Shown piece by piece: positions 1 through 64,000 of a DNA stretch of 64,000 nt (position 1 is the first letter of the stretch; each line of letters begins with the position of its first letter). This DNA comes from a virus. The translations under genes and the position numbers were made by a program. Below the pieces are notes generated by a model. The model worked only from the letters and a program-made list of their open reading frames with translations. It was not told where the DNA came from and did not search any database. The DNA is taken from positions 1-64,000 of the IMG/VR virus record IMGVR_UViG_3300046782_000222, one strand, 5' to 3'.

Positions 1-1
1 C

Positions 2-526
2 GTGCCCGAGCGCATGGCCCTCATCGACAGCCTCCTGGTGGGCGAGAAGGAACTGCTGTTCCTGAACATCCTCCGGGTGACCTACGGCGACCAGCGCACG
101 GTGCCGGTGAAGTGCCCCACCTGTGACGCCATCAACGATGTCTCCTTCTCGATCAAGGAGGACGTCCCCATCCGGACCATGGACGATCCCTTCGCCATGG
201 ACTACGAGTTCACCTGCCGCAACGGGGACAACATCCGGTACCGCCTGGTGAACGGTGCTGACCAGGCGGCGTCCGCACAGAACCCTCGGGCCACCCTGCC
301 CGAGCAGAACACCGTCCTGCTCAGCCGTGTTATCAACACAGTCAACGGCAAGCCGCTGGTGGACCCCATGCACTACTCCCGGGACCTCGGCGCTCTCGAT
401 CGGCGCAACCTGCTGGACGCCCTGCTGACCAAGCAGCCGGGGCCGTACTTCGAGGAGGTGAAGCTGCCCTGTGCGACGTGTGGCGCCGAAAGTCTGTTCA
501 CGCCGACCTGGGCCGACCTTCTATAG
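2..526 (+). CDS. T4-type baseplate/tail assembly protein (probable 5' truncation)
   Basis: The frame is open to the window edge; GTG at 2 is the first start seen, so the N-terminus may lie upstream. The product has at least 174 residues. It carries CPTC near residue 38 and CATC near residue 157, plus a middle Cys, suggesting zinc binding. The overall pattern resembles the T4 baseplate-associated family (PF12322 type) found just before tape-measure genes in myophages. It sits immediately upstream of a small ORF in the +1 frame and then the tape measure gene, the position normally held by tail assembly chaperones. Family assignment is from memory of sequence patterns, not a search. Confidence 0.6.
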   Translation: MPERMALIDSLLVGEKELLFLNILRVTYGDQRTVPVKCPTCDAINDVSFSIKEDVPIRTMDDPFAMDYEFTCRNGDNIRYRLVNGADQAASAQNPRATLPEQNTVLLSRVINTVNGKPLVDPMHYSRDLGALDRRNLLDALLTKQPGPYFEEVKLPCATCGAESLFTPTWADLL

Positions 527-539
527 CCCCAACCTGGCG

Positions 540-674
540 ATGTTGTACGTCCACTACGACGGGATCGCCAAGCACTACCCGGGGTGGAACCTGACCGAGA
601 TCAAGCGGATGCCCGCCAGGGAGCGAGAGTTCTGGGTCGCTCTGATCAAGTGGAGGATTGACCGGAATGGCTGA
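540..674 (+). CDS. Small tail-assembly ORF, possible +1 frameshift extension of the upstream gene
   Basis: 44 residues from ATG 540, rich in aromatic and basic residues, with HYPGW and REREFW motifs typical of the short protein between the tail chaperone and tape measure in myophages. No Shine-Dalgarno sequence precedes ATG 540. The frame is open back to 471, overlapping the end of the previous gene, so it may be made as a +1 frameshift fusion at the leucine codons before the TAG at 524. Its stop overlaps the start of the tape-measure gene. Confidence 0.5.
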   Translation: MLYVHYDGIAKHYPGWNLTEIKRMPAREREFWVALIKWRIDRNG

Positions 675-3279
675 CGGCAGCGAGCCGTACGGAGGGGGGA
701 CATTCGACTTCAACTCCGGCCGTGGCGGCGGCGGTGGGGGTCGGTTCTCTCGTGCCCTCCGTGCCTTCGGTGGCGGCTCCGCTCAGGCCTCGTTGAAGTT
801 CGACATCCCGGGCCTCCAGCAGTTCCGGCGTGAGATCGGTGACATCACAACAGGGCTGGGCAGGCTCCGTGAGGAGTTCAACCGGCTGTCCACAGCGCCC
901 AAGAAGTTCGCTGACGAACTAGCTCGCATCAACCGTGAGTTGGTCGCCATGAAGACCAACCTGGGCAACGCCAAGGGGGCGGGCTTCGGCACCCCGGCCA
1001 CCAGCCTCATGCCCGCCTCGTCGTCCGTCTCCACCATGTCCCCGATGGCCCAGACGCCCACCACGGGCGGCATGGCAGGCAGCTTCGTCCAGGGCTTCAT
1101 GGGTGGCGGCGGTATGAAGGGTGGCCTCTCTGCGCTGAGCGGCGGTGGCGGTAGCCCGCTCGCTGCCATCACCAACATCATCGGCAGCGCCATCCAGCAG
1201 GGCACGCAGTTGGCCATGGGGCGCTTCACCGGCAACATGGCCACGACCGGCGCCTTCGACACCTCGGGCAGCATGATCGCCCTGTCGAGTGGTGTGTCTT
1301 CCCGGAACCAGATGGGAGCGATCTCCCGCAACGCCCCCTTCTACGGGGATCTGCCCGGCATCGGCCAGACGTTGTTACAACAAGCTCAGATCGGTAACGT
1401 TTACGGCGGCACCGGCCTGGCTGGTGCCCGAGGCCAGCAGGCAGCAGCGAACATCCAGGGCCTCCAGGCTCTCAACCCCGGCATGTCAGCCCAGCAGGCC
1501 GGTGGGATGCTCACGGCTCAGTCCCGGAACGTGCAGGGCATCAACCAGGCCCGGATGGTCTTCGGCAATGCCCTCACTCCCACTGGTCCAGGTGGAGCGC
1601 CGAGGGCGCAGAAGGACATCTTCAAGGCCCTGCTGGACTCCATCGTGCGCCAGGCCCACAACGGGGTGCCCTACAACAAGGACCAGATCATCGCCCAGCG
1701 GATGCCTGGCTCGAATCTCTACTCCTGGTTGGCCCAGACCGGCTGGGCCGACGACATGATCCAGGTGTGGTTCGACTGGGCCATCGGCCAGGCCACCTAC
1801 GACGTCACCGGCAAGAAGACCTTCGATCCCGCCCGAGACATCAACCAGGTCCGGCCCGGGGGCAAGAGCCTCGCTACGAGTATGCAGGAGACGGAGACGA
1901 GGAACGCCCAGAAGGAAGCCAATATGGGCAACGCCCAGTACCAGTCGTACATGGACTTCCAGAGCGCTGCCAGGGGCCTCATCACCGCCCTGGAGAAGCT
2001 GGATGACACCATGAACGGCGTCTACAAGGGCATCGGCAAGGCTGGCCCTTTGGCGGGCAACGCCGGTAACGCCCTCGGCGGGGCGGTGAAGGGCGCTGGC
2101 ATCGGCGCCACCATCGGCACGCTCATCGAGCCAGGCGGCGGCACGGTCATCGGTGGAGCCATCGGAGGCCTCGTCGGCGGGGCGGCGGGCTTCTTCGGCA
2201 TCGGTGATCCGGGCGACAACGGCACGTCCCAGATGAACCCGGACGTGCGCAAGCGGGTCAACACCATGATGGCGGCGAACCCGGCTCTGCGGGTCAACTC
2301 GGGCTATCGCACGAGTATGCAGCAGAAGCGGCTCTACGAGTCCGGGAACCCCAACGTGGCCCGCCCTGGCCGGGGTCAGCACACCAAGGGCAACGCTGCC
2401 GACATCGGCCCGGCCTCGCAGTACGGGTGGCTGGCCAAGAACGCCAAGCGCTTCGGCCTTGACACCGCTGGGCACCTGGGTGAGCCGTGGCACGTGCAGG
2501 TGGCGGGCACCCTGAGCGGAGTCGGAGACGCTGAGTCTTTCCAGCAGTGGTCAGCCGAGACATCAGCCCAGCACAACGCTTTCCTGGTGGCCTCGGCGTC
2601 AGCAAAGCAGGGTGCAGGTGGCTCCAGTGCGGCTGCTGTCACAGCACCGTCCATGGCCGCTGCTGCCGGTGGCTCTCCGGATGCTGTGGGCCTCGACGTG
2701 GTGGGCAAGGCCCTGTACTCCGCAGGCTTCCGGGGTGACGACCTGGTCAACATGATGGCCATCCCCTCCCGGGAGTCCAGCTACGTCCCTGGTGCGCACA
2801 ACCTGAACCCCAACACTGGAGACGACTCCTGGGGCCTGTGGCAGATCAACGTGGCCCCCGGCGCCAACGGGGCCACCTTGAAGGCGGTCACCGGCTCTGA
2901 CGACCCCAACCAGTTGACCGATCCCGCCACCGCCGCCCGAGTCGCTTTCGAGATGTACAAGCGCTCCGGTAACACGCTGCGGCCGTGGGGCGGGTACAAG
3001 GGCATGTCGAACACGTACAACGTGAGCGACGATGCCATCGGCGCCGCCCGTTCGATGGCTCAGAGCCTCTGGCCCAGTGGCTACGGCGATCCCTCGGGCG
3101 GCGCTAGTGGCAATGGCGGTTCCACCAGCGTGACGCACTCGCCGGTCGTCTTCAATGCCACCTTCAACATCTCGGCTTCGGGCGGTGGCGGCGGGGCCAT
3201 GGACCTTGACGGCCTGGCCCGGCAACTAGCACCCAAGATCGAGTCCGTAGTCCGTCGAGCAGTAGGGGCCACACGATGA
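667..3279 (+). CDS. Tape measure-like tail protein with M15 peptidase and transglycosylase domains
   Basis: 870 residues. I chose ATG 667, not TTG 658, because GGAGG ends about 10 nt before it. Order: Gly-rich N-terminus; Ala/Gly/Gln-rich centre; a glycine-zipper hydrophobic stretch near residues 465-515 suited to membrane insertion; an M15 (D-Ala-D-Ala carboxypeptidase-like) domain with SGYR near 546, His near 572, Asp near 579 and WH near 609; then a lysozyme-like transglycosylase domain with catalytic Glu near 703 (RESSYVPGA) and WGLWQIN. The position before the baseplate genes fits a tape measure that also digests peptidoglycan during DNA entry. It is short for a tape measure, so 'tail lysin' is an alternative. 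Confidence 0.75.
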   Translation: MADGSEPYGGGTFDFNSGRGGGGGGRFSRALRAFGGGSAQASLKFDIPGLQQFRREIGDITTGLGRLREEFNRLSTAPKKFADELARINRELVAMKTNLGNAKGAGFGTPATSLMPASSSVSTMSPMAQTPTTGGMAGSFVQGFMGGGGMKGGLSALSGGGGSPLAAITNIIGSAIQQGTQLAMGRFTGNMATTGAFDTSGSMIALSSGVSSRNQMGAISRNAPFYGDLPGIGQTLLQQAQIGNVYGGTGLAGARGQQAAANIQGLQALNPGMSAQQAGGMLTAQSRNVQGINQARMVFGNALTPTGPGGAPRAQKDIFKALLDSIVRQAHNGVPYNKDQIIAQRMPGSNLYSWLAQTGWADDMIQVWFDWAIGQATYDVTGKKTFDPARDINQVRPGGKSLATSMQETETRNAQKEANMGNAQYQSYMDFQSAARGLITALEKLDDTMNGVYKGIGKAGPLAGNAGNALGGAVKGAGIGATIGTLIEPGGGTVIGGAIGGLVGGAAGFFGIGDPGDNGTSQMNPDVRKRVNTMMAANPALRVNSGYRTSMQQKRLYESGNPNVARPGRGQHTKGNAADIGPASQYGWLAKNAKRFGLDTAGHLGEPWHVQVAGTLSGVGDAESFQQWSAETSAQHNAFLVASASAKQGAGGSSAAAVTAPSMAAAAGGSPDAVGLDVVGKALYSAGFRGDDLVNMMAIPSRESSYVPGAHNLNPNTGDDSWGLWQINVAPGANGATLKAVTGSDDPNQLTDPATAARVAFEMYKRSGNTLRPWGGYKGMSNTYNVSDDAIGAARSMAQSLWPSGYGDPSGGASGNGGSTSVTHSPVVFNATFNISASGGGGGAMDLDGLARQLAPKIESVVRRAVGATR

Positions 3280-4970
3280 GCGTTGATTCCGACATCGGTT
3301 CGGGGAGTGATCGCAGCCCGAGCTACAACATCGGAGGGGCACCGCCCTACGGCTGGACGGGTACCCCGGGCTACAACCCCTTCCAGGCTCCCAGTGAGAA
3401 GGAGACGTTCGGGGAGGTGGCGCTCTACGAGCGCATGGACTGGACAGGTGGTGTCACTGCCGACGCAGCCCAGAAGGAGTTGCAGAACCCGCCCTTCATC
3501 GGCGTGGGGAGCACCAGCGCCCGGGTTCCGGGGCACATGGCCAACAGCAGCAACCCGGCCATCCCGCACCGCATCCTGCGGGGCTACATGCGCCGCTTCG
3601 ACACCAACCCGGCGAGTACTGACAACGCCTCGGACCCGTCGAAGAGCTACAAGGCCCGGCTCTTCTTCATGTGGAACCCCCAGTTCATCGAGCGCACGTA
3701 CGCAGCGCTGGAGGACATCCAGCAGTTCCTCAACCTCACCAACCAGGCCAACGGGCCGGTGAACAATGAGGACACGCAGCCGTACTTGAAGACGGAGGTG
3801 GGCTTCTCTCTGGTCTTCGACCGGCAGGAGGAGGTGAACCGCTTCCCGAACCACCCTGGCTGTCTGGTGGACCTGGCGGTGTTCGACCTGCTGTCGAGAG
3901 GTGGCTCCCCAGCCGGACAGATGACCAAGGAGGCGTTGAAGGCGCTGGACGACGCTGGTGGGACGGTGGCGGGAGGCCCGTCCAGCAAGAGCCTGATCTT
4001 CAACCCCGGCATCAAGATCGCCGTCATCTTCTCGCCCTACATCGTCTACTTCGGCAACATCATCGACGTGCGGGCCACCTTCGAGAAGTTCTCGCACCGC
4101 ATGACGCCTACTCGTATGACGCTGGACTTGAAGATGCGGCTCTACGCCTTCGGCAGCCTGAACCAGTTGAAGGCCTCGGACCAGGCAGCGGTGTCCTCTT
4201 CAGCTTCAGCAGCGGCATACCAGGCGGGGCCTCTGGGAGCAGTGGACCCCACGACGGTGACGGCCAAGAGCCAGGACGAGAAGGACCGGCTCAACATCCA
4301 GGGGGCCAGGGACGCCATGTCCTGGGGTGAGCACTGGATCGGCAAGGTCAACTACGAGGCCGGGGCGACCCGGTGTGCGAACGCTGGAGCGGACAGCTAC
4401 GACAAGCCGGACTCCAACATCCCGCTGGCCTTCGACTGCTCCAGCTTCGTGGCCCGGTGTTTCTGCGTGATCGGGTGGGGTCCCACACTGGGCATCGACC
4501 CTTGTTCTGACACCAACGGGTTCGAGACAGCGATCAAGAACAACCCCAGCGCCTGGTACGTGTACTGGTTCAGCAACGAGATGATGCGTGCTCAGAACAA
4601 CGGAAGCTCCACCAGCGCTGTGTTCACCGTGCTGACCAGTCAGATCCGGCCCGGGGACTGCATCCTGCGCTCCGGTACCGGCCCCAACGGACACATCGCT
4701 TTCATCCATGCGGTCATCGAGGCAGGTAAGACCTACGAGATCTTGCATACCAACACCTCGAAGCCGCCCAACAACAAGGTCCACCTGGACACCTACACCC
4801 TGGACCACATCGTCAACGGCGACGGCAACAGCATGAAGCCGTACACGCACCTCATCCGGGCGCAGCCCATCCCGCTGGTGAAGCCAGCCGAGCAGAAGGC
4901 TGCCCCGAGCAACCCGGCGCCGCAGATGGTGATGGCCCGGTCCACGATCTCTCTGGCTGGGCGGTTCTGA
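3276..4970 (+). CDS. Baseplate/tail protein with C-terminal NlpC/P60 endopeptidase
   Basis: 564 residues, ATG overlapping the previous stop (ATGA). Residues 1 to about 330 look like a structural tail domain of unknown fold. The C-terminal part is NlpC/P60-like: Cys388 in AFDCSSF, a GDCILR strand, and His473 in GHIAFIHA. This family cuts gamma-D-Glu-diaminopimelate bonds in peptidoglycan stems. With the preceding gene it gives the tail tip three cell-wall activities. The catalytic Cys/His pair is visible; I cannot place the third polar residue with certainty. Confidence 0.75.
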   Translation: MSVDSDIGSGSDRSPSYNIGGAPPYGWTGTPGYNPFQAPSEKETFGEVALYERMDWTGGVTADAAQKELQNPPFIGVGSTSARVPGHMANSSNPAIPHRILRGYMRRFDTNPASTDNASDPSKSYKARLFFMWNPQFIERTYAALEDIQQFLNLTNQANGPVNNEDTQPYLKTEVGFSLVFDRQEEVNRFPNHPGCLVDLAVFDLLSRGGSPAGQMTKEALKALDDAGGTVAGGPSSKSLIFNPGIKIAVIFSPYIVYFGNIIDVRATFEKFSHRMTPTRMTLDLKMRLYAFGSLNQLKASDQAAVSSSASAAAYQAGPLGAVDPTTVTAKSQDEKDRLNIQGARDAMSWGEHWIGKVNYEAGATRCANAGADSYDKPDSNIPLAFDCSSFVARCFCVIGWGPTLGIDPCSDTNGFETAIKNNPSAWYVYWFSNEMMRAQNNGSSTSAVFTVLTSQIRPGDCILRSGTGPNGHIAFIHAVIEAGKTYEILHTNTSKPPNNKVHLDTYTLDHIVNGDGNSMKPYTHLIRAQPIPLVKPAEQKAAPSNPAPQMVMARSTISLAGRF

Positions 4971-5254
4971 TGATCACCGCTGCCTCCCGCTACACCCAGG
5001 GCGAGGCCTTGTGGGTCACCACCAAGGACCCTGACGTGGGCCGGGGCAACAAGCTCACGGTGTTCCTCAACACCGTCACCTACCTCACCAGCCCCTACTC
5101 CGTGGCGCTGGTGAAGGAGACGGACGACATGAGCCTGTTCGCTTTCACCGCCTACGCCGACCCTCGGCGGTGGTGGGTGATCGCTGATGCCAACCCGCAG
5201 GTGTTCCACCCTTGGGACGCCCGCCCTGGCCAGTCCGTGCGGGTGCCGTCGTGA
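4970..5254 (+). CDS. LysM-like baseplate protein (gp53/gpX type)
   Basis: 94 residues, ATG overlapping the previous stop. The C-terminal half has the LysM-type pattern WWVIADANPQV followed by W..PGQSVRVPS, as in small baseplate proteins that join the tube-associated hub to the wedges (T4 gp53-like, P2 gpX-like). Location between the NlpC/P60 protein and the hub protein supports this. Confidence 0.7.
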   Translation: MITAASRYTQGEALWVTTKDPDVGRGNKLTVFLNTVTYLTSPYSVALVKETDDMSLFAFTAYADPRRWWVIADANPQVFHPWDARPGQSVRVPS

Positions 5255-6468
5255 CTACCTCCCCCTCGCTGGTCCAGCCTGCTCGCAGCCCGACCACCGT
5301 CATCGGGGACATCCGGGTGAACGAGCGTTCCATCCTGGTCACTCCCACGCACGGCACGCTCACCCGCAAGGAGGATGAGCACGACACCGCCAGCATCTTC
5401 GTGGTCACCGGCACTCGTGCCACGGACTTCGATCAGCTACCGAACCAGCGCATCGAGTTCGCCTACGGCACTCCCGGCAACAAGAGCACCTTCCAGGGTT
5501 ATGTCAACAGCGTGATGCCGCAGAAGCGGTTGGTGGGTAACCAGACTGTCACCGTGCAGGAGATCTTCTGCTACGGGGCCTCGATGGTGTTGAAGGGCAA
5601 CGTCCCCCGCTTCTTCACGTCATTGACATTGACGCAGATGATGCAGCGCATCGTGAGCGAGGCCAACCTGGGCTTCTCCGACGAGTTCCGCAACGACACG
5701 ATGGTGTGGCGCTCTCTGGCCCAGACCTCGGAGTCGGACTGGGAGATGTTGCTGGCCATGGCGAACCGCCTGGCTGCTCGCATCCTCTACGACCAGGGTG
5801 TCGTGCGCCTCATCGACTACCGGGACATCGCCTACCGCATGCTCCCGGTGCGCAAGCTCCTGAGCGGGAGCATGGACCCGGACTTCTCGGCCTCCGAGAC
5901 GGGCAACTTCGGGTCGGGCGCCGTGGTCGAGTACGTGCCCATCAGCGTCGGTGTCCAGGACCCGGCCTACCGCACGCCCACCACCGCCTACCTGGCCGGG
6001 AAGTCGGCCGTGGTGCTGACCCCGCCGCTGGCCAGGCTCACGGCTCAGCCCTCGGTCATGAAGAACACCTGGGGGTCGGCACTGGTGGGCCGCTTCGCCA
6101 CCGACATGCCTGCGTCATCACAACAAGAGGCCGAGATCATCCAGCAGGGCTTCTACAACCCACCGTGGCCCCAGCAGGCCGAGGTTCGCATCGAGGGGGA
6201 CGCCACCGCCTCTCCTGGCACCGTGGTGCAGATCTCCTCGAAGCGGGGGCAAACCATGTCCCCGACCTACGACGGTCTGTGGTACGTCAGTGGGGTGCAG
6301 CACGACATCGGCCTCAACAAGCGCTTCTACACCGTGCTGACCGTGGGTCGGCAGGCTGAGCGGGGCATGAACTGGTATCAGTACCGGCCGTTCTGGCTGA
6401 GTGACAAGCGTGGCCCGCCCACTCTGCGCTCGTCGGGCGCTGGACAGTGGATCTCGAACTGGAGGTGA
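5251..6468 (+). CDS. Baseplate hub protein, gpD/gp27-like
   Basis: 405 residues from GTG 5251, which overlaps the previous stop; an upstream TTG (5212) would give a much longer overlap. The pattern fits phage late-control gpD/VgrG-type hub proteins: a beta-rich N-terminus, a central segment with 'W..LAQTSESDWEMLLAMANRL' character (helical), then an OB-like part with 'GT.VQISS' and 'YVSGVQHDIGLNKRFYTVL'. It would form the hub below the tail tube. Confidence 0.65.
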   Translation: MTTSPSLVQPARSPTTVIGDIRVNERSILVTPTHGTLTRKEDEHDTASIFVVTGTRATDFDQLPNQRIEFAYGTPGNKSTFQGYVNSVMPQKRLVGNQTVTVQEIFCYGASMVLKGNVPRFFTSLTLTQMMQRIVSEANLGFSDEFRNDTMVWRSLAQTSESDWEMLLAMANRLAARILYDQGVVRLIDYRDIAYRMLPVRKLLSGSMDPDFSASETGNFGSGAVVEYVPISVGVQDPAYRTPTTAYLAGKSAVVLTPPLARLTAQPSVMKNTWGSALVGRFATDMPASSQQEAEIIQQGFYNPPWPQQAEVRIEGDATASPGTVVQISSKRGQTMSPTYDGLWYVSGVQHDIGLNKRFYTVLTVGRQAERGMNWYQYRPFWLSDKRGPPTLRSSGAGQWISNWR

Positions 6469-6469
6469 C

Positions 6470-6862
6470 ATGCAGGCGCTCAGATTCCCCTTCCAGATCG
6501 ACATCTACGGGCACGTCTCTGTTGTAACAACGTACCCGGAGGTCATCCGTGGGCAGTTGATCGACGTGCTGATGACCAACGAGAACGAGCGGGTCATGCA
6601 CCCCACCTACGGCGCCAACATGGAAGCGGCCCTCTTCGATCCCACTGACGTGTTGGTGCAGGCTGATGCAGCCCAGCAAGTGTCTGAGCGGATCACCACC
6701 TTCGCTCCCCGGGTGAACCTGCGGGACGTCAGGTTCTCTGCGGACCCTCTCCAGCCAGGCAGGCTCTTCGTGGACGTCAGTTACTCGGCCGGGGCCTTCG
6801 ATGAGGCTCGCTCTCTGCGCATCCCGGTCGCCAACTTCCTGAGCGAGGAGTCCTCGGTATGA
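6470..6862 (+). CDS. gp25-like baseplate wedge protein
   Basis: 130 residues from ATG 6470, with GGAGG immediately upstream. It has the conserved gp25/GPW core: 'QLIDVLMTNENERVMHPTYG' followed by Leu/Phe and a C-terminal 'LFVDVSYS' strand. gp25 family proteins link the wedge to the sheath and are a hallmark of contractile tails. Next gene overlaps by four bases. Confidence 0.85.
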   Translation: MQALRFPFQIDIYGHVSVVTTYPEVIRGQLIDVLMTNENERVMHPTYGANMEAALFDPTDVLVQADAAQQVSERITTFAPRVNLRDVRFSADPLQPGRLFVDVSYSAGAFDEARSLRIPVANFLSEESSV

Positions 6863-8352
6863 CCGCACCCATCGAGATGGACTACACGAACAGGGACTAC
6901 GACTCTCTCGTCTCCTTCCTGGTGAGCGCCGCCCGGGGGTTCATGCCCGAGTGGGTCACCGTGGGCGAGACAACCGACTTCGGAACTTTGTTGTTAGAAC
7001 TGTTTGCTTACGTCGGAGACGTGACCAACTACTACCTCGACCGGGTCGCTGCCGAGCCGTTCCTGGCCACTGCCCAGCGTCGTCAGAGCGTCCTCGGCAT
7101 AGCCGACATGCTGGGGTACACCCCCATCGCCCAGCAGGCTGCCTCGGGCATCGTCACCTTCACCCTGGACGACACCGCCTACCTGAACAGCACCACCACC
7201 ATCCCGTCAGGGACCGTGGTGCAGACGGGCCAGAGCGAGGGCCAGGGGGCCGTCTTCTTCGAGACGACCACCAACGCCTACCTGGGCCAGTCGGTGCGCA
7301 CCGCTGACATCGGTGTGAACGAGGGCCGCACCATCGCCACCGAGTACGTGGCGATCTCCAACGGCGCCCCCATGCAGGAGTACGTGCTGATGAACGCCGG
7401 GGTGATCCACCGCAGCACCCGGCTTTACGTGCAGGAGACGGACACCTCCGTCATCGAGTGGAGCTACGTGGACAACCTGGTGGTGGCCGACCCCGACGCC
7501 TCGGTGTGGACCACCTACCTGGACGACCAGCAGTTCCTGCACATCGTCTTCGGAGACAACGTGGCCGGGCGCATCCCGCCCAACGGCGCTCAGGTCACCT
7601 GCTCCTACCGCTACGGCGCCGGGGCACGAGGCAACGTGGCCGGGGGCACCATCACCCAGATCACACCACCGATCGCTGGCGTGAGCGTGGTCAACGCCGC
7701 CGACAGCCCCTGCAACGGCGGCGCTGACAACGAGTCGATCGACCAGATGCGCTACTCGATCCCCCGAGCGGCCAAGCTCCGGGACCGGGCCATCACCCTC
7801 CAGGACTTCGCAGACCTGGCCCACCAGGTACCCGGTGTGGCAAAGGCCACAGCAACGGGCCAGTTCTACACGAACATCAAGGTGTACATCGCCCCGGTGG
7901 GCGGGGGCTACCCCTCGGTTGACCTGCGGGCAGCGGTGGACACCTACCTCACCGAGCGGGCCTTGGTGGGCACCGCTGTCGATGTCCACCCGCTGAGCAC
8001 TTCCGAGCAGTTGTATCAACAGATCCACCTGGCGCTCGACGTCCACGTCCGCAAGGAGTTCGGCCAGTTGACCGTGGCCAATGGCGTGCGGGACGCCATG
8101 ACCGCCCTCTTCGCCTTCGACTCCTCGGACTTCGGCAAGTTCTACTCCCAGGGCGACGTGTACCACGCTGCGCTGGCCGTCACCGGGGTGGACTACATCG
8201 TCTTGAAGGCCATGCAGTTCTACGCCGCCGACAACAGCACCCTTGTGGCTCCCGCCATCGGTGACCTCACGGCCAGCCCGATCCTCATCCCGCTGCTCGA
8301 CACCACCGACACGATCAAGTTCGTGCTCACCCCCATCGGGGGCCTGACGTGA
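6859..8352 (+). CDS. Baseplate J-family wedge protein (gp6-like)
   Basis: 497 residues, ATG overlapping the previous stop. It begins DYTNRDYDSL and has the typical 'FGTLLLELFAYVGD..NYYLDR.A.E.FL.TA..R.S' segment and the later 'G.DNESIDQMR...P...L..RAIT..DF..LA' segment of the baseplate J/gp47 family, which forms the wedge ring around the hub. Length fits the longer actinophage members. Confidence 0.88.
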   Translation: MTAPIEMDYTNRDYDSLVSFLVSAARGFMPEWVTVGETTDFGTLLLELFAYVGDVTNYYLDRVAAEPFLATAQRRQSVLGIADMLGYTPIAQQAASGIVTFTLDDTAYLNSTTTIPSGTVVQTGQSEGQGAVFFETTTNAYLGQSVRTADIGVNEGRTIATEYVAISNGAPMQEYVLMNAGVIHRSTRLYVQETDTSVIEWSYVDNLVVADPDASVWTTYLDDQQFLHIVFGDNVAGRIPPNGAQVTCSYRYGAGARGNVAGGTITQITPPIAGVSVVNAADSPCNGGADNESIDQMRYSIPRAAKLRDRAITLQDFADLAHQVPGVAKATATGQFYTNIKVYIAPVGGGYPSVDLRAAVDTYLTERALVGTAVDVHPLSTSEQLYQQIHLALDVHVRKEFGQLTVANGVRDAMTALFAFDSSDFGKFYSQGDVYHAALAVTGVDYIVLKAMQFYAADNSTLVAPAIGDLTASPILIPLLDTTDTIKFVLTPIGGLT

Positions 8353-9932
8353 CGGACTTCCGCCCCTTCACCATCCGGCGCACCATCGGCGGCGACGTCG
8401 TCCGCTCGACCGCTGGATGGCACGGAGCGCTGCGGTACGGCCCCGTCCAGGTCCCGTTCGACATCGTGGACGGGACCACTCTCGACGGCATGCCCATCGG
8501 GTATGACACTGGCCTCGTCACGGTGCGGATTCCCCCCACCGTGCCGTGGGTTGAGGCGGTACTGGTGCGGGGTGCCTTCGGGCCTCCCACCACACCGCTG
8601 GACGGGGTGCCGGTCTGGTACGAGGAGGGCCACGATCCTCACGACCCGGACCAGTTCAGCCAGATGGTCATGGACACGCCGCTCACCGGGGGCTACTGGT
8701 ATTACTACACGCTCTTCCTGTACTTCGGCTCGCCCCCCACCTGGCTGGCTGCGGCCACCGTGGCGCTGCTGGTGCCCCGCAACTACGGCACCGCCGAGAA
8801 GCTGTTCAGCCTGATCCCGCAGTTCTACCAGTCCACCGACGATCAGCAGGCGGCTGACGGGCGCAACGGACCGCTGCGGAAGTTCACGGCCATCCTGGGT
8901 TATGACAACGACTACGAGCGCACGCTCCTCGACGGCGTGCTCAACGTCTACGACCCGGACCGGGCGCCCTTGAAGTTCGTCCAGCTACTGGGCACCAACC
9001 TGGGCCTTCCCATCGAGCAGGCCCTCGGCGGCGCTCGCTACCGCACCCTGGTGGGTGGCCTCACCCAGCTAGAGGACCTGCGGGGTACCTCCATCGGCCT
9101 GGAGGCGTTCATCTACGCCGCCAGCAACTACCGCTGTGATGTGACAACGGGAGGAAACTCCCTGCTCACGCCGGACGACGCCGAGTTCGTGAATGGAGTG
9201 GGGCACTGGCAGAAGTTCCTCAACTCTGCTATCACAACATTCCAGAACGCCATCTCCCACGCCACGCCTGCGGTGCCTGGGGACCAGTGGGCCAACCTGG
9301 TCCTGCGCAAGTACACCGGCAACGCCAGCCCGCCCATCCCTCCGGTGCCCAGCGCCGGGCAGGGGATCATGGAGATCATCGATCTGGCGACCACGCACCT
9401 CTACACCGACTTCGTCATCGTCTGTGGCCTCAGCCCGACCGGATCTACTGGGGGCCTGCCGGACGCCATCCAGTTCGGCATCCCGGTGCGAGGCGGGGAA
9501 CTGTGGGAGTTCAGCTTCAACATGGTCAAGCCCACCGCTGGCCCGACTGCTCAGGTGGTCGCCTCGTGGGTCGCCTACGACACCAACGGCGTCTTGAAGG
9601 GCGTCTACCAGGACGCCACAACCTACGCCCCCAACGGCTACCTGTCCGACACCGGGGCCTGGACCAAGTACCGGATGCAGCACATCATCGCCTCGGGCGG
9701 CGACGGCCTCGTCACCGACCCAGCGGGCGGCATCTGCGGCTACATCATCCCCTGCATCTGGTGGCATGCACCGACAGCCATGACTGCCCGGTACATCATG
9801 GGGGCCATGCTGACCAGCATCAAGGGCGTGGGTGGGGCCATCGTGCCGCTGCCGCCTGACGTGTACCTGACCCTCGGGTCCACCAAGCTGCTCAATAGCC
9901 CACAATCGATACTGGGGCCAGATCCGGCATGA
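8349..9932 (+). CDS. Tail protein I-like baseplate wedge protein (gp7/P2 gpI-like)
   Basis: 527 residues, GTG overlapping the previous stop. Residues about 145-260 carry the P2 gpI-type core: 'LIPQFYQS.D..' then 'RKFTAILGYDNDYERTLLDG' and 'LGTNLGLPIEQALG..RYRTLVGG' and 'GT..GLEAFI'. The N- and C-terminal parts are beta-rich and may anchor fibres. Follows the J protein as in other contractile tails. Confidence 0.75.
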   Translation: MTDFRPFTIRRTIGGDVVRSTAGWHGALRYGPVQVPFDIVDGTTLDGMPIGYDTGLVTVRIPPTVPWVEAVLVRGAFGPPTTPLDGVPVWYEEGHDPHDPDQFSQMVMDTPLTGGYWYYYTLFLYFGSPPTWLAAATVALLVPRNYGTAEKLFSLIPQFYQSTDDQQAADGRNGPLRKFTAILGYDNDYERTLLDGVLNVYDPDRAPLKFVQLLGTNLGLPIEQALGGARYRTLVGGLTQLEDLRGTSIGLEAFIYAASNYRCDVTTGGNSLLTPDDAEFVNGVGHWQKFLNSAITTFQNAISHATPAVPGDQWANLVLRKYTGNASPPIPPVPSAGQGIMEIIDLATTHLYTDFVIVCGLSPTGSTGGLPDAIQFGIPVRGGELWEFSFNMVKPTAGPTAQVVASWVAYDTNGVLKGVYQDATTYAPNGYLSDTGAWTKYRMQHIIASGGDGLVTDPAGGICGYIIPCIWWHAPTAMTARYIMGAMLTSIKGVGGAIVPLPPDVYLTLGSTKLLNSPQSILGPDPA

Positions 9933-11161
9933 CCACCTACGTGAACCAGCATCTGTTGTCACATCTGGCGGACGGCTCGCTCAACTTCAACGGGACAAAC
10001 CTAGGTTTAGCCTTGGTTTACAGCTACGCCGTGCCGACTGACACCAGCCCCGACTCCTTCGACCAACTGCTGCTGTCGGGTGGCTTCCAGGAGCTTGACG
10101 CCGCCACCGGCTATACCCGCATCACTCGGACCGCCAACACCCAGGTGACGGCGCCGCTCACCAAGGTGGCGATCGGGGCCGACTACGCATTGACACTGAC
10201 GAAGCCCACCTTCGTGGCTGCTGGTGTCTGGTACCTGGCGGGCAGCCAGGCGGGATTCACCAACCCCTGGCTCTTCGTCACCGACAGCATGTTCGGCAAT
10301 GTTGTGTCACCAGGGGCCATCGTCGGCATCGCCGCCACCCCTAAGGTGCTGTTCTCCTACGTGACGCATGGGACCACAGCGGACGTAGCCGGGGGCACGG
10401 TGGTGCAGTCTCCTGGCCCCACCACGTGGGAGTCGGCCCGCATCCAGCACGTCTACCTCTATCCGCAGCGGGTCAACTTGATTCCGAACCCGAGCTACGA
10501 AGATGTCGGCGGCTTCGGGTGGCGCTCAGATGCTGCCATCGCCAGGGTTCTGGGTGGTGTGGACAAGCCTGCGTCCAACTACTTCGGCCGGGCGGCGGGC
10601 AAGGTGGTGCAGTCTCTCTCCATCCCGACCCAGGGCCGCATGCGGTTCTCGGCCTACGTGCGCAAGGGCACCGGCACCAAGATCACCCTGAGTCTCGTGT
10701 GTCTGGACGAGACATACAGCGTGCTCACCACCGTCCAGGGGCATCAGCGGACGTTGTACAGCGACTGGGCACGGTATGACGACCTCCTGGCGCCCTCCGA
10801 CGACTGTGTGGCCGTGATCCCCCAGATCATCTCGGACGGGTCCTTCGACTTCGACCTGTGCCTGCTGGAGGCCACCGACCCCCTCCACGACTACTTCGCC
10901 GGGGACTCCGACACCGGGGCGCCCTACGACTTCTCGTGGCAGGGCCAGGCCCACCAGTCCTACTCTTGTTATTACAACAACCGCCATGTGACGGCAGCAC
11001 GCCTGTTCGGGGGCTATTTCAACGGCCAGATGACCTTGCCTGGCCTCGTGCAGGACTGGATTCCCACTGGCACGGCAGTGTACACCCACTGGGATGTGCT
11101 GAGTATGACGGATACTGGGCACCCCTTGAAGGACTGGTCACCCAAGATCTTCGTGCCGTAG
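9929..11161 (+). CDS. Minor tail protein with carbohydrate-binding-like jelly-roll
   Basis: 410 residues, ATG overlapping the previous stop. The N-terminus (NQHLLSHLADGSLNF) resembles actinophage distal tail proteins. The middle contains NLIPNPSYED...GFGWR followed by 'RMRFSAYVRKG' and 'W.RYDDL', the signature of a CBM4/9-like jelly roll common in actinophage minor tail proteins. It closes the baseplate operon and may bind the host envelope. Confidence 0.6.
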   Translation: MTTYVNQHLLSHLADGSLNFNGTNLGLALVYSYAVPTDTSPDSFDQLLLSGGFQELDAATGYTRITRTANTQVTAPLTKVAIGADYALTLTKPTFVAAGVWYLAGSQAGFTNPWLFVTDSMFGNVVSPGAIVGIAATPKVLFSYVTHGTTADVAGGTVVQSPGPTTWESARIQHVYLYPQRVNLIPNPSYEDVGGFGWRSDAAIARVLGGVDKPASNYFGRAAGKVVQSLSIPTQGRMRFSAYVRKGTGTKITLSLVCLDETYSVLTTVQGHQRTLYSDWARYDDLLAPSDDCVAVIPQIISDGSFDFDLCLLEATDPLHDYFAGDSDTGAPYDFSWQGQAHQSYSCYYNNRHVTAARLFGGYFNGQMTLPGLVQDWIPTGTAVYTHWDVLSMTDTGHPLKDWSPKIFVP

Positions 11162-11164
11162 GGT
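11159..11164 (+). promoter_or_regulatory. Leaderless -10 box TAGGGT
   Basis: TANNNT box ending 7 nt before ATG 11172, which has no Shine-Dalgarno sequence. It overlaps the stop codon of the preceding gene. Same spacing as a set of other starts in this window. Confidence 0.4.
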
Positions 11165-11171
11165 TCCGAAC

Positions 11172-11429
11172 ATGGTGTTCGTCCTGGTGGGGCTAGGTGT
11201 GTTCATGGTTGTACGGGTCGCCACCGAGGGCATCACCGCTCCTGCCTGGTTCTACATGGCCCTGTCGATCGCCCTGGCCTGCGGTGGACTGGCTCTCACC
11301 AGCGAAAGTCCCTGGTGGGGACCGGCCGTGGCCGGGATCGCCTTCGGGTTCTACCGAGGCGACCAGGTGATCGTGGCCCTGCGGGACTGGATTAGAGTCC
11401 GTGTTCTTCGGGGTCCGTCCCGAAGGTAA
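11172..11429 (+). CDS. Small membrane protein, holin-like
   Basis: 85 residues with three hydrophobic segments (about 2-14, 24-42, 48-63) and a basic C-terminus (RVRVLRGPSRR). Size, topology and basic tail fit a holin, but it is far from the amidase at 44.6 kb and next to tail genes, so the role is uncertain. No ribosome-binding site; a TANNNT box sits 7 nt upstream. Confidence 0.55.
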   Translation: MVFVLVGLGVFMVVRVATEGITAPAWFYMALSIALACGGLALTSESPWWGPAVAGIAFGFYRGDQVIVALRDWIRVRVLRGPSRR

Positions 11430-11460
11430 CTGGGCTTCTACCTGCACGAATGGAGAGCAC

Positions 11461-12336
11461 ATGCTCTATGCCATTGCCGGAAACGGCGTAGGCCCCAACG
11501 CCGAGATCACCAAGGCTCTCGCAGATCTCAAAGCGAAGGCCACGGCTGACGGGGTTGACTTCTGGCTCCTGCTGGAAGCGAAGGACGAACCCACCAAGGC
11601 TGACACCGTCATCTATGAGTGGGCCAACAAGACCGAGACGTGGTTCGAGACGATCACGGCCACTGACGCTGCCGTCGAGGGCGCTCAGACGGCTGAGCAG
11701 AACGAAGACCCTCACGGACGGATGTTGGAGCGCATCCTGGAGATCCGTGGGGCCGCTGAACCGGAGGACGGCTCCGTCCTGGTTCTTCTTCCCCCCGATG
11801 ACGCCGACGACGATGAGCCGCTGATGGCCCTCATCGAGAACGCCATCGACTCCGACGTCGAGGTCTTCCAGTTGAACGGGGCCATGAGCAAGCTGAGCCT
11901 CGGGGAGGCCGAGGAGGAAGGGGATGCCGAACCAGTGGCTGCTGAGCCGGTGAAAGGTGCCACCAAGAAGGCAGGGGCGGCGAAGAAGGCGGCGGCTCCT
12001 GCTGCTGCCCCCACCAAGAAGGCAGCCGCCAAGAGGGCTGCGGCCCCCACCGCCGAAGATGTCGTAGCTGCGGTCGAGGAGCTACCTGAGGCTGTTGTGT
12101 ACACAGAGGACGAACTGAAAAAAATGGGCGTCCCCGAACTCACCGGCATCGCACGAGGTCAGGGCATAGATACGAAGGGCCTCGGCAAGCGGGACCTGAT
12201 CACGGCCATCATGAACCTCACCGAGGGCGAGCCGGAGGCCGTCGCTGCTGTTGTGTCAGCAGTCATGACCAATGGCGACGACGACGTGATCGTCATCATC
12301 ATCCCCCGGTCCAAGATCGTCGGCCTCCTGGGATGA
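11461..12336 (+). CDS. Acidic protein with Ala/Lys-rich linker and SAP/HeH-like C-terminal motif
   Basis: 291 residues from ATG 11461, preceded by GGAGA. The N-terminal third is acidic with no recognised fold. Residues about 155-195 form an Ala/Lys-rich histone H1-like stretch (KKA, AAKRAA). Near 220-255 a short helix-extension-helix pattern, YTEDELKKMGVPELTGIARG followed by G.GKRDLITAI, resembles SAP/Rho-N modules that contact nucleic acid. Function unknown; a DNA-associated virion or late regulatory protein is possible. Confidence 0.6.
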   Translation: MLYAIAGNGVGPNAEITKALADLKAKATADGVDFWLLLEAKDEPTKADTVIYEWANKTETWFETITATDAAVEGAQTAEQNEDPHGRMLERILEIRGAAEPEDGSVLVLLPPDDADDDEPLMALIENAIDSDVEVFQLNGAMSKLSLGEAEEEGDAEPVAAEPVKGATKKAGAAKKAAAPAAAPTKKAAAKRAAAPTAEDVVAAVEELPEAVVYTEDELKKMGVPELTGIARGQGIDTKGLGKRDLITAIMNLTEGEPEAVAAVVSAVMTNGDDDVIVIIIPRSKIVGLLG

Positions 12337-12686
12337 CCCGCACGCTGATCCGCACGCTCACAGCCCTTCCGACCACCAAGGAAGGGCTGTGGGTGTACAC
12401 CCTGGTGCCAGTGGAGCGCAAGGCGGGGCCGAACTCGGAGGTGACGTGTTACAACGTGTGCCGCAAGAAGGGCTTCTGGTTCCCCACCATCCGGGTGTGC
12501 GGGGAACCTGACGAGTTTCCCTGGGACACGACCCAGCGAGACACCAGGGGCGTGCTCTCGTGCCCGCCCTGTGCCATCAGGTTCGTGAACCATCGCTTCA
12601 ACGGGCACGACGACCCGGAGTGGGAAGATCACATCCGTATGCTCCAACTGCGGGCCATCCAGCAGATGGAGGCACGGTTCGGCTGA
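12333..12686 (+). CDS. Conserved hypothetical protein with CxxC pair
   Basis: 117 residues, ATG overlapping the previous stop. Contains several cysteines (TCYNVC near 38-43, CPPC near 77-80) that could bind a metal. No family recognised. Last gene before a strong bidirectional terminator. Confidence 0.6.
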   Translation: MTRTLIRTLTALPTTKEGLWVYTLVPVERKAGPNSEVTCYNVCRKKGFWFPTIRVCGEPDEFPWDTTQRDTRGVLSCPPCAIRFVNHRFNGHDDPEWEDHIRMLQLRAIQQMEARFG

Positions 12687-12693
12687 CAACGAC

Positions 12694-12721
12694 AGAGGCC
12701 CCCTCCGAAGAAGGGGCCTCT
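12694..12721 (+). terminator. Rho-independent terminator between convergent operons
   Basis: Perfect 9-bp stem (agaggcccc / ggggcctct) with a 10-nt loop, lying between the plus-strand operon end at 12686 and the minus-strand stop at 12739. The symmetry suggests it serves both strands. Confidence 0.75.
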
Positions 12722-12738
12722 GCTAGCTTCCCGTCTTG

Positions 12739-13242
12739 CTACGGACGGTTCTCCAGGATGTACGCCGCCCTGTCCGAGATGTCAGTCTTGGACAGGGTGG
12801 CAACTTCCTCAGCCTGATCCAGGCTGGTGTTCATGGAGCGCTTCAACTTGCGCAGCGACTTCCCGATGGAGGTCTTGCCGGGCACCTTCTGCGTGAGGTT
12901 GTCGATGTCCTCGAAGGTGACAGCCAGCCGGGTGAGGATGTCGCTGACGGCCTTCTTCACGTTCGGCTCTCCGGTGCCGGGACCCGTAGGCCCCCAGGCG
13001 TCGGCCAGCTTGTACAGGAAGCCCTCGTCACTCACCGGACGAGGGATGACCACGTTGCGGTCCTCCATCGCCAGGCGACCGGGCAGCGAGTAGCGAGCCT
13101 GGCGGAAGTTGTGGGCCGGTTCCTGGATGGCCGTGCAGATCTCATCGAGCGTGGCCGGGCCGTTCATGTCCAGGAACGTGATGACGTTGTTGATCAGGAC
13201 GTAGTGGACGGAGTCACGAGGGTCCATCTTCCTGCGGGTCAT
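12739..13242 (-). CDS. Hypothetical protein, possible winged-helix regulator
   Basis: 167 residues. The ATG at 13242 overlaps the stop of the upstream minus-strand gene. Residues about 15-60 (INNVITFLDMNGPATLDEIC then ...NFRQARYSLPGRL) have the length and hydrophobic pattern of a winged-helix DNA-binding domain; the C-terminal half is helical and charged. It is the second gene of a two-gene operon set against its neighbours, the kind of place phage regulators occupy. No named family recognised. Confidence 0.6.
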   Translation of the reverse strand: MTRRKMDPRDSVHYVLINNVITFLDMNGPATLDEICTAIQEPAHNFRQARYSLPGRLAMEDRNVVIPRPVSDEGFLYKLADAWGPTGPGTGEPNVKKAVSDILTRLAVTFEDIDNLTQKVPGKTSIGKSLRKLKRSMNTSLDQAEEVATLSKTDISDRAAYILENRP

Positions 13243-14129
13243 CACTCCCCCCTGGCCATGGCGTCGAGTTCGGCTTCGATGGTGCCGTTGATCTCGCCAC
13301 GAGCCGCCGTGGCAGCCATGTCGAGGAGGTCCAGCGTCTCGTTGGCCGAGCCGACGAGGTCTTCTTCGTGCCGCACATCGGGATCGAGTCCGGCCCACGC
13401 CGTGCGGAACTCCTCCACCTTGCGGGTGGCCTCGTTGAGCAACCCGACGACGAAGAGGAACGCCTCGTTCTCGGCGGCGATCACCTTGGGCCTCTTGCCC
13501 TTGGGCCAGTCGCCCTCGGCCAGGCGCTTGCGGTTCTGGATCACACGGCGGTTCTGTGATGCCTTCGCCGTGGCTTGGCTCAGCGTCTCGGTGTCGCCCT
13601 CATCGATGGCTTCCTGGATGGCAGCCTGACGTTCGATCTTGCGCACGATCGTGGGCCGGTCCTCAGTGATGCGGGCCACCACGGCAGCAGCATCAGCATC
13701 GGAGAGGTTCTGCGCCAGCACTTCGACGTCGAGTTCCTTGCGGGCGATGGAGCGGCCGACAGCGGCCTCGTCCTTCTCGACGTAGCGCTTCTTCCCCGAG
13801 TCGTCCTGGCGACCGGGCCAGGGTGTGGCGGGCAACTCGACACGGTCACCGGGACCGATGTCCAGGGCACCGTTGGCGTCGATCCACGCTTGGTGGTACG
13901 CAGCCACGGTGTCTGCCTTTCGCAGCCCGGCGATACCGAGCTTGGCGAAGGCGGTGAAGGTCAACTTCTCCCCTTTCCGGGAGAGGTCTGACCGTTGGCC
14001 CTGGCTGGGACGGGTGAAGGCGAAGACGAGTGCTGAGCGCTCGTACTCCTTCGTGGTGAGCAGCGCCTCCAAGCCGTTGAGCTTGGTGGTGACCTCCTCG
14101 ATGGAGGCCGGGATGGTGATGCGAGGCAA
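13242..14129 (-). CDS. Hypothetical helical protein, candidate DNA-binding regulator
   Basis: 295 residues from TTG (14129-14127), chosen because AAAGGAAAGG lies 4 nt upstream; a longer frame reaches 14258. The protein is largely helical and charged. The segment around LARKELDVEVLAQNLSDAD..VVARI recalls helical regions of actinobacterial plasmid or phage regulators, but I cannot assign a family. Co-transcribed with the 167-residue gene. This pair is the best local candidate for the factor that recognises the repeated TGTTGnnnCAACA sites, purely by position. Confidence 0.6.
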   Translation of the reverse strand: MPRITIPASIEEVTTKLNGLEALLTTKEYERSALVFAFTRPSQGQRSDLSRKGEKLTFTAFAKLGIAGLRKADTVAAYHQAWIDANGALDIGPGDRVELPATPWPGRQDDSGKKRYVEKDEAAVGRSIARKELDVEVLAQNLSDADAAAVVARITEDRPTIVRKIERQAAIQEAIDEGDTETLSQATAKASQNRRVIQNRKRLAEGDWPKGKRPKVIAAENEAFLFVVGLLNEATRKVEEFRTAWAGLDPDVRHEEDLVGSANETLDLLDMAATAARGEINGTIEAELDAMARGE

Positions 14130-14155
14130 GGTGCCTTTCCTTTCGTAGGCTTCGG

Positions 14156-14185
14156 TTTCTACACCCTCGGCCTCGCAGGAGTCAA
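14156..14185 (-). promoter_or_regulatory. Candidate promoter of the minus-strand regulator operon
   Basis: On the minus strand: TTGACT (14185-14180), an 18-nt spacer and TAGAAA (14161-14156) preceded by TG. It lies about 27 nt before the TTG start and its ribosome-binding site. Confidence 0.4.
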
Positions 14186-14261
14186 CAAGAAGCCCCACAT
14201 TGACTTCTTGATGGGCCGTATGGCATGTATGCAACAGAACGAGCATTGACACTGACATGAA

Positions 14262-14296
14262 GAGAGGCCCCCCGTACCAACACCGGGGGGCCTCTC
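14262..14296 (+). terminator. Strong hairpin terminator
   Basis: Perfect 12-bp stem (gagaggcccccc / ggggggcctctc) with an 11-nt loop. It isolates the minus-strand operon from the region to its right. A copy of the ATTGAC-ACTGAC motif ends 5 nt before the stem. Confidence 0.65.
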
Positions 14297-14438
14297 CTGT
14301 CCTGCATGCTCCTGCTGCCTTCTCTGGGCGCTGGAGCGCACGTACATCCTACCCTTCATACTCCGGGCCTCCTGGACAGGGCCTGTGACACTTGCCACGA
14401 CCCTTCACTTCCGGGGCCTTCCCTGCCTCATAGAGAGT

Positions 14439-14540
14439 ATGGAAACCATGGAGTGCCCCATCTGCCACGTCCAGCGCCCTGAGGATGTACACCTCGACTG
14501 GTGTACCTACGAGGGTCCCGAGCCTGCTGACCAGGACTAG
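14439..14540 (+). CDS. 33-residue Cys-rich miniprotein
   Basis: ATG GAA ACC ATG runs in frame to TAG 14540. The product begins METMECPICH and has a third Cys in DWCTY, so it could bind zinc. It lies between two hairpin terminators, which supports an independent transcript. The Shine-Dalgarno sequence is weak (GAGAG). Too short for certainty. Confidence 0.4.
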   Translation: METMECPICHVQRPEDVHLDWCTYEGPEPADQD

Positions 14541-14557
14541 CGCCCGTCAATGTCAAT

Positions 14558-14583
14558 GGGACGGAGTCCTAAGACTCCGTCCC
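14558..14583 (+). terminator. Hairpin terminator after the miniprotein
   Basis: Perfect 11-bp stem (gggacggagtc / gactccgtccc) with loop ctaa, 17 nt after the miniprotein stop. It directly abuts the doubled motif gtcaatgtcaatg. Confidence 0.6.
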
Positions 14584-14860
14584 AGTGGCGACTCATGGTG
14601 TTGCGGCCTAGGAGTTGCTGTTGGAGTGCGTCCCTGATCAACACGTTCCACGATGGGCGGTGAGGCTCCCTACCATCCACGAGGGTTGGTAGGAAGGGGG
14701 CGACGAGTAGTTGCTTCTCTCTTCTCTACGTGTCTGCTATGTCTCTCGGTTGCTTGGGGTTACCGCCTCGGGTGGGTTGCCTTCGCACGAAGCTGATGAC
14801 GGAGCCGGACGGATTGCGGCGTGGTCTACCCCCGGTTCCGAAACCTGTCAACATGTCGGG
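14584..14860. other. Non-coding interval before the replication genes
   Basis: No convincing gene on either strand. It contains an imperfect hairpin (ctaccatcc...gggttggtag near 14671-14693) and the element ggttccgaaacctgt about 25 nt before the next gene. Related ttccgaacctgt elements occur near 25675 and 62663. It may be a promoter or a structured leader. Confidence 0.3.
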
Positions 14861-15319
14861 ATGGCCAGAGACGGACGCCGGGGTGATGACCCGGCATGGG
14901 AGGGCACGCTGCCGACAGGTGGACGGAGGAAGAAGGACCCCGCACTGCTGAACCGACTGCGGGAGCACTTCTGGCGACAGATGGACAGTGTGCCCCTGTC
15001 CGTACCTCGGTGGGACTCGATCCCCCGTATGAACGCCAACATGAAGTGGATGCTGGAGGGTGGCGACGGCCGACCACCGATCCCCGAGGACCTACTACGG
15101 GTGTCGTTCGAGTACTTCCGCAACGACGTGGACTCGTTGGACCTTGGTCCACAGACGCCGTGTTGGAACGTGTACTTCGCACGGCGCACCACCTACCTGC
15201 GTCAAGCCGCTGCTGCTCAGGCCGGGTCCCGAGGCGACGGTCATACTGTGGTGGTTGGGGACATTGCTGGGGATAAGCCTGTGAGGAAGCGGAGGCGTGT
15301 CATCCGTCGTGAGACGTGA
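14861..15319 (+). CDS. Hypothetical basic protein at the head of the replication operon
   Basis: 152 residues from ATG 14861; the frame stays open upstream but the sequence there looks non-coding. The protein is rich in Arg/Trp with a strongly basic C-terminus (RKRRRVIRRET). It overlaps the helicase loader start by four bases, so a replication or DNA-binding accessory role is plausible. No family recognised. Confidence 0.55.
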   Translation: MARDGRRGDDPAWEGTLPTGGRRKKDPALLNRLREHFWRQMDSVPLSVPRWDSIPRMNANMKWMLEGGDGRPPIPEDLLRVSFEYFRNDVDSLDLGPQTPCWNVYFARRTTYLRQAAAAQAGSRGDGHTVVVGDIAGDKPVRKRRRVIRRET

Positions 15320-15930
15320 CTACTGTGGCTGCCCACATGGACACAGCCTTCGCCTCCGAGGTCTGGCCGATCCCCGCTCGCTTCGCTCGCATCGAGCCGA
15401 GGCAGTGGGCCGTCCGTGGTGCCAAGGACTACCCGGCTGAGTGGGAGATCGCCAAGTCGTGGCTCGCCAAGTTCCGCTCCTACCTCGTCGGCTCGCCCTT
15501 CCCCGAACTGATCGGTCAAGGCCTACTCCTCACCGGGCCTGCGGGCACCGGCAAGACCATGCTCGCTTCGAGCTTCATCACCTACCTGCGGGGCAAACAG
15601 TTCTCCACCGCCTTCATACGGGACCGGGACCTGTACAGCCTCCTGGACATGCGCTACCCCTCCGACGACGTCATGGACCGGCTCTGGCTGGTGGAGCGGT
15701 GCGCCTGCCTCGTCATCGATGACGCCCTGCGCATGGGCGGCAAGAGCGAACTGCTGGAGCCGTTCCTCCGATACCGCCAGGACGAGGGCAAGCCCACCAT
15801 CGTGACGATGAACAACCAGGTGGCGGTCAGCGAGGTGCTGGGCAGCTTCCTGCACTCCTACACGGCCATCAACCTGGCGGGCGAGGACCGAAGGGTCAAC
15901 CCCATCGAGGTGCGTGGTGCAAGATGGTGA
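15316..15930 (+). CDS. DnaC-like AAA+ helicase loader
   Basis: 204 residues from GTG 15316, overlapping the previous stop; an in-frame ATG at 15337 is an alternative. Walker A GPAGTGKT near residue 74 and Walker B CLVIDDA near 131 fit the DnaC/IstB-type ATPases that load the replicative helicase. It sits two genes before the DnaB-like helicase. Confidence 0.8.
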   Translation: MTTVAAHMDTAFASEVWPIPARFARIEPRQWAVRGAKDYPAEWEIAKSWLAKFRSYLVGSPFPELIGQGLLLTGPAGTGKTMLASSFITYLRGKQFSTAFIRDRDLYSLLDMRYPSDDVMDRLWLVERCACLVIDDALRMGGKSELLEPFLRYRQDEGKPTIVTMNNQVAVSEVLGSFLHSYTAINLAGEDRRVNPIEVRGARW

Positions 15931-16336
15931 TCTGGGCGTCTGGGAACAGCGTCGCATCTTGTTGGTGCTAGAGGACACGCTCGCTCACGTCACCGGCCAC
16001 AACGAGGGGCGCATCCGCAGGACGTGGGCGCCCAACCCGGCCGACGAGTGGGTGTGGGGCCTCACCACGGTGAAGACCATCATGCGCTACGCCTTCAACA
16101 GCGTGCCGGTGGAGGTGGTCACCTTCATCTCCACCGATGTGGCGGCGCTCGCCGCCGACTGGTTCCTGCGCTACGACATCGACGTGTCCGAGGTGACGTA
16201 TCTCGACTTCGGCCACTTCACCAAGTCCCTGCTGTGGCGGCGCAACAACATCCAGGAGATCATCGACACCAACCAGGAGCGCCTGCTGCGGTACGGCCAG
16301 CTTGGTCGAGCCATCCTCTTCGACGGCGAGTTCTGA
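15914..16336 (+). CDS. Hypothetical protein between helicase loader and helicase
   Basis: 140 residues from GTG 15914 (GTG 15917 equally possible), overlapping the loader gene by 17 bases. It has an alternating hydrophobic pattern (VEVVTFISTD, VSEVTYLDFG) that suggests an alpha/beta fold, but no motif I recognise. Position suggests a replisome partner. Confidence 0.6.
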   Translation: MVQDGDLGVWEQRRILLVLEDTLAHVTGHNEGRIRRTWAPNPADEWVWGLTTVKTIMRYAFNSVPVEVVTFISTDVAALAADWFLRYDIDVSEVTYLDFGHFTKSLLWRRNNIQEIIDTNQERLLRYGQLGRAILFDGEF

Positions 16337-17610
16337 TGGACTACGGCAACGGGTTGATCTCGTGCATCCTCAACGGCGAGGACCTGGGCACCGCCATCGA
16401 GCGGGGTGTCACCGTGGCCTTCTTCACCGAGGAGCGGGACAAGGCCGTCTTCGGCTCCATGCTGCGGCACTACCAGAAGTACGGGACCACGCCCACGCCC
16501 GACGTGATCCTCCAGTCATACCCGTCATACGAGATCGGGCAGTACCCGCACCCCACCGAGTACTACATCGACGCTCTCGCCAGCCGACGTCGCCAGGCCA
16601 TCGTGATCAACGCCGCCCAGGAGGTGGTGGAGGCGTTGAACACCGAGGGCGACGATCCCGGGCAGGACGCCGTCAGTGTGATGGAGAAGGCCATCCTCCA
16701 GGCCCACTTCGAGACGTCCCCGGCCAAGCACGTGAGCTACGTGGACCTGTTGAAGCGCCGGGTGCCCGAGTGGATGAACGGGTTCAGCACGCCCTCCATC
16801 CCCTACGGCATCCCCACCCTGGACCTGCACACCGGAGGCATGAGGCCCGAGCAGTTCATCGTCCTCACCGGGTTGGCCAAGAGTCGCAAGACGTGGACGG
16901 CGCTCTACATCGCCTCCAACGTCCACGTGTATGCCCCCGTTGTGTTCATAACATTCGAGATGTCCAACGACGAGCAGCTTGAACGGCTCGCCACCCTGTG
17001 GGGGAAGATCCCCTACGACATCGTGCGAGGGGACAAGACTCAACTCACCGAGGACCACTTCCACTCGATGACCCGGTTCCTCCACGTGCGGGAGCAGTTC
17101 TCCACCTTCCTCGGTGTCGAGGACGCAGCCGGGCACTCCACCGTCACGAGCATCCAGGCCCTCATCCAGGACACGGACCCGGCGCTGGTGGTCATCGACG
17201 GCGTCTACTTCATGACCGATGAGGTGACCGGCCTCCAGGGGTCCTCGGACCATCAGGCACTGACCAACATCAGCCGGGCGTTGAAGCGCTTGGCCAAGAC
17301 GCAGAAGGTCGCCATCCTGGCCACCACCCAGACGTTGGCCGGGAAGATCAGCAAGGGCCGCACCAGTCTCTTCGGGATGGGCTACACGAGCGCCTTCTCC
17401 CAGGACGGGGACCTGGTCATCGGCATCGAGACACTGGAAGATCAACCCACTCTCGGCGTCATGCGTATCCTGGGCAACCGCTCCGGTCCCCAGGGCATCG
17501 ACTTCCACCTGGCATGGGACCTGAACACAGGTCTGGTCGAGGAAGTCGAAGGTGTGGCTGGTGAGAGCGGAGACGCTTCGGGAGGGTACGAGTATGACGA
17601 CATCGCTTGA
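16336..17610 (+). CDS. DnaB-like replicative helicase with altered Walker A
   Basis: 424 residues from ATG 16336, overlapping the previous stop. The N-terminal region is helical like DnaB-N; the RecA-like core starts near 155 (GIPTLDLHTGGMRPEQFIVL). The Walker A position reads GLAKSRKT (179-186), with Arg where the family normally has Gly before Lys-Thr. Later motifs look normal: VVIDGVYFM (Walker B), a sensor ATTQT, and a final NRSGPQG segment. It would unwind the fork at the primase. Confidence 0.8.
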   Translation: MDYGNGLISCILNGEDLGTAIERGVTVAFFTEERDKAVFGSMLRHYQKYGTTPTPDVILQSYPSYEIGQYPHPTEYYIDALASRRRQAIVINAAQEVVEALNTEGDDPGQDAVSVMEKAILQAHFETSPAKHVSYVDLLKRRVPEWMNGFSTPSIPYGIPTLDLHTGGMRPEQFIVLTGLAKSRKTWTALYIASNVHVYAPVVFITFEMSNDEQLERLATLWGKIPYDIVRGDKTQLTEDHFHSMTRFLHVREQFSTFLGVEDAAGHSTVTSIQALIQDTDPALVVIDGVYFMTDEVTGLQGSSDHQALTNISRALKRLAKTQKVAILATTQTLAGKISKGRTSLFGMGYTSAFSQDGDLVIGIETLEDQPTLGVMRILGNRSGPQGIDFHLAWDLNTGLVEEVEGVAGESGDASGGYEYDDIA

Positions 17611-18508
17611 CCTGACTCCATACCTGCAATCCATCGGGTTGCACGTCATGCGAGTCGAGGGCTTGGAGGTCCGGGCCTACTGTCCGGCTCACCCTGAGAG
17701 GCTGGGCAAGGAGGACCGCAGCGCCAGCTTCTACTTCAACCAGATGAAGCTGGTGGGCCACTGCTTCTCGTGCGACTTCAAGACCCCCACCCTGGACGTG
17801 CTGGTCGAGTACCTGACGGGTGCTCCCGCCGAGGGTGACGTGGTGCTGGAGGCCCGCAAGCGCTCCCTCGCCGCCGAGGTGGACCGCATCTCGGTGCGCA
17901 AGGAGAGGGAGCTAGCCGACTCGGTGCGGTACATGGAGTGGACGTTGTCAGAACAGTTCCGCCCCGTACCCGAGCGGCTGCTGGAGATCCGCCGTATCCT
18001 GCGGGCGGCGGCAGACTTCTTCCAGGTGAGATTCGACCGTGAGCACCGCTGCTGGGTGCTTCCCATTCGTTCTCCCCGAGGGGCGTTGTGGGGTTGGCAG
18101 CAGAAGCAGAACGGCGGTGTTTACAACTGGCCCAAGGAGGTCAAGAAGAGTGACACCCTCTTCGGATTCCACCTCTGCGAGAGCGATCGAGTGGCCCTGG
18201 TGGAGTCCCCCCTCGACGTCGTCCGTCTCCACCAGGCTGGAGTCCCGGCTGTGGCCTCCTTTGGCGCCGGAGTCAGCAACCGGCAGGTCGAGTTACTGGC
18301 ACGCAACTTCGGGTGTGTGGTCCTGGCGTTGGACAACGACTCTGCCGGGCTAGAGGCCATGCCCCGCCTGGAGCGCCAGTTGAAGAAGCGGACAGGGGTC
18401 GTACGCTGGGATTACTCTGGTCTGGCCAAGGGGAAGGACCCGGGGGACTACAGCAGCGACGAGGAGTTGACCACGGCATGGAAGCGGACACTGCGTCTTG
18501 GCCTCTGA
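17594..18508 (+). CDS. DNA primase (CHC2 zinc finger plus TOPRIM)
   Basis: 304 residues from ATG 17594 with GGGAGGG upstream; overlaps the helicase end by 17 bases. An N-terminal zinc finger is formed by C30, H33, C57 and C60. A TOPRIM domain follows: VALVESPLDVVRL near 197-209 and VVLALDNDSAG near 240-250, with the expected acidic residues. The shortness suggests a compact phage DnaG-like primase. Confidence 0.85.
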   Translation: MTTSLDLTPYLQSIGLHVMRVEGLEVRAYCPAHPERLGKEDRSASFYFNQMKLVGHCFSCDFKTPTLDVLVEYLTGAPAEGDVVLEARKRSLAAEVDRISVRKERELADSVRYMEWTLSEQFRPVPERLLEIRRILRAAADFFQVRFDREHRCWVLPIRSPRGALWGWQQKQNGGVYNWPKEVKKSDTLFGFHLCESDRVALVESPLDVVRLHQAGVPAVASFGAGVSNRQVELLARNFGCVVLALDNDSAGLEAMPRLERQLKKRTGVVRWDYSGLAKGKDPGDYSSDEELTTAWKRTLRLGL

Positions 18509-20064
18509 CCGTTGAGCCGAGGCCTTATCAAGCGGAAGCCCTCGCACGCATGGTGGAGCGGGGGAACCAGCTACTCGCCCTCACGATGGGAGCGGGCAAG
18601 ACCGTTACGGCCCTGGCCGCAGTTGAACTACTGGCAGCGCAAGGCCTTGTCCGCACCGGGTTCGTCCTGTGCCCCAACTCGATCAAGTTTCAATGGCTGG
18701 ATGAAATCCGCCGCCGAACAGGAGCGCCGTGCCAGGTCATCGATGGCACACGTGAGCACCGCCTCTTCCAGTACAAACATGCCCGTAGGTACCGCTACAA
18801 CATCAGCAACTACGACACGCTTCGGAACGACCTGGAACTACTGACCAACTGGGTGCCGGTCCCGGACTTCCTGATCGCTGACGAGGCCACCCAGATCAAG
18901 AGCATGCGGGCGCAGCGCTCGAAGGTGTTGAAGCGTCTGGCCAAAGAGGTGCCGTACCGCTTCGCCCTCACCGGCCAGCCCATCGAGAACCGGCCCGAGG
19001 AACTGTTCTCCATCATGGAGTTTGTTGACAGAACAGTGTTGGGTCCGTTCATCAAGTTCGACCGCACCTTCATCAGCAGGGACCACTTCGGGCGCCCGGT
19101 GCGCTACCGCAACATGGAGACGCTGCGGGACTCGATGGCTCCGGTGATGTACCGCAAGAGCCGCAAGGACATCGAGGACTTCCTGCCCACCATCATCCCG
19201 ATGGAGATGCCGATCGAGCTATCCCCTGCGGTGCGGGCGGTCTACGACTTCATGGCACACGACTGCCTGGCTGCCATAGAACATGCCATAGAGGCTGGTG
19301 GGATGGGTAGCTTCGACGTGGCCAGCATCTACGGCCGCTCCGACCACGAGAACGCCAAGGGCAAGGCGATGGGCGAGATCATGGCCCGGCTCACCTGCAT
19401 GCGCATGCTCTGCGACCACCCGGCCCTGCTGCTCCAGTCGGCCCAGGAGTATGACGACCCGGAGTCCGGTCGGGGATCGAAGTATGCAGCGTGGTTGGCT
19501 CACGAGGGCTTCCTGGACGAGCTAGCTGACGACGGCCACCAGAAGATGCTCGCCGCCTGCGACCTGATCGAGGAGATCGTGGGGGAGTCGGACACCAACA
19601 AGGTGGTCCTCTTCGCCTTCTTCAAGCCCATGCTGCGCATGATTCGGGCTGTCCTGGGCAAGCGGAAGATCGCCACCGTCATGCTCACCGGGGACCTGAA
19701 CGCCCAGCAGCGGCGCCAGTCGTTGGACATGTTCCAGGGGCCGTGCCAGGTCCTGCTCTCCTCGGACGCCGGGCAGTACGGCATCGACCTGCCCCACTGC
19801 AACTACCTGATCAGCTACGACCTGCCGTGGTCAGCCGGGGCCTTCGCCCAGCGGGTGGCCCGCATCGACCGCACTTCCAGCCTGTTCCCTCACGTCACCG
19901 TTGTCACCATGATGTGTAGGGGCACGGTGGAGCAGCGCCAGTTCGACATGTTGACTCAGAAGCGCACCGTGGCCGAGACGTGGATCGATGGCATGCACAT
20001 CGACGGCAAGGGCGGATTGACATTGACACTCGACACCTTGCGGGGGTTCCTCCAGGCTGCCTAG
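18478..20064 (+). CDS. SNF2-like superfamily 2 helicase
   Basis: 528 residues from ATG 18478, overlapping the primase by 31 bases. Motifs: Q-like PYQAEAL at 16-22, Walker A TMGAGKT (36-42), DEAT (135-138), SAT-like LTGQP, and in the second lobe LLSSDAGQYGIDLP and QRVARIDRTSS. This is the SNF2-type phage helicase arrangement used in replication or recombination. Ends just before an intergenic promoter region. Confidence 0.85.
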   Translation: MEADTASWPLTVEPRPYQAEALARMVERGNQLLALTMGAGKTVTALAAVELLAAQGLVRTGFVLCPNSIKFQWLDEIRRRTGAPCQVIDGTREHRLFQYKHARRYRYNISNYDTLRNDLELLTNWVPVPDFLIADEATQIKSMRAQRSKVLKRLAKEVPYRFALTGQPIENRPEELFSIMEFVDRTVLGPFIKFDRTFISRDHFGRPVRYRNMETLRDSMAPVMYRKSRKDIEDFLPTIIPMEMPIELSPAVRAVYDFMAHDCLAAIEHAIEAGGMGSFDVASIYGRSDHENAKGKAMGEIMARLTCMRMLCDHPALLLQSAQEYDDPESGRGSKYAAWLAHEGFLDELADDGHQKMLAACDLIEEIVGESDTNKVVLFAFFKPMLRMIRAVLGKRKIATVMLTGDLNAQQRRQSLDMFQGPCQVLLSSDAGQYGIDLPHCNYLISYDLPWSAGAFAQRVARIDRTSSLFPHVTVVTMMCRGTVEQRQFDMLTQKRTVAETWIDGMHIDGKGGLTLTLDTLRGFLQAA

Positions 20065-20118
20065 CCACAGGAGTACAGTGCGCCCCGGACGTCCTGATGG
20101 ACCACGAAAGGGGACCCA

Positions 20119-20463
20119 ATGTCCGATGTTGACACCACAGACGAAGTCGCCATCCAAGGCGAAGAGGAGCAGAAGGTCACGGACCGGGTTGCTGAGGCCG
20201 TTGCCGAGGTCAACCCTCCCGGTTCGGCCATCTACCCGGAGAACGACGCCGTACGGGGGGCGATGTCGGGCATGCCTGCGGGCAACACCGATGAGCTTCC
20301 GCCTGGCGCCGACTCGGTCCGGGAGGCCATGAAGGCGTCGCTGACCCCCGAAGAGGTCGAGGAAGGGGACGCCCAAGGAGTGGAGTTCCCGCCCGAGGTT
20401 TCTCGACAGGCGTCCAGCAAGCGCATCGGGAAGGGCAGCGGCGGCACCGACGACGTCGGTTGA
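20119..20463 (+). CDS. Small acidic hypothetical protein
   Basis: 114 residues from ATG 20119, preceded by GAAAGGGG. The product is rich in Glu/Asp and Pro, with little predicted structure. A TACAGT box lies at 20074-20079. It is the last plus-strand gene before a terminator facing the secreted cargo gene. Confidence 0.6.
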   Translation: MSDVDTTDEVAIQGEEEQKVTDRVAEAVAEVNPPGSAIYPENDAVRGAMSGMPAGNTDELPPGADSVREAMKASLTPEEVEEGDAQGVEFPPEVSRQASSKRIGKGSGGTDDVG

Positions 20464-20477
20464 CGGCGGGCAAGACA

Positions 20478-20509
20478 AAGGGCCGGGGTGGTCGAGCACC
20501 CCGGCCCTT
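20478..20509 (+). terminator. Bidirectional terminator between convergent genes
   Basis: Near-perfect inverted repeat (aagggccggggtg / caccccggccctt) with a 6-nt loop, between a plus-strand stop at 20463 and a minus-strand stop at 20541. Confidence 0.75.
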
Positions 20510-20540
20510 CGCCGTGTCCTAGCCTTACCCCCAAGTCGGG

Positions 20541-23500
20541 CTAGGAGGTTTCACACGCCTGGCCGTCGCCGTCGTGGTCGAGGCCACCCGGGTTGGGAAT
20601 GGCGGGGCTGCGGTAGTAGTCCCACCACGCCTGGGCGGCGTTGTGGTTCTGCACGCTGCCGAGGGCACCAGGGAAGTCGGCGCACTTGGCCACGGTGTTC
20701 GGGTCAGGACCAGACGGGGGTGTTGTGACAGCGTCACCGAACCACCCACTCAGGTCCACGATCAGGTCGGTGGCGGCGAAGCTCTTGAAGCACACCTGAC
20801 CCGTCTCCGGAACCTTGACCACCGTCATGTTGGCGGCGCTCACCTGGTGGGCCGTGTAGTTGACCGATGACGTCTTGGTGGTCGTCCCGCAGGGGTACAC
20901 CTGGACGTAGCCATTGGCCGAGGGGTCAGCCACCGTGATGTTGAGCACCGCCGCTGCGATGCCCCGGGGCAGGCCCAGGTCCACGGCAAGCTCCTGGCCG
21001 GGAGCCAGGCGGCTGAACCCCGGTGTGCTGCGGGTGTCGAACAGCCGGGACGGAGCCACGGCGGTGAGGGTGGTGCCATCAGCACCCACGAACCAGCCCG
21101 CCAGGTCTGCGATCACCTGCGTGTTGGCGAAGCTCCGGAAGCAGAGCGTGCCTCCCGGTGCCTCCACGGCGGCGAAGTTGGCGATGGTCTGGCCCGCTGC
21201 GTAGTTCACGTTGGACGTGTTGGCCTCGGCGTCGCAGGGGTAGGCCCTGAGGTAGCCATCAGCCTGGGGCTGGTCCACCGTGAGGTTCAGCATCATGGCC
21301 TCGGCCGTAGCCGGTGCCTCAGCGAGGTTGAACACCACCTGGTGTCCTGCCTGGAAGGCGTTGGGTCGGGAGTCGAGTACCCGGGTCGGGTCCACCGGCT
21401 GGTAGCCCAGCGCTCCGTCCCTATCGAAGTAGCCCGACAGGTCGATCACCACGTCGGTGGTCTGTTGTGACAAGAAGCAGACCCACCCGTCAGCGGGGAT
21501 CGTGACAATCGCCACGTTGCTCACCGTCTGCCCGGTGCTGTAGTTCACCGTGCTGTTCTCCGGGACCGTGCCGCAGGGGTACACCCGCAGGAAGCCGGTG
21601 TCCTGAGGCTGCGTCACCGTGACCGTGAGCATGGCGGCGCTGTGCCCGCCGAGGTTGATGGCGTTCTGCTCACCGGCCTGCACCGGCTGGGCGTCCGTCC
21701 TGGTGTCCACCAGGCGCTCAGCGGGCTGCTGAGTGAACCGGAGGCCCTGGATCTGCGGCGGGGTCACCGGAGGCGCCACAGGAGGCACCACAGGGGGCGC
21801 CACCGGGGGCACCGTCTGGTCCAGGAGGTAGGTCACCGACTGCTGGACGACAGCGCCTCGGGAGTCGGTGGCCTTGACCACGATCTCCAGGTAGTAGTCC
21901 GGCGTGTCGTCCCCATGGCTGGGGAAGACGAAGTCCGGGCTGTCCTGGAAGGCGCCGGGATGCACGTGGCACTCGCCAGGTGAGGGGCAGTGGTGGATCA
22001 CCGGCTGGTACTGGACGCTGACGGCGTCGCCATCGGGGTCCCGCACTGTTGCGTCAACATGGAGGGCGTCACCGACGTGGAAGAGGCCCTGGGGCGGGAC
22101 CACGTTCAGGACGGGGGCGTTGTTGCCCACGTTCACGGTCACCGTGGCCGAGGCCGTGGCGCCCAGGTCGTCGCTGACCGTCAGGATGGCCCGGTAGGAG
22201 CCGGGCGACGTGTAGGTGTGGCTCACCGTGGCCGGGGGCTGGTTGAGCGCCGACAGGGGCAGTGAGCCGTCCCCGAAGTCCATGGTCCACGTGCGGATGG
22301 TGCCGTCCGTGTCGCCAGCGGAGGGAGAGAAGGTCACGCCCAACGGGGACAGGCCGATCAGCGGTGTGCCGACCAGGCGAGCGGTGGGTACGGCGTTGTC
22401 GCCACCCAGGTAGTGGATGCGGGTGATGTGACCGGCCCCGGTGCCAGGCGCACCGATGTCGGACACCATGACGTCGCCGCCCAGGCCCGCTTGGATGCTG
22501 GTGATGGACCCCCACTGGCCGAGCGCACCGAAGGGGTGCTGGTGGTCGCCCACGAACAGATCGCCTCGGGCGTAGTCACCGAACCAGTAGCCCTGCTGGG
22601 CAGCCGGGTAGTTGCTTGTTACGACAACACCACCGACTGCGGCCGACTGAGCGGCCCGACCCACTTCAACGTGGGGCCAGGTCAGCAGAGGATCGGTGAA
22701 GGTGGCGTTGCACTCGGGGCTGTTGTCCAGCGTGGTGACCGTGGTGCCTTCCAGGCAGGGCCAGCCCAGGTTGTTGCCCTTGTTCACCACGTCCTGCTCT
22801 TCGGTGGTGTTCCAGCCCACGTCCCCGACCCGCAGGGTCGAGCCGTCGAGGGAGAAGCGGAAGGGGTTGCGGAGGCCGTAGGCCCACACCCGCTGCGCCC
22901 AATACTCGTCCCGGATGGGGTAGTCGTTCTGGCCGTTGATCTTGGCGGCGATGAAGGGGTTGTCAGCGACGGGCGTGCCGTCCTGGTTGATGTGGAAGAT
23001 CTTGCCCCGAGGCGAGAACACGTCCTGGGCCGACAGGGACGACGGGTCCATGGCGCCGCAGTAGGACGAGCCGTCACCGTTGCCGACGTACAGGGTGCCA
23101 TCCGGTGCTGTGATAACAGTGCCCACGGTGTGGCTGTCGGTGCAGACGGCCCCGTTGGTGGGCGACCACGACGGCAGGTTGTCCATGAGCACGACCTCGC
23201 TGGTGAAGTCGATGCCGGTGGGAGCGGTGGCCGGACCCAGGAGGGTCATCCGGCTCAACCGACCAGTCGGTAGGCCACCATCGGGGATGCAGGCCTGGTC
23301 ATCGGAGGCCAGGGTGGTGGACTGGCAGTAGTCCCACAGCATGTTCACGTGCTTGGTGGTGGCGTAGTCACCGGCCAGGGAGATGCCGAGCAGGCCTCGG
23401 TCGCCCTGGTAGTAGGCGGGCATGTTGCCGATGATGGTGGCGGTGGCGTCCGAGGCGTCCATGCCGTCGCCTGTTACGTCAACACGTGTCACCCGCCCCG

Positions 23501-23699
23501 ACTTGCCGGTGGCCAGCATGGTCTGAGTGCCGGGTATGACCACGAAGTTGGTCAGGTCATACTCGAACATTCCAGCGTCATACTGGACGAGCTTGAAGCC
23601 GGTGGGTACGGACGGGGCCGCACTCGCAGGGGAGGGCGCTAGAGGTATTGCCGCCAACCCCATTGCGAGCAGGGCGAGTGTGATGACTCTCCTGATCAT
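20541..23699 (-). CDS. Secreted quinoprotein sugar-dehydrogenase-like multidomain protein
   Basis: 1052 residues. Signal peptide at 1-28 (RR, hydrophobic core, ASA/A cleavage). Residues about 35-430 look like a six-bladed glucose/sorbosone dehydrogenase propeller: DRGLLGISL, YGLRNPFRFS, VGDVGWNTTEEQD and NNLGWPCLEG are family hallmarks. A PKD domain follows (about 440-525, MDFGDGS...SHTYTSPG), then another beta domain, a Pro-rich linker (about 630-655), three repeats starting (P)(T/S)RxxD(T/S)R (about 660-995), and a C-terminal Excalibur calcium-binding motif (DHDGDGQACE). Such proteins are bacterial surface or extracellular enzymes. In this phage it stands alone on the minus strand behind a terminator, like a moron. 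It also carries several TGTTGnnnCAACA sites, so it is well adapted to this genome. Confidence 0.8.
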   Translation of the reverse strand: MIRRVITLALLAMGLAAIPLAPSPASAAPSVPTGFKLVQYDAGMFEYDLTNFVVIPGTQTMLATGKSGRVTRVDVTGDGMDASDATATIIGNMPAYYQGDRGLLGISLAGDYATTKHVNMLWDYCQSTTLASDDQACIPDGGLPTGRLSRMTLLGPATAPTGIDFTSEVVLMDNLPSWSPTNGAVCTDSHTVGTVITAPDGTLYVGNGDGSSYCGAMDPSSLSAQDVFSPRGKIFHINQDGTPVADNPFIAAKINGQNDYPIRDEYWAQRVWAYGLRNPFRFSLDGSTLRVGDVGWNTTEEQDVVNKGNNLGWPCLEGTTVTTLDNSPECNATFTDPLLTWPHVEVGRAAQSAAVGGVVVTSNYPAAQQGYWFGDYARGDLFVGDHQHPFGALGQWGSITSIQAGLGGDVMVSDIGAPGTGAGHITRIHYLGGDNAVPTARLVGTPLIGLSPLGVTFSPSAGDTDGTIRTWTMDFGDGSLPLSALNQPPATVSHTYTSPGSYRAILTVSDDLGATASATVTVNVGNNAPVLNVVPPQGLFHVGDALHVDATVRDPDGDAVSVQYQPVIHHCPSPGECHVHPGAFQDSPDFVFPSHGDDTPDYYLEIVVKATDSRGAVVQQSVTYLLDQTVPPVAPPVVPPVAPPVTPPQIQGLRFTQQPAERLVDTRTDAQPVQAGEQNAINLGGHSAAMLTVTVTQPQDTGFLRVYPCGTVPENSTVNYSTGQTVSNVAIVTIPADGWVCFLSQQTTDVVIDLSGYFDRDGALGYQPVDPTRVLDSRPNAFQAGHQVVFNLAEAPATAEAMMLNLTVDQPQADGYLRAYPCDAEANTSNVNYAAGQTIANFAAVEAPGGTLCFRSFANTQVIADLAGWFVGADGTTLTAVAPSRLFDTRSTPGFSRLAPGQELAVDLGLPRGIAAAVLNITVADPSANGYVQVYPCGTTTKTSSVNYTAHQVSAANMTVVKVPETGQVCFKSFAATDLIVDLSGWFGDAVTTPPSGPDPNTVAKCADFPGALGSVQNHNAAQAWWDYYRSPAIPNPGGLDHDGDGQACETS

Positions 23700-23774
23700 T
23701 CTACTGTTCTACCTGGTCTTCTACCCGCTTGAACATGGGCTGAACGACCTACTGTGCGTGGATCGGTTCCTGGG

Positions 23775-23780
23775 TACACT
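23775..23780 (+). promoter_or_regulatory. Leaderless -10 box TACACT
   Basis: TACACT ends 7 nt before ATG 23788, which lacks a ribosome-binding site. It begins the second replication block. Confidence 0.5.
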
Positions 23781-23787
23781 GTCAAGC

Positions 23788-24270
23788 ATGCCTGGGAAAG
23801 CAGCACCGACCCCTGAACCTGATCGGCCGAAGCGCCGCCGTGTGGTGAAGCGCACGCCGATCGACATCCGCACCGCTACCCGTCAGTGGTTGCTCGCCAG
23901 CGATGCCGTCGAGCGGTTCTCCAAGGACGTGTCCACCCATCGGGGGATGCTCATGGAAGCCCTCGTGGACCAGGGGACGGTGGACGACAAGGGCAGCTTC
24001 TGGGTTCGTTTCCCCGACGATCCGGTCGAAGGCCGGGTCAAGGGTATGAAGCGTGAGCGCCGGGTGAGCCGGGTCCTCAACCAGGAAGCGGCCGAGGAGT
24101 ACCTGCGGGAGAAGGGCCTGTACAAGGCCTGCACCGAGACGGTCGTCATGCTCTCGGAGGAGAAGATCCTCGACAAGAACTTCAAGGGCGAGATCTCCGA
24201 CGCCGACCTGGACAAGCTCTACGACGTCAAGGAGACGTGGGCGCTGATCGCTGACCGGGTGAAGCTGTGA
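23788..24270 (+). CDS. Hypothetical basic protein
   Basis: 160 residues. Start chosen at ATG 23788, 7 nt after TACACT; the frame is open further upstream but runs antisense to the signal peptide of the minus-strand gene. Basic N-terminus (RPKRRRVVKR), then a helical charged body with paired Lys/Glu (EKILDKNFKGEISDADLDKL). Probably a DNA-metabolism accessory protein by location; no family recognised. Confidence 0.65.
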   Translation: MPGKAAPTPEPDRPKRRRVVKRTPIDIRTATRQWLLASDAVERFSKDVSTHRGMLMEALVDQGTVDDKGSFWVRFPDDPVEGRVKGMKRERRVSRVLNQEAAEEYLREKGLYKACTETVVMLSEEKILDKNFKGEISDADLDKLYDVKETWALIADRVKL

Positions 24271-24446
24271 AGGGTGAGACGTGCTGCGCCTGCGGGCGCT
24301 ACGACCCACCTGGTGGAGTGCGACTGACCGATGGGTCGTTCGAGGGTCCAGGTGAGTTCGACTTCAAGCAGGACTGGATCTGCAAGCGGGCCGTCGCCTG
24401 CGCCGAAGAGATCGCTCGACAGCTACGGACGGGTGAACGGCGCTGA
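24267..24446 (+). CDS. 59-residue Cys-rich protein
   Basis: GTG 24267 overlaps the previous stop and the frame runs to TGA 24444-24446. Cysteines in ETCCACGR and in WICKRAVAC give four or five potential metal ligands. Codon use matches neighbours. Likely a small zinc-binding protein of the replication block. Confidence 0.6.
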   Translation: MKGETCCACGRYDPPGGVRLTDGSFEGPGEFDFKQDWICKRAVACAEEIARQLRTGERR

Positions 24447-24460
24447 GCGACATCGATGGG

Positions 24461-24886
24461 ATGTTCGATGATCTGAGGGACTACCCCGGCAAGCGCAAGC
24501 CTGCGCTCCGGGACCAGCCTCGGCCCGAGCGCAAGATGCCAGACGCCTGGGACGCCAAGCCCAGGCACTACTTTGTGAATGGTGTGAAGACTGAGTTCTT
24601 CACCGTGGGGCAGGTGGCCCTCGCCCTCAACCGCACGTCGAGAACCATCCGGTGGTGGGAGGGCAAGCAGGTCATCCCACCGGCCACGTTCCGGGCTGCT
24701 GCGCCCAAGCGCAGCAAGGTCAAAGAGGCTGGTGACAGGCTGTGGAGCCGTGCTCAGGTGGAGGTTATGATTCGGGTTGCGCAGGAGGAGGGGGTGCTGG
24801 ACGGTAAGGCGCCTTCTCCGCTCTTCACCAGGAAACTGGTGACGGCGTTCCTCGCACTACAGCAACACACCAAACGCAACTCGTAA
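24461..24886 (+). CDS. MerR-like helix-turn-helix protein
   Basis: 141 residues from ATG 24461. Residues about 47-105 show a MerR/excisionase-type winged HTH: FFTVGQVALALNRTSRTIRW, then a wing and RLWSRAQVEVMIRVAQ. No effector domain follows. It may be a regulator or replication initiator accessory protein, placed just before the ssDNA-binding protein. Confidence 0.65.
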   Translation: MFDDLRDYPGKRKPALRDQPRPERKMPDAWDAKPRHYFVNGVKTEFFTVGQVALALNRTSRTIRWWEGKQVIPPATFRAAAPKRSKVKEAGDRLWSRAQVEVMIRVAQEEGVLDGKAPSPLFTRKLVTAFLALQQHTKRNS

Positions 24887-24906
24887 CACCACCAAAGGAA
24901 CACCTC

Positions 24907-25668
24907 ATGGCAACGAAGCGGATCATCAGGCGTCAGCCTGCTCCCGCCGCTGCCCCTCCCATCGTGGAGGAAGCGGAGGAGTATGACGCATCGGCAATGA
25001 CCAATGGGGGCGGGTTCTCAGGTCCAGACGAAGACGAAGGCGAGGACATCCGTGGCGGATGGGGCGCCTCGCAGGAAGTCATCGACAGCACGTCGAGCTA
25101 CGCACAGACGTTCAAGCCAGGCAAGGACACACAGATCATCCGGTTCCTGGAGGGCAAGCCGTATGCCGCCTTCCGGCGACACTGGATCGACCGGGTAGGC
25201 ATCGGCAAGCGGGCCTACACGTGCTACAAGAGCGTGGGCAAGGACTGCCCGCTCTGCATGATCGGGGACAAGCCGGGCGCCGTGACGGCGTTCAACGTGG
25301 CGCTCTGCCAGGACGACGGCGAGGCCCTGATCAAGTCGTGGGAGACGGGTGTGAAGATCACCCAGCAGTTGAAGACGTACGCCAACGACCCGAAGATCGG
25401 GCCACTCGATCGGCCAGGCCTCTACTTCGCTGTGTCGAAGAGCGAGGCGACCCAGCGTCAGCAGGTGACCACCATGGTCAACCCCGTCCGTGAGCGGGAC
25501 CTCCTGGAGGATTGGGCCACCCCACCGTTGACCCAGGCCAAGATCGACAAGCTCATCATGTACACGGCTGAGATCGTGGACATCTCACCCAAGGCCACGA
25601 TGGACGAGGTAGCGGCTGAGTTCGCAGGCGACACCCCGCCCGAGGAAGGACGTAGCTGGGGAGGTTGA
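24907..25668 (+). CDS. gp32-like single-stranded DNA-binding protein
   Basis: 253 residues from ATG 24907 with AAAGGAA upstream. The N-terminus is flexible and acidic. The core has KPGKDTQIIRFLEGKPYAAF, then CYKSVGKDCPLCMIGDKP (zinc ligands), then beta strands and a short C-terminal acidic tail, as in actinophage ssDNA-binding proteins of gp32 type. The stop codon lies inside the -35 box of the next promoter. Confidence 0.75.
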   Translation: MATKRIIRRQPAPAAAPPIVEEAEEYDASAMTNGGGFSGPDEDEGEDIRGGWGASQEVIDSTSSYAQTFKPGKDTQIIRFLEGKPYAAFRRHWIDRVGIGKRAYTCYKSVGKDCPLCMIGDKPGAVTAFNVALCQDDGEALIKSWETGVKITQQLKTYANDPKIGPLDRPGLYFAVSKSEATQRQQVTTMVNPVRERDLLEDWATPPLTQAKIDKLIMYTAEIVDISPKATMDEVAAEFAGDTPPEEGRSWGG

Positions 25669-25693
25669 CAGGGTTCGGAACCTGTGCTTTACT
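25665..25693 (+). promoter_or_regulatory. Near-consensus sigma70-type promoter
   Basis: TTGACA (25665-25670), exactly 17 nt, then TTTACT (25688-25693). The spacer contains ggttcggaacc, an inverted repeat. It points into a 45-nt non-coding stretch that ends at a strong terminator. Confidence 0.6.
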
Positions 25694-25699
25694 CTCCTG

Positions 25700-25783
25700 G
25701 CTCCGGATTGCCCGCTCTTTCCAGAGCACTCCACCTCAGGACCCCCGGCCTTCCTTCCCTCCCAGGAAGTGGCCGGGGGTCCT
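25700..25783 (+). ncRNA. Candidate small RNA between promoter and terminator
   Basis: Transcription from the promoter above should start near 25700 and stop at the hairpin 25738-25783, giving about 85 nt with no ORF. It could be a small RNA or an attenuated leader. The DNA polymerase gene has its own TACAGT box further on. Inference from signals only. Confidence 0.4.
25738..25783 (+). terminator. Long hairpin terminator
   Basis: Perfect 13-bp stem (aggacccccggcc / ggccgggggtcct) enclosing a second small ttcc/ggaa pairing. Confidence 0.7.
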
Positions 25784-25805
25784 CGGCGTGTGAGGGGCCG
25801 GGAGC

Positions 25806-25811
25806 TACAGT
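25806..25811 (+). promoter_or_regulatory. Leaderless -10 box TACAGT
   Basis: Ends 7 nt before the DNA polymerase ATG at 25819; the variant repeat gtcaatggcaatgg overlaps the start codon. Confidence 0.45.
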
Positions 25812-25818
25812 CCCGTCA

Positions 25819-27813
25819 ATGGCAATGGTGGTCGAGCCGTATCTCATCCGCACCCGCCACGACTTGAAGACGGCGGTCGCCCGCTGCTCCCAGTACGACG
25901 CCTTCGTGATCGACGTCGAGACGGACGGCGTCTTCACCAAGACCAACTGGGTCACCTGGGTCGGCCTCGCCACCCATGGTCAGTGCTTCCTCATTCCCAT
26001 CGGGCAGCGTCACGGGCGGCTCATCAAGCGAGCGCACTCGAAGATGGAGCTACCGCCCGACCATCTACGGGCCGTGCTCCAGAACGGCACGCTGTCCATG
26101 CGCAAGGTGAAGGTCAACTACCCGGCCGTGTTCGGGGACCCCGGCGAGCAACTGGACCCTGCTGTCGTCTTCGAGGAGCTACAGCCTCTGCTGTTCAGTG
26201 ACCAGATCAAGATCGGCCACAACGTCAAGTTCGACCTGATGACGGTGTCCAAGTACTACGGCGGCGAGCTACCACCAGGGCCGTACGAGGACACGATGAT
26301 CATGCAGCACGTCGTGGACGAGAACCGGCGCCTCTACGACTTGAAGGAGTGCGTACTAGACATGCTCCGGGTGGTAGGTCTGGATCAGCGCCGGACCTAT
26401 TACCCCAAGCTGGGCAAGACCATCATGAACGAGTCTCTGATGGACGTGGCCCGCTACCTGTCCAAGGACACCTATCTCTGCTGGCTGTTGCGACATCACC
26501 TGCGGGAGCGCTTGAAGAAGCAGGGGCTGGAGTCGGTGTTCCGGCTGGAGATGGACGTGTACCCGGCTGTGATGCGCATGGAGATGAACGGCGCCGCCAT
26601 TGACACTGACGAGATGCAGGCGGTGGGCGCCGACCTGCGCCAGCAGATCACCCTCATCGAGAACCGGGCCTGGCAGATCGCTGACGGACCGTTCCAGATG
26701 ACGGATGTGAACAAGAAGCGGGAGCTTCTGTTCATGCCCAAGGACAAGGTCAAGGGTGGGCAGGGCTTGAAGCCGCTCACCTGGACGGCCAAGACCGGCG
26801 TGCCCCAGTTGAACCAGTTCACCCTGGAGCACTACAGCGAGACGAACGAGCTAGCCCGGCTGTTCAGTGAGTGGAGCGCCGCCGCCAAGCTGCACTCCAC
26901 CTATATCGTGGGCCTGCGGGACCGGATGCACGAGCGGGACGGTCAACATTACGTTTACACATCATTCACACAACAGGGCACGGTGACAGGGCGTCTGAGC
27001 AGCCGTGACCCCAACGTCCAGAACATCCCCACCGACTCCTCGATCCGGGGGCTATTCATCGCCCCGGACGGGCAGATCCTCATCGTGGCTGACTACGACC
27101 AGATCGAGTTGCGGGTGATCGCCCACTTCTCGGGGGACCCGGTCATGCAGGGCATCTTCCAGCGGGGTGAGGACATCCACGCTGGTACAGCGGCTGCGGT
27201 GCTGGGCAAGGAGATCGAGGAAGTCACCCCCATCGAGCGCTCCAAGATCGGCAAGCCCCTCAACTTCGCCGTGGGCTACGGCGCAGGCTGGCAGAAGGTC
27301 GCCGCCATGTCCGGTACCAGCGAGCGCCAGGCCAAGCTCTTCGTGCGTCGGTACTACGAGCGCTTCGCCATGATCCAGCCCTGGAAGCGCCGGGTCCTGC
27401 TGGAGGCGTGGAAGCGGGGGGACCCCAAGAACCCCTACGGGCAGCCCCCATTTGTGACAACACTTCTGGGACGTAAGCGCAGGTTGCCGGAGCTTTACAG
27501 CGGCGACAACGCCTTGAAGTCGAGGGCTGAGCGGCAGGCCATCAACCACCGGGTGCAGGGCACAGCGGCCGAGATCATGAAGATCGCCATCATCCGGGTG
27601 GACCGGGCCTTCCAGGACACGCCGTACCAGATGCTGATGACTGTTCATGACGAACTGCTGTCGGCCGTCCCCGAAGCCGAGGCTGAGCAGGCGAAAGCGG
27701 CCGTTGTGACAGCGATGTCCGGGATATGCTTCGCCAACGGAGATCCGATTCTCAACGTCCCACTGGTGGTGTCATGCGGAACAGCGAAGAGGTGGAGCGA
27801 GGCCAAGGGGTAA
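25819..27813 (+). CDS. Family A DNA polymerase with 3'-5' exonuclease
   Basis: 664 residues from ATG 25819 (ATG 25825 also possible). The exonuclease domain has D32 and E34 (FVIDVETDG) and a later IGHNVKFDL motif. Polymerase motif A is ADYDQIELR with D425, motif B is RSKIGKPLNFAVGYG, and motif C is VHDE at 609-612. These are the full catalytic sets for synthesis and proofreading. There is no 5'-nuclease domain. Main replicative polymerase of the phage. Confidence 0.93.
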   Translation: MAMVVEPYLIRTRHDLKTAVARCSQYDAFVIDVETDGVFTKTNWVTWVGLATHGQCFLIPIGQRHGRLIKRAHSKMELPPDHLRAVLQNGTLSMRKVKVNYPAVFGDPGEQLDPAVVFEELQPLLFSDQIKIGHNVKFDLMTVSKYYGGELPPGPYEDTMIMQHVVDENRRLYDLKECVLDMLRVVGLDQRRTYYPKLGKTIMNESLMDVARYLSKDTYLCWLLRHHLRERLKKQGLESVFRLEMDVYPAVMRMEMNGAAIDTDEMQAVGADLRQQITLIENRAWQIADGPFQMTDVNKKRELLFMPKDKVKGGQGLKPLTWTAKTGVPQLNQFTLEHYSETNELARLFSEWSAAAKLHSTYIVGLRDRMHERDGQHYVYTSFTQQGTVTGRLSSRDPNVQNIPTDSSIRGLFIAPDGQILIVADYDQIELRVIAHFSGDPVMQGIFQRGEDIHAGTAAAVLGKEIEEVTPIERSKIGKPLNFAVGYGAGWQKVAAMSGTSERQAKLFVRRYYERFAMIQPWKRRVLLEAWKRGDPKNPYGQPPFVTTLLGRKRRLPELYSGDNALKSRAERQAINHRVQGTAAEIMKIAIIRVDRAFQDTPYQMLMTVHDELLSAVPEAEAEQAKAAVVTAMSGICFANGDPILNVPLVVSCGTAKRWSEAKG

Positions 27814-28133
27814 CCCTGACGAGCTTGCGGCGGGCCTTCCTCATCGACATGTCCTGGCCGGTCGGCAGTGATGCCATCGCCCGGCTGTTCGACCTGCCTG
27901 CGGCCTCAGCCGAGGTGCTGGAGGCCGAGGTCGGGGACTCTCGTGCCCGCATGGGCCGGTTCACTCGCAACGGGAAGCTGTGCGCCATCCTGACCCAGGC
28001 TGCCCGGGACTGCGAGGCCGTGCTCAGCGTGGTGGAGGACGAAGATGAGCGGGTGGCCTGGCTGGCGACGTACGCTCTGGCCGTCATGAACCTCTTGGAG
28101 ATGGCAGGTGAGATCGAGGTGACGGCAGCGTGA
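27774..28133 (+). CDS. Hypothetical helical protein
   Basis: 119 residues from ATG 27774, overlapping the polymerase end by 40 bases. Helical and acidic, with a pattern suggesting an HTH near 15-40 (LIDMSWPVGSDAIARLFDLP). Overlaps the next gene by four bases. No family recognised. Confidence 0.6.
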   Translation: MRNSEEVERGQGVTLTSLRRAFLIDMSWPVGSDAIARLFDLPAASAEVLEAEVGDSRARMGRFTRNGKLCAILTQAARDCEAVLSVVEDEDERVAWLATYALAVMNLLEMAGEIEVTAA

Positions 28134-28558
28134 GCGCACAGGATTGGTACCGCAGGGCACTGGGAGGAGGGTCGCCAGCGCCTGCGGCCCCCCAAGCGTA
28201 CGTGCCCCAGCAGCAGGTCCCAGCGGGCTATCAGGCCCCTCCGGGCTACCAACTGGTGCCCGTCCAGCAGCCCAACGGCAACGGGGCCATCCCCTGGAGC
28301 CAGATCCAACAGCAGCAGGTGCCGAACATCGACACCCGCACCATCCCTCGTGGTGCTGTGACACCAGAGAACTTCCTGGAGATGGCGAAGTTCTGGAGGG
28401 GTGGCGAGGGGCAGAAGGCGGCGCTCGACTGCCCGCAGTGCGGAGGGGTGCTCTTCCGTCGCTTCGAGGGCAGGCGTGAAGCCGCACCACTGTGTGAGTC
28501 GTGCGGCTTCAACGGCCTCTTCGTGCAGGGTCAGGGAGCCGTCGCCGTCAACGGGTGA
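28130..28558 (+). CDS. Gln/Pro-rich protein with C-terminal zinc ribbon
   Basis: 142 residues from GTG 28130, overlapping the previous stop. The N-terminal two thirds are low-complexity, rich in Pro, Gln and Gly. A C-terminal ribbon, CPQCGG...CESCGF, has two CxxC knuckles. It may tether a nucleic acid to a replication partner. Confidence 0.6.
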   Translation: MSAQDWYRRALGGGSPAPAAPQAYVPQQQVPAGYQAPPGYQLVPVQQPNGNGAIPWSQIQQQQVPNIDTRTIPRGAVTPENFLEMAKFWRGGEGQKAALDCPQCGGVLFRRFEGRREAAPLCESCGFNGLFVQGQGAVAVNG

Positions 28559-28749
28559 AACGCCGCCATGTGAGCGTCATACTCTTCACGAGAGTGCATG
28601 GTACGGTCGATGTTGGAGGCCTGGATGCCGTAGTGGGCAACACACAGGCGGCATGCCAGGCCTCTCTTGCTCCCGTCCACGAGCGCTAGCTCGACCGGCT
28701 CACGCCAGGGCAGTTCGGGGAAGGTCGCTTCGAGTTCGTCGTCAGTCAC
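28531..28749 (-). CDS. Small antisense-oriented zinc-finger-like protein
   Basis: 72 residues from GTG (28749-28747). It contains CRLCVAHYG and two later His residues spaced like a C2H2-type finger (H near 52 and 63-64). Codon choice (GAG CTA, GAG TAT GAC) matches phage genes. A TAGGAT box lies 7 nt before the start. Its 3' end overlaps the convergent neighbour by 28 bases. Confidence 0.55.
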   Translation of the reverse strand: MTDDELEATFPELPWREPVELALVDGSKRGLACRLCVAHYGIQASNIDRTMHSREEYDAHMAAFHPLTATAP

Positions 28750-28756
28750 GTACGGA

Positions 28757-28762
28757 ATCCTA
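28757..28762 (-). promoter_or_regulatory. Leaderless -10 box TAGGAT (minus strand)
   Basis: Ends 7 nt before GTG 28749 on the minus strand, back to back with the box for the recombinase gene. Confidence 0.4.
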
Positions 28763-28769
28763 CGAGGAG

Positions 28770-28775
28770 TACCGT
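28770..28775 (+). promoter_or_regulatory. Leaderless -10 box TACCGT
   Basis: Ends 7 nt before ATG 28783, which has no ribosome-binding site. Confidence 0.4.
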
Positions 28776-28782
28776 AGGCCGG

Positions 28783-29853
28783 ATGCCTGACACATCTCTC
28801 GACACGGTGCTGACGAGGGTCAACAAGAACCTCGGGGAAGGGACCCTCATCCGGGGGTCCGACTTGAAGAACCACCAGATCCCCCGCATCACGTCCGGGT
28901 CGTTGGCCCTGGACATGGCGCTGGGCGGCGGCTGGGCCATGAACTGTTGGTCCGAGCTTCTGGGTGAACCGTCCCATGGGAAAACGGTTCTCGCTCTCAA
29001 AACGATCGCCGCCAACCAACGTATCCACAAGCGTTTCCACACCCTGTGGATAGCCGCCGAGCCGTTCGTACCCGCCTGGGCCGAGACGTGCGAGGTCGAT
29101 CTCGACCGGGTGATGATCGCTGACACCCGGGTGATGGAGGACGCCTACCAGATCGTCTGCGAGATGATCGACGGGCGCCTCGTGGACGCCGTCGTCATCG
29201 ACTCACTCTCTTCGCTCACGCCCACCGAGGAGGACGAGAAGGCCATGGACGACTGGCAGGTGGGCCTCGGCGCTCGCCTGACGGGCAAGTTCATGCGCAA
29301 GTCCAGCGTGGCCCAGCGCCGCAGCCTCACCGAGCCGGACCGCAACTGCTTCGGGCTGATCATCTCGCAGTGGCGGGAGAAGATCGGCGTGATGTACGGC
29401 GACAACCGAGTCAGCCCCAACGGGCGGGCCAAGGAGTTCTTCTTCATGACCCGGGTGGAGGTGCGCCGGGATGACTGGCTGGGGCCGGACAAGCACCGGG
29501 TGGGCCAGACGTTCAAGGCCCGCATCATCAAGAACAAGACGGCGCCGCCCCAGCGCTCAGCCGTGTTCGACTTCTACTGGGAGGACGACGGCAACCACCG
29601 GGCCGGGCGTTATGACATCGGGAAGATGCTGGCCAACATCGGCATGGACCTGGGTGTCGTGGAGTTGAAGGGGGCCTGGTACTACTTTGCTGGGCAGAAG
29701 TGGAACGGCAAGGAGAAGTTCTGGGAGGCAGTCGATCAGGATGAGTTGTTACAACGAGGTCTGGCCAAGGCCATCCGTGGCCTCGCCCTGCCGGGCATTG
29801 ACATTGACGACCCCGCCCCGGCCAAGGCCAGGCGGGCGTTGAAGCGTGCCTAA
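28783..29853 (+). CDS. RecA/UvsX-like recombinase
   Basis: 356 residues from ATG 28783. Walker A GEPSHGKT at 61-68, Walker B-like VDAVVIDSLSSL near 135-146, and a 'GLIISQWREKIGVMYG' segment matching the RecA L1/L2 area. It drives strand exchange in replication-linked recombination. Contains a clean AGTTGTTACAACG site near its 3' end. Confidence 0.85.
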   Translation: MPDTSLDTVLTRVNKNLGEGTLIRGSDLKNHQIPRITSGSLALDMALGGGWAMNCWSELLGEPSHGKTVLALKTIAANQRIHKRFHTLWIAAEPFVPAWAETCEVDLDRVMIADTRVMEDAYQIVCEMIDGRLVDAVVIDSLSSLTPTEEDEKAMDDWQVGLGARLTGKFMRKSSVAQRRSLTEPDRNCFGLIISQWREKIGVMYGDNRVSPNGRAKEFFFMTRVEVRRDDWLGPDKHRVGQTFKARIIKNKTAPPQRSAVFDFYWEDDGNHRAGRYDIGKMLANIGMDLGVVELKGAWYYFAGQKWNGKEKFWEAVDQDELLQRGLAKAIRGLALPGIDIDDPAPAKARRALKRA

Positions 29854-30127
29854 GCCCTGGCAGAAGCAAGAGTCCCGGCTCGCCAACCTCCTTGGGGGCA
29901 CTCGCAACGCCGGGTCCGGCAACGGCTGGGTCAGGAAGGCCGACGTGCGCAATGTGGACTGGTTGGTGGAGGCCAAGACCACCGACAACAAGGGGTACCG
30001 CATCACCCTCCAGGAACTGCTCACCTTGGGCCACCAGGCCGACGTGGAGGGGCGCAAGCCTGCGTTCTGCATCGAGATCCAGGGCCACAACTACGTGGTG
30101 CTGCGAGAGCAGGAGTGGGAGCGGTGA
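29846..30127 (+). CDS. PD-(D/E)XK nuclease, Holliday-resolvase-like
   Basis: 93 residues from GTG 29846. The motif set GSGNG, then D33, D38 and EAK (42-44) in DVRNVDWLVEAKT fits a small PD-(D/E)XK resolvase or nuclease. It overlaps RecA by 8 bases, consistent with a recombination role. Confidence 0.7.
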   Translation: MPKPWQKQESRLANLLGGTRNAGSGNGWVRKADVRNVDWLVEAKTTDNKGYRITLQELLTLGHQADVEGRKPAFCIEIQGHNYVVLREQEWER

Positions 30128-31137
30128 GCGTGTCGAAGAGGGTGCTCATCGAGACACGCAACCTCACCGTGGGGGACGAGACGGTCATCCTCTCCGACGT
30201 GCGCAAGCACGTGCTCAGACAGAGTCAGGAGCCTGAGCCGGACCGGCGCCAGGACATCCTCCATCCCAGCGAGATGGCCAAGGGGGACTGGTGCCACCGG
30301 CACGACTACTACCGCCTCCGGGGCTACCCGGTGGACCCCAAGAGCCAGAACCCCAGCTTCCACATGGAGAACGTGTTCGAGGAGGGGCACGAGATCCACC
30401 ACAAGTGGCAGCGTTGGCTGTGGGAGATGGGCACCCTCTACGGCGTCTTCTACTGCCAGTTGTGTGAACAGTCGTGGTGGGACCGCTCCCCCAAGGAGTG
30501 CTACTACTGCCAGGCCCCGCTCCGGTTCCTGCGGTACCACGAGATCCCCCTGTACGCCGACCACCTGCACATGGGGGGCAAGTCGGACGGCGGGCTGATG
30601 ATCGAGGGCCAACCCTTCCGGCTGCTGGAGATCAAGAGCGTGAGCCTGGGCACTCTCCGGTTCGAGGCGCCCGACCTGTACGAGCGTTATGAGAACAACG
30701 AGAGCCTGGACAAGATCTGGATGGAGATCAACCGGCCCTTCCCCAGCCACATCCGACAGGGCCTGCTCTACCTGTACATGGCGATCCGGGGTGCCACCAG
30801 TGACGTCCCGGTGCCCCACGAGATGGTGTTCATCTACGAGTGGAAGCCCCGCCAGTTGGTGAAGGAGTTCGTGGTCGCCTACCAGCCACGGTGGGTGGAG
30901 AGGATGCTGGCCGGTGCCCAGATGGTCACCGACGCCTTGGACATCGGACGACCACCGCAGCGGCCTCCCTGGGCCGCTGACGAGCAGGTTCGCATCTGTC
31001 GAAGCTGTCCGTACCGTGCTCTATGCTGGAAACTGAACCATGAACAACACCAAGACCATCCGACGCCGGTCGCAACGCCCGTCAAGCGAGCCGCAGCGAA
31101 TGTTCGCAGGCGTGCTCTTACCAAGCGAGCCTCCTGA
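30124..31137 (+). CDS. Cas4/RecB-like Fe-S exonuclease
   Basis: 337 residues from GTG 30124, overlapping the previous stop. Catalytic residues: D155 (GGKSDGG) and E169-K171 (LEIKS). Cluster cysteines: C57 plus C292, C295 and C301 (CRSCPYRALC), the Cas4/AddB Fe-S pattern. An additional zinc knuckle (C111, C114, C126, C129) is inserted. Phage Cas4-like proteins process DNA ends during recombination. Confidence 0.8.
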   Translation: MSVSKRVLIETRNLTVGDETVILSDVRKHVLRQSQEPEPDRRQDILHPSEMAKGDWCHRHDYYRLRGYPVDPKSQNPSFHMENVFEEGHEIHHKWQRWLWEMGTLYGVFYCQLCEQSWWDRSPKECYYCQAPLRFLRYHEIPLYADHLHMGGKSDGGLMIEGQPFRLLEIKSVSLGTLRFEAPDLYERYENNESLDKIWMEINRPFPSHIRQGLLYLYMAIRGATSDVPVPHEMVFIYEWKPRQLVKEFVVAYQPRWVERMLAGAQMVTDALDIGRPPQRPPWAADEQVRICRSCPYRALCWKLNHEQHQDHPTPVATPVKRAAANVRRRALTKRAS

Positions 31138-31537
31138 GCCGATACCGGCTGTACCCATCGACCTGGCTGAGCTAGCGGACCCGCACCTGATGCGGCTCTT
31201 CTCGTTGTACGTGGCGTGGAACGACTACCTGGACGTGCTGCGGGTGGAGGCCGAGGTGGAGGAGGGCAACGCCGAGGCTGACTTGAAGCTGTTGGAGGCC
31301 ACGTCCATGGCAGGGTGGGGACCCAAGGACAAGGTGACCTTCGCCAGGGCCGAGCGGGACACCGATCCCGAGATCGTCATTGCTCGCCAGCGGGTGACGA
31401 CGGCGTGGTCCCGGCGCAAGGTGCTCATGGTGCTGTGCGGGAACATGGAGCGGGACGCAAGCCTGCTATCGAGGGAGTTGTCACGCCGTATCGGACGAGC
31501 ACCTGTGGAGGGGCGCTATGCAGGATGGAACACCTGA
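31040..31537 (+). CDS. Hypothetical protein of the recombination operon
   Basis: 165 residues from ATG 31040, overlapping the nuclease gene by 98 bases; ATG 31100 would reduce this. TATGCT lies 12 nt before ATG 31040. The helical central part (LFSLYVAWNDYLDVLRVEAEV) resembles helical accessory proteins next to phage Cas4 genes; function unknown. Confidence 0.55.
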   Translation: MNNTKTIRRRSQRPSSEPQRMFAGVLLPSEPPEPIPAVPIDLAELADPHLMRLFSLYVAWNDYLDVLRVEAEVEEGNAEADLKLLEATSMAGWGPKDKVTFARAERDTDPEIVIARQRVTTAWSRRKVLMVLCGNMERDASLLSRELSRRIGRAPVEGRYAGWNT

Positions 31538-31844
31538 GGACGACGTCGTTGCGATCAGGCTGGATGCGGAGGCGTCAGCCGACAGCCAGGTGGTGCCCGA
31601 GGACGACGAGGCCGACCTGCTGCGCATCCAGCGGCTCTACAGCACGACCGACGCCATGGTGTGGGCCACCGAGTGGTGCATCGTGGCCCGCAAGCTGGAG
31701 TACCTGGGCAAGCCGTTGATCGATGAGGGCTGGATGGTGGGGTGGTTCGCCAACGCCATCGAGATCGGACGAGAGGCCGGGTATCGCAAGGCCATGGAGT
31801 CCATTGACACTGACGATGGTCGGGGACGGGAGTTCACACGATGA
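31518..31844 (+). CDS. Hypothetical acidic protein
   Basis: 108 residues from ATG 31518 with GGAGGGG upstream. Acidic N-terminus and a helical core (WATEWCIVARKLEYLG). The doubled motif cattgacactgac lies near its 3' end at 31802. No family recognised. Confidence 0.6.
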   Translation: MQDGTPEDDVVAIRLDAEASADSQVVPEDDEADLLRIQRLYSTTDAMVWATEWCIVARKLEYLGKPLIDEGWMVGWFANAIEIGREAGYRKAMESIDTDDGRGREFTR

Positions 31845-32086
31845 TCTGTTCGCTGTGTGAGGAGCCGATGGGCAATGAGTCTTCGGCCAACAACAACCCG
31901 GTCGCTCCGATGCACCGGGTGTGCGCACTGCGCTCTGTCATGGGGGGCATCGGCCACTTGATCGCCCACGAGTACTGGTGTCTCCAGCAAGGCGATCCGG
32001 ACGCCGGGTTGACGTGGCACCAGAGCGCCCGGTTGGTGGAGCACTACATCCAGGTGATGGGTGTCGAGACGGCGGCAGCCAAGTGA
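31841..32086 (+). CDS. Small zinc-binding-like protein
   Basis: 81 residues, ATG overlapping the previous stop. CSLCEEP at the start plus H25/C28 (MHRVCALR) give a plausible zinc site; the rest is helical. Resembles small phage HNH-like or zinc-knuckle proteins without the catalytic residues. Confidence 0.6.
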   Translation: MICSLCEEPMGNESSANNNPVAPMHRVCALRSVMGGIGHLIAHEYWCLQQGDPDAGLTWHQSARLVEHYIQVMGVETAAAK

Positions 32087-32514
32087 CCGCCCTCGTGCTC
32101 ATCCCCGCTCATACTCCCGGCCTTCCCGAGGACGCCCACCTCACCCTGGTGTGGCCTGGGGAGAAGCCTGGCACCGACGTGTTGTCAGCACTCGCCATCA
32201 TCGGGGCCAACTTCTCCCGTACCACCCTCGCCTTCGGGGCCAAGGTGATCGGCGCTGCCTTCTTCGGGGAGAAGCGCAACGAGCCGGTCCTGTTGTCTGA
32301 ACTGACCTCCGAACTGGCGCTCATGCGAGCCGCCGTCCAGCAGTACAGCCAGTCCGAGCACACCGAGTTCCGCCCTCACGTGGCTGTCCCTGGTCTGACA
32401 CCGAAGATGCTCAACGTGAAGACCCGGCCACGCCTCCTGTACTTCAACCAGTTGGCCTTGTGGCCTGCCAGCCAGGGGTCCGCAGGGGCCGTGACCTGGT
32501 GGTTGGGGTCCTGA
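32083..32514 (+). CDS. 2H phosphoesterase-like protein (2'-5' RNA ligase / Acb1-type fold)
   Basis: 143 residues from GTG 32083, overlapping the previous stop. Two motifs are spaced as in the 2H superfamily: H19-L-T21-L after a short N-terminal strand, and H99-V-A101-V near the C-terminus (FRPHVAV). The second Thr/Ser is replaced by Ala. Members act on 2',3'-cyclic phosphates, 2'-5' linkages, or cyclic oligonucleotides (phage Acb1). The substrate here is unknown. Confidence 0.65.
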   Translation: MTALVLIPAHTPGLPEDAHLTLVWPGEKPGTDVLSALAIIGANFSRTTLAFGAKVIGAAFFGEKRNEPVLLSELTSELALMRAAVQQYSQSEHTEFRPHVAVPGLTPKMLNVKTRPRLLYFNQLALWPASQGSAGAVTWWLGS

Positions 32515-32915
32515 TGGTCAATCGATCGAAGAAGACGGGAACCGAGCACGAGTCCAAGAGCGTCATCTGGTTGAAGCGCAACGGGTGGCCCTACGCCCGG
32601 CGCATCACCATGAAGGGGCAGCGAGACGAGGGAGACATCGACCTGGGCAACGGCATCCCGGTGATGATCGAGGCCAAGAACGAGAAGACGATCAGCCTGG
32701 CTCAGTACATCAAGGAGATGGACGCTCAGATCGTCAACGCCGACGCCGAGACGGGCTTCGTCATCATCAAGCGTAGGGGAACCACGGACGTGGGGAAGTA
32801 CTACGCTCTGACAACTGTCGAACATGCGAACGACCTGCTACGGAGAGTGTACAAGGTTCGGAAACGTCGGCTGATCCGTACGACCCATTCCGATCCGTCC
32901 TCCAACGGCGCATGA
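32514..32915 (+). CDS. PD-(D/E)XK nuclease
   Basis: 133 residues from ATG 32514, overlapping the previous stop. GDIDLGNGIPVMIEAKNE contains D41/D43 and E53-A-K55, the PD-(D/E)XK core; an upstream Glu (E11 or E13) may complete the site. Third nuclease of this fold in the block. Basic C-terminus. Confidence 0.7.
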   Translation: MVNRSKKTGTEHESKSVIWLKRNGWPYARRITMKGQRDEGDIDLGNGIPVMIEAKNEKTISLAQYIKEMDAQIVNADAETGFVIIKRRGTTDVGKYYALTTVEHANDLLRRVYKVRKRRLIRTTHSDPSSNGA

Positions 32916-32922
32916 TGGAGGC

Positions 32923-33213
32923 ATGGCAAGGAGCAGCTACGAGATCCTGGATAGGTACGAACTTCCGTGCCCAGCGTGCCAGGGCATCGGTTGCGTGAAC
33001 TGCCGTAATGGTTCCGTCCCGGTGTACACCCTGGTCAGCGGCCGATCGAAGGTGCGTTGCAACGCTTTCGGCCACGTCATGTTGGGCAAGACCGAACGAC
33101 CCACGAACGCAAGGGACCTACCCCAGGTCGCCTGGTGCAGCCGCTGCCAATGGCAGCAGGTTCACACGGACGTCCCCGAGGCTTATGATCTGGAGGCCGA
33201 ACACACCGCCTAG
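32923..33213 (+). CDS. DnaJ-type zinc-finger protein
   Basis: 96 residues from ATG 32923 with GATGGAGG upstream. CPACQGIGCVNC mimics the DnaJ/phage zinc-hinge motif; a further Cys pair (CSRC) lies near residue 75. Likely a metal-binding nucleic-acid or folding accessory protein. Confidence 0.6.
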   Translation: MARSSYEILDRYELPCPACQGIGCVNCRNGSVPVYTLVSGRSKVRCNAFGHVMLGKTERPTNARDLPQVAWCSRCQWQQVHTDVPEAYDLEAEHTA

Positions 33214-33222
33214 GAGGTCGCC

Positions 33223-33807
33223 ATGGACCTGACCACCATCACCGTTCCCGAGGACGTAGCCGAAGAGCGAGTCCGAGAGTACGAGGTGGCGGTCAGGGAA
33301 CGGCGAGACGCCGAGGACCAAGCCATCCTCTCGGCGTACAAGGCGGCGGCTCGTGGCCTCCCGATCATCATGCTCCCGCAGGTGATCAAGGCCGGGGGCT
33401 TCTTCTCCGATGACCACCCGGTGTGCCCCCGACTCCCGAAGCTCGCCATCGCCCGAGCCGACGCCCGCACCTGCTGGGTGGACAGCCGCTCGAACGAGAT
33501 CGTCTACCGGGACAGCAACCGGGTGCAGAACCGGGGCGCTCTCGTCGCCCCGCACTCGGTGTCAGTGTCAGTGCCCGGGAATCGCTGGTGGCGCTCCGCT
33601 CAGACCATCGTGCCCCACGTCCCGCCCCGGCACCGGCCCAAGCGAGGCCGCATCGGCAGCTTCCACGTCCTGTGGGAGGTCGAGGAGTGGACCAACGTGG
33701 CGCCCATCGACCCGGCGCTGCTGCGCCACATCCGGGGCGACCTGTGGAGCGTGCTCGCTGTGTGGGACCTGACGGACCTGGAGCGGGCTGTACTCTCGGC
33801 CCGATGA
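33223..33807 (+). CDS. Hypothetical protein
   Basis: 194 residues from ATG 33223 with a strong AGGAGG 7 nt upstream. N-terminal helix of charged residues (EERVREYEVAVRERRDAED), then a beta-rich domain with many Val/Trp. No family recognised. The doubled motif gtcagtgtcagtg occurs inside it at 33560. Confidence 0.6.
   Translation: MDLTTITVPEDVAEERVREYEVAVRERRDAEDQAILSAYKAAARGLPIIMLPQVIKAGGFFSDDHPVCPRLPKLAIARADARTCWVDSRSNEIVYRDSNRVQNRGALVAPHSVSVSVPGNRWWRSAQTIVPHVPPRHRPKRGRIGSFHVLWEVEEWTNVAPIDPALLRHIRGDLWSVLAVWDLTDLERAVLSAR
33791..33796 (+). promoter_or_regulatory. Leaderless -10 box TACTCT
   Basis: Ends 7 nt before ATG 33804. Confidence 0.4.
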
Positions 33808-34109
33808 TCCGTGTCGAGTCTCGTGGTTCGATATGGCTGATCGACCAGGACCTGGGTCGGTACATGCGACTCCCGAAGCACGAGATACCACGAGATCCAG
33901 AGTGGTCGCTTGGCTGGCTGTCCGACCTGGAGTGGCATCCCTTCGAGTCGTGGTGGATCACCACCGAGAGCTTCGGCGCCAAAGACGACAACGGGACGCT
34001 CTTCCTGTACGCACCGCCCACGCTCGTGATCCGACCGTCCGACTCCCGTCGCAAGGTGTACGCCCCGGACGCCTACATCCAGAACCATGATGTGACAGCA
34101 ACACCGTAG
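33804..34109 (+). CDS. Hypothetical protein
   Basis: 101 residues from ATG 33804, overlapping the previous stop. Rich in Trp (WSLGWL, WW) and beta-prone; likely globular. No motif recognised. Last gene before the tail-fibre block. Confidence 0.55.
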   Translation: MIRVESRGSIWLIDQDLGRYMRLPKHEIPRDPEWSLGWLSDLEWHPFESWWITTESFGAKDDNGTLFLYAPPTLVIRPSDSRRKVYAPDAYIQNHDVTATP

Positions 34110-34122
34110 GTCCCTGGCGCTG

Positions 34123-34128
34123 TACGCT
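34123..34128 (+). promoter_or_regulatory. Leaderless -10 box TACGCT for the fibre operon
   Basis: Ends 8 nt before ATG 34137. The same TACGCT hexamer precedes 43935 and 52910 at similar distance. Confidence 0.5.
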
Positions 34129-34136
34129 GCGCCAAC

Positions 34137-35102
34137 ATGGCCAGCAGCGACACCGCCCTCGCCGCCTACGGCGGCGTCTATCGTGCTGTCTGCCTGGAGA
34201 TGTTGGAGGACCGGGCCAGGGTCCAGGTCCCTCAGTTGTTCGCCGCCGAGGACGTGGTGGTCTATGAGTTCGCCGGGCCTCGCCCGGTGGCGGGGGACAG
34301 CGGCTGGGTCTTCTTCGAGTCCGAACTGGCCGAGCGCCCGGTGTGGGCAGGGTCGGAGTCCTCGGGTGGCGGCACCAGCGCTGCCTCTTGGCCCCCGTAC
34401 AAGGTGGTCACCCAGGAGGTGTCGATCGAGAGCGGCACCACCGGCATCACCGACCTGGTGGTGCTCGACGGCAGCTACGAGGTCGCCTTCGACGGTTGGA
34501 TCGAGGCCATCGTCTCCGGGGGCTACGGTGGGCACTCTCCCACCAGTGTGAACGTGCGCCAGGGTGTGTACGCCCCCGGCTACATGGACCCCACCGGCAA
34601 CGATTGGATCGCCTTCGGCTACATGGCCAGCCCGGGGCCGAACCAGTGGGAGTCCATCGGGGACTGCCTGCTCAGCGTGCCGGTGATCAAGGGCCAGACA
34701 CCCACCCTCCGCTGGCGGGGCAACTGGTCACCGGGCACCGTGCCGTGCTCGTTCCGCAGCGGTGTCTCGGTCAAGTTCTATTCGGGGGCGGGGGAGTCGG
34801 GCACGCTCAGTCTGGTCGGTCCGACTGGAGCGACTGGGCCGCAGGGACCAGAGGGTCCTCCTGGTCCTACCGGCCCGCAGGGGCCAGGCGGTGCCGGTGC
34901 TCAGACGCTGGCGTATCGGCACGTTCAGCCCACGGCCTCGGCGGTGTGGACGATCACCCACGGCCTCTCCTTCTACCCCAACATCTCTGTCGTGGATTCC
35001 AGTGGCCGGGAGGTGGTCCCCGGTGCGATCGACTACGTGAGCAGCGCCACCGTCCAACTGACCTTCTCGGCTGCCTTCGGCGGCGAGGCGTACCTGAGTT
35101 AG
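34137..35102 (+). CDS. Tail fibre/receptor-binding protein with collagen-like segment
   Basis: 321 residues. A beta-rich N-terminal part is followed by a collagen-like Gly-X-Y run near 232-255 (GPTGATGPQGPEGPPGPTG) and a C-terminal tip, AVWTITHGLSFYPNISVVDS, a module common at fibre ends. Collagen-like runs build trimeric stalks. Starts the fibre operon. Confidence 0.7.
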   Translation: MASSDTALAAYGGVYRAVCLEMLEDRARVQVPQLFAAEDVVVYEFAGPRPVAGDSGWVFFESELAERPVWAGSESSGGGTSAASWPPYKVVTQEVSIESGTTGITDLVVLDGSYEVAFDGWIEAIVSGGYGGHSPTSVNVRQGVYAPGYMDPTGNDWIAFGYMASPGPNQWESIGDCLLSVPVIKGQTPTLRWRGNWSPGTVPCSFRSGVSVKFYSGAGESGTLSLVGPTGATGPQGPEGPPGPTGPQGPGGAGAQTLAYRHVQPTASAVWTITHGLSFYPNISVVDSSGREVVPGAIDYVSSATVQLTFSAAFGGEAYLS

Positions 35103-35111
35103 GGGACCCCC

Positions 35112-36869
35112 ATGCCCACCTTCTACGGAGCCATCAACCTCTCCAAGAACGAGCTACAGAACGCCGTCGTCCAGAACCTGGGCACGGCGCCATCGTCGCC
35201 GGTCAAGGGCCAGGTCTACTTCGACTCCACCGCCAACATCCTGTACTGGTACAACGGCTCGCAGTGGGTCGCCGCCCAGGGTGGAGCGGGTGCTGTCCCA
35301 GCGGACACGACCACCACGTTGGCGGTGGGTGGTGCGGCAGCGCCAGGTGCGAGCGCTCTCTACTCCCGAGGGGACCACGCTCATGGCATGCCCTCCTTTG
35401 GAGCGGCTACTGCGGACACTGCCTTCGGCACAGCCAAGAGCGACGGTGTTGCGACAACAATAGCTCGCTCTGATCACACGCACGGCAACCCGGCGCTGGG
35501 TACGACACCTTCCACTGCCGCTATCGGTGACGCAGCAGCCGGGGGAGTCGCTACCGATGCGGCCAAGACGGACCACAAGCATGGGATGCCTGCTTTCGGG
35601 GCCATCTCCGGGGAGTCCACCTTCGGTGCCGCTGCATCCAACGGGTCGGCAGCCACCATCGCCCGGTCGGACCACCTTCACGGCAACCCGACCCACGTCG
35701 CTGCGGATCACGCCACCATCCCCATCTCAGCGTTGGCGGCGCCCACGGCTGATGTGAACTGGGGCGCCTTCAAGATCACCAACCTCAACTCGCCCACTGG
35801 GAGCAACGACGCCGCCAACAAGGGCTACGTGGATGGCCTCGTCAACGGGCTGTCGTGGAAGGACGCTGCGAGGGCAGCAACCACTGCCAACATCGCTCTC
35901 ACCGGAACGCAGACGATCGATGGTGTGGCCTGCATCGTCGGTGATCGGGTGCTGGTCAAGAATCAGACGACGGCCAGCGGCAACGGTGTCTACTTCGTCG
36001 CTTCCGGCGCCTGGGGACGAACCACTGACACGCAGTTCGGCACCGACATCGTAGGCATGGCGATCTACATCGGTGAGGGTACGACGCAGGCCGACACGAC
36101 CTGGACGTTGACGACGGACGCCCCGATCTCGATCGGTACGACGAGTCTGGCGTTCGCACAGACGGGCGGTCCAGGGGCGATCACTGCTGGCGCCGGTATG
36201 ACGCAGGTGGGCAACACGCTCAACGTCATCGCCGGGGACACCACCCTGACCGTCGCCGCCGACGACGTGCGGGTGAACACGGCGGTCATCGCCACGGTGG
36301 CCTCGGTAACGGCGGGTGATGCCGCCAACGTACCGAACACCCGGCAGGTCATCGCTGGTGCGGGCCTGACTGGTGGTGGTGCGCTCTCGGCTGACGCCAC
36401 CCTCAACGTGGTCGCTGGGGACACCAGCCTCACGGTCGCTGCCGACTCGGTTGTTGTCAACACAGGAGTCATCGCTCCGACCAGTCGCCTCATCAACACC
36501 ACGGCTCCGATCACTGGCGGCGGCAACCTCACGGCCGACCGGACGATCGCCATCACCAGCTTCGCCGGGAGCACTCCGGGAGCAGTGCCCAACTCACCAG
36601 GAGGCACGACCACCTTCCTGCGAGCGGACGGCACCTGGTCGGCACCAGCAGGAGGTGTCGGCAAGTACGCTGCCGCTCTCACCGGCACGGCCAGTCCCGA
36701 GGTGGTGACCCACAACCTGAACACCAGGGATGTGCAGGTGCAGGTGCTCAACGGGGCCAGTCCTTACACCGCCGTGGTGGTGGACTGGGATGCGACAACA
36801 GTGAACACGATCACCATCCGCTACAACCCGAACCTCGGAGCCGGGTATCGAGTGGTGGTGGTGGGCTGA
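35112..36869 (+). CDS. Tail fibre with DH(x)H repeats
   Basis: 585 residues from ATG 35112 (AGGGGA upstream). Four repeats read (S/A)(R/K)(G/S/T)DH(A/T/K/L)HG(M/N)P between about residues 84 and 195; HxH pairs like these hold iron in trimeric T4-type fibre needles. Then NAANKGYVDG and beta-helical repeats (INTT, ITGGGNLTADRTIAI), and the same C-terminal tip type as the previous gene (HNLNTRDVQVQVLNG). Long tail fibre or shaft. Confidence 0.7.
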   Translation: MPTFYGAINLSKNELQNAVVQNLGTAPSSPVKGQVYFDSTANILYWYNGSQWVAAQGGAGAVPADTTTTLAVGGAAAPGASALYSRGDHAHGMPSFGAATADTAFGTAKSDGVATTIARSDHTHGNPALGTTPSTAAIGDAAAGGVATDAAKTDHKHGMPAFGAISGESTFGAAASNGSAATIARSDHLHGNPTHVAADHATIPISALAAPTADVNWGAFKITNLNSPTGSNDAANKGYVDGLVNGLSWKDAARAATTANIALTGTQTIDGVACIVGDRVLVKNQTTASGNGVYFVASGAWGRTTDTQFGTDIVGMAIYIGEGTTQADTTWTLTTDAPISIGTTSLAFAQTGGPGAITAGAGMTQVGNTLNVIAGDTTLTVAADDVRVNTAVIATVASVTAGDAANVPNTRQVIAGAGLTGGGALSADATLNVVAGDTSLTVAADSVVVNTGVIAPTSRLINTTAPITGGGNLTADRTIAITSFAGSTPGAVPNSPGGTTTFLRADGTWSAPAGGVGKYAAALTGTASPEVVTHNLNTRDVQVQVLNGASPYTAVVVDWDATTVNTITIRYNPNLGAGYRVVVVG

Positions 36870-39061
36870 TGCCGAGGTCCTTCGGCGTCACCAACGCAGC
36901 GCCCTACGCCAGCGCCCCAGCGGTGGGGGCGGCAGGTGACACGTACTTCAACACCACGAACAAGACGATGTACCTGTCGGACGGCACGTCGTGGATCGGG
37001 GTGTCGGCTGGTGCAGGTACAGGTGCGGCGTTTCTTTACGCCCAGGCCACCCAGGTTGGTACGTCGGGTGCGTCTGCGCTTCCCATCACCTGGGGCACTG
37101 TCCTCGGGCAGTCTGGGTTCTCGTCTGGTCCTGGTGCGCTCATCAAGCCGGATGCGGCTGGTCGGTATGAGATCAGTGCTCAGATCACGCTCGTTATGCA
37201 AAGTGCATTGACGGCTGACATTATTGCGAACCTGGAGTACTACTCTTCAACTGGCACTCTCGTATCGACTCGTCAGTTCTACGGAACCGGCGTATCCACC
37301 ACCAACTACTACTCTCAGGTCAGCATCGGCGGCATCTATGACCTGGGTGTTGGTGAGTACTTCCGCATTACCGCCTACCCCATAGGGGGTGGTACGTGGA
37401 CCCTTCACGGTTCGTCGTTCGTTCAGGTCGTTGCCGCCAGCGGAGCGACGGGAGCCAAGGGTGACACCGGGGCTATCGGTCCAGCGGGCACGCCCACGCC
37501 GGATGGCTTCGTTCGTGTGGCATCGCTGACGACTGCCTCCACCGTGGCCGTCCCAGCCACCACCGTGACAGAGGTTGTGCTTCCTGGGGTGTACCAGGCA
37601 CAAGGCTCGACGTACACCAACAACGGACCTAGCACCCGGTTCACGGTCCCCAACTCGGGCGTCTACGACATCAGTGCCTACATCGCTGCGGGTGCAAGCG
37701 CATGGGTTGCTGGCTCTGTTGTCATTCTGCTTGTCAACGGGACTGCCGTCGCCCGCACGCTCACCGAGGTAGCAACGGCATATGAGGGCCACACGATCTC
37801 GATTCAGCGTTATCTCAACGCTGGTGACTACGTGAGTCTGGCGCTCTATCTGCAAGGGGCGAACTCGTACCGTGTTGAGCCGCTCAATGCCAGTAACAAC
37901 CTCGATCCAACTCCTCAGCCGTACCTCTCGGTGTGGCGAGCGGGAGCGGGCCTCCAGGGTGCGCAAGGTGTAGCTGGTACCTCAGGTAGTGCCGTGGCCG
38001 TGCCGCCGCCGTACTACTCGGCTCGCAAGAGCACGGCCACGAGCCACGTGCAGAACACGCCCACGCAGATCGTTCTCGACACGATCATCGACTCGAACAC
38101 CGGGTCGGCTGACTTCTACATCAACAACGGTGGCATCTTCATCGTGGCGTCGGGGTACTACCAGATCGTCGGGCAGGTGATGGTGGCGAGCACAGCGAAC
38201 AACGCCTCCATCTCCATCGATTATTGGACCGGATCTGCGTGGATGGTGGGCGCTCAGAACAACATGGTTGCGGCTCCGGCAGGAGCTACTCCACCGCAAC
38301 AGGTTGTGTGGGAGACGTGGCTGGCAGCAGGTACCACGGTTGCTCTGTTCATCTACTCGACGTCGGCGGCACTGTCCTGGCCTGTCGCAACACAGACCGG
38401 GTTCATCCCGAACATCCCGTCGCTCTCCATCGTCAAGGCGGGCGGGGCCAAGGGTGACCCCGGTGCTGCTGGTGCTGCTGGTATCCAGGGGCCTGCTGGT
38501 ACGACAACACAGGCTCTCGTAGCCCGGGGTGAGTGGACCGGCGCTGCTGCCTACAACCCCTTGGAGATCGTCACCAGGAACGGGGTGGCCTTCCTCGCCA
38601 TGGCCTCGAACACCAACGTCGATCCCGGTTCGATTCCGTACGGCTCCTTCGCCGCCAGCAGTGATGCTCTGGTCGCCGCCATCGGCAAGCAACTCACCTG
38701 GACGCCGGTCTTCCGCCAGAGTGTGACGCTCCCGCTCACTGTCAACAACGCCTGGTACTCCAGGGTGGGTGAATGGGTTGTCGGTGAGGTTGGTGTCACT
38801 CTCACTGGCGCCGGTACAGCCGGGCAGCCACTCCAGATGGATCTTCCGGTTCCGATTCGTAACTATGCGGGTGGTGCTGCTGGTCAGAACATAGGTAACG
38901 CCGTCTTCATCGGTTCAGGAGGTAACCAGTACGGCGCCGTGATGGCGATCTCGGCTACCGCTGTGCAGCTTGCTGTTGGTGGTGTCTACTGGACCGCTCA
39001 GATGGTGAGTGGTGCCTGGATCACCTTCCCCTTCATGTACCTCGCCCCGGTAGGAGTGTGA
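36869..39061 (+). CDS. Tail fibre with repeated C1q/TNF-like jelly rolls and collagen-like linkers
   Basis: 730 residues, ATG overlapping the previous stop. The N-terminus mimics the previous fibre (PYASAPAVGAAGDTYFNTT). Three domains with 'P..GRYEISAQ' / 'NSGVYDISAYI' / 'ASGYYQIVGQV' look like C1q/TNF jelly rolls, separated by short Gly-X-Y linkers (GATGAKGDTGAIGPAG). A C-terminal tip follows. Trimeric adhesin module. Confidence 0.65.
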   Translation: MPRSFGVTNAAPYASAPAVGAAGDTYFNTTNKTMYLSDGTSWIGVSAGAGTGAAFLYAQATQVGTSGASALPITWGTVLGQSGFSSGPGALIKPDAAGRYEISAQITLVMQSALTADIIANLEYYSSTGTLVSTRQFYGTGVSTTNYYSQVSIGGIYDLGVGEYFRITAYPIGGGTWTLHGSSFVQVVAASGATGAKGDTGAIGPAGTPTPDGFVRVASLTTASTVAVPATTVTEVVLPGVYQAQGSTYTNNGPSTRFTVPNSGVYDISAYIAAGASAWVAGSVVILLVNGTAVARTLTEVATAYEGHTISIQRYLNAGDYVSLALYLQGANSYRVEPLNASNNLDPTPQPYLSVWRAGAGLQGAQGVAGTSGSAVAVPPPYYSARKSTATSHVQNTPTQIVLDTIIDSNTGSADFYINNGGIFIVASGYYQIVGQVMVASTANNASISIDYWTGSAWMVGAQNNMVAAPAGATPPQQVVWETWLAAGTTVALFIYSTSAALSWPVATQTGFIPNIPSLSIVKAGGAKGDPGAAGAAGIQGPAGTTTQALVARGEWTGAAAYNPLEIVTRNGVAFLAMASNTNVDPGSIPYGSFAASSDALVAAIGKQLTWTPVFRQSVTLPLTVNNAWYSRVGEWVVGEVGVTLTGAGTAGQPLQMDLPVPIRNYAGGAAGQNIGNAVFIGSGGNQYGAVMAISATAVQLAVGGVYWTAQMVSGAWITFPFMYLAPVGV

Positions 39062-39062
39062 G

Positions 39063-39551
39063 ATGCCCTGGCCGTTGACACAACCATCATCGCTGTTGGC
39101 TACTGATGTCACAGCACAGACGACCAGGCACGCCGACGACCACAACAAGACCGCCGCTCTTCTGGCTGTGCTCACACCGGGGCCGTGGATCAACGTGAAT
39201 CCGGTTGGTGGCAATCTGCCTGCCTTCGCCACCGGCTGGTACAACTTCGGTGGTGGGTGGCAACTTGCCCGCATCCGTCGAGAGGGCGGTGACATATGTC
39301 GCATCGAGGGCTTCGTGGCTGGGGTACCCGGCTCCATCCTCACGGTGCCGATCGGCTACCGCCCGGCGCAGAACATGCGGTGGGTCGGTGGGGCTGATAC
39401 GTCGGCCGGGTCCCCTGCTGCGGCGTTCTGCCGTCTCGACATACTGAGCACCGGGGTCATGCAGATGAGCCTCTGGGCTGGCGGTGGGTCGGGCAACGTC
39501 GCAGCCATGTCCATCAACATGACGTACGCCATCGACCCCTCCCAGCTATGA
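39063..39551 (+). CDS. Small tail-tip or receptor-binding protein
   Basis: 162 residues from ATG 39063. The C-terminal 100 residues (AFATGWYNFGGGWQLARIRR, PIGYRPAQNM) repeat the tip pattern also seen at the ends of the fibres before and after it. It may be an exchangeable tip or a decayed fibre. Confidence 0.55.
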   Translation: MPWPLTQPSSLLATDVTAQTTRHADDHNKTAALLAVLTPGPWINVNPVGGNLPAFATGWYNFGGGWQLARIRREGGDICRIEGFVAGVPGSILTVPIGYRPAQNMRWVGGADTSAGSPAAAFCRLDILSTGVMQMSLWAGGGSGNVAAMSINMTYAIDPSQL

Positions 39552-42500
39552 GCTTCGATCCCTCTGGTATCCCGGGCCTCACGCTGTGGCTGGACGCCTC
39601 CCGTCTCGGGCTGGTCAACGGCGCTGACGTCGTCAACTGGCCCGACCTCTCGCCGTTCAACCAGCGCTGCAACTACGAGTTCCAGCCGGGCACCAACACC
39701 CCTCCGGTGATGCGGACCGGAGTCAACGGCCTCAACGGACGTCCGGTGGTGCGGTACACCACCCTCCAGGGGCGGCACATGTGGTGGGGCCTGCCGATCG
39801 ACCGGGAGTACACGATCATCTACGTCGGGCGTGTGTGGGACGCCACCACGGCGAACATCGGTCGGGTCGTGGCGGGGGACGGCAATCAGGTCAACATCCT
39901 CTTCGGGTTCTGGGGCGGGAACGAGGACGCCCTCTTCGTAGGGGCGTGGCCTCTCGCTGACTTGAAGAAGGCGGCGACCACCACCTGGAAGCTGTACTCC
40001 TTCGACGCCACTGCTGCGGCTAATCCCCGCATGTTCACCAACGGTGTCTTCCTGTACGGCAACACTGTTGCGACAACAGGGGTGCTGAACACCCTGTGCA
40101 TCTCGGGCTACAGCGCCAACAACACGGCTGAGTCATCCAACTGCGAGATGGCCGAACTCATGGTGTTCAGCCGCAAGCTGTCGAACCTGGAGCGCCAGCA
40201 GGTGGAGAGCTACCTGCGCTCCAAGTGGCTGAACGCCGCCCCGACTGTGCCGGTGGCCCTCCTCCAGGATGCCTTCGCCACTGGCATCGACCGGGTCACA
40301 ACTTGGCCCGCCTCCACCGGGGCGCCGAACGTCTACTACGACACCCCCAACAAGCGGGTGGGTATTGTCACAACACCGAGCTACTACTCGTTGAAGACCC
40401 CCACCACGCTCACGTACAACCTGCTCAACTCGGGTATTTACGCCAAATGCACGCCCAGTCCTGCGGTGGCGGGCCGGGAGTTCAACTTCTCCCTCCAGAA
40501 CACGGACCGCTCGTTGCTCGTCAGCTTCACCGTGTACGACACCAACCTCATCGCCTGGACCAACCCCGAGCCTGGTGGGGTGGACTGGGGGACGGCTACC
40601 TACGATCCGGTGGCCCACCAGTGGCTGCGCATGCGTGCTGACAACACCAACATCTACTGGGACGTGTCGGCCGATGGTCTGGCGTGGCATCCCTTCGCCA
40701 CCGCCCCGGTCCTGCCTGCGATAGCGACCATGGGGCGTAGCTGGGACTTCAACGGCTACTCGGGCAACCACGACCGCATAGGTGTGCAGAACCAGACGCT
40801 TACCGGCCTCGCTCCGATCAACCCCCCGGGGGGTGGCTCGTACGGGGTCGGGACGTTCTACATGAGCGACACCACCCCACCCTGGACTCCATGCGTTGCC
40901 CGGGTTGCCGACACCGGCCTCGGTGGGTTCGCTGCCACGCACGCCAATGTCACCGGCACACTGCGGCCGATGGCACCAGGCTGGACGTCGCTCAGCTTCG
41001 CCACGCCTACCAGCACGGCTCCGCAATCTTGGACAGCCACTGATGGCACCAACACGGCGTGGCGCACGAACACTGCGATCACCACCCCGCAGCTTGTGTA
41101 CGGCTACACCAACACCGATGCGAGCACTCCGAACTTCCCGGTCGGCAGCATCTTTGCGATCTTCGTCAATGGTGTGGAGGTGGCTCGCACCTACGTCACC
41201 GTGGCGACCAGCGTCTTGGAGGTGCGGACCGAGATCCCGTTCGCCATCAACGATGTGTTGTCACTACGTTACTACAACCCCACTGGCAGCAACATCAACA
41301 TGGTGGACAGCATCCAGGCTGGTCCGGGCACTCGTCGTCCGTACCTGCGGGTCACTGGTCGTATGGCTGAGACGGCTGGCGACTACTGGATCTGCCCCAC
41401 CACCGGCACGTACAACCTGCACGCTGAGATCTGCAATGGAGCGTCCTTCGGGTTCGGTTACATGATCACGGTCAACCGCAAACCGTTGGCAAGCGTCACC
41501 ATCCCCTACATCATCAGCAACACCGTCGCTGACTACTCCGTCCAAACGATGGACGCCAACAGCGTGGCGTTGACGGCGGGCGACATGGTGGGCCTCGGTG
41601 CGTTGATGAGCGACTACAACTCGGGCTGGCTCAACCGTGTTGACGGTGCTGAGGGAACCGCCAAGCCGTACCTGCGTGCCACCCGAGTCGTTCCCTCGGC
41701 CATCATCTCGAACGATTCCTGGATGGTGAACTTCTCCCAGGGTGGCCCGGCTGGCTCGCCGGACGCCTTCGTGGACCACGTCAACGTGCCTCCGGTGGAC
41801 CAGTCATACTCCTACGGTGGCTATGGCGATGGCCCGTACGGCTCGCCGCCTCCGGTCTGGGAGCCGCTGCAAGGTCCGGCTGGTCCATCAGGTGACCCGG
41901 ACCTCGGCTTGTACCGCCCCGTCTCGGGCCGTTTGACCTACCCAGCGAACTGGAGTGAGTACGGCCAACCGTTCGGCAACAGCAACGTGTACCGGGACCG
42001 ACAGGGGGTGTGCCACCTCAACACTACGATCGCCGGTCCGGCCAGCTTCGCTGCTGGTTCGACCTGCTGCTACTTACCGATCGGCTTCTTCCCTCTGAAT
42101 AGAGTGATGCTGCCAGGCCTCATCGGCAACCCGCAGACAGGTTGTCGGATCGACGTCAACAACACTGACGGCAGCATCCAGGTCAACTCCACTACTCCAG
42201 CGGGCGAGACTTTCGTTGCCCTTGATCTCGTGTGGTTCTCGGCGGTGCCGTACCTGGCCGTGCTCGATGGCCTCGTTGTCACATCGGTGGTCTTCCAGAG
42301 TGGGAGTAGCTACCTGGTGACGTACACAGCAGGGCACCTGGTGAACCTGGCCGGGGTTGTCACAGCAATACCAGCCGGGTCCGCCTCAGTGGTGGCGTCT
42401 GGCGTTACTTGGTTCTGCCTCATCATCACTGCGGCTGGAGGGGTAGGCCAGAGTTATGGGAACAACTCTGAGGCTTCGTCCTGCGTTGGCTACTACGCCA

Positions 42501-42598
42501 ACAGCGGCAACCCAGCGAACGGAGCGCTCCTCGCTACGTTCTCGACGGGGGCGGGAGTGAGGCCGGTCAACGACCGGAGGTGGCTGCCCTATGTCTAA
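39548..42598 (+). CDS. Large tail adhesin with LamG-like lectin domains
   Basis: 1016 residues, ATG overlapping the previous stop. Residues about 5-230 are a concanavalin/LamG-like domain (LTLWLDASRLG, RYTIIYVGR, 'EMAELMVFSRKLS..E...VESYL'). A second lectin-like domain spans about 240-410. Two C1q-like parts follow (about 430-740), then a short Gly-rich linker and the shared tip (SRPCY.PIGFFP). Multidomain host-surface adhesin. Confidence 0.65.
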   Translation: MSFDPSGIPGLTLWLDASRLGLVNGADVVNWPDLSPFNQRCNYEFQPGTNTPPVMRTGVNGLNGRPVVRYTTLQGRHMWWGLPIDREYTIIYVGRVWDATTANIGRVVAGDGNQVNILFGFWGGNEDALFVGAWPLADLKKAATTTWKLYSFDATAAANPRMFTNGVFLYGNTVATTGVLNTLCISGYSANNTAESSNCEMAELMVFSRKLSNLERQQVESYLRSKWLNAAPTVPVALLQDAFATGIDRVTTWPASTGAPNVYYDTPNKRVGIVTTPSYYSLKTPTTLTYNLLNSGIYAKCTPSPAVAGREFNFSLQNTDRSLLVSFTVYDTNLIAWTNPEPGGVDWGTATYDPVAHQWLRMRADNTNIYWDVSADGLAWHPFATAPVLPAIATMGRSWDFNGYSGNHDRIGVQNQTLTGLAPINPPGGGSYGVGTFYMSDTTPPWTPCVARVADTGLGGFAATHANVTGTLRPMAPGWTSLSFATPTSTAPQSWTATDGTNTAWRTNTAITTPQLVYGYTNTDASTPNFPVGSIFAIFVNGVEVARTYVTVATSVLEVRTEIPFAINDVLSLRYYNPTGSNINMVDSIQAGPGTRRPYLRVTGRMAETAGDYWICPTTGTYNLHAEICNGASFGFGYMITVNRKPLASVTIPYIISNTVADYSVQTMDANSVALTAGDMVGLGALMSDYNSGWLNRVDGAEGTAKPYLRATRVVPSAIISNDSWMVNFSQGGPAGSPDAFVDHVNVPPVDQSYSYGGYGDGPYGSPPPVWEPLQGPAGPSGDPDLGLYRPVSGRLTYPANWSEYGQPFGNSNVYRDRQGVCHLNTTIAGPASFAAGSTCCYLPIGFFPLNRVMLPGLIGNPQTGCRIDVNNTDGSIQVNSTTPAGETFVALDLVWFSAVPYLAVLDGLVVTSVVFQSGSSYLVTYTAGHLVNLAGVVTAIPAGSASVVASGVTWFCLIITAAGGVGQSYGNNSEASSCVGYYANSGNPANGALLATFSTGAGVRPVNDRRWLPYV

Positions 42599-43478
42599 TC
42601 CTTGGACGCTGGTGACCGGCCCGGTCGGGGCGAAGGGTACGCCGCAGTCCGTTCCCAGCGTGCCGGTGCGGCGCTACTGCTTCGACTTCCCCAGCACTGG
42701 TAACCCGGCTCATGGCGGGTTCCTCTTCGCCTACAACGTCAAGAACTACGTGACGCAGACCGGCGCCCCCCACCAGCGGCTTGTGGCGTATCGCACGGCG
42801 CAGGGGCAGGTCGTCCTCGAAGGCCTCATCTATGCGCTCACGCCGGACACCGGCATCCTCTTCTACTTGCCGTGGGACATGCTTCCGTATCCTGAGACGC
42901 TTCGCCTGGTGTGTCTTCAGAACACCGGCAACCAGCAGGGCCGGTCCGACATCTACTACAACAGCACCTACGGCTGGGTCTACGAAGTGAACAGCACAGC
43001 GGTCACGTACCAGAACCAGTTCACGGCGGTGCATGCCATCTATCAGACCCACGTGCCTGTGATGTGGGTGGACTTCGGCATGAAGGTGAGCGCCCAGCAG
43101 GGACCGGGGTACACCACCATCTACACGGTGGGACCAGGGCAGATCAGCGGCTACTTGAAGGGCGCTCCGTTAACGGTTACGTTTCCGGCGGTGCAAACGG
43201 TTCAGTTGCCGTACACACCGTCCGGCTCCAACCTCACTGCCTGGCTCTACTACGACGCAGCGGCGGGGGCGTTCAACCACCGTGTCGGCAACCAAGGCAC
43301 GTTTGACGTCTACCCCACGCCGTGGATACAGATGGCCGACCGTGGTCAGGTTGTGTTGGCACAACACGTCATGAACTACGCCGCTTCGTCGTACGATCCG
43401 ACCTCGCTCATGGACCACCGCTGGCTTCTGCGTGGTCCGCTCGACGTCCCTTCCGGCACTCCCGGAGCCTTGATCTGA
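42591..43478 (+). CDS. Tail fibre/receptor-binding protein
   Basis: 295 residues from ATG 42591, overlapping the previous gene by 8 bases. Begins with GPVGAKGTPQ, a short collagen-like stub, then beta-rich sequence rich in Tyr/Gln. Probably another fibre subunit or tip. Confidence 0.55.
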   Translation: MSNPWTLVTGPVGAKGTPQSVPSVPVRRYCFDFPSTGNPAHGGFLFAYNVKNYVTQTGAPHQRLVAYRTAQGQVVLEGLIYALTPDTGILFYLPWDMLPYPETLRLVCLQNTGNQQGRSDIYYNSTYGWVYEVNSTAVTYQNQFTAVHAIYQTHVPVMWVDFGMKVSAQQGPGYTTIYTVGPGQISGYLKGAPLTVTFPAVQTVQLPYTPSGSNLTAWLYYDAAAGAFNHRVGNQGTFDVYPTPWIQMADRGQVVLAQHVMNYAASSYDPTSLMDHRWLLRGPLDVPSGTPGALI

Positions 43479-43897
43479 TGGCCGGGGAATGGGCACGGCT
43501 CACCGGGCCGAAGGGTGATCGGGCTACTCCGTACGTGGTCCACGCCATGCCAGTCATCCAGGTCCTCGTGCTCCTCACGAACGGTGGTTCCCAACTCATC
43601 CAGTACGACACCTCCTGGACCGTGCCTCGTGTTGTTAGAACATGGGATAACATGTGTTTCATGGAGGGATTGATCCGTCGCACCGACAGTGCCACCATCG
43701 CTGGTGGGATCATCTGCAATCTTCCGGCTGGCTTCCGGCCCGAAGCCCGAACGCTGCTCAACAGTGTGGCGTCGGCCGATGGCATCAACTGCTTCGCCCG
43801 GGTCGATGTTGACCCCAACGGCGACGTGACCTACCAGGCGTCGATGGCTGCATCGGGCTGGATCTCCCCCGCAGGTCGCTGGTACGCCGTGCAGTAA
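43478..43897 (+). CDS. Small tail-tip-like protein
   Basis: 139 residues from ATG 43478, overlapping the previous stop. A short Gly-rich stub (LTGPKGDRATP) is followed by a tip domain with 'NLPAGFRPEARTLLN', the pattern shared with 39063-39551 and the end of the large adhesin. Last gene of the fibre operon. Confidence 0.55.
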   Translation: MAGEWARLTGPKGDRATPYVVHAMPVIQVLVLLTNGGSQLIQYDTSWTVPRVVRTWDNMCFMEGLIRRTDSATIAGGIICNLPAGFRPEARTLLNSVASADGINCFARVDVDPNGDVTYQASMAASGWISPAGRWYAVQ

Positions 43898-43921
43898 CAC
43901 GTCCGGCCTGGTCCCAGGGTC

Positions 43922-43927
43922 TACGCT
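43922..43927 (+). promoter_or_regulatory. Leaderless -10 box TACGCT
   Basis: Ends 7 nt before GTG 43935. Starts the lysis/small-gene block. Confidence 0.45.
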
Positions 43928-43934
43928 CCCCCTC

Positions 43935-44489
43935 GTGCCGTCGTTCACCACCTTCCAGGGCCGTGAATACCCAGCTAGCGACGCCCCGTTTGATGTCACA
44001 AGAACCGGAGGGCCGCAGCCCTTCTTCCGTGACGACCTGGATGCACGGCGCAGCATGTGGCGCCAGACGCCCGAGGCGCAGTACCCGGACGGCTACCTCG
44101 GCACGCTGAACAGTCGGCGCTCCGACCGGCTGATGAACAACCTCATCGACCGGGCCAAGCAGCGGCCCTACACGAGGGGCATCCACAAGGGCGAGCGGGT
44201 CGAGCACCGGGACTACTTCTGGCCCGAGGAGTTCAACCCTTGGACGGGCCTCGAACTCCAGGCCATCGGTGAGAAGTTCGCCCCGCCCGGCATGGGCCGG
44301 GAGTGGAACGGCGACTCCTCCATCTGGGACAACCCCACCATCGGGCCGAAGGGCATCCCTCGGGGTCGCACCGAGGTGTACGGCGCCATCGATCCCAACG
44401 TGCGGGAGAGCATGCTGCGTCAGGTACCACCGTGGAGCACCGGGCGTCCGCAGACACCGATGTCGGTGATGCCAGGAAGGATGATGTGA
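43935..44489 (+). CDS. Hypothetical protein upstream of endolysin
   Basis: 184 residues from GTG 43935. Rich in Arg, Pro and Trp, little hydrophobic core; could be a virion component. Contains YPDGYLGTLNSRRSDRLMNN. No family recognised. Overlaps the next start. Confidence 0.55.
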   Translation: MPSFTTFQGREYPASDAPFDVTRTGGPQPFFRDDLDARRSMWRQTPEAQYPDGYLGTLNSRRSDRLMNNLIDRAKQRPYTRGIHKGERVEHRDYFWPEEFNPWTGLELQAIGEKFAPPGMGREWNGDSSIWDNPTIGPKGIPRGRTEVYGAIDPNVRESMLRQVPPWSTGRPQTPMSVMPGRMM

Positions 44490-44599
44490 TGGCAGAACAA
44501 CGGCGAGGCATTGACACTGACAAAGACGAGGTGAAGCTGGAGGTCTACGACGAGGACGAGCACGGTCAGGTGGGTCCCGAGGAGAAGGAGGAGAAGTGA
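44489..44599 (+). CDS. 36-residue highly charged peptide
   Basis: ATG 44489 overlaps the previous stop and the end overlaps the endolysin start by four bases. The product (MAEQRRGIDTDKDEV...EEKEEK) is extremely acidic. The doubled motif cattgacactgac falls at its 5' end (44509). Tight overlaps on both sides argue it is translated. Confidence 0.5.
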   Translation: MAEQRRGIDTDKDEVKLEVYDEDEHGQVGPEEKEEK

Positions 44600-45495
44600 G
44601 CTACCTCCCCGGCGCTCCCGGCTTCCTGGTGAAGCCCGAAGACTGGGGTGCTCGCTTCGCCAGTCGTTACGACCCGGCCAACGGGCGCCCCACGATCACA
44701 CCCTGCACCAAGCTCATCGTCCACCATTCGGCCTCGAACCAGCCTCCAGCGGGTCAGGAAGCAGCGTTCAGCAGGCAGATCGAGAGCTACGGAGAGGGAC
44801 GTGACGGAGCAGCCATCGAGTACAACTACCTGGTCTATCCAACGGGCGTCCTGCACGGTGGCTTCGGTGACACCCGAGGATGCCATGCAGTCGCTCCAGA
44901 TCCTTCGACAGGACGAGCCTTCAACTCTTCCTCCATCGGTATCTGCTTCATCGGGTTCTTCCATCAGCCCTACAACATGGAGCCGACTGCGGAGTCCATC
45001 GAGGCATTTCAGGCCTGGCTCTCCTGGATGGTCGCCAGCGGACGGCTGACCGATGATGTGATAACACGAGCCTCATCGAGGGGTCAGCCGGGGTGGTACG
45101 GGCACCGGGACGTGGGTGCCACGGCCTGTCCGGGCGACGATCTCTACCCCCTGCTGCCCAGCATCATCCAGATCGGGACTGCTCCCGCACCCATCCCCAC
45201 CCCCACGCCACCGCAACCATCGGGAGACGACGACATGCCCACACCCTGCGGCTTCATCCAGTGCAACGCCGGTACCAAGGGCCACCACGTGGACGGCTCC
45301 GAGTGGACGGCGCCGGTCAACGGCACCACCTTCAAGGTGAACCCGGGCGGGACCATCCAGTGGGTCCATGCGGGCGAGCTTGACGACGCCACCGCTGTGC
45401 TGGCTGCTGCCGGGGCCAAGACCGACACGTGGGACGGGGCTGTTGGAGTGCCCGACGCCTTCGGCTGTCTGGTGGGAGACAAGCCCTATGCCTGA
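44596..45495 (+). CDS. Endolysin: N-acetylmuramoyl-L-alanine amidase
   Basis: 299 residues from GTG 44596. Residues about 15-190 form an amidase_2/PGRP domain: zinc ligands H43 or H44 (LIVHHSA), H170 and C178 (GHRDVGATACPG), with Tyr78-containing EYNYLVY. A Pro-rich linker (PIPTPTPPQPS) leads to a C-terminal domain of about 80 residues, probably for cell-wall binding. It cuts the bond between muramic acid and the peptide stem. Likely partner: the two-TM protein two genes downstream. Confidence 0.85.
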   Translation: MSYLPGAPGFLVKPEDWGARFASRYDPANGRPTITPCTKLIVHHSASNQPPAGQEAAFSRQIESYGEGRDGAAIEYNYLVYPTGVLHGGFGDTRGCHAVAPDPSTGRAFNSSSIGICFIGFFHQPYNMEPTAESIEAFQAWLSWMVASGRLTDDVITRASSRGQPGWYGHRDVGATACPGDDLYPLLPSIIQIGTAPAPIPTPTPPQPSGDDDMPTPCGFIQCNAGTKGHHVDGSEWTAPVNGTTFKVNPGGTIQWVHAGELDDATAVLAAAGAKTDTWDGAVGVPDAFGCLVGDKPYA

Positions 45496-45664
45496 CGAGG
45501 GCGACCACTACCGACGTCAAGTTCCGATGGCGCCCACGGAGGCCGAGCGCCTGGAGTTGAAGCGTGAGGACAGTGGCTTCGCCTTCGAGTTGAACCACCC
45601 ACCCGTTCGGCGGTCCCGCCTCGCCCACTTCGACATTGGGCGTATCGGTGGTGCAGGTGACTGA
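45488..45664 (+). CDS. Small hypothetical protein
   Basis: 58 residues from ATG 45488, overlapping the endolysin by 8 bases and the next start by one. Charged (ERLELKREDSGFAFEL). No family recognised; placed inside the lysis cassette. Confidence 0.5.
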   Translation: MPDEGDHYRRQVPMAPTEAERLELKREDSGFAFELNHPPVRRSRLAHFDIGRIGGAGD

Positions 45665-45984
45665 TGAGCGACCCCGGCCACGTTGGGCCGAAGATCTACC
45701 CCACGTGGTTCGACGTCATCCGGCAGATCGTCATGTTCATACTCGGGGTGGCACTGGTCATCTTCGCAGTGGTCACGCCGGGCTACGACATCCCGTTCCT
45801 GGTCATGTCGCTCATACTCTTCGGACTGGTGCCTGCCGAACGGTTCTTGCTCCGCAAGGAAGCTCAGAAGGAGGAAGCTGATGCCCGGTCACGACCACGG
45901 CGCCTCGATCAAGAAGGGCGACGAGTACGAGGCCCTGCGGGAGAAGGGGGCGAGCAAGTCGAAGGCGGCGGCGATCTCGAATGA
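45664..45984 (+). CDS. Holin-like membrane protein
   Basis: 106 residues, ATG overlapping the previous stop. Two hydrophobic segments (about 17-40 and 44-62) followed by a long charged C-terminus. Two genes after the endolysin, so a holin is likely. Its charged tail overlaps the next gene by 104 bases, so the true protein may be shorter in effect or the tail is constrained by overlap. Confidence 0.6.
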   Translation: MSDPGHVGPKIYPTWFDVIRQIVMFILGVALVIFAVVTPGYDIPFLVMSLILFGLVPAERFLLRKEAQKEEADARSRPRRLDQEGRRVRGPAGEGGEQVEGGGDLE

Positions 45985-46060
45985 GGCAGCCAAGGGTCCG
46001 GCAGCCCGCAGCAAGATGGCCAAGAAGGCGGCGGCGACCAGGAAGAAGCGGGGTACCTGA
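45881..46060 (+). CDS. DUF7218-like small basic protein
   Basis: 59 residues from ATG 45881 with GGAGGAAG upstream. The pattern 'SIKKGDEYEALREKGASKSK' with AAAISN and a Lys/Arg-rich end matches a widespread small family I recall as DUF7218. Probably nucleic-acid associated. Embedded in the holin-like gene's 3' end. Confidence 0.6.
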   Translation: MPGHDHGASIKKGDEYEALREKGASKSKAAAISNEAAKGPAARSKMAKKAAATRKKRGT

Positions 46061-46389
46061 TGAGCTACGTAGGTGGAGGCTGGCGCTCTGGTTCCGCTGC
46101 TGATGTGGCAACAGGGGCCAACTCCACGGCCACGGTGTCCGGCGTGGCTCCTACCACCTACGCCCGCAAGAATCAGATCACGTTGACGGTGACGGGCACC
46201 GGCTTCACCAACCTCACCGTCATCCACGCCAACTACGCCCCGGTGGCGACCACCTTCGACAGCGCCACCCAGTTGCGCTGCGTGGGCTTCAACACCACGC
46301 CCGACAACGGTGCGGCAGGACCCATTCTCATCGGTGTGCGCAAGCCCGGCGAGAAGATGTCCGGCACCCAGACCTTCAACGCCACCTGA
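46060..46389 (+). CDS. IPT/TIG- or Ig-like domain protein
   Basis: 109 residues, ATG overlapping the previous stop. ITLTVTGTGFTNLTVIHAN and 'A..LRCVGFNT' resemble an IPT/TIG immunoglobulin-like fold. Such small Ig-like proteins decorate phage capsids or tails. Inference only. Confidence 0.5.
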   Translation: MSYVGGGWRSGSAADVATGANSTATVSGVAPTTYARKNQITLTVTGTGFTNLTVIHANYAPVATTFDSATQLRCVGFNTTPDNGAAGPILIGVRKPGEKMSGTQTFNAT

Positions 46390-46574
46390 TGCAGGTCAGC
46401 ACGCAGTTTCAGCAGCAGCAGCTAGCGGGTATTGGGGGCGAGGAAGCACGCCCCATCGCTCGTGTAGAGCATCCCGCCAGGGGCCATCGCACCCCTACGT
46501 TCACCGAGGGACGGCGGGGCGAGCAGTTCAAGACTCGGAGAGAGATGAACACCGAGGACGCACCCGAAAGGTGA
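46389..46574 (+). CDS. Small hypothetical protein
   Basis: 61 residues, ATG overlapping the previous stop. Gln/Arg-rich, no hydrophobic core. Codon use matches neighbours. Confidence 0.45.
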   Translation: MQVSTQFQQQQLAGIGGEEARPIARVEHPARGHRTPTFTEGRRGEQFKTRREMNTEDAPER

Positions 46575-46580
46575 CACAAC

Positions 46581-46793
46581 ATGCACATGCTCGCAGACAT
46601 AGCCAGCGGGAACACCGGCACCGCCGACGTTCTCTTCCTGATCGCCGCCATCCTCTTCGGGATCGCTGCGCTCACTCACTTCTTCGCCCCGCACGGTGGC
46701 CCTGAGGCTCCCCGGGCTGCGTACTGGGGCTGGACGCCTGCTCTGGTGGACGCTGGCCTCTGCCTGATAGCCATCGGTTGGCTGGTGTTGTGA
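46581..46793 (+). CDS. Small two-TM membrane protein
   Basis: 70 residues from ATG 46581 (GAAAGG upstream). Hydrophobic segments at about 18-34 and 53-70. Could be a second holin or antiholin next to the lysis cassette. Confidence 0.55.
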   Translation: MHMLADIASGNTGTADVLFLIAAILFGIAALTHFFAPHGGPEAPRAAYWGWTPALVDAGLCLIAIGWLVL

Positions 46794-46825
46794 GCACAGT
46801 GTCAGTGTCAATGGTCCGGATGTTG

Positions 46826-46831
46826 TAGGTT
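46826..46831 (+). promoter_or_regulatory. Leaderless -10 box TAGGTT
   Basis: Ends 7 nt before ATG 46839. The doubled repeat gtcagtgtcaatg lies just upstream at 46801-46813. Confidence 0.45.
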
Positions 46832-46838
46832 CGGAGCC

Positions 46839-47258
46839 ATGGCTGTTCGCTTCCTCGAAGAGGGGTATGAGTATCTGGACCCCATGTCGGGGGCCAGCAC
46901 GGCAGGATCAGTCGTGCTGTACGACGACGAGCAGCCTCCCCTGCTCATGCCGTGGGAGGATCGGCCCGGCTACAGCCAGGCTGAGATGATCGCCTCCGAC
47001 GCTCTGCGTTGGATGGGCACGCCTCGTGAGCAGCTAGCAATGATCCGTCCGCCAGTGCCCCAGCAGTTGTTCCCACCCCGTTTCGGGTACGTTCACGAGC
47101 CGGTCACCGTCGAGGACATCTTCTACGGGGACTGGACGCCTCGGCAGCGGTCTTGGGTGTCTCCTCCGATCGCTACGCCTCGGCGCCGGTATGAAGAGGA
47201 GCAGATGTGGTCGGGTACCGACCGCAACGTGAGCATCAGCACTAGCCCGCTGGGCTGA
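46839..47258 (+). CDS. Hypothetical Pro/Trp-rich protein
   Basis: 139 residues from ATG 46839. Many Pro, Tyr and Trp (WTPRQRSWVSPPIATP); probably a structural or virion-associated protein. No family recognised. Confidence 0.55.
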   Translation: MAVRFLEEGYEYLDPMSGASTAGSVVLYDDEQPPLLMPWEDRPGYSQAEMIASDALRWMGTPREQLAMIRPPVPQQLFPPRFGYVHEPVTVEDIFYGDWTPRQRSWVSPPIATPRRRYEEEQMWSGTDRNVSISTSPLG

Positions 47259-47269
47259 GAGGAGGGACC

Positions 47270-47935
47270 ATCTCGGATCAACCGCCGAGTTCGGCACCGT
47301 GGGGCTGGGACGTCTACACGGAGACTCGCTCCGAGTGGGTCCCCAAGCCAGATCCCAATCCCATCGTCATCCACTGGACCATCGGTCCGATCGGCTTGAA
47401 GCCCGCCAACTGGCAGGCCGAGCCACCGCAGCACCCTCCATACGAGCAACCAGAAAGTGAGATCACCTTGCAGTTGACAGCAGATCAGATGGTCAGCCTG
47501 GCCGTGAGCGGGACCGACAAGTACGGCAACCCCACCGACATCTCGGGTGCCGGTGTGTGGCAGTCGAGTGACCCCGCCATCATCGTGGTGCGGCAGAACA
47601 AGAGCGCCAACCCGCAGGAGTGCCTCGCCATTGCGGTCGGGCCGGTCGGCGCCGCCAGCGTCGTCTACACCAACGATGCCAACTGGGACGGCTCCGGTGA
47701 CTTCATCGGTTCCATCTCGTTCGAGGTGACGGGTGGGCAGATGTCCGAGATCACCATCACGGCGGGCGAGCCGGAGAGCAAGCCTGGTGGCGGGCAGCCC
47801 GAGCCTCCTCCGGTCGAGGGTGGCGGCGAAACGCCCGACAGCGGCGCCCACCCGGACAACACGCTCCCCAACGAGCTTCCCGTCACCGGGGAGCCTCCGG
47901 TGGTGGACCCCCGGACCGGCCAGCCCCGCCGCTAG
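47270..47935 (+). CDS. Hypothetical protein with apparent ATC start
   Basis: The frame opens at 47246 and has no ATG, GTG or TTG until TTG 47396, yet coding-like sequence begins at 47270. GAGGAGGGA sits 3 nt before ATC 47270 with ideal spacing. From there the product is 221 residues: PWGWDVYTETRSEW, a beta-rich Ig-like middle (MVSLAVSGTDKYGNPTDISG), and a Pro/Gly-rich tail. If translation starts at TTG 47396 the product is 179 residues but loses the ribosome-binding site. Confidence 0.55.
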   Translation: MSDQPPSSAPWGWDVYTETRSEWVPKPDPNPIVIHWTIGPIGLKPANWQAEPPQHPPYEQPESEITLQLTADQMVSLAVSGTDKYGNPTDISGAGVWQSSDPAIIVVRQNKSANPQECLAIAVGPVGAASVVYTNDANWDGSGDFIGSISFEVTGGQMSEITITAGEPESKPGGGQPEPPPVEGGGETPDSGAHPDNTLPNELPVTGEPPVVDPRTGQPRR

Positions 47936-48010
47936 CAGCCTCGGGCGTGGGAGGTACCCCCTCTCACGCCCTCCGCTGTTCTACGCTGCGCCCCAGCGAG
48001 AGGAGTTGTC

Positions 48011-48283
48011 ATGGCTCAGGCAGTGGACCGCAGCATGGTGGCCGAGTTCCGCCAGGGCTGCATCGACAACACCTACATCTCGGTTGCCCCCGGCACTGGT
48101 GGCCTCGTGGAGATGCAGGGCCGGGTCGATCGAGCGATCAACCAGATGCCCTACCAGTACCTGAACGCCGAGGTGAAGGGGATGGACCCCTTCGACATCG
48201 CCCGAGCGCACCGGGCCTCCATCCCGATGCAGCCCCACTCCCGCTACGTGCCCCGGCGTGATCCGGTGGGCCGAGGCTTCTGA
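48011..48283 (+). CDS. Small hypothetical protein
   Basis: 90 residues from ATG 48011 with GAGAGGAG upstream; TACGCT at 47982-47987 may be its -10 box. No domain recognised. Begins a run of four-base-overlapping small genes. Confidence 0.6.
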   Translation: MAQAVDRSMVAEFRQGCIDNTYISVAPGTGGLVEMQGRVDRAINQMPYQYLNAEVKGMDPFDIARAHRASIPMQPHSRYVPRRDPVGRGF

Positions 48284-48405
48284 TGGCCAAGCAGCCCGCC
48301 CCCAAGGAGAAGAAGAAGGCGTCCACCAAGGACGACAAGTTCGGGGGCAAGCGAGCGCCCGCCTTCGGCTCCGAGGAGAAGACCGAGACGAAGGGGAAGA
48401 AGTGA
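48283..48405 (+). CDS. 40-residue Lys-rich peptide
   Basis: ATG 48283 overlaps the previous stop and its own stop overlaps the next ATG. MAKQPAPKEKKK start and many Lys/Glu. Overlap on both ends supports translation. Confidence 0.5.
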   Translation: MAKQPAPKEKKKASTKDDKFGGKRAPAFGSEEKTETKGKK

Positions 48406-48668
48406 TGGCCGGACACGGATCACCGCCTGCCGAGGACAAGGCCAACCATCCTGGCCGTCAGGTCGGTCGCAGCACCGCATCCCTCGCTCCGCAAGGCATC
48501 GGCCCCGTCTACGGCCCGCCTTCGCCGGGCTTCGAGGGCGTGCGTGGCGCTGCTGACTCGCCCGCCAGCGCTGACCCCATGGAGGCCCGCCTCCGTCGTA
48601 TGGGGGCGACCGGCGCCTCGAACAAGGGCTGGTTGAAGAACCTGGTCGAGAAGGGCATGGACGGCTAG
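48405..48668 (+). CDS. MAGHGS family protein 1
   Basis: 87 residues. N-terminus MAGHGSPPAEDKANHPGR is shared with the next three genes; the rest differs (ends with a helix NKGWLKNLVEKGMDG). First member of a tandem array. Confidence 0.6.
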   Translation: MAGHGSPPAEDKANHPGRQVGRSTASLAPQGIGPVYGPPSPGFEGVRGAADSPASADPMEARLRRMGATGASNKGWLKNLVEKGMDG

Positions 48669-48878
48669 ATGGCCGGACACGGTTCGTCTCCCCCCGATGA
48701 CAAGGCCCGGCATCCTGGTCGTGTTGTCACACCGGAGACGTTCTCGACGTCGGGTATGAGCGACGCCGACATCCGAGCGCACCGAGTCGCCACGCACGCC
48801 TACGAGCTTCGGCCTGCTTGGAACGACGACGATGCCTGGGAAGAGGGCCGCAGGCTCAATCGTGAGGGGTATGACTGA
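48669..48878 (+). CDS. MAGHGS family protein 2
   Basis: 69 residues starting MAGHGSSPPDDKARHPGR. Body is helical and acidic. Directly abuts member 1 and overlaps member 3 by one base. Contains TGTTGTCACACCG at 48722. Confidence 0.6.
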   Translation: MAGHGSSPPDDKARHPGRVVTPETFSTSGMSDADIRAHRVATHAYELRPAWNDDDAWEEGRRLNREGYD

Positions 48879-49105
48879 TGGCCGGGCATGGCTCTGGCCC
48901 TGCTGAGGATCGAGCCAACCACCCCGGTCGCAAGGTGGACCGAGGGTCAGGCAGTGTCGAGTCCTACGTGCGCTTCCGAGGGCGGGGCTACAGCCCAGCG
49001 CAGGCCTTGGAGTGGGCACGAGGTGCGGGTGTGAAGCGTGAGCCGATCACCCGGCCGTTGAGCGAGTACTTCAAGCCACACGAGATCAACGAGTACAAGG
49101 CGTAG
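48878..49105 (+). CDS. MAGHGS family protein 3
   Basis: 75 residues starting MAGHGSGPAEDRANHPGR. Body YSPAQALEWARGAG is a short helix-rich segment. No Shine-Dalgarno consensus other than coupling to the previous stop. Confidence 0.6.
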   Translation: MAGHGSGPAEDRANHPGRKVDRGSGSVESYVRFRGRGYSPAQALEWARGAGVKREPITRPLSEYFKPHEINEYKA

Positions 49106-49113
49106 GAGGGATC

Positions 49114-49416
49114 ATGGCAGGACATGGATCGGCACCGCCCCCGGATCGGGCGAACGAATCTGGTCGTGTCGTGCATCGAGACTCGGGTATGCACAGCGAA
49201 GAGGGCGAGCACGGCCGCATCAACGAGTACCGGCCTCCGGTGGGGTCCGGCTCCAAGCTCAGCGACCGAGGGACCCGCTACGCCTGGACCACGAGCACCG
49301 ACATGTTCAGCGGTGGCCGAGGTGGGAGCGTGCGCACCCTCCAGCGGGCACGTGCGGCTCTGCGGATAACGGCGCAACGACGGGCTGAGGGCCGGGACAG
49401 GTACTCAGGCCTCTGA
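49114..49416 (+). CDS. MAGHGS family protein 4
   Basis: 100 residues starting MAGHGSAPPPDRANESGR; GGAGGG precedes ATG 49114. Longer basic C-terminus (RTLQRARAALRITAQRRAE). Most diverged member of the array. Confidence 0.6.
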   Translation: MAGHGSAPPPDRANESGRVVHRDSGMHSEEGEHGRINEYRPPVGSGSKLSDRGTRYAWTTSTDMFSGGRGGSVRTLQRARAALRITAQRRAEGRDRYSGL

Positions 49417-49970
49417 TGCCCCGCCTCGTCTCCTGTCACGTCTGCCGGGTGCTGTCGAGCCTCCCGGACCCACCGGCCAAGGCGCCGTTGGTCCCTGCTC
49501 GCATCGCCTGGATGGAGGGCGGGCGGGAGGTCGAGTACATCTTCCGGGACGAGACGGGTCAGGTGGCGATGGTCGCCATGTACGACCCCGCCTTGGAGGA
49601 CTGGATGACCCGGCACGAGCACCCCGAGGTGCCCGAGGACCGGATGCGCAAGCATGACATCTACGCCACCGACCAGGCGAGCTTCAACGCTGGCTTCGTG
49701 GCCCAGATGAAGAAGGAGATCGAAGAGGCCCACCAGTCTGCATACTCCGAGCGGGACCAGGTCAAGGAAGACGCTTTGCAGTGCTTCGAGCGGCATCACC
49801 GGCCCACAGACGGCTGCATGGACGTGTTCAGCGAGGCCAAGCTCTTGGGAGGGCACGAGTCGAACAAGCGCATGCCGATGAACGACCGCATGTACCTGTG
49901 CCACGCCTGCCCGTTCGTCCACGGCTACGTCATCCCTGACGTCCGGCACAAGAAGGGGATGTACCGCTGA
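49416..49970 (+). CDS. Hypothetical zinc-binding protein
   Basis: 184 residues, ATG overlapping the previous stop. CHVC at residues 8-11 and a C-terminal C.ACP cluster (YLCHACPF) plus several His. May bind zinc. No family recognised. Confidence 0.6.
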   Translation: MPRLVSCHVCRVLSSLPDPPAKAPLVPARIAWMEGGREVEYIFRDETGQVAMVAMYDPALEDWMTRHEHPEVPEDRMRKHDIYATDQASFNAGFVAQMKKEIEEAHQSAYSERDQVKEDALQCFERHHRPTDGCMDVFSEAKLLGGHESNKRMPMNDRMYLCHACPFVHGYVIPDVRHKKGMYR

Positions 49971-50467
49971 TGCTCTCCGACGACCAGTTCAGCGGCCTGG
50001 CTCAGCGGGTCAACGAGGGCGGTGGCTTCTCGGTGCGCACTCATGGCCCCAAGGCCGGGGAGGAAGCCGAGAACGCCTTCATGGTGGGGACGCTCCGACA
50101 CGGCCAGGACGTGCCCATGCCGACCAGCGGCGGCACGTTGAAGGGCTTCGCTGAGTCCCGTAGTCCCGAACTGAGCCGCACCGACCGCTTCATGGGCGGC
50201 TGGGCCGGGGGCAAGGCAGCCAGCCTGGACGTGTCCCAGGCCTTCCCGCTCACCAAGCGGGGCGAGGTCGGTGCCCGGCGCATGGGCATAGCCGAAGGCC
50301 AGAAGGCCATCGGCAAGGTTGGTCCCGGTGGTGAGTATCAGGGCGACGTCATGGCCCCCATGGTCAAGCGTCACGGCGGAAAGGAAGGGCCGCAGGTGCC
50401 CTTCCACAGTGCCGCCAACAAGTCCTGGGTCTACGGACCCGTCAAGTCACGTCGGCCGAAGGCGTGA
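49970..50467 (+). CDS. Hypothetical Gly-rich protein
   Basis: 165 residues, ATG overlapping the previous stop. Gly/Lys-rich with sections like RTHGPKAGEEAENAFMVGTL; possibly a structural or ADP-ribosyl-type accessory fold but nothing diagnostic is seen. Confidence 0.55.
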   Translation: MLSDDQFSGLAQRVNEGGGFSVRTHGPKAGEEAENAFMVGTLRHGQDVPMPTSGGTLKGFAESRSPELSRTDRFMGGWAGGKAASLDVSQAFPLTKRGEVGARRMGIAEGQKAIGKVGPGGEYQGDVMAPMVKRHGGKEGPQVPFHSAANKSWVYGPVKSRRPKA

Positions 50468-50651
50468 TCCGTTGCTTCGGCGTGACGTCGTAGACGACCA
50501 GGGTGTAGTCCTGGTGCAGAGGGCACAGATGCCGCTGCTGCGGGCTGACGTAGCCCGTATCCGGGATGGCGGGCACTGGCTCCTCGCACACGGCGCAGGT
50601 GGCCGACTTGGCGGTCATCATCCGGTGCTTGGAGACGTTCACGTCGGGCAT
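50442..50651 (-). CDS. Small minus-strand zinc-ribbon protein
   Basis: 69 residues from ATG (50651-50649). CAVCEEP near residue 19 and CPLHQDY near 43 give a CxxC...CxxH site. TACCAT lies 6 nt before the start. Ends 26 bases inside the convergent gene. Similar in style to the lone minus-strand zinc-finger ORF at 28531-28749. Confidence 0.55.
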   Translation of the reverse strand: MPDVNVSKHRMMTAKSATCAVCEEPVPAIPDTGYVSPQQRHLCPLHQDYTLVVYDVTPKQRITPSADVT

Positions 50652-50657
50652 GTGTAC

Positions 50658-50663
50658 ATGGTA
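50658..50663 (-). promoter_or_regulatory. Leaderless -10 box TACCAT (minus strand)
   Basis: Ends 6 nt before ATG 50651 on the minus strand. Confidence 0.35.
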
Positions 50664-50699
50664 CCAAACCTTTGCATACTTTCCTCGGCGGTGAGCTAG

Positions 50700-51383
50700 A
50701 TGCCTCGCAAACGGCAGGAGGTATTCGGCCAGCAGAAGTTGGACATCGGTGAAGGGACATCCCAGACCTGGACCCCTTCGCCGGAAGTCGTGTCGGGCGC
50801 TAAGAAGTATGCAGCTTCACACGGCAGAGAGGTGTCGAGCGAGGGCCTTGGAACCATCCAGCATCAGGCCCGAACGGCCTATGCGACCCACTTGGAGCGG
50901 CGCAAGAATGAGGGCCAGCCCATGACCCCGGACACGTCGGCGTCATACGATGCGCTGCGCCAGGGCATCGGAGAGCAGTTCGCCCATCTGACCACGCCCA
51001 AGCACCAGGGCGGCATGGGCTTCCACTTCGAGGCCACGTCCCATGACCCGTATCCCACGGCCGAGCACATGGCTGCCGATGTGGCGCAAGGACGCATCAA
51101 GGTCCTCTCCACCGCCAGTACAGGTGGGCACGGCCTCCTCTCGGACTTGGAGAATGACCAGTTTCGGGCTGTCCATGACGTGTTCGGCCACGCTGCAACG
51201 GGGCGAGGATTCTCACGGCACGGTGAGGAGGCTGCGTATCAGCATCACGCTCAGATGTTCGCCCCGGAGGCCCGGCCAGCACTCTCGGCTGAGCTTCGTT
51301 CGCAGACCGCCTCCCTCATCTTCTCCGGGGACTTCCCGCCCAACGCCCCGGTGAACCTGCCCAAGACCGGGAGGATGAAGTGA
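50700..51383 (+). CDS. Phage protein with HDVFGHA motif
   Basis: 227 residues from ATG 50700. The C-terminal half has FRAVHDVFGHA, then FSRHGEEAAYQHHAQMF and PALSAELRSQT; conserved His/Glu residues suggest a metal site. I recall the same motif in phage proteins near structural genes, without known activity. Precedes a ParB-like gene. Confidence 0.6.
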   Translation: MPRKRQEVFGQQKLDIGEGTSQTWTPSPEVVSGAKKYAASHGREVSSEGLGTIQHQARTAYATHLERRKNEGQPMTPDTSASYDALRQGIGEQFAHLTTPKHQGGMGFHFEATSHDPYPTAEHMAADVAQGRIKVLSTASTGGHGLLSDLENDQFRAVHDVFGHAATGRGFSRHGEEAAYQHHAQMFAPEARPALSAELRSQTASLIFSGDFPPNAPVNLPKTGRMK

Positions 51384-52105
51384 GCATCCAGAAGAAGGGC
51401 ACTGCACAGATCCCGGGCCAGTTGAAGATGTTCATGACGCCTGACGAGATCCACGCTGAGTACCAGCCCTTGGACGCCGATCGTCACGAGCGGGGCACCG
51501 ACACGTACGTGAGCGGTAGCTCTTGGAACCCTGCTACGCCGTCCACTGGCGGGTCGGAGTGGGGCGACCTGGCCCATAACAAGGAGAAGCCCCCGCAGCC
51601 TCAGTACGGTGCCACGCCGGGCGGGGGCTGGTACAACCGCACCCAGGGCGGCGGCAAGTGGGTCACGCACGAGGTGACCGAGTCCGACGAGGACTTGTAC
51701 GCCCGCAAGCTGAGCGAGGCCCAGGGCTACGCCGACGAGGACGAGTACCCCGAGCACAAGCTCATGGTGGGCAACTCATCCCGCTACAGCGGCGAGACGT
51801 ACCACTCGGCCCGCACCACGACGGGCGGCGGGCACGAGTCTTCGTGGGAGTCCGAGATGCGCTACACGCCGGGCAACAAGGCCACCCTGCACGAGGCCAT
51901 CGGTGAGGAAGGTGTGAAGTCGCCCATCCGGCTGGGTCAGACCATCGGCAGCCAGGGCAAGCCCGAGATCGTTGGAGGGCATCACCGAGTGGCCTCAGCC
52001 ACCGAGCACGCCCAGTACGGCAACTGGTCCCACCAGTTCCTGCCGGTGCTCCACTACAAGAACATCGGTGAGGCCAAGAGCGACCCGACGTTCAAGTACA
52101 CGTGA
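51380..52105 (+). CDS. ParB-like nuclease-domain protein
   Basis: 241 residues from GTG 51380, overlapping the previous stop. Long Gly/Ser/Tyr-rich N-terminal part. Residues about 180-225 (LHEAIGEEGVKSPIRLG then EIVGGHHRVAS) match the ParB/sulfiredoxin-fold core (box I GHHR in place of GERR). Function in phages is unclear; may bind nucleotides. Confidence 0.65.
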   Translation: MSIQKKGTAQIPGQLKMFMTPDEIHAEYQPLDADRHERGTDTYVSGSSWNPATPSTGGSEWGDLAHNKEKPPQPQYGATPGGGWYNRTQGGGKWVTHEVTESDEDLYARKLSEAQGYADEDEYPEHKLMVGNSSRYSGETYHSARTTTGGGHESSWESEMRYTPGNKATLHEAIGEEGVKSPIRLGQTIGSQGKPEIVGGHHRVASATEHAQYGNWSHQFLPVLHYKNIGEAKSDPTFKYT

Positions 52106-52290
52106 TGGACGACCGAGCGAAGCTACGAGGGGCGGTGACCCGGACCAGTCGCCAGTTCGACAAGATCCTCGCTCAGTACGGCGCCAACGACATCCCCGAG
52201 AGCCATCCGCTGCACGCCAAGGCGGTAGCAGCCAAGCAGAAGCACCGGGCGGCTACGCAGGCGCTGAGGGAGCACGAGCAGCGTGAATGA
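52105..52290 (+). CDS. Small helical protein
   Basis: 61 residues from ATG 52105, overlapping the previous stop by one base (GTG 52102 also possible). Charged amphipathic helices. No family recognised. Confidence 0.5.
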   Translation: MDDRAKLRGAVTRTSRQFDKILAQYGANDIPESHPLHAKAVAAKQKHRAATQALREHEQRE

Positions 52291-52807
52291 GTGCCTGATC
52301 GTCTCCTTGGAGGACGTGTTGGCGATGGACGCCAACAACGCCTGGGCACGCAACGTGGACCTGTACGGCGCTCTTGGAGGGACCTTCCGCACTGTTGTCA
52401 TCACACGGTGGGACCGTGAAGAGGCCAAGCGGTGGATGCGGGCCGAGCGGGTGCGCTACGACCTGCTCTTGGAGCGGGGCAACAGCATCCTGAACGATCA
52501 CGAGTGGAAGCTGCATGCGGTGACCGAGGTACAGGCGATGGGATGGCCCATCGGGGTGTACCTGGACAGTGACCCCGGCGTGGTCCAGGAGGTACTGGCC
52601 CGGGGCATCACCACGCTGTTGATCTCGTTTCGGGTGGCCCGGCCCAACTGGGTACCTGTTGTCGGTGCCCCTCGGGCTTGGGACGACCTGGTCGCCTTCA
52701 TCGATGACCAACGGGAGGCCAACGGCGTGAGCGGGGAGGTCGTGGACGAGGTCGGTGGTGGGCGTCGGTCGAGATGGCCGGGTGAGGTCCAGGCTGATGT
52801 GGGTTAG
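52283..52807 (+). CDS. HAD-like protein lacking the catalytic DxD
   Basis: 174 residues from GTG 52283, overlapping the previous gene by 8 bases. Rossmann-like layout: LIVSLEDVLAMD at the position of the HAD nucleophile motif, TVVITRWDREEAKRWM as motif II, MGWPIGVYLDSDPGVVQEV as motif IV. The first Asp is replaced (SLEDV), so it may be inactive or use another site. Confidence 0.55.
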   Translation: MNECLIVSLEDVLAMDANNAWARNVDLYGALGGTFRTVVITRWDREEAKRWMRAERVRYDLLLERGNSILNDHEWKLHAVTEVQAMGWPIGVYLDSDPGVVQEVLARGITTLLISFRVARPNWVPVVGAPRAWDDLVAFIDDQREANGVSGEVVDEVGGGRRSRWPGEVQADVG

Positions 52808-52897
52808 CAGCCACGCCATCACCACGAACAGTGCTATGACAACAGTCAATGTCAATGCGTCTCTGAGCATGTTCCCGCCCTCCCAGTTGAGCCGAGC
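52808..52897 (+). promoter_or_regulatory. Intergenic operator-rich region
   Basis: Contains CTATGACAACAGT (52834-52846) directly joined to the doubled repeat gtcaatgtcaatg (52845-52857), upstream of TACGCT 52898. Only place where the two repeat families touch. Confidence 0.4.
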
Positions 52898-52903
52898 TAC
52901 GCT
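52898..52903 (+). promoter_or_regulatory. Leaderless -10 box TACGCT
   Basis: Ends 6 nt before ATG 52910. Confidence 0.5.
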
Positions 52904-52909
52904 ACCGCC

Positions 52910-53221
52910 ATGGCTCTGAGCAAGAAGCCTGCCCAGGATGAGGGCACCATGATGGGCGGTAAGAAGGTGCGTACCGTTCGAGGTGGTGGCATCTGTTCGT
53001 CCGGGGACAAGCCTGCGCTCACCAGGGACACCTTGAAGACGGTCACCTGCCAGGCGACTCCTGGAGCGGACCCTCGGCCTCGCTGGCGGGTGGCTGGCTC
53101 CAACATCTCCTCCACCGGCTCACAAGGTTCACACGGCACCCGAGGTTCCCGGGGTAAGACGCACGGCTCTCCGACAGCGGAGAAGGAAAAGCCTCGTCTC
53201 CTGCGTCAGAGGAGCGGCTGA
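52910..53221 (+). CDS. Basic Ser/Gly-rich protein
   Basis: 103 residues from ATG 52910. Low-complexity basic sequence (SQGSHGTRGSRGKTHGS). May bind nucleic acid. No family recognised. Confidence 0.5.
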   Translation: MALSKKPAQDEGTMMGGKKVRTVRGGGICSSGDKPALTRDTLKTVTCQATPGADPRPRWRVAGSNISSTGSQGSHGTRGSRGKTHGSPTAEKEKPRLLRQRSG

Positions 53222-53222
53222 C

Positions 53223-53840
53223 ATGCCTGACTTCCACGGCTACGGCTACAACTCCTGGCAGACCCCTGGCTCGTGGGGCGGCGGCGGTATGTCCCGCTCC
53301 CGCATGGGTGTCTTCCACAACGGTGCCGTCTTCGGCACGCCGTTCAAGGGCGGGCCGTTGAAGGGGATGCAGCCCTCCAAGACGCCGAACACGCCCGGGG
53401 GCCGGGCCTTGGAGCCGCTGGGCGGCGTCGAGTGGGGCAAGGGCACCGCTGCGATCGGCAACGTGTTGAAGACCCGAGGGGCCGTGAAGCCCCGCTGGGG
53501 CACGTTCCAGGGCAGCACGCTGGCCTCGGCGCCGATGATGCAGCAACAGCCCGCCCTTGGAGCGGGTACACAGCCCATGGCCCTTGGAGCGGGCACCGAG
53601 CAGTTGGCGCTCAACGCAGCCCCGGCTCGCCAGCTTGGAGGGCCGACAGCCCAGGGCGCTCTTCCTCGTGCCGCTCCACAGCCTCCTGGTCCCGTCGTGA
53701 TGCCTTCTGGGCCTCGGCCCACGGGTCCGGCGCCCACACCGCTCGCTCTCGGCCCTGCTGGCTCCGCAGCGCCTCTTGGACCCACACGCCGGGGGCGTCA
53801 GAAGGCCTTCGCCGGGCAGATGAAGTTCGGAGAGGGCTGA
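53223..53840 (+). CDS. Low-complexity Gly/Ala/Pro-rich protein
   Basis: 205 residues from ATG 53223. Gly/Tyr-rich N-terminus, a repeat of ALGAGT near residues 103-123, and a Pro/Ala-rich tail. Likely disordered, perhaps a virion component. Confidence 0.5.
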   Translation: MPDFHGYGYNSWQTPGSWGGGGMSRSRMGVFHNGAVFGTPFKGGPLKGMQPSKTPNTPGGRALEPLGGVEWGKGTAAIGNVLKTRGAVKPRWGTFQGSTLASAPMMQQQPALGAGTQPMALGAGTEQLALNAAPARQLGGPTAQGALPRAAPQPPGPVVMPSGPRPTGPAPTPLALGPAGSAAPLGPTRRGRQKAFAGQMKFGEG

Positions 53841-53911
53841 TGTACATCGGCAGCGGCGTGGTCATCCTGATCATCGTCGTCATCGTCGTCGTCCTGCTGT
53901 TGCGGAGGTGA
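53840..53911 (+). CDS. 23-residue single-span membrane peptide
   Basis: ATG 53840 overlaps the previous stop; MYIGSGVVILIIVVIVVVLL then Leu-Arg-Arg. Almost pure Val/Ile/Leu with a terminal RR anchor. The upstream AGAGGG serves as ribosome-binding site and its 3' end supplies the GGAGG of the next gene. Confidence 0.5.
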   Translation: MYIGSGVVILIIVVIVVVLLLRR

Positions 53912-53912
53912 C

Positions 53913-54134
53913 ATGGGCTGGGGACCGGGGGAGTACCAGTGCAAGGCCTGCAAGGCCGGTCCTGGTGAGCCGTGCATGGGCGTGGGGCGAGATCGCAAGG
54001 CCGGGAAGCTCTACGCCCGAGGCACCCGCCAGTTCCATCCGTCTCGTGGTCCGGGGATGGGGATTCTGAGCCGGGACTACAACAAGAACCCCGAGCTACG
54101 GAACCAGCCGTACCCGGCCCCTGGGGAGGCCTGA
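53913..54134 (+). CDS. Small phage zinc-finger protein
   Basis: 73 residues from ATG 53913 with GGAGGTGAC upstream. CKACKAGPGEPC near residues 10-21 matches a short zinc-finger motif common in actinophage small proteins; a His near 42 may complete the site. Confidence 0.6.
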   Translation: MGWGPGEYQCKACKAGPGEPCMGVGRDRKAGKLYARGTRQFHPSRGPGMGILSRDYNKNPELRNQPYPAPGEA

Positions 54135-54136
54135 GC

Positions 54137-54355
54137 GTGTCCTGGCTCAACGACACCCAGTTCGCCGGGGAGTACACGGTGACGCAGGGGGAGTACAACC
54201 GGGGCATGCGCCCGCAGGCGTCCCTTCAAGCTGCCGCCGTCAGCCGACGCCGTAACCAGTTCGGCAAGGCGCTGACTGGGGATGTGGTGCGGGCTGGGGC
54301 ACGTCCTGCCGACAAGCAGGAGCGAGCCAGGCACCGGGTGATCAAGAGCATCTGA
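54137..54355 (+). CDS. Small basic hypothetical protein
   Basis: 72 residues from GTG 54137, three bases after the previous stop. Arg/Gln-rich with a basic end. No family recognised. Confidence 0.5.
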   Translation: MSWLNDTQFAGEYTVTQGEYNRGMRPQASLQAAAVSRRRNQFGKALTGDVVRAGARPADKQERARHRVIKSI

Positions 54356-54357
54356 CG

Positions 54358-54363
54358 TAGCCT
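54358..54363 (+). promoter_or_regulatory. Leaderless -10 box TAGCCT
   Basis: Ends 7 nt before GTG 54371. Confidence 0.35.
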
Positions 54364-54370
54364 GCGTGTT

Positions 54371-55702
54371 GTGACACGTCTCTACTTCGCTGGCGCCGAG
54401 CAGCCCTCGCATCGCAACCTGCTGAGTGACTGCGGCGTCGAGCGCTTCGCCATCAACCTGACCAACATCAACCGCACCGTGAGCGGCGCTTGGAACGTCT
54501 TCGAGCACCTGCCTCCAGGAGCGGAGTGGATCGCCTACGCCGACGAGCAGACCACGTGGGAGATGGCCGAACCCTTCGTGCGCCAGGAGCCGTTGCTCAC
54601 CCTGGGGCCACTGGAGTGGCACACGCACTTCGAGGACGAGACGGCCTTCGCCCCCTTCTACCAGGTGGGCCTCCAGGGCTGGACGTTCCCCACGATCGCC
54701 CTGACGGACGACAACGTGAAGCACCAGAACGTGCTGCGGTCGATCCTGGCGGGCTACCGGGGCAACGCCCTCGTGGCCGTCACCGGGTCGAGCAAGGGCG
54801 GTGTGGAGCGCTTGGACGCTCTCGTCACCAGCGCCTGGTTCGCCGCTCAGCGCTTCGGAGAGACGCAGGTGTGGGGAGGAACCAAGCTGCATCGCTACGC
54901 AGGCTCACGCAAGGCTGAGGCCCGTCCCAAGCACCGTGCCGACATCGAGCGGCTGGGCATCGACTACCGGCTGATCGAGGCCGACGATCCCGAGGAAACG
55001 GCCCGCCTCGCTGTTGTGTCATGGCTCGCCTGGGAGGAACGCCATGCTGTGACAGCACCGAACCTCCTCTCGCTGTCAAGCACAGAGGAGTACTCGGATC
55101 AAGACGGGATGGGATCGGCGCACGTGGGCCTTGCCAGCGTCACCTCCAAAGCCCGGCACGATCGAGAGCAAGTCCTGCTGCCGGTGATGGGCTTGGAAGA
55201 CCACGAGGAGCGGACGGTTGACGGCGAGGGCCGGGAGACGGTCACGACGCATCAGTCGGTCCGAGGTGTGGGCGAACTCATGCGCTCGTGTGACTCGTGC
55301 TTCCTGGCCCCGAGGTGCCCGGCCTTCCAGCCTCAGCACACGTGCGCCTTCAAGATCCCGGTCGTGATCAGGAGCAAGGACCAGCTACAGGGCCTCATGC
55401 GGTCCGTGATCGAGATCCAGGGCCAGCGGGTGCTCTTCGCCCGGTTCGCAGAAGAGATTGAGGGCCAGGGCCTCAACGGCGACCTCTCGGCCGAAATCGA
55501 CCGGCTGTTCAAGAGCCTGGCAGCGATGAAGGACATCAACGACACCCGGGACGTGCTCCGGCTAGAGCTAGAGGCCAAGGGCAACAGCGGGATGCTGTCC
55601 CGTCTGTTCGGCGCCGATGTCGGCAACACGGCCAAGGCCTTGCAGGCTCCCCTGCACTCTGATCAGGTCTTGGACGCCTTCGAGCGCACTCCGCAGCATT
55701 GA
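54371..55702 (+). CDS. Conserved phage protein with Cys cluster
   Basis: 443 residues from GTG 54371. N-terminal half is alpha/beta (RLYFAGAEQPSHRNLL, LVAVTGSSKGG), reminiscent of a TIM-barrel-like fold. A Cys cluster (CDSCFLAPRCPAF..HTC) lies near 310-330. The C-terminal helical part (RVLFARFAEEIEGQGL...SAEIDRLFKSLAAMK) resembles small-terminase-type helices in other phages, so a packaging role is possible but unproven. Confidence 0.5.
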   Translation: MTRLYFAGAEQPSHRNLLSDCGVERFAINLTNINRTVSGAWNVFEHLPPGAEWIAYADEQTTWEMAEPFVRQEPLLTLGPLEWHTHFEDETAFAPFYQVGLQGWTFPTIALTDDNVKHQNVLRSILAGYRGNALVAVTGSSKGGVERLDALVTSAWFAAQRFGETQVWGGTKLHRYAGSRKAEARPKHRADIERLGIDYRLIEADDPEETARLAVVSWLAWEERHAVTAPNLLSLSSTEEYSDQDGMGSAHVGLASVTSKARHDREQVLLPVMGLEDHEERTVDGEGRETVTTHQSVRGVGELMRSCDSCFLAPRCPAFQPQHTCAFKIPVVIRSKDQLQGLMRSVIEIQGQRVLFARFAEEIEGQGLNGDLSAEIDRLFKSLAAMKDINDTRDVLRLELEAKGNSGMLSRLFGADVGNTAKALQAPLHSDQVLDAFERTPQH

Positions 55703-55717
55703 CACTGACACGCAGGT

Positions 55718-55791
55718 GACCAGCACCGTCGCTGGACTAGTCGAGACGGACAGCCGTGGCTCCGGTGCCGAGTAGTAGGAGGGTGCTGGTC
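55718..55791 (+). ncRNA. Candidate structured RNA
   Basis: A perfect 10-bp closing stem (gaccagcacc / ggtgctggtc) encloses 54 nt with an internal agcc/ggct hairpin. It lies 17 nt before a terminator and just after the repeat cattgacactgaca. No T-arm or anticodon arm, so not a tRNA. Confidence 0.35.
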
Positions 55792-55808
55792 GTCGTGATG
55801 ATGCCCGA

Positions 55809-55844
55809 GGACCCCCGGCACTGTCAAGCAGTGTCCGGGGGTCC
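55809..55844 (+). terminator. Hairpin terminator between convergent blocks
   Basis: 15-bp stem with one bulge (ggacccccggcactg / cagtgtccgggggtcc), loop tcaag, between the plus-strand gene ending at 55702 and the minus-strand stop at 55868. Confidence 0.7.
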
Positions 55845-55867
55845 GGGTTGGAACCTGACGTCTGTTC

Positions 55868-57205
55868 TCAGACCGGGAGTGTGAACCCCCGCCCCTTGAC
55901 TTCGATGAGGCCCTGCTCCACCGCCAGGTCGAGCGCCGCCCCGCACCGCTCCGGGTGGGCCATGAAGCGGTTGGACTTGCGCATGACGTCCCGCTTCGAG
56001 AAGTCCGGGCCGACCTTCTGAGCGATCGCCATCAGGTGGACCAGGTCGTCGTCAGCGAAGCTGGCGCCCATCTCCCCGAACGCCCGCTTGGCGTCGATCA
56101 TCAGCGCCCGCAGGATGGCCTTGGCCGCTCCGGTGTCGTTCAGCGTCACCGTGTCCCGGCCGTTGACGATCGCCATGATGGCGGCGAGGCGGATGAAGTG
56201 ACCACCACGGACCTTGGAAGCCCAGGCGGCGATCGAGCCGAGCATGCCGTCCGGCGCCATCAGCGGCTCAATCTCGTCCCGCCACTTCCCAATCTCCCGC
56301 ACGGCGTCGCCGTTCCAGGTGATGGACTTGGGGTCCTTGTCGGAGTACCCCTTGACGATCCGAAGCATCTCGGCCTCGTACTCGCCCTGGGCCTCCGGGC
56401 TGGTCAGGTGCGGGCGGCTGATCCGCTGGCCGATCAGCGACTCCGGGTAGCTGATCAGGAACCGGGGCATCACGCCACGGTTCACCATGTCGGCGCCCAG
56501 GCTGTTCAGCACCGTGGGCTGCATCGCCAGCATCATGGTCAGGACCGGGCGGGCGATGGTCACCTGGCCGGTGCCACGACGGGCCTGCGTCAGCGTCTCG
56601 CCGTCGTAGCCCTTCAACAGGGCTTCCTTGGACCCGCCCCGGAAGTTGAGCAGACCCTCGGCCTCCGGGGAGGCGATGACCACCCGGCCGTTGTTGTCCT
56701 GCAACGCATCGATGAGCGCCGCAGGCGTGGCGTCGGTGAGGACGACCTGGGGGACCGCCTGGGAGGCCGACAGGCTCATGGCCCGCTCCGCAGCGGCAAC
56801 CTCGGCCACGGCCTCTTCGATGGTCATGTTGCCCTTGGCGACCTCGTTCATCGCCTTGGCCTCGACTCGCTTGACGTACTTGCGGTTGACCCGGTTCCGG
56901 ATGGCCTGGTACTTGGCGTCAGCGGCCTGCGTCACACCCGTCACATCGGTGAAGGCCCGGGTGACGGGGTCGAGCAGACGGGAGTAGACGGGGGACTTGC
57001 CCTCGCCCGAGGCCAGGAGAGCCAGGGTGTAGAGCGTGGCTGGTTCCTTCCAGCCGGGGACCGGCATGGTGTTGGCACCGCCATTGATGGCTGAGGACAC
57101 GGCGCCCAACGACAGAAGGGCGACCGCATCGGTCGGGACCTGCAACTCGTCAGCCGTCTCGGTGACGAAGTCTGAGAGCCAGGAGGGAAGGTGATCGGTG
57201 AGCAT
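55868..57205 (-). CDS. DUF3987-like ATPase
   Basis: 445 residues from ATG 57205. Walker A-like SGEGKSP at 66-72; then 'PQVVLTDATPAALIDALQDNNGRVVIASPEAEGLL' type segment and 'ARPVLTMMLAMQPTVLNSLG', matching DUF3987/YfjI proteins of plasmids, prophages and ICEs, thought to act in replication. Helical C-terminus with a winged-helix-like end. It has its own promoter under two operator-like repeats. Confidence 0.75.
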   Translation of the reverse strand: MLTDHLPSWLSDFVTETADELQVPTDAVALLSLGAVSSAINGGANTMPVPGWKEPATLYTLALLASGEGKSPVYSRLLDPVTRAFTDVTGVTQAADAKYQAIRNRVNRKYVKRVEAKAMNEVAKGNMTIEEAVAEVAAAERAMSLSASQAVPQVVLTDATPAALIDALQDNNGRVVIASPEAEGLLNFRGGSKEALLKGYDGETLTQARRGTGQVTIARPVLTMMLAMQPTVLNSLGADMVNRGVMPRFLISYPESLIGQRISRPHLTSPEAQGEYEAEMLRIVKGYSDKDPKSITWNGDAVREIGKWRDEIEPLMAPDGMLGSIAAWASKVRGGHFIRLAAIMAIVNGRDTVTLNDTGAAKAILRALMIDAKRAFGEMGASFADDDLVHLMAIAQKVGPDFSKRDVMRKSNRFMAHPERCGAALDLAVEQGLIEVKGRGFTLPV

Positions 57206-57253
57206 CAGGGTGTCTTTCTCGGTATCAGGGGTTTGTGTTCAGGTTCTGAATGA

Positions 57254-57281
57254 AGTGTACCACGCCCCCAGCACCTGTCAT
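57254..57281 (-). promoter_or_regulatory. Promoter of the DUF3987-like gene
   Basis: On the minus strand: ATGACA (57281-57276), 16-nt spacer, TACACT (57259-57254). The transcript has a leader of about 45 nt including GAGAAAGA near the ATG. Confidence 0.6.
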
Positions 57282-57310
57282 GGGCCAAACGGCCCAATAA
57301 CGGCACTCTC

Positions 57311-57345
57311 TGATGTGACAACGGTCACACCTTGTTGTCAACACA
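57311..57345. promoter_or_regulatory. Two operator-like repeats upstream of the DUF3987-like gene
   Basis: TGATGTGACAACG (57311-57323) and TTGTTGTCAACACA (57332-57345), 30-65 nt upstream of the -35 box, two helical turns apart. Members of the TGTTGnnnCAACA family. Confidence 0.55.
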
Positions 57346-57497
57346 GTGTGACGGCGTGGGGACCGGGACCGGGGTGGCGGAACCCCACAATCCCTGACCG
57401 CTGCGGGGTCCCAGGACACAGGCGGCGGGAGCCTGCGCCCCTTCCCGCTTGCGATCGCCAACCCACGCCGTCACGGTTCAGGACCCTAACAATGGTC
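57346..57497. other. Non-coding interval
   Basis: No gene seen on either strand. GC-rich with short pairings (ggaccggg, ggcgcaggctcccgcc) but no clear structure. Confidence 0.3.
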
Positions 57498-57529
57498 GAT
57501 GCCCTGGTCAAGAATCTGACCAGGGCATC
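57498..57529 (-). terminator. Terminator of the Lys-rich protein gene
   Basis: Perfect 13-bp stem (gatgccctggtca / tgaccagggcatc), 6-nt loop, about 35 nt past the minus-strand stop at 57565. Confidence 0.7.
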
Positions 57530-57564
57530 TGTGGGGCTTCGGGTGCGGGTCCTTCCCGCCTGTC

Positions 57565-57966
57565 TCACGCCTTGACGATCTTCCGCTTCGGCTTGGCCGG
57601 GGCGCTGGTCCGCTTGGTGGCAGGTTTCGAGCCATTGCCATTGACACTGGCCTCTTCCCGAGCCGCCTTGATCGAGCGCAGGCTGGGGGACTTGGTCACG
57701 CCACGCTCCGAGGTCTGGTCCTCATGCTTCTGCACGACGACGTAGCCGTCCTCGGTGATCCGGACCCGGACCTTCAAGCCACGCCGGTTGGCCGACGTGC
57801 GGACGACCCGTTCCAGTGAGACAGCGGGACCATCGAAGTCCTCGCCCGGGTGCAACTCATGGATGCGGCCATCGAACCACTCGGACCAGGGGTACGAGCG
57901 GCTGCGGGGTGTAGCGCTGTTCCTGGACACGAAGGTCCAGTCGAAACTCTTCAAGACGGTGGACAT
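57565..57966 (-). CDS. Hypothetical protein with Lys-rich tail
   Basis: 133 residues from ATG 57966, with AAGGAAGG about 15 nt upstream. N-terminal beta-rich part with many aromatic residues; C-terminus Lys/Pro/Ala-rich (KPATKRTSAPAKPKRK) like a nucleic-acid-binding tail. No family recognised. Confidence 0.6.
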   Translation of the reverse strand: MSTVLKSFDWTFVSRNSATPRSRSYPWSEWFDGRIHELHPGEDFDGPAVSLERVVRTSANRRGLKVRVRITEDGYVVVQKHEDQTSERGVTKSPSLRSIKAAREEASVNGNGSKPATKRTSAPAKPKRKIVKA

Positions 57967-58007
57967 GGTTGGGGTGTGCCTTCCTTAGGTGTTGGGGTTG
58001 TGATGAC

Positions 58008-58035
58008 AGTGTAGCAGGTCGTTGTGAGAACACAA
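58008..58035 (-). promoter_or_regulatory. Promoter of the Lys-rich protein gene
   Basis: On the minus strand: TTGTGT (58035-58030), 16-nt spacer, TACACT (58013-58008). Identical -10 to the two neighbouring minus-strand promoters. Confidence 0.6.
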
Positions 58036-58037
58036 CG
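58020..58037. promoter_or_regulatory. Operator overlapping the -35 box
   Basis: Inverted repeat CGTTGTG-agaa-CACAACG covers the -35 box and part of the spacer, the classic place for a repressor site. Abuts the stop codon of the upstream minus-strand gene. Confidence 0.6.
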
Positions 58038-58478
58038 TCACCAGTTCTTGTGGAACCTGCCGGTGGTGAGGTCGAAGGTGTACTGGCTGGTGGCGGGCTG
58101 AGCCTGGCGTGCCAGGGCGGTGGAGGTCCTGCCGGGGGGCGCTGGGATGCGCTGTGGCGCCATGTAGCGCTTCATGCGGCGACCGTGGGCCATCACCATG
58201 TAGATGACCGCCCAGGTGCAGAAGAGGGCCAGCAGGAGGCACAGAGCGCCCATGCCTCCCTCTCCGCTCACGAAGCCGCCGAGCGCACTGACGTAGCCGA
58301 ACACGGCCACCAGGCCCAGCAGGGAGCCACCGATGATGGTGCCTCCCCCGCTGATCCCGGCCTGGGCCGCAGCCCGCTTGTCTCCGGTGGCCTGGTAGGC
58401 CCGGTAGGCCTCGAAGCCAGCGCCGAGAGCTACGTCTCGGATGACGTACCCGTTGTCTCCGGGTTGTCGGATGGTCAT
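58038..58478 (-). CDS. Membrane protein with glycine-rich hydrophobic core
   Basis: 146 residues from ATG 58478 with AAAGGA upstream. Two membrane spans at about 44-65 and 76-98, then a basic Pro/Gln-rich cytoplasmic-type tail. Function unknown; a membrane partner or superinfection-exclusion role is possible. Confidence 0.6.
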   Translation of the reverse strand: MTIRQPGDNGYVIRDVALGAGFEAYRAYQATGDKRAAAQAGISGGGTIIGGSLLGLVAVFGYVSALGGFVSGEGGMGALCLLLALFCTWAVIYMVMAHGRRMKRYMAPQRIPAPPGRTSTALARQAQPATSQYTFDLTTGRFHKNW

Positions 58479-58493
58479 GGTCAGGGGTCCTTT

Positions 58494-58530
58494 GTCAATG
58501 TCAATGGTGTTGTGACGATGTTATCACATC
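58494..58530. promoter_or_regulatory. Operator and doubled-repeat cluster upstream of the membrane protein
   Basis: gtcaatgtcaatg (58494-58506) is followed by TGTTGTGACGATG (58508-58520) and the near-palindrome GATGTTATCACATC (58517-58530). Both repeat families lie side by side before ATG 58478. Confidence 0.5.

Positions 58531-64000: not shown

Follow-up and report, generated by a model that had tools for sequence, protein, structure and literature searches.

We describe a phage-borne, host-derived auxiliary gene that encodes a large exported protein built around a glucose/sorbosone dehydrogenase (GSDH)-like propeller. The gene is complete (positions 20541-23699, minus strand, 1052 aa) and lies in a 64-kb window, the whole stretch of 64,000 nucleotides that we analyzed, which is part of a 64.4-kb virus record. 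The account that we prefer, and hold tentatively, is that of an exported, wall-tethered GSDH-PKD protein of actinobacterial origin that has been kept by a phage clade and that may alter the surface sugars of the infected cell.

The reading frame is uninterrupted over its 1052 codons and its codon usage is phage-like (GC3 of 0.871, versus 0.857 +/- 0.040 for the other genes longer than 900 nt). Two further contigs, of 32 kb and 118 kb, contain the DNA that bears it; they are collinear and 99.99% identical across the whole overlap, and genes for TerL, portal and major head proteins are present on the longer one. A fourth contig, L211 (IMGVR_UViG_3300048088_000132, 58.8 kb), has at this position and in this orientation a homologue of 999 aa with 67% identity across residues 1-987. 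The chimeric join with host DNA that the initial annotation had considered is thus ruled out: three contigs are collinear, a fourth has the homologue in synteny, and the ORF stands as a phage-borne gene. Searching PHROGs and an annotated phage collection with the protein gave no full-length match.

The gene sits between helicase and SSB. The left flank of the insertion site is g115, a SNF2-type helicase (18550-20064, plus strand; Pfam, synteny), followed by g116, an acidic protein of 114 aa convergent with our gene (20119-20463, plus strand), a similar small acidic ORF being visible in L211. The right flank, defined by synteny, is the divergent g118 (23683-24270, plus strand), with a true start probably near 23788, an estimate that rests on a related contig, L116, whose g118 begins about 100 bp past the helicase. 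Within the replication block ours is the sole minus-strand gene, as had been noticed from the sequence, though minus-strand cassettes exist elsewhere in the phage. The claim that it has its own terminator also stood: a strong, probably bidirectional hairpin at 20477-20509 (RNA fold z of about -4.3 on the minus strand and -4.6 on the plus strand) is common to the gene and g116, and the L211 homologue also ends in a hairpin, at the equivalent position and of different sequence. A scan for consensus promoters near the gene found nothing.

This phage is distantly related to the Streptomyces myoviruses of the BRock group. Its TerL is 45-46% identical to those of Streptomyces phages LuckySocke, Alone3, BRock, pSt2308 and GiJojo, and it shares with these relatives the gene order DnaB-primase-helicase-SSB-PolI-RecA. 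It encodes a WhiB protein (8.4e-23), matched in only one of 14 control genomes, that of Corynebacterium glutamicum, which points to an actinobacterial host; from sequence likeness, WhiB and TerL together indicate a host in the Actinomycetota. Tyrosine and serine integrases (PF00589, PF00239) were sought in the 118 kb, of a contig that may be incomplete, and gave no match, and BRock, a related isolate, is described as a virulent myovirus (PMC7453282). The proposal of a lysogeny-era moron is therefore unsupported, and we rejected a lysogeny gene, or a moron expressed from the prophage of a temperate phage with an integrase. Elsewhere in the window we observed a divergent pair at 58524-61688 that by eye resembles a VWA/CobT-like protein, g167 (minus strand; its longer reading is without a Pfam match), and a MoxR-type AAA ATPase, g168 (plus strand); a Ku-like DNA end-binding protein at 61797-62591 (phrog_4873, 5e-13); a queuine tRNA-ribosyltransferase-like gene at 54371-55702 (phrog_887, 4e-30), making DNA base modification possible; a DUF3987 protein near the right end at 55868-57205 (minus strand, 6e-58); and, at 35112-39061, the virion or fibre-like g134/g135 with BclA_C and collagen-like parts, codon-usage outliers (GC3 0.70-0.78), which suggests a recently exchanged module.

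The flanking replication proteins compared between this phage and L211 are 55-66% identical; the divergence of the GSDH-like gene is thus on a par with that of its neighbors, as expected of vertical inheritance. It is under purifying selection, as the replication genes are: dN/dS is 0.37 for the gene and 0.32-0.44 for helicase, PolI, DnaB, UvsX and SSB (Nei-Gojobori against L211, with dS from this simple method on GC-rich codons), and by domain pN/pS is lowest in the propeller (0.40) and highest in PKD (0.83), these figures and that of retention resting on two distinct phage orthologues. Some 25 related viral contigs preserve the block helicase-g118-g119-SSB-PolI (g118 was undetected in a few), and the GSDH gene was found in none of them. 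In the closest, L116 (helicase 56%), some 100 bp separate helicase and g118 and the site is empty; its 36-kb contig gave no match. These scans rely on short peptide patterns, which did not fit L211, and the first scans missed it; phage counts for the gene are therefore lower bounds and it may be commoner. A first single-protein scan of genome contigs found no relative. With the empty site in relatives, the tree discussed below and the hairpin terminator, we see a host-derived gene, probably with its own regulation, inside a syntenic block, that is, a moron or auxiliary gene. The long residence that had been read from its repeats is backed by the syntenic homologue, not by the repeats. A neutral passenger, recently acquired and decaying, would agree with the gene being present in just two of the phages recovered here and with the divergence of the protein from its bacterial family. 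Yet the gene is intact in both phages, at the same site, under purifying selection and with its cysteines kept, so that this reading is already largely refuted and scarcely credible.

Many bacteria have homologues, 28-36% identical, that combine signal peptide, GSDH, PKD and Ig-like parts, the best being from four genomes of the order of Kribbella antiqua (L194-L197) and one acidimicrobial genome (L198). In a tree of 88 rows the phage protein groups with these five (SH-aLRT 99), and with L211 included its protein is sister to that of our phage (100/100), the pair joining the GSDH-PKD subfamily (100/99). Phylogeny against bacterial homologues hence places the phage pair with an actinobacterial subfamily; the identity and history of the gene are well supported, and the donor to a phage ancestor was probably an actinobacterium. 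The pair stands on a long stem (1.11), which would reflect either a donor lineage missing from the sampling or fast evolution along the phage branch.

Other phage contigs carry GSDH propellers that fall elsewhere in the tree, and a common origin with them was rejected. In L102-L110 (about 6.4-14.0 kb per full-length locus) we observed the propeller embedded in probable virion proteins, some 2,400 aa long, that have many histidine-rich repeats, and in L212 (5697-11177) and L213 (6603-9989) in Calx-beta-like repeat proteins. Propellers inside such large probable virion proteins would lend themselves to a reading in which our protein is an adhesin displayed on the particle, binding the host surface in adsorption. 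But those virion-type propellers are separate tree lineages, and a virion role is disfavored by the signal peptide and by the location of the gene, which sits within the replication block, on the other strand and well away from structural genes; we consider it very unlikely.

The protein opens with a signal peptide (residues 1-27, MIRRVITLALLAMGLAAIPLAPSPASA followed by AP; 23619-23699, from the sequence and a crude hydrophobicity scan), and its start aligns with those of the bacterial homologue L194 (MLRRLLVTLPALAL) and of L211. The GSDH beta-propeller follows (residues 28-430; 22410-23618; Pfam, AF2, Foldseek and alignment), matched by Pfam GSDH (PF07995) at residues 54-344 with 1.4e-21 and 77.6 bits against a gathering threshold of 25, and then a PKD domain (residues 435-524; 22128-22397; PKD_4, 8e-15, also above threshold). 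A second Ig-like domain, absent from the domain list of the initial annotation, spans approximately residues 527-625 (21825-22121; homologue alignment and AF2 beta strands) and carries a HHCPSPGECHVHP motif common to the phage protein and its bacterial homologues. Past a proline-rich linker evident in the sequence (about residues 626-652; 21744-21824) come three TRxxDTR repeats that read RLVDTR, RVLDSR and RLFDTR: residues 653-766 (21402-21743; self-alignment and homologues), 767-878 (21066-21401; self-alignment) and 879-990 (20730-21065; a jelly-roll-like beta sandwich by AF2 and Foldseek). The last part is an Excalibur-like C-terminal domain (about residues 1003-1052; 20544-20693; motif and weak Pfam match). 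All these features lie on the minus strand. The signal peptide, propeller, PKD domain and three repeats listed initially are thus confirmed by Pfam, alignment or sequence; of the Excalibur claim, the canonical DHDGDGQACE motif with its Cys held up, while the Pfam score fell below the cut-off (15.3 versus 22 bits). The homologue in L211 ends earlier and lacks this domain, which the two phages thus do not have in common. L211 retains all 14 cysteines that lie outside the Excalibur-like domain (the remaining two are inside it), which fits an exported, disulfide-bonded protein, probably a disulfide-rich one. The description of an exported, GSDH-like, phage-borne protein foreign to replication is upheld. 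Outside the window, g056 (122 aa, G002:C1:23970-24338, minus strand) has a lipoprotein-like signal (LLCVSC) and may be a second protein that this phage exports.

The TRxxDTR repeat is modeled as a beta sandwich (AF2 pLDDT 93.9) with weak Foldseek matches to fibre tips, BclA/C1q-like and CBM6/CBM35 domains. The initial annotation took the repeats to be of phage type. We rejected a phage derivation: no other protein of this phage has the repeat, only seven other viral contigs were found to encode it (a lower bound), and it is a module common in secreted actinobacterial proteins. Among those seven, the domain comes after Amidase_2 in L203 and L204 (the L204 ORF recurs in L205 and L206), L202 and L208 encode what by eye resemble other lysins, without Pfam match, and L207 a different secreted protein; the lysin or lysin-like ORFs with TRxxDTR tails lie at L203:5455-6312, L204:1898-2743, L202:5386-6309 and L208:1300-2307. 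The tail of an endolysin usually targets the wall. By analogy, tethering to the wall is the best inference for the repeats of our protein, and TRxxDTR is a candidate new cell-wall-binding domain.

What the propeller may do is less clear-cut. Its core model (35-row alignment) reaches a pLDDT of 85, and the best solved structures found by Foldseek are PQQ sugar dehydrogenases, 3a9g at the top (E 1.5e-17, TMt 0.80), 3das and 2g8s, with Hedgehog-interacting protein propellers also among the matches. In the alignment His190, Asp209, Arg277 and Asn278 are kept; His190 corresponds to His144 of sGDH, its catalytic residue (PMC6881789), and with Arg277 and Asn278 completes the catalytic His and Arg-Asn pair of Asd and sGDH. 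The catalytic His, Asp and Arg-Asn are common to both phages and the bacterial family. So the loss of the active site with a high dN/dS that had been contemplated is contradicted by a conserved catalytic-site core and a dN/dS of about 0.37. The PQQ site is retained only in part, the catalytic residues being kept and an R-x-R pair missing. The R-I-R of Asd that contacts PQQ in the last blade aligns with S-I-T in our protein and mostly with G-P-V in the bacterial subfamily. We take its arginines to be Arg406 and Arg408 of sGDH. As the pair is missing across the whole GSDH-PKD subfamily, dehydrogenase activity is not assured and PQQ use is unproven for all of it; judging from these residues, PQQ binding and oxidation may not occur in our protein. 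The curated cut-off of NCBIfam TIGR03606 (non_repeat_PQQ) was not reached (27.9 versus 434.55 bits), and the phage protein keeps 69 of the 90 family-conserved positions (those conserved in at least 85% of the family), proportionally fewer than any other protein in the set.

These observations bear on two other readings. An extracellular PQQ-dependent aldose dehydrogenase could oxidize sugars from the environment, feed electrons to the host respiratory chain and raise phage yield, as an auxiliary gene for energy or carbon; the fold, nearest to 3a9g, 3das and 2g8s, and the kept His and Arg-Asn agree with it, as does the listing of AA12 quinoprotein genes from mangrove soil viruses (PMC6460857). 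Still, the absence of the two arginines that contact PQQ in solved homologues weakens a redox role, a diffusible sugar dehydrogenase would not need a large wall- or glycan-binding tail, and no gene for PQQ synthesis came to notice on the phage, so we find this reading unlikely. Alternatively, the propeller could be a non-catalytic scaffold for glycans or proteins, like animal Hedgehog-interacting protein, blocking receptors or gluing infected cells together. The loss of the PQQ arginines across the subfamily, the Hedgehog-interacting propellers among the structural matches and the many adhesin-type beta modules argue for such a surface binder, which is nonetheless doubtful given the conservation of the catalytic His, Asp and Arg-Asn in two phages and the bacterial family.

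We therefore prefer an exported, wall-tethered propeller, kept by selection, that would act on or bind a surface sugar, because this reading uses all the parts of the protein. In this scenario, an ancestor of the phage would have acquired a GSDH-PKD gene from an actinobacterium and its clade would have retained it under purifying selection. During infection, a transcription unit of its own would yield the protein, which would be carried across the membrane by its signal peptide and anchored on the host wall by the PKD/Ig and TRxxDTR modules, and in this copy by the Excalibur-like domain too. There, the propeller would have as its target a sugar of the envelope or the extracellular space, which it would most likely oxidize or modify in another way, and the surface of the infected cell would be changed, for instance by being masked or by losing its use as a receptor to further phage. 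A bolder version, in which the wall-docked enzyme oxidizes the glycans of the infected cell without the classical PQQ arginines and so brings about chemical superinfection exclusion, seems to us quite improbable.

Most auxiliary genes of phages act inside the cell. A large multi-module protein, exported, probably wall-associated and found at one site in probably virulent actinophages, suggests an investment in altering the exterior of the infected cell. The analysis further draws attention to a GSDH-PKD subfamily whose members are annotated as PQQ-dependent, yet miss part of the PQQ site, and to a widespread, unnamed TRxxDTR domain with a hint of cell-wall binding, since several phages put it at the end of an endolysin.

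Among known systems, Asd (2g8s, 3a9g, 3das) and sGDH (1c9u) share with our protein the propeller fold and the positions of the catalytic His and Arg-Asn, but are at most about 20% identical to it; in our protein the Arg pair and the EHGP loop are replaced and extra domains are present. A literature search on phage PQQ sugar dehydrogenases returned nothing beyond one listing, that of AA12 quinoprotein glucose/sorbosone dehydrogenase genes on mangrove soil viral contigs (PMC6460857), which is made by family, on short contigs, and comes without architecture or synteny. The propellers of L102-L110, L212 and L213 are phage-borne like ours, but they are embedded in probable virion proteins that reach about 2,400 aa in length, and they form separate lineages. 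Borockvirus BRock and GiJojo/LuckySocke have the same backbone (TerL 45-46%, DnaB-primase-helicase-SSB-PolI order), but small ORFs occupy the interval in place of a GSDH-like gene. The bacterial secreted GSDH-PKD proteins annotated as "PQQ-dependent sugar dehydrogenase" (L194-L197, L198, Nonomuraea, Myxococcaceae) have, like ours, a signal peptide, a propeller, PKD and an Ig-like domain with HC..CH.HP, L194 being 35% identical to it across some 620 residues. Their tails differ, with LGFP repeats in L194 and other tails elsewhere, whereas ours has three TRDTR repeats and an Excalibur-like domain, and their genes are chromosomal, while ours is carried by a phage.
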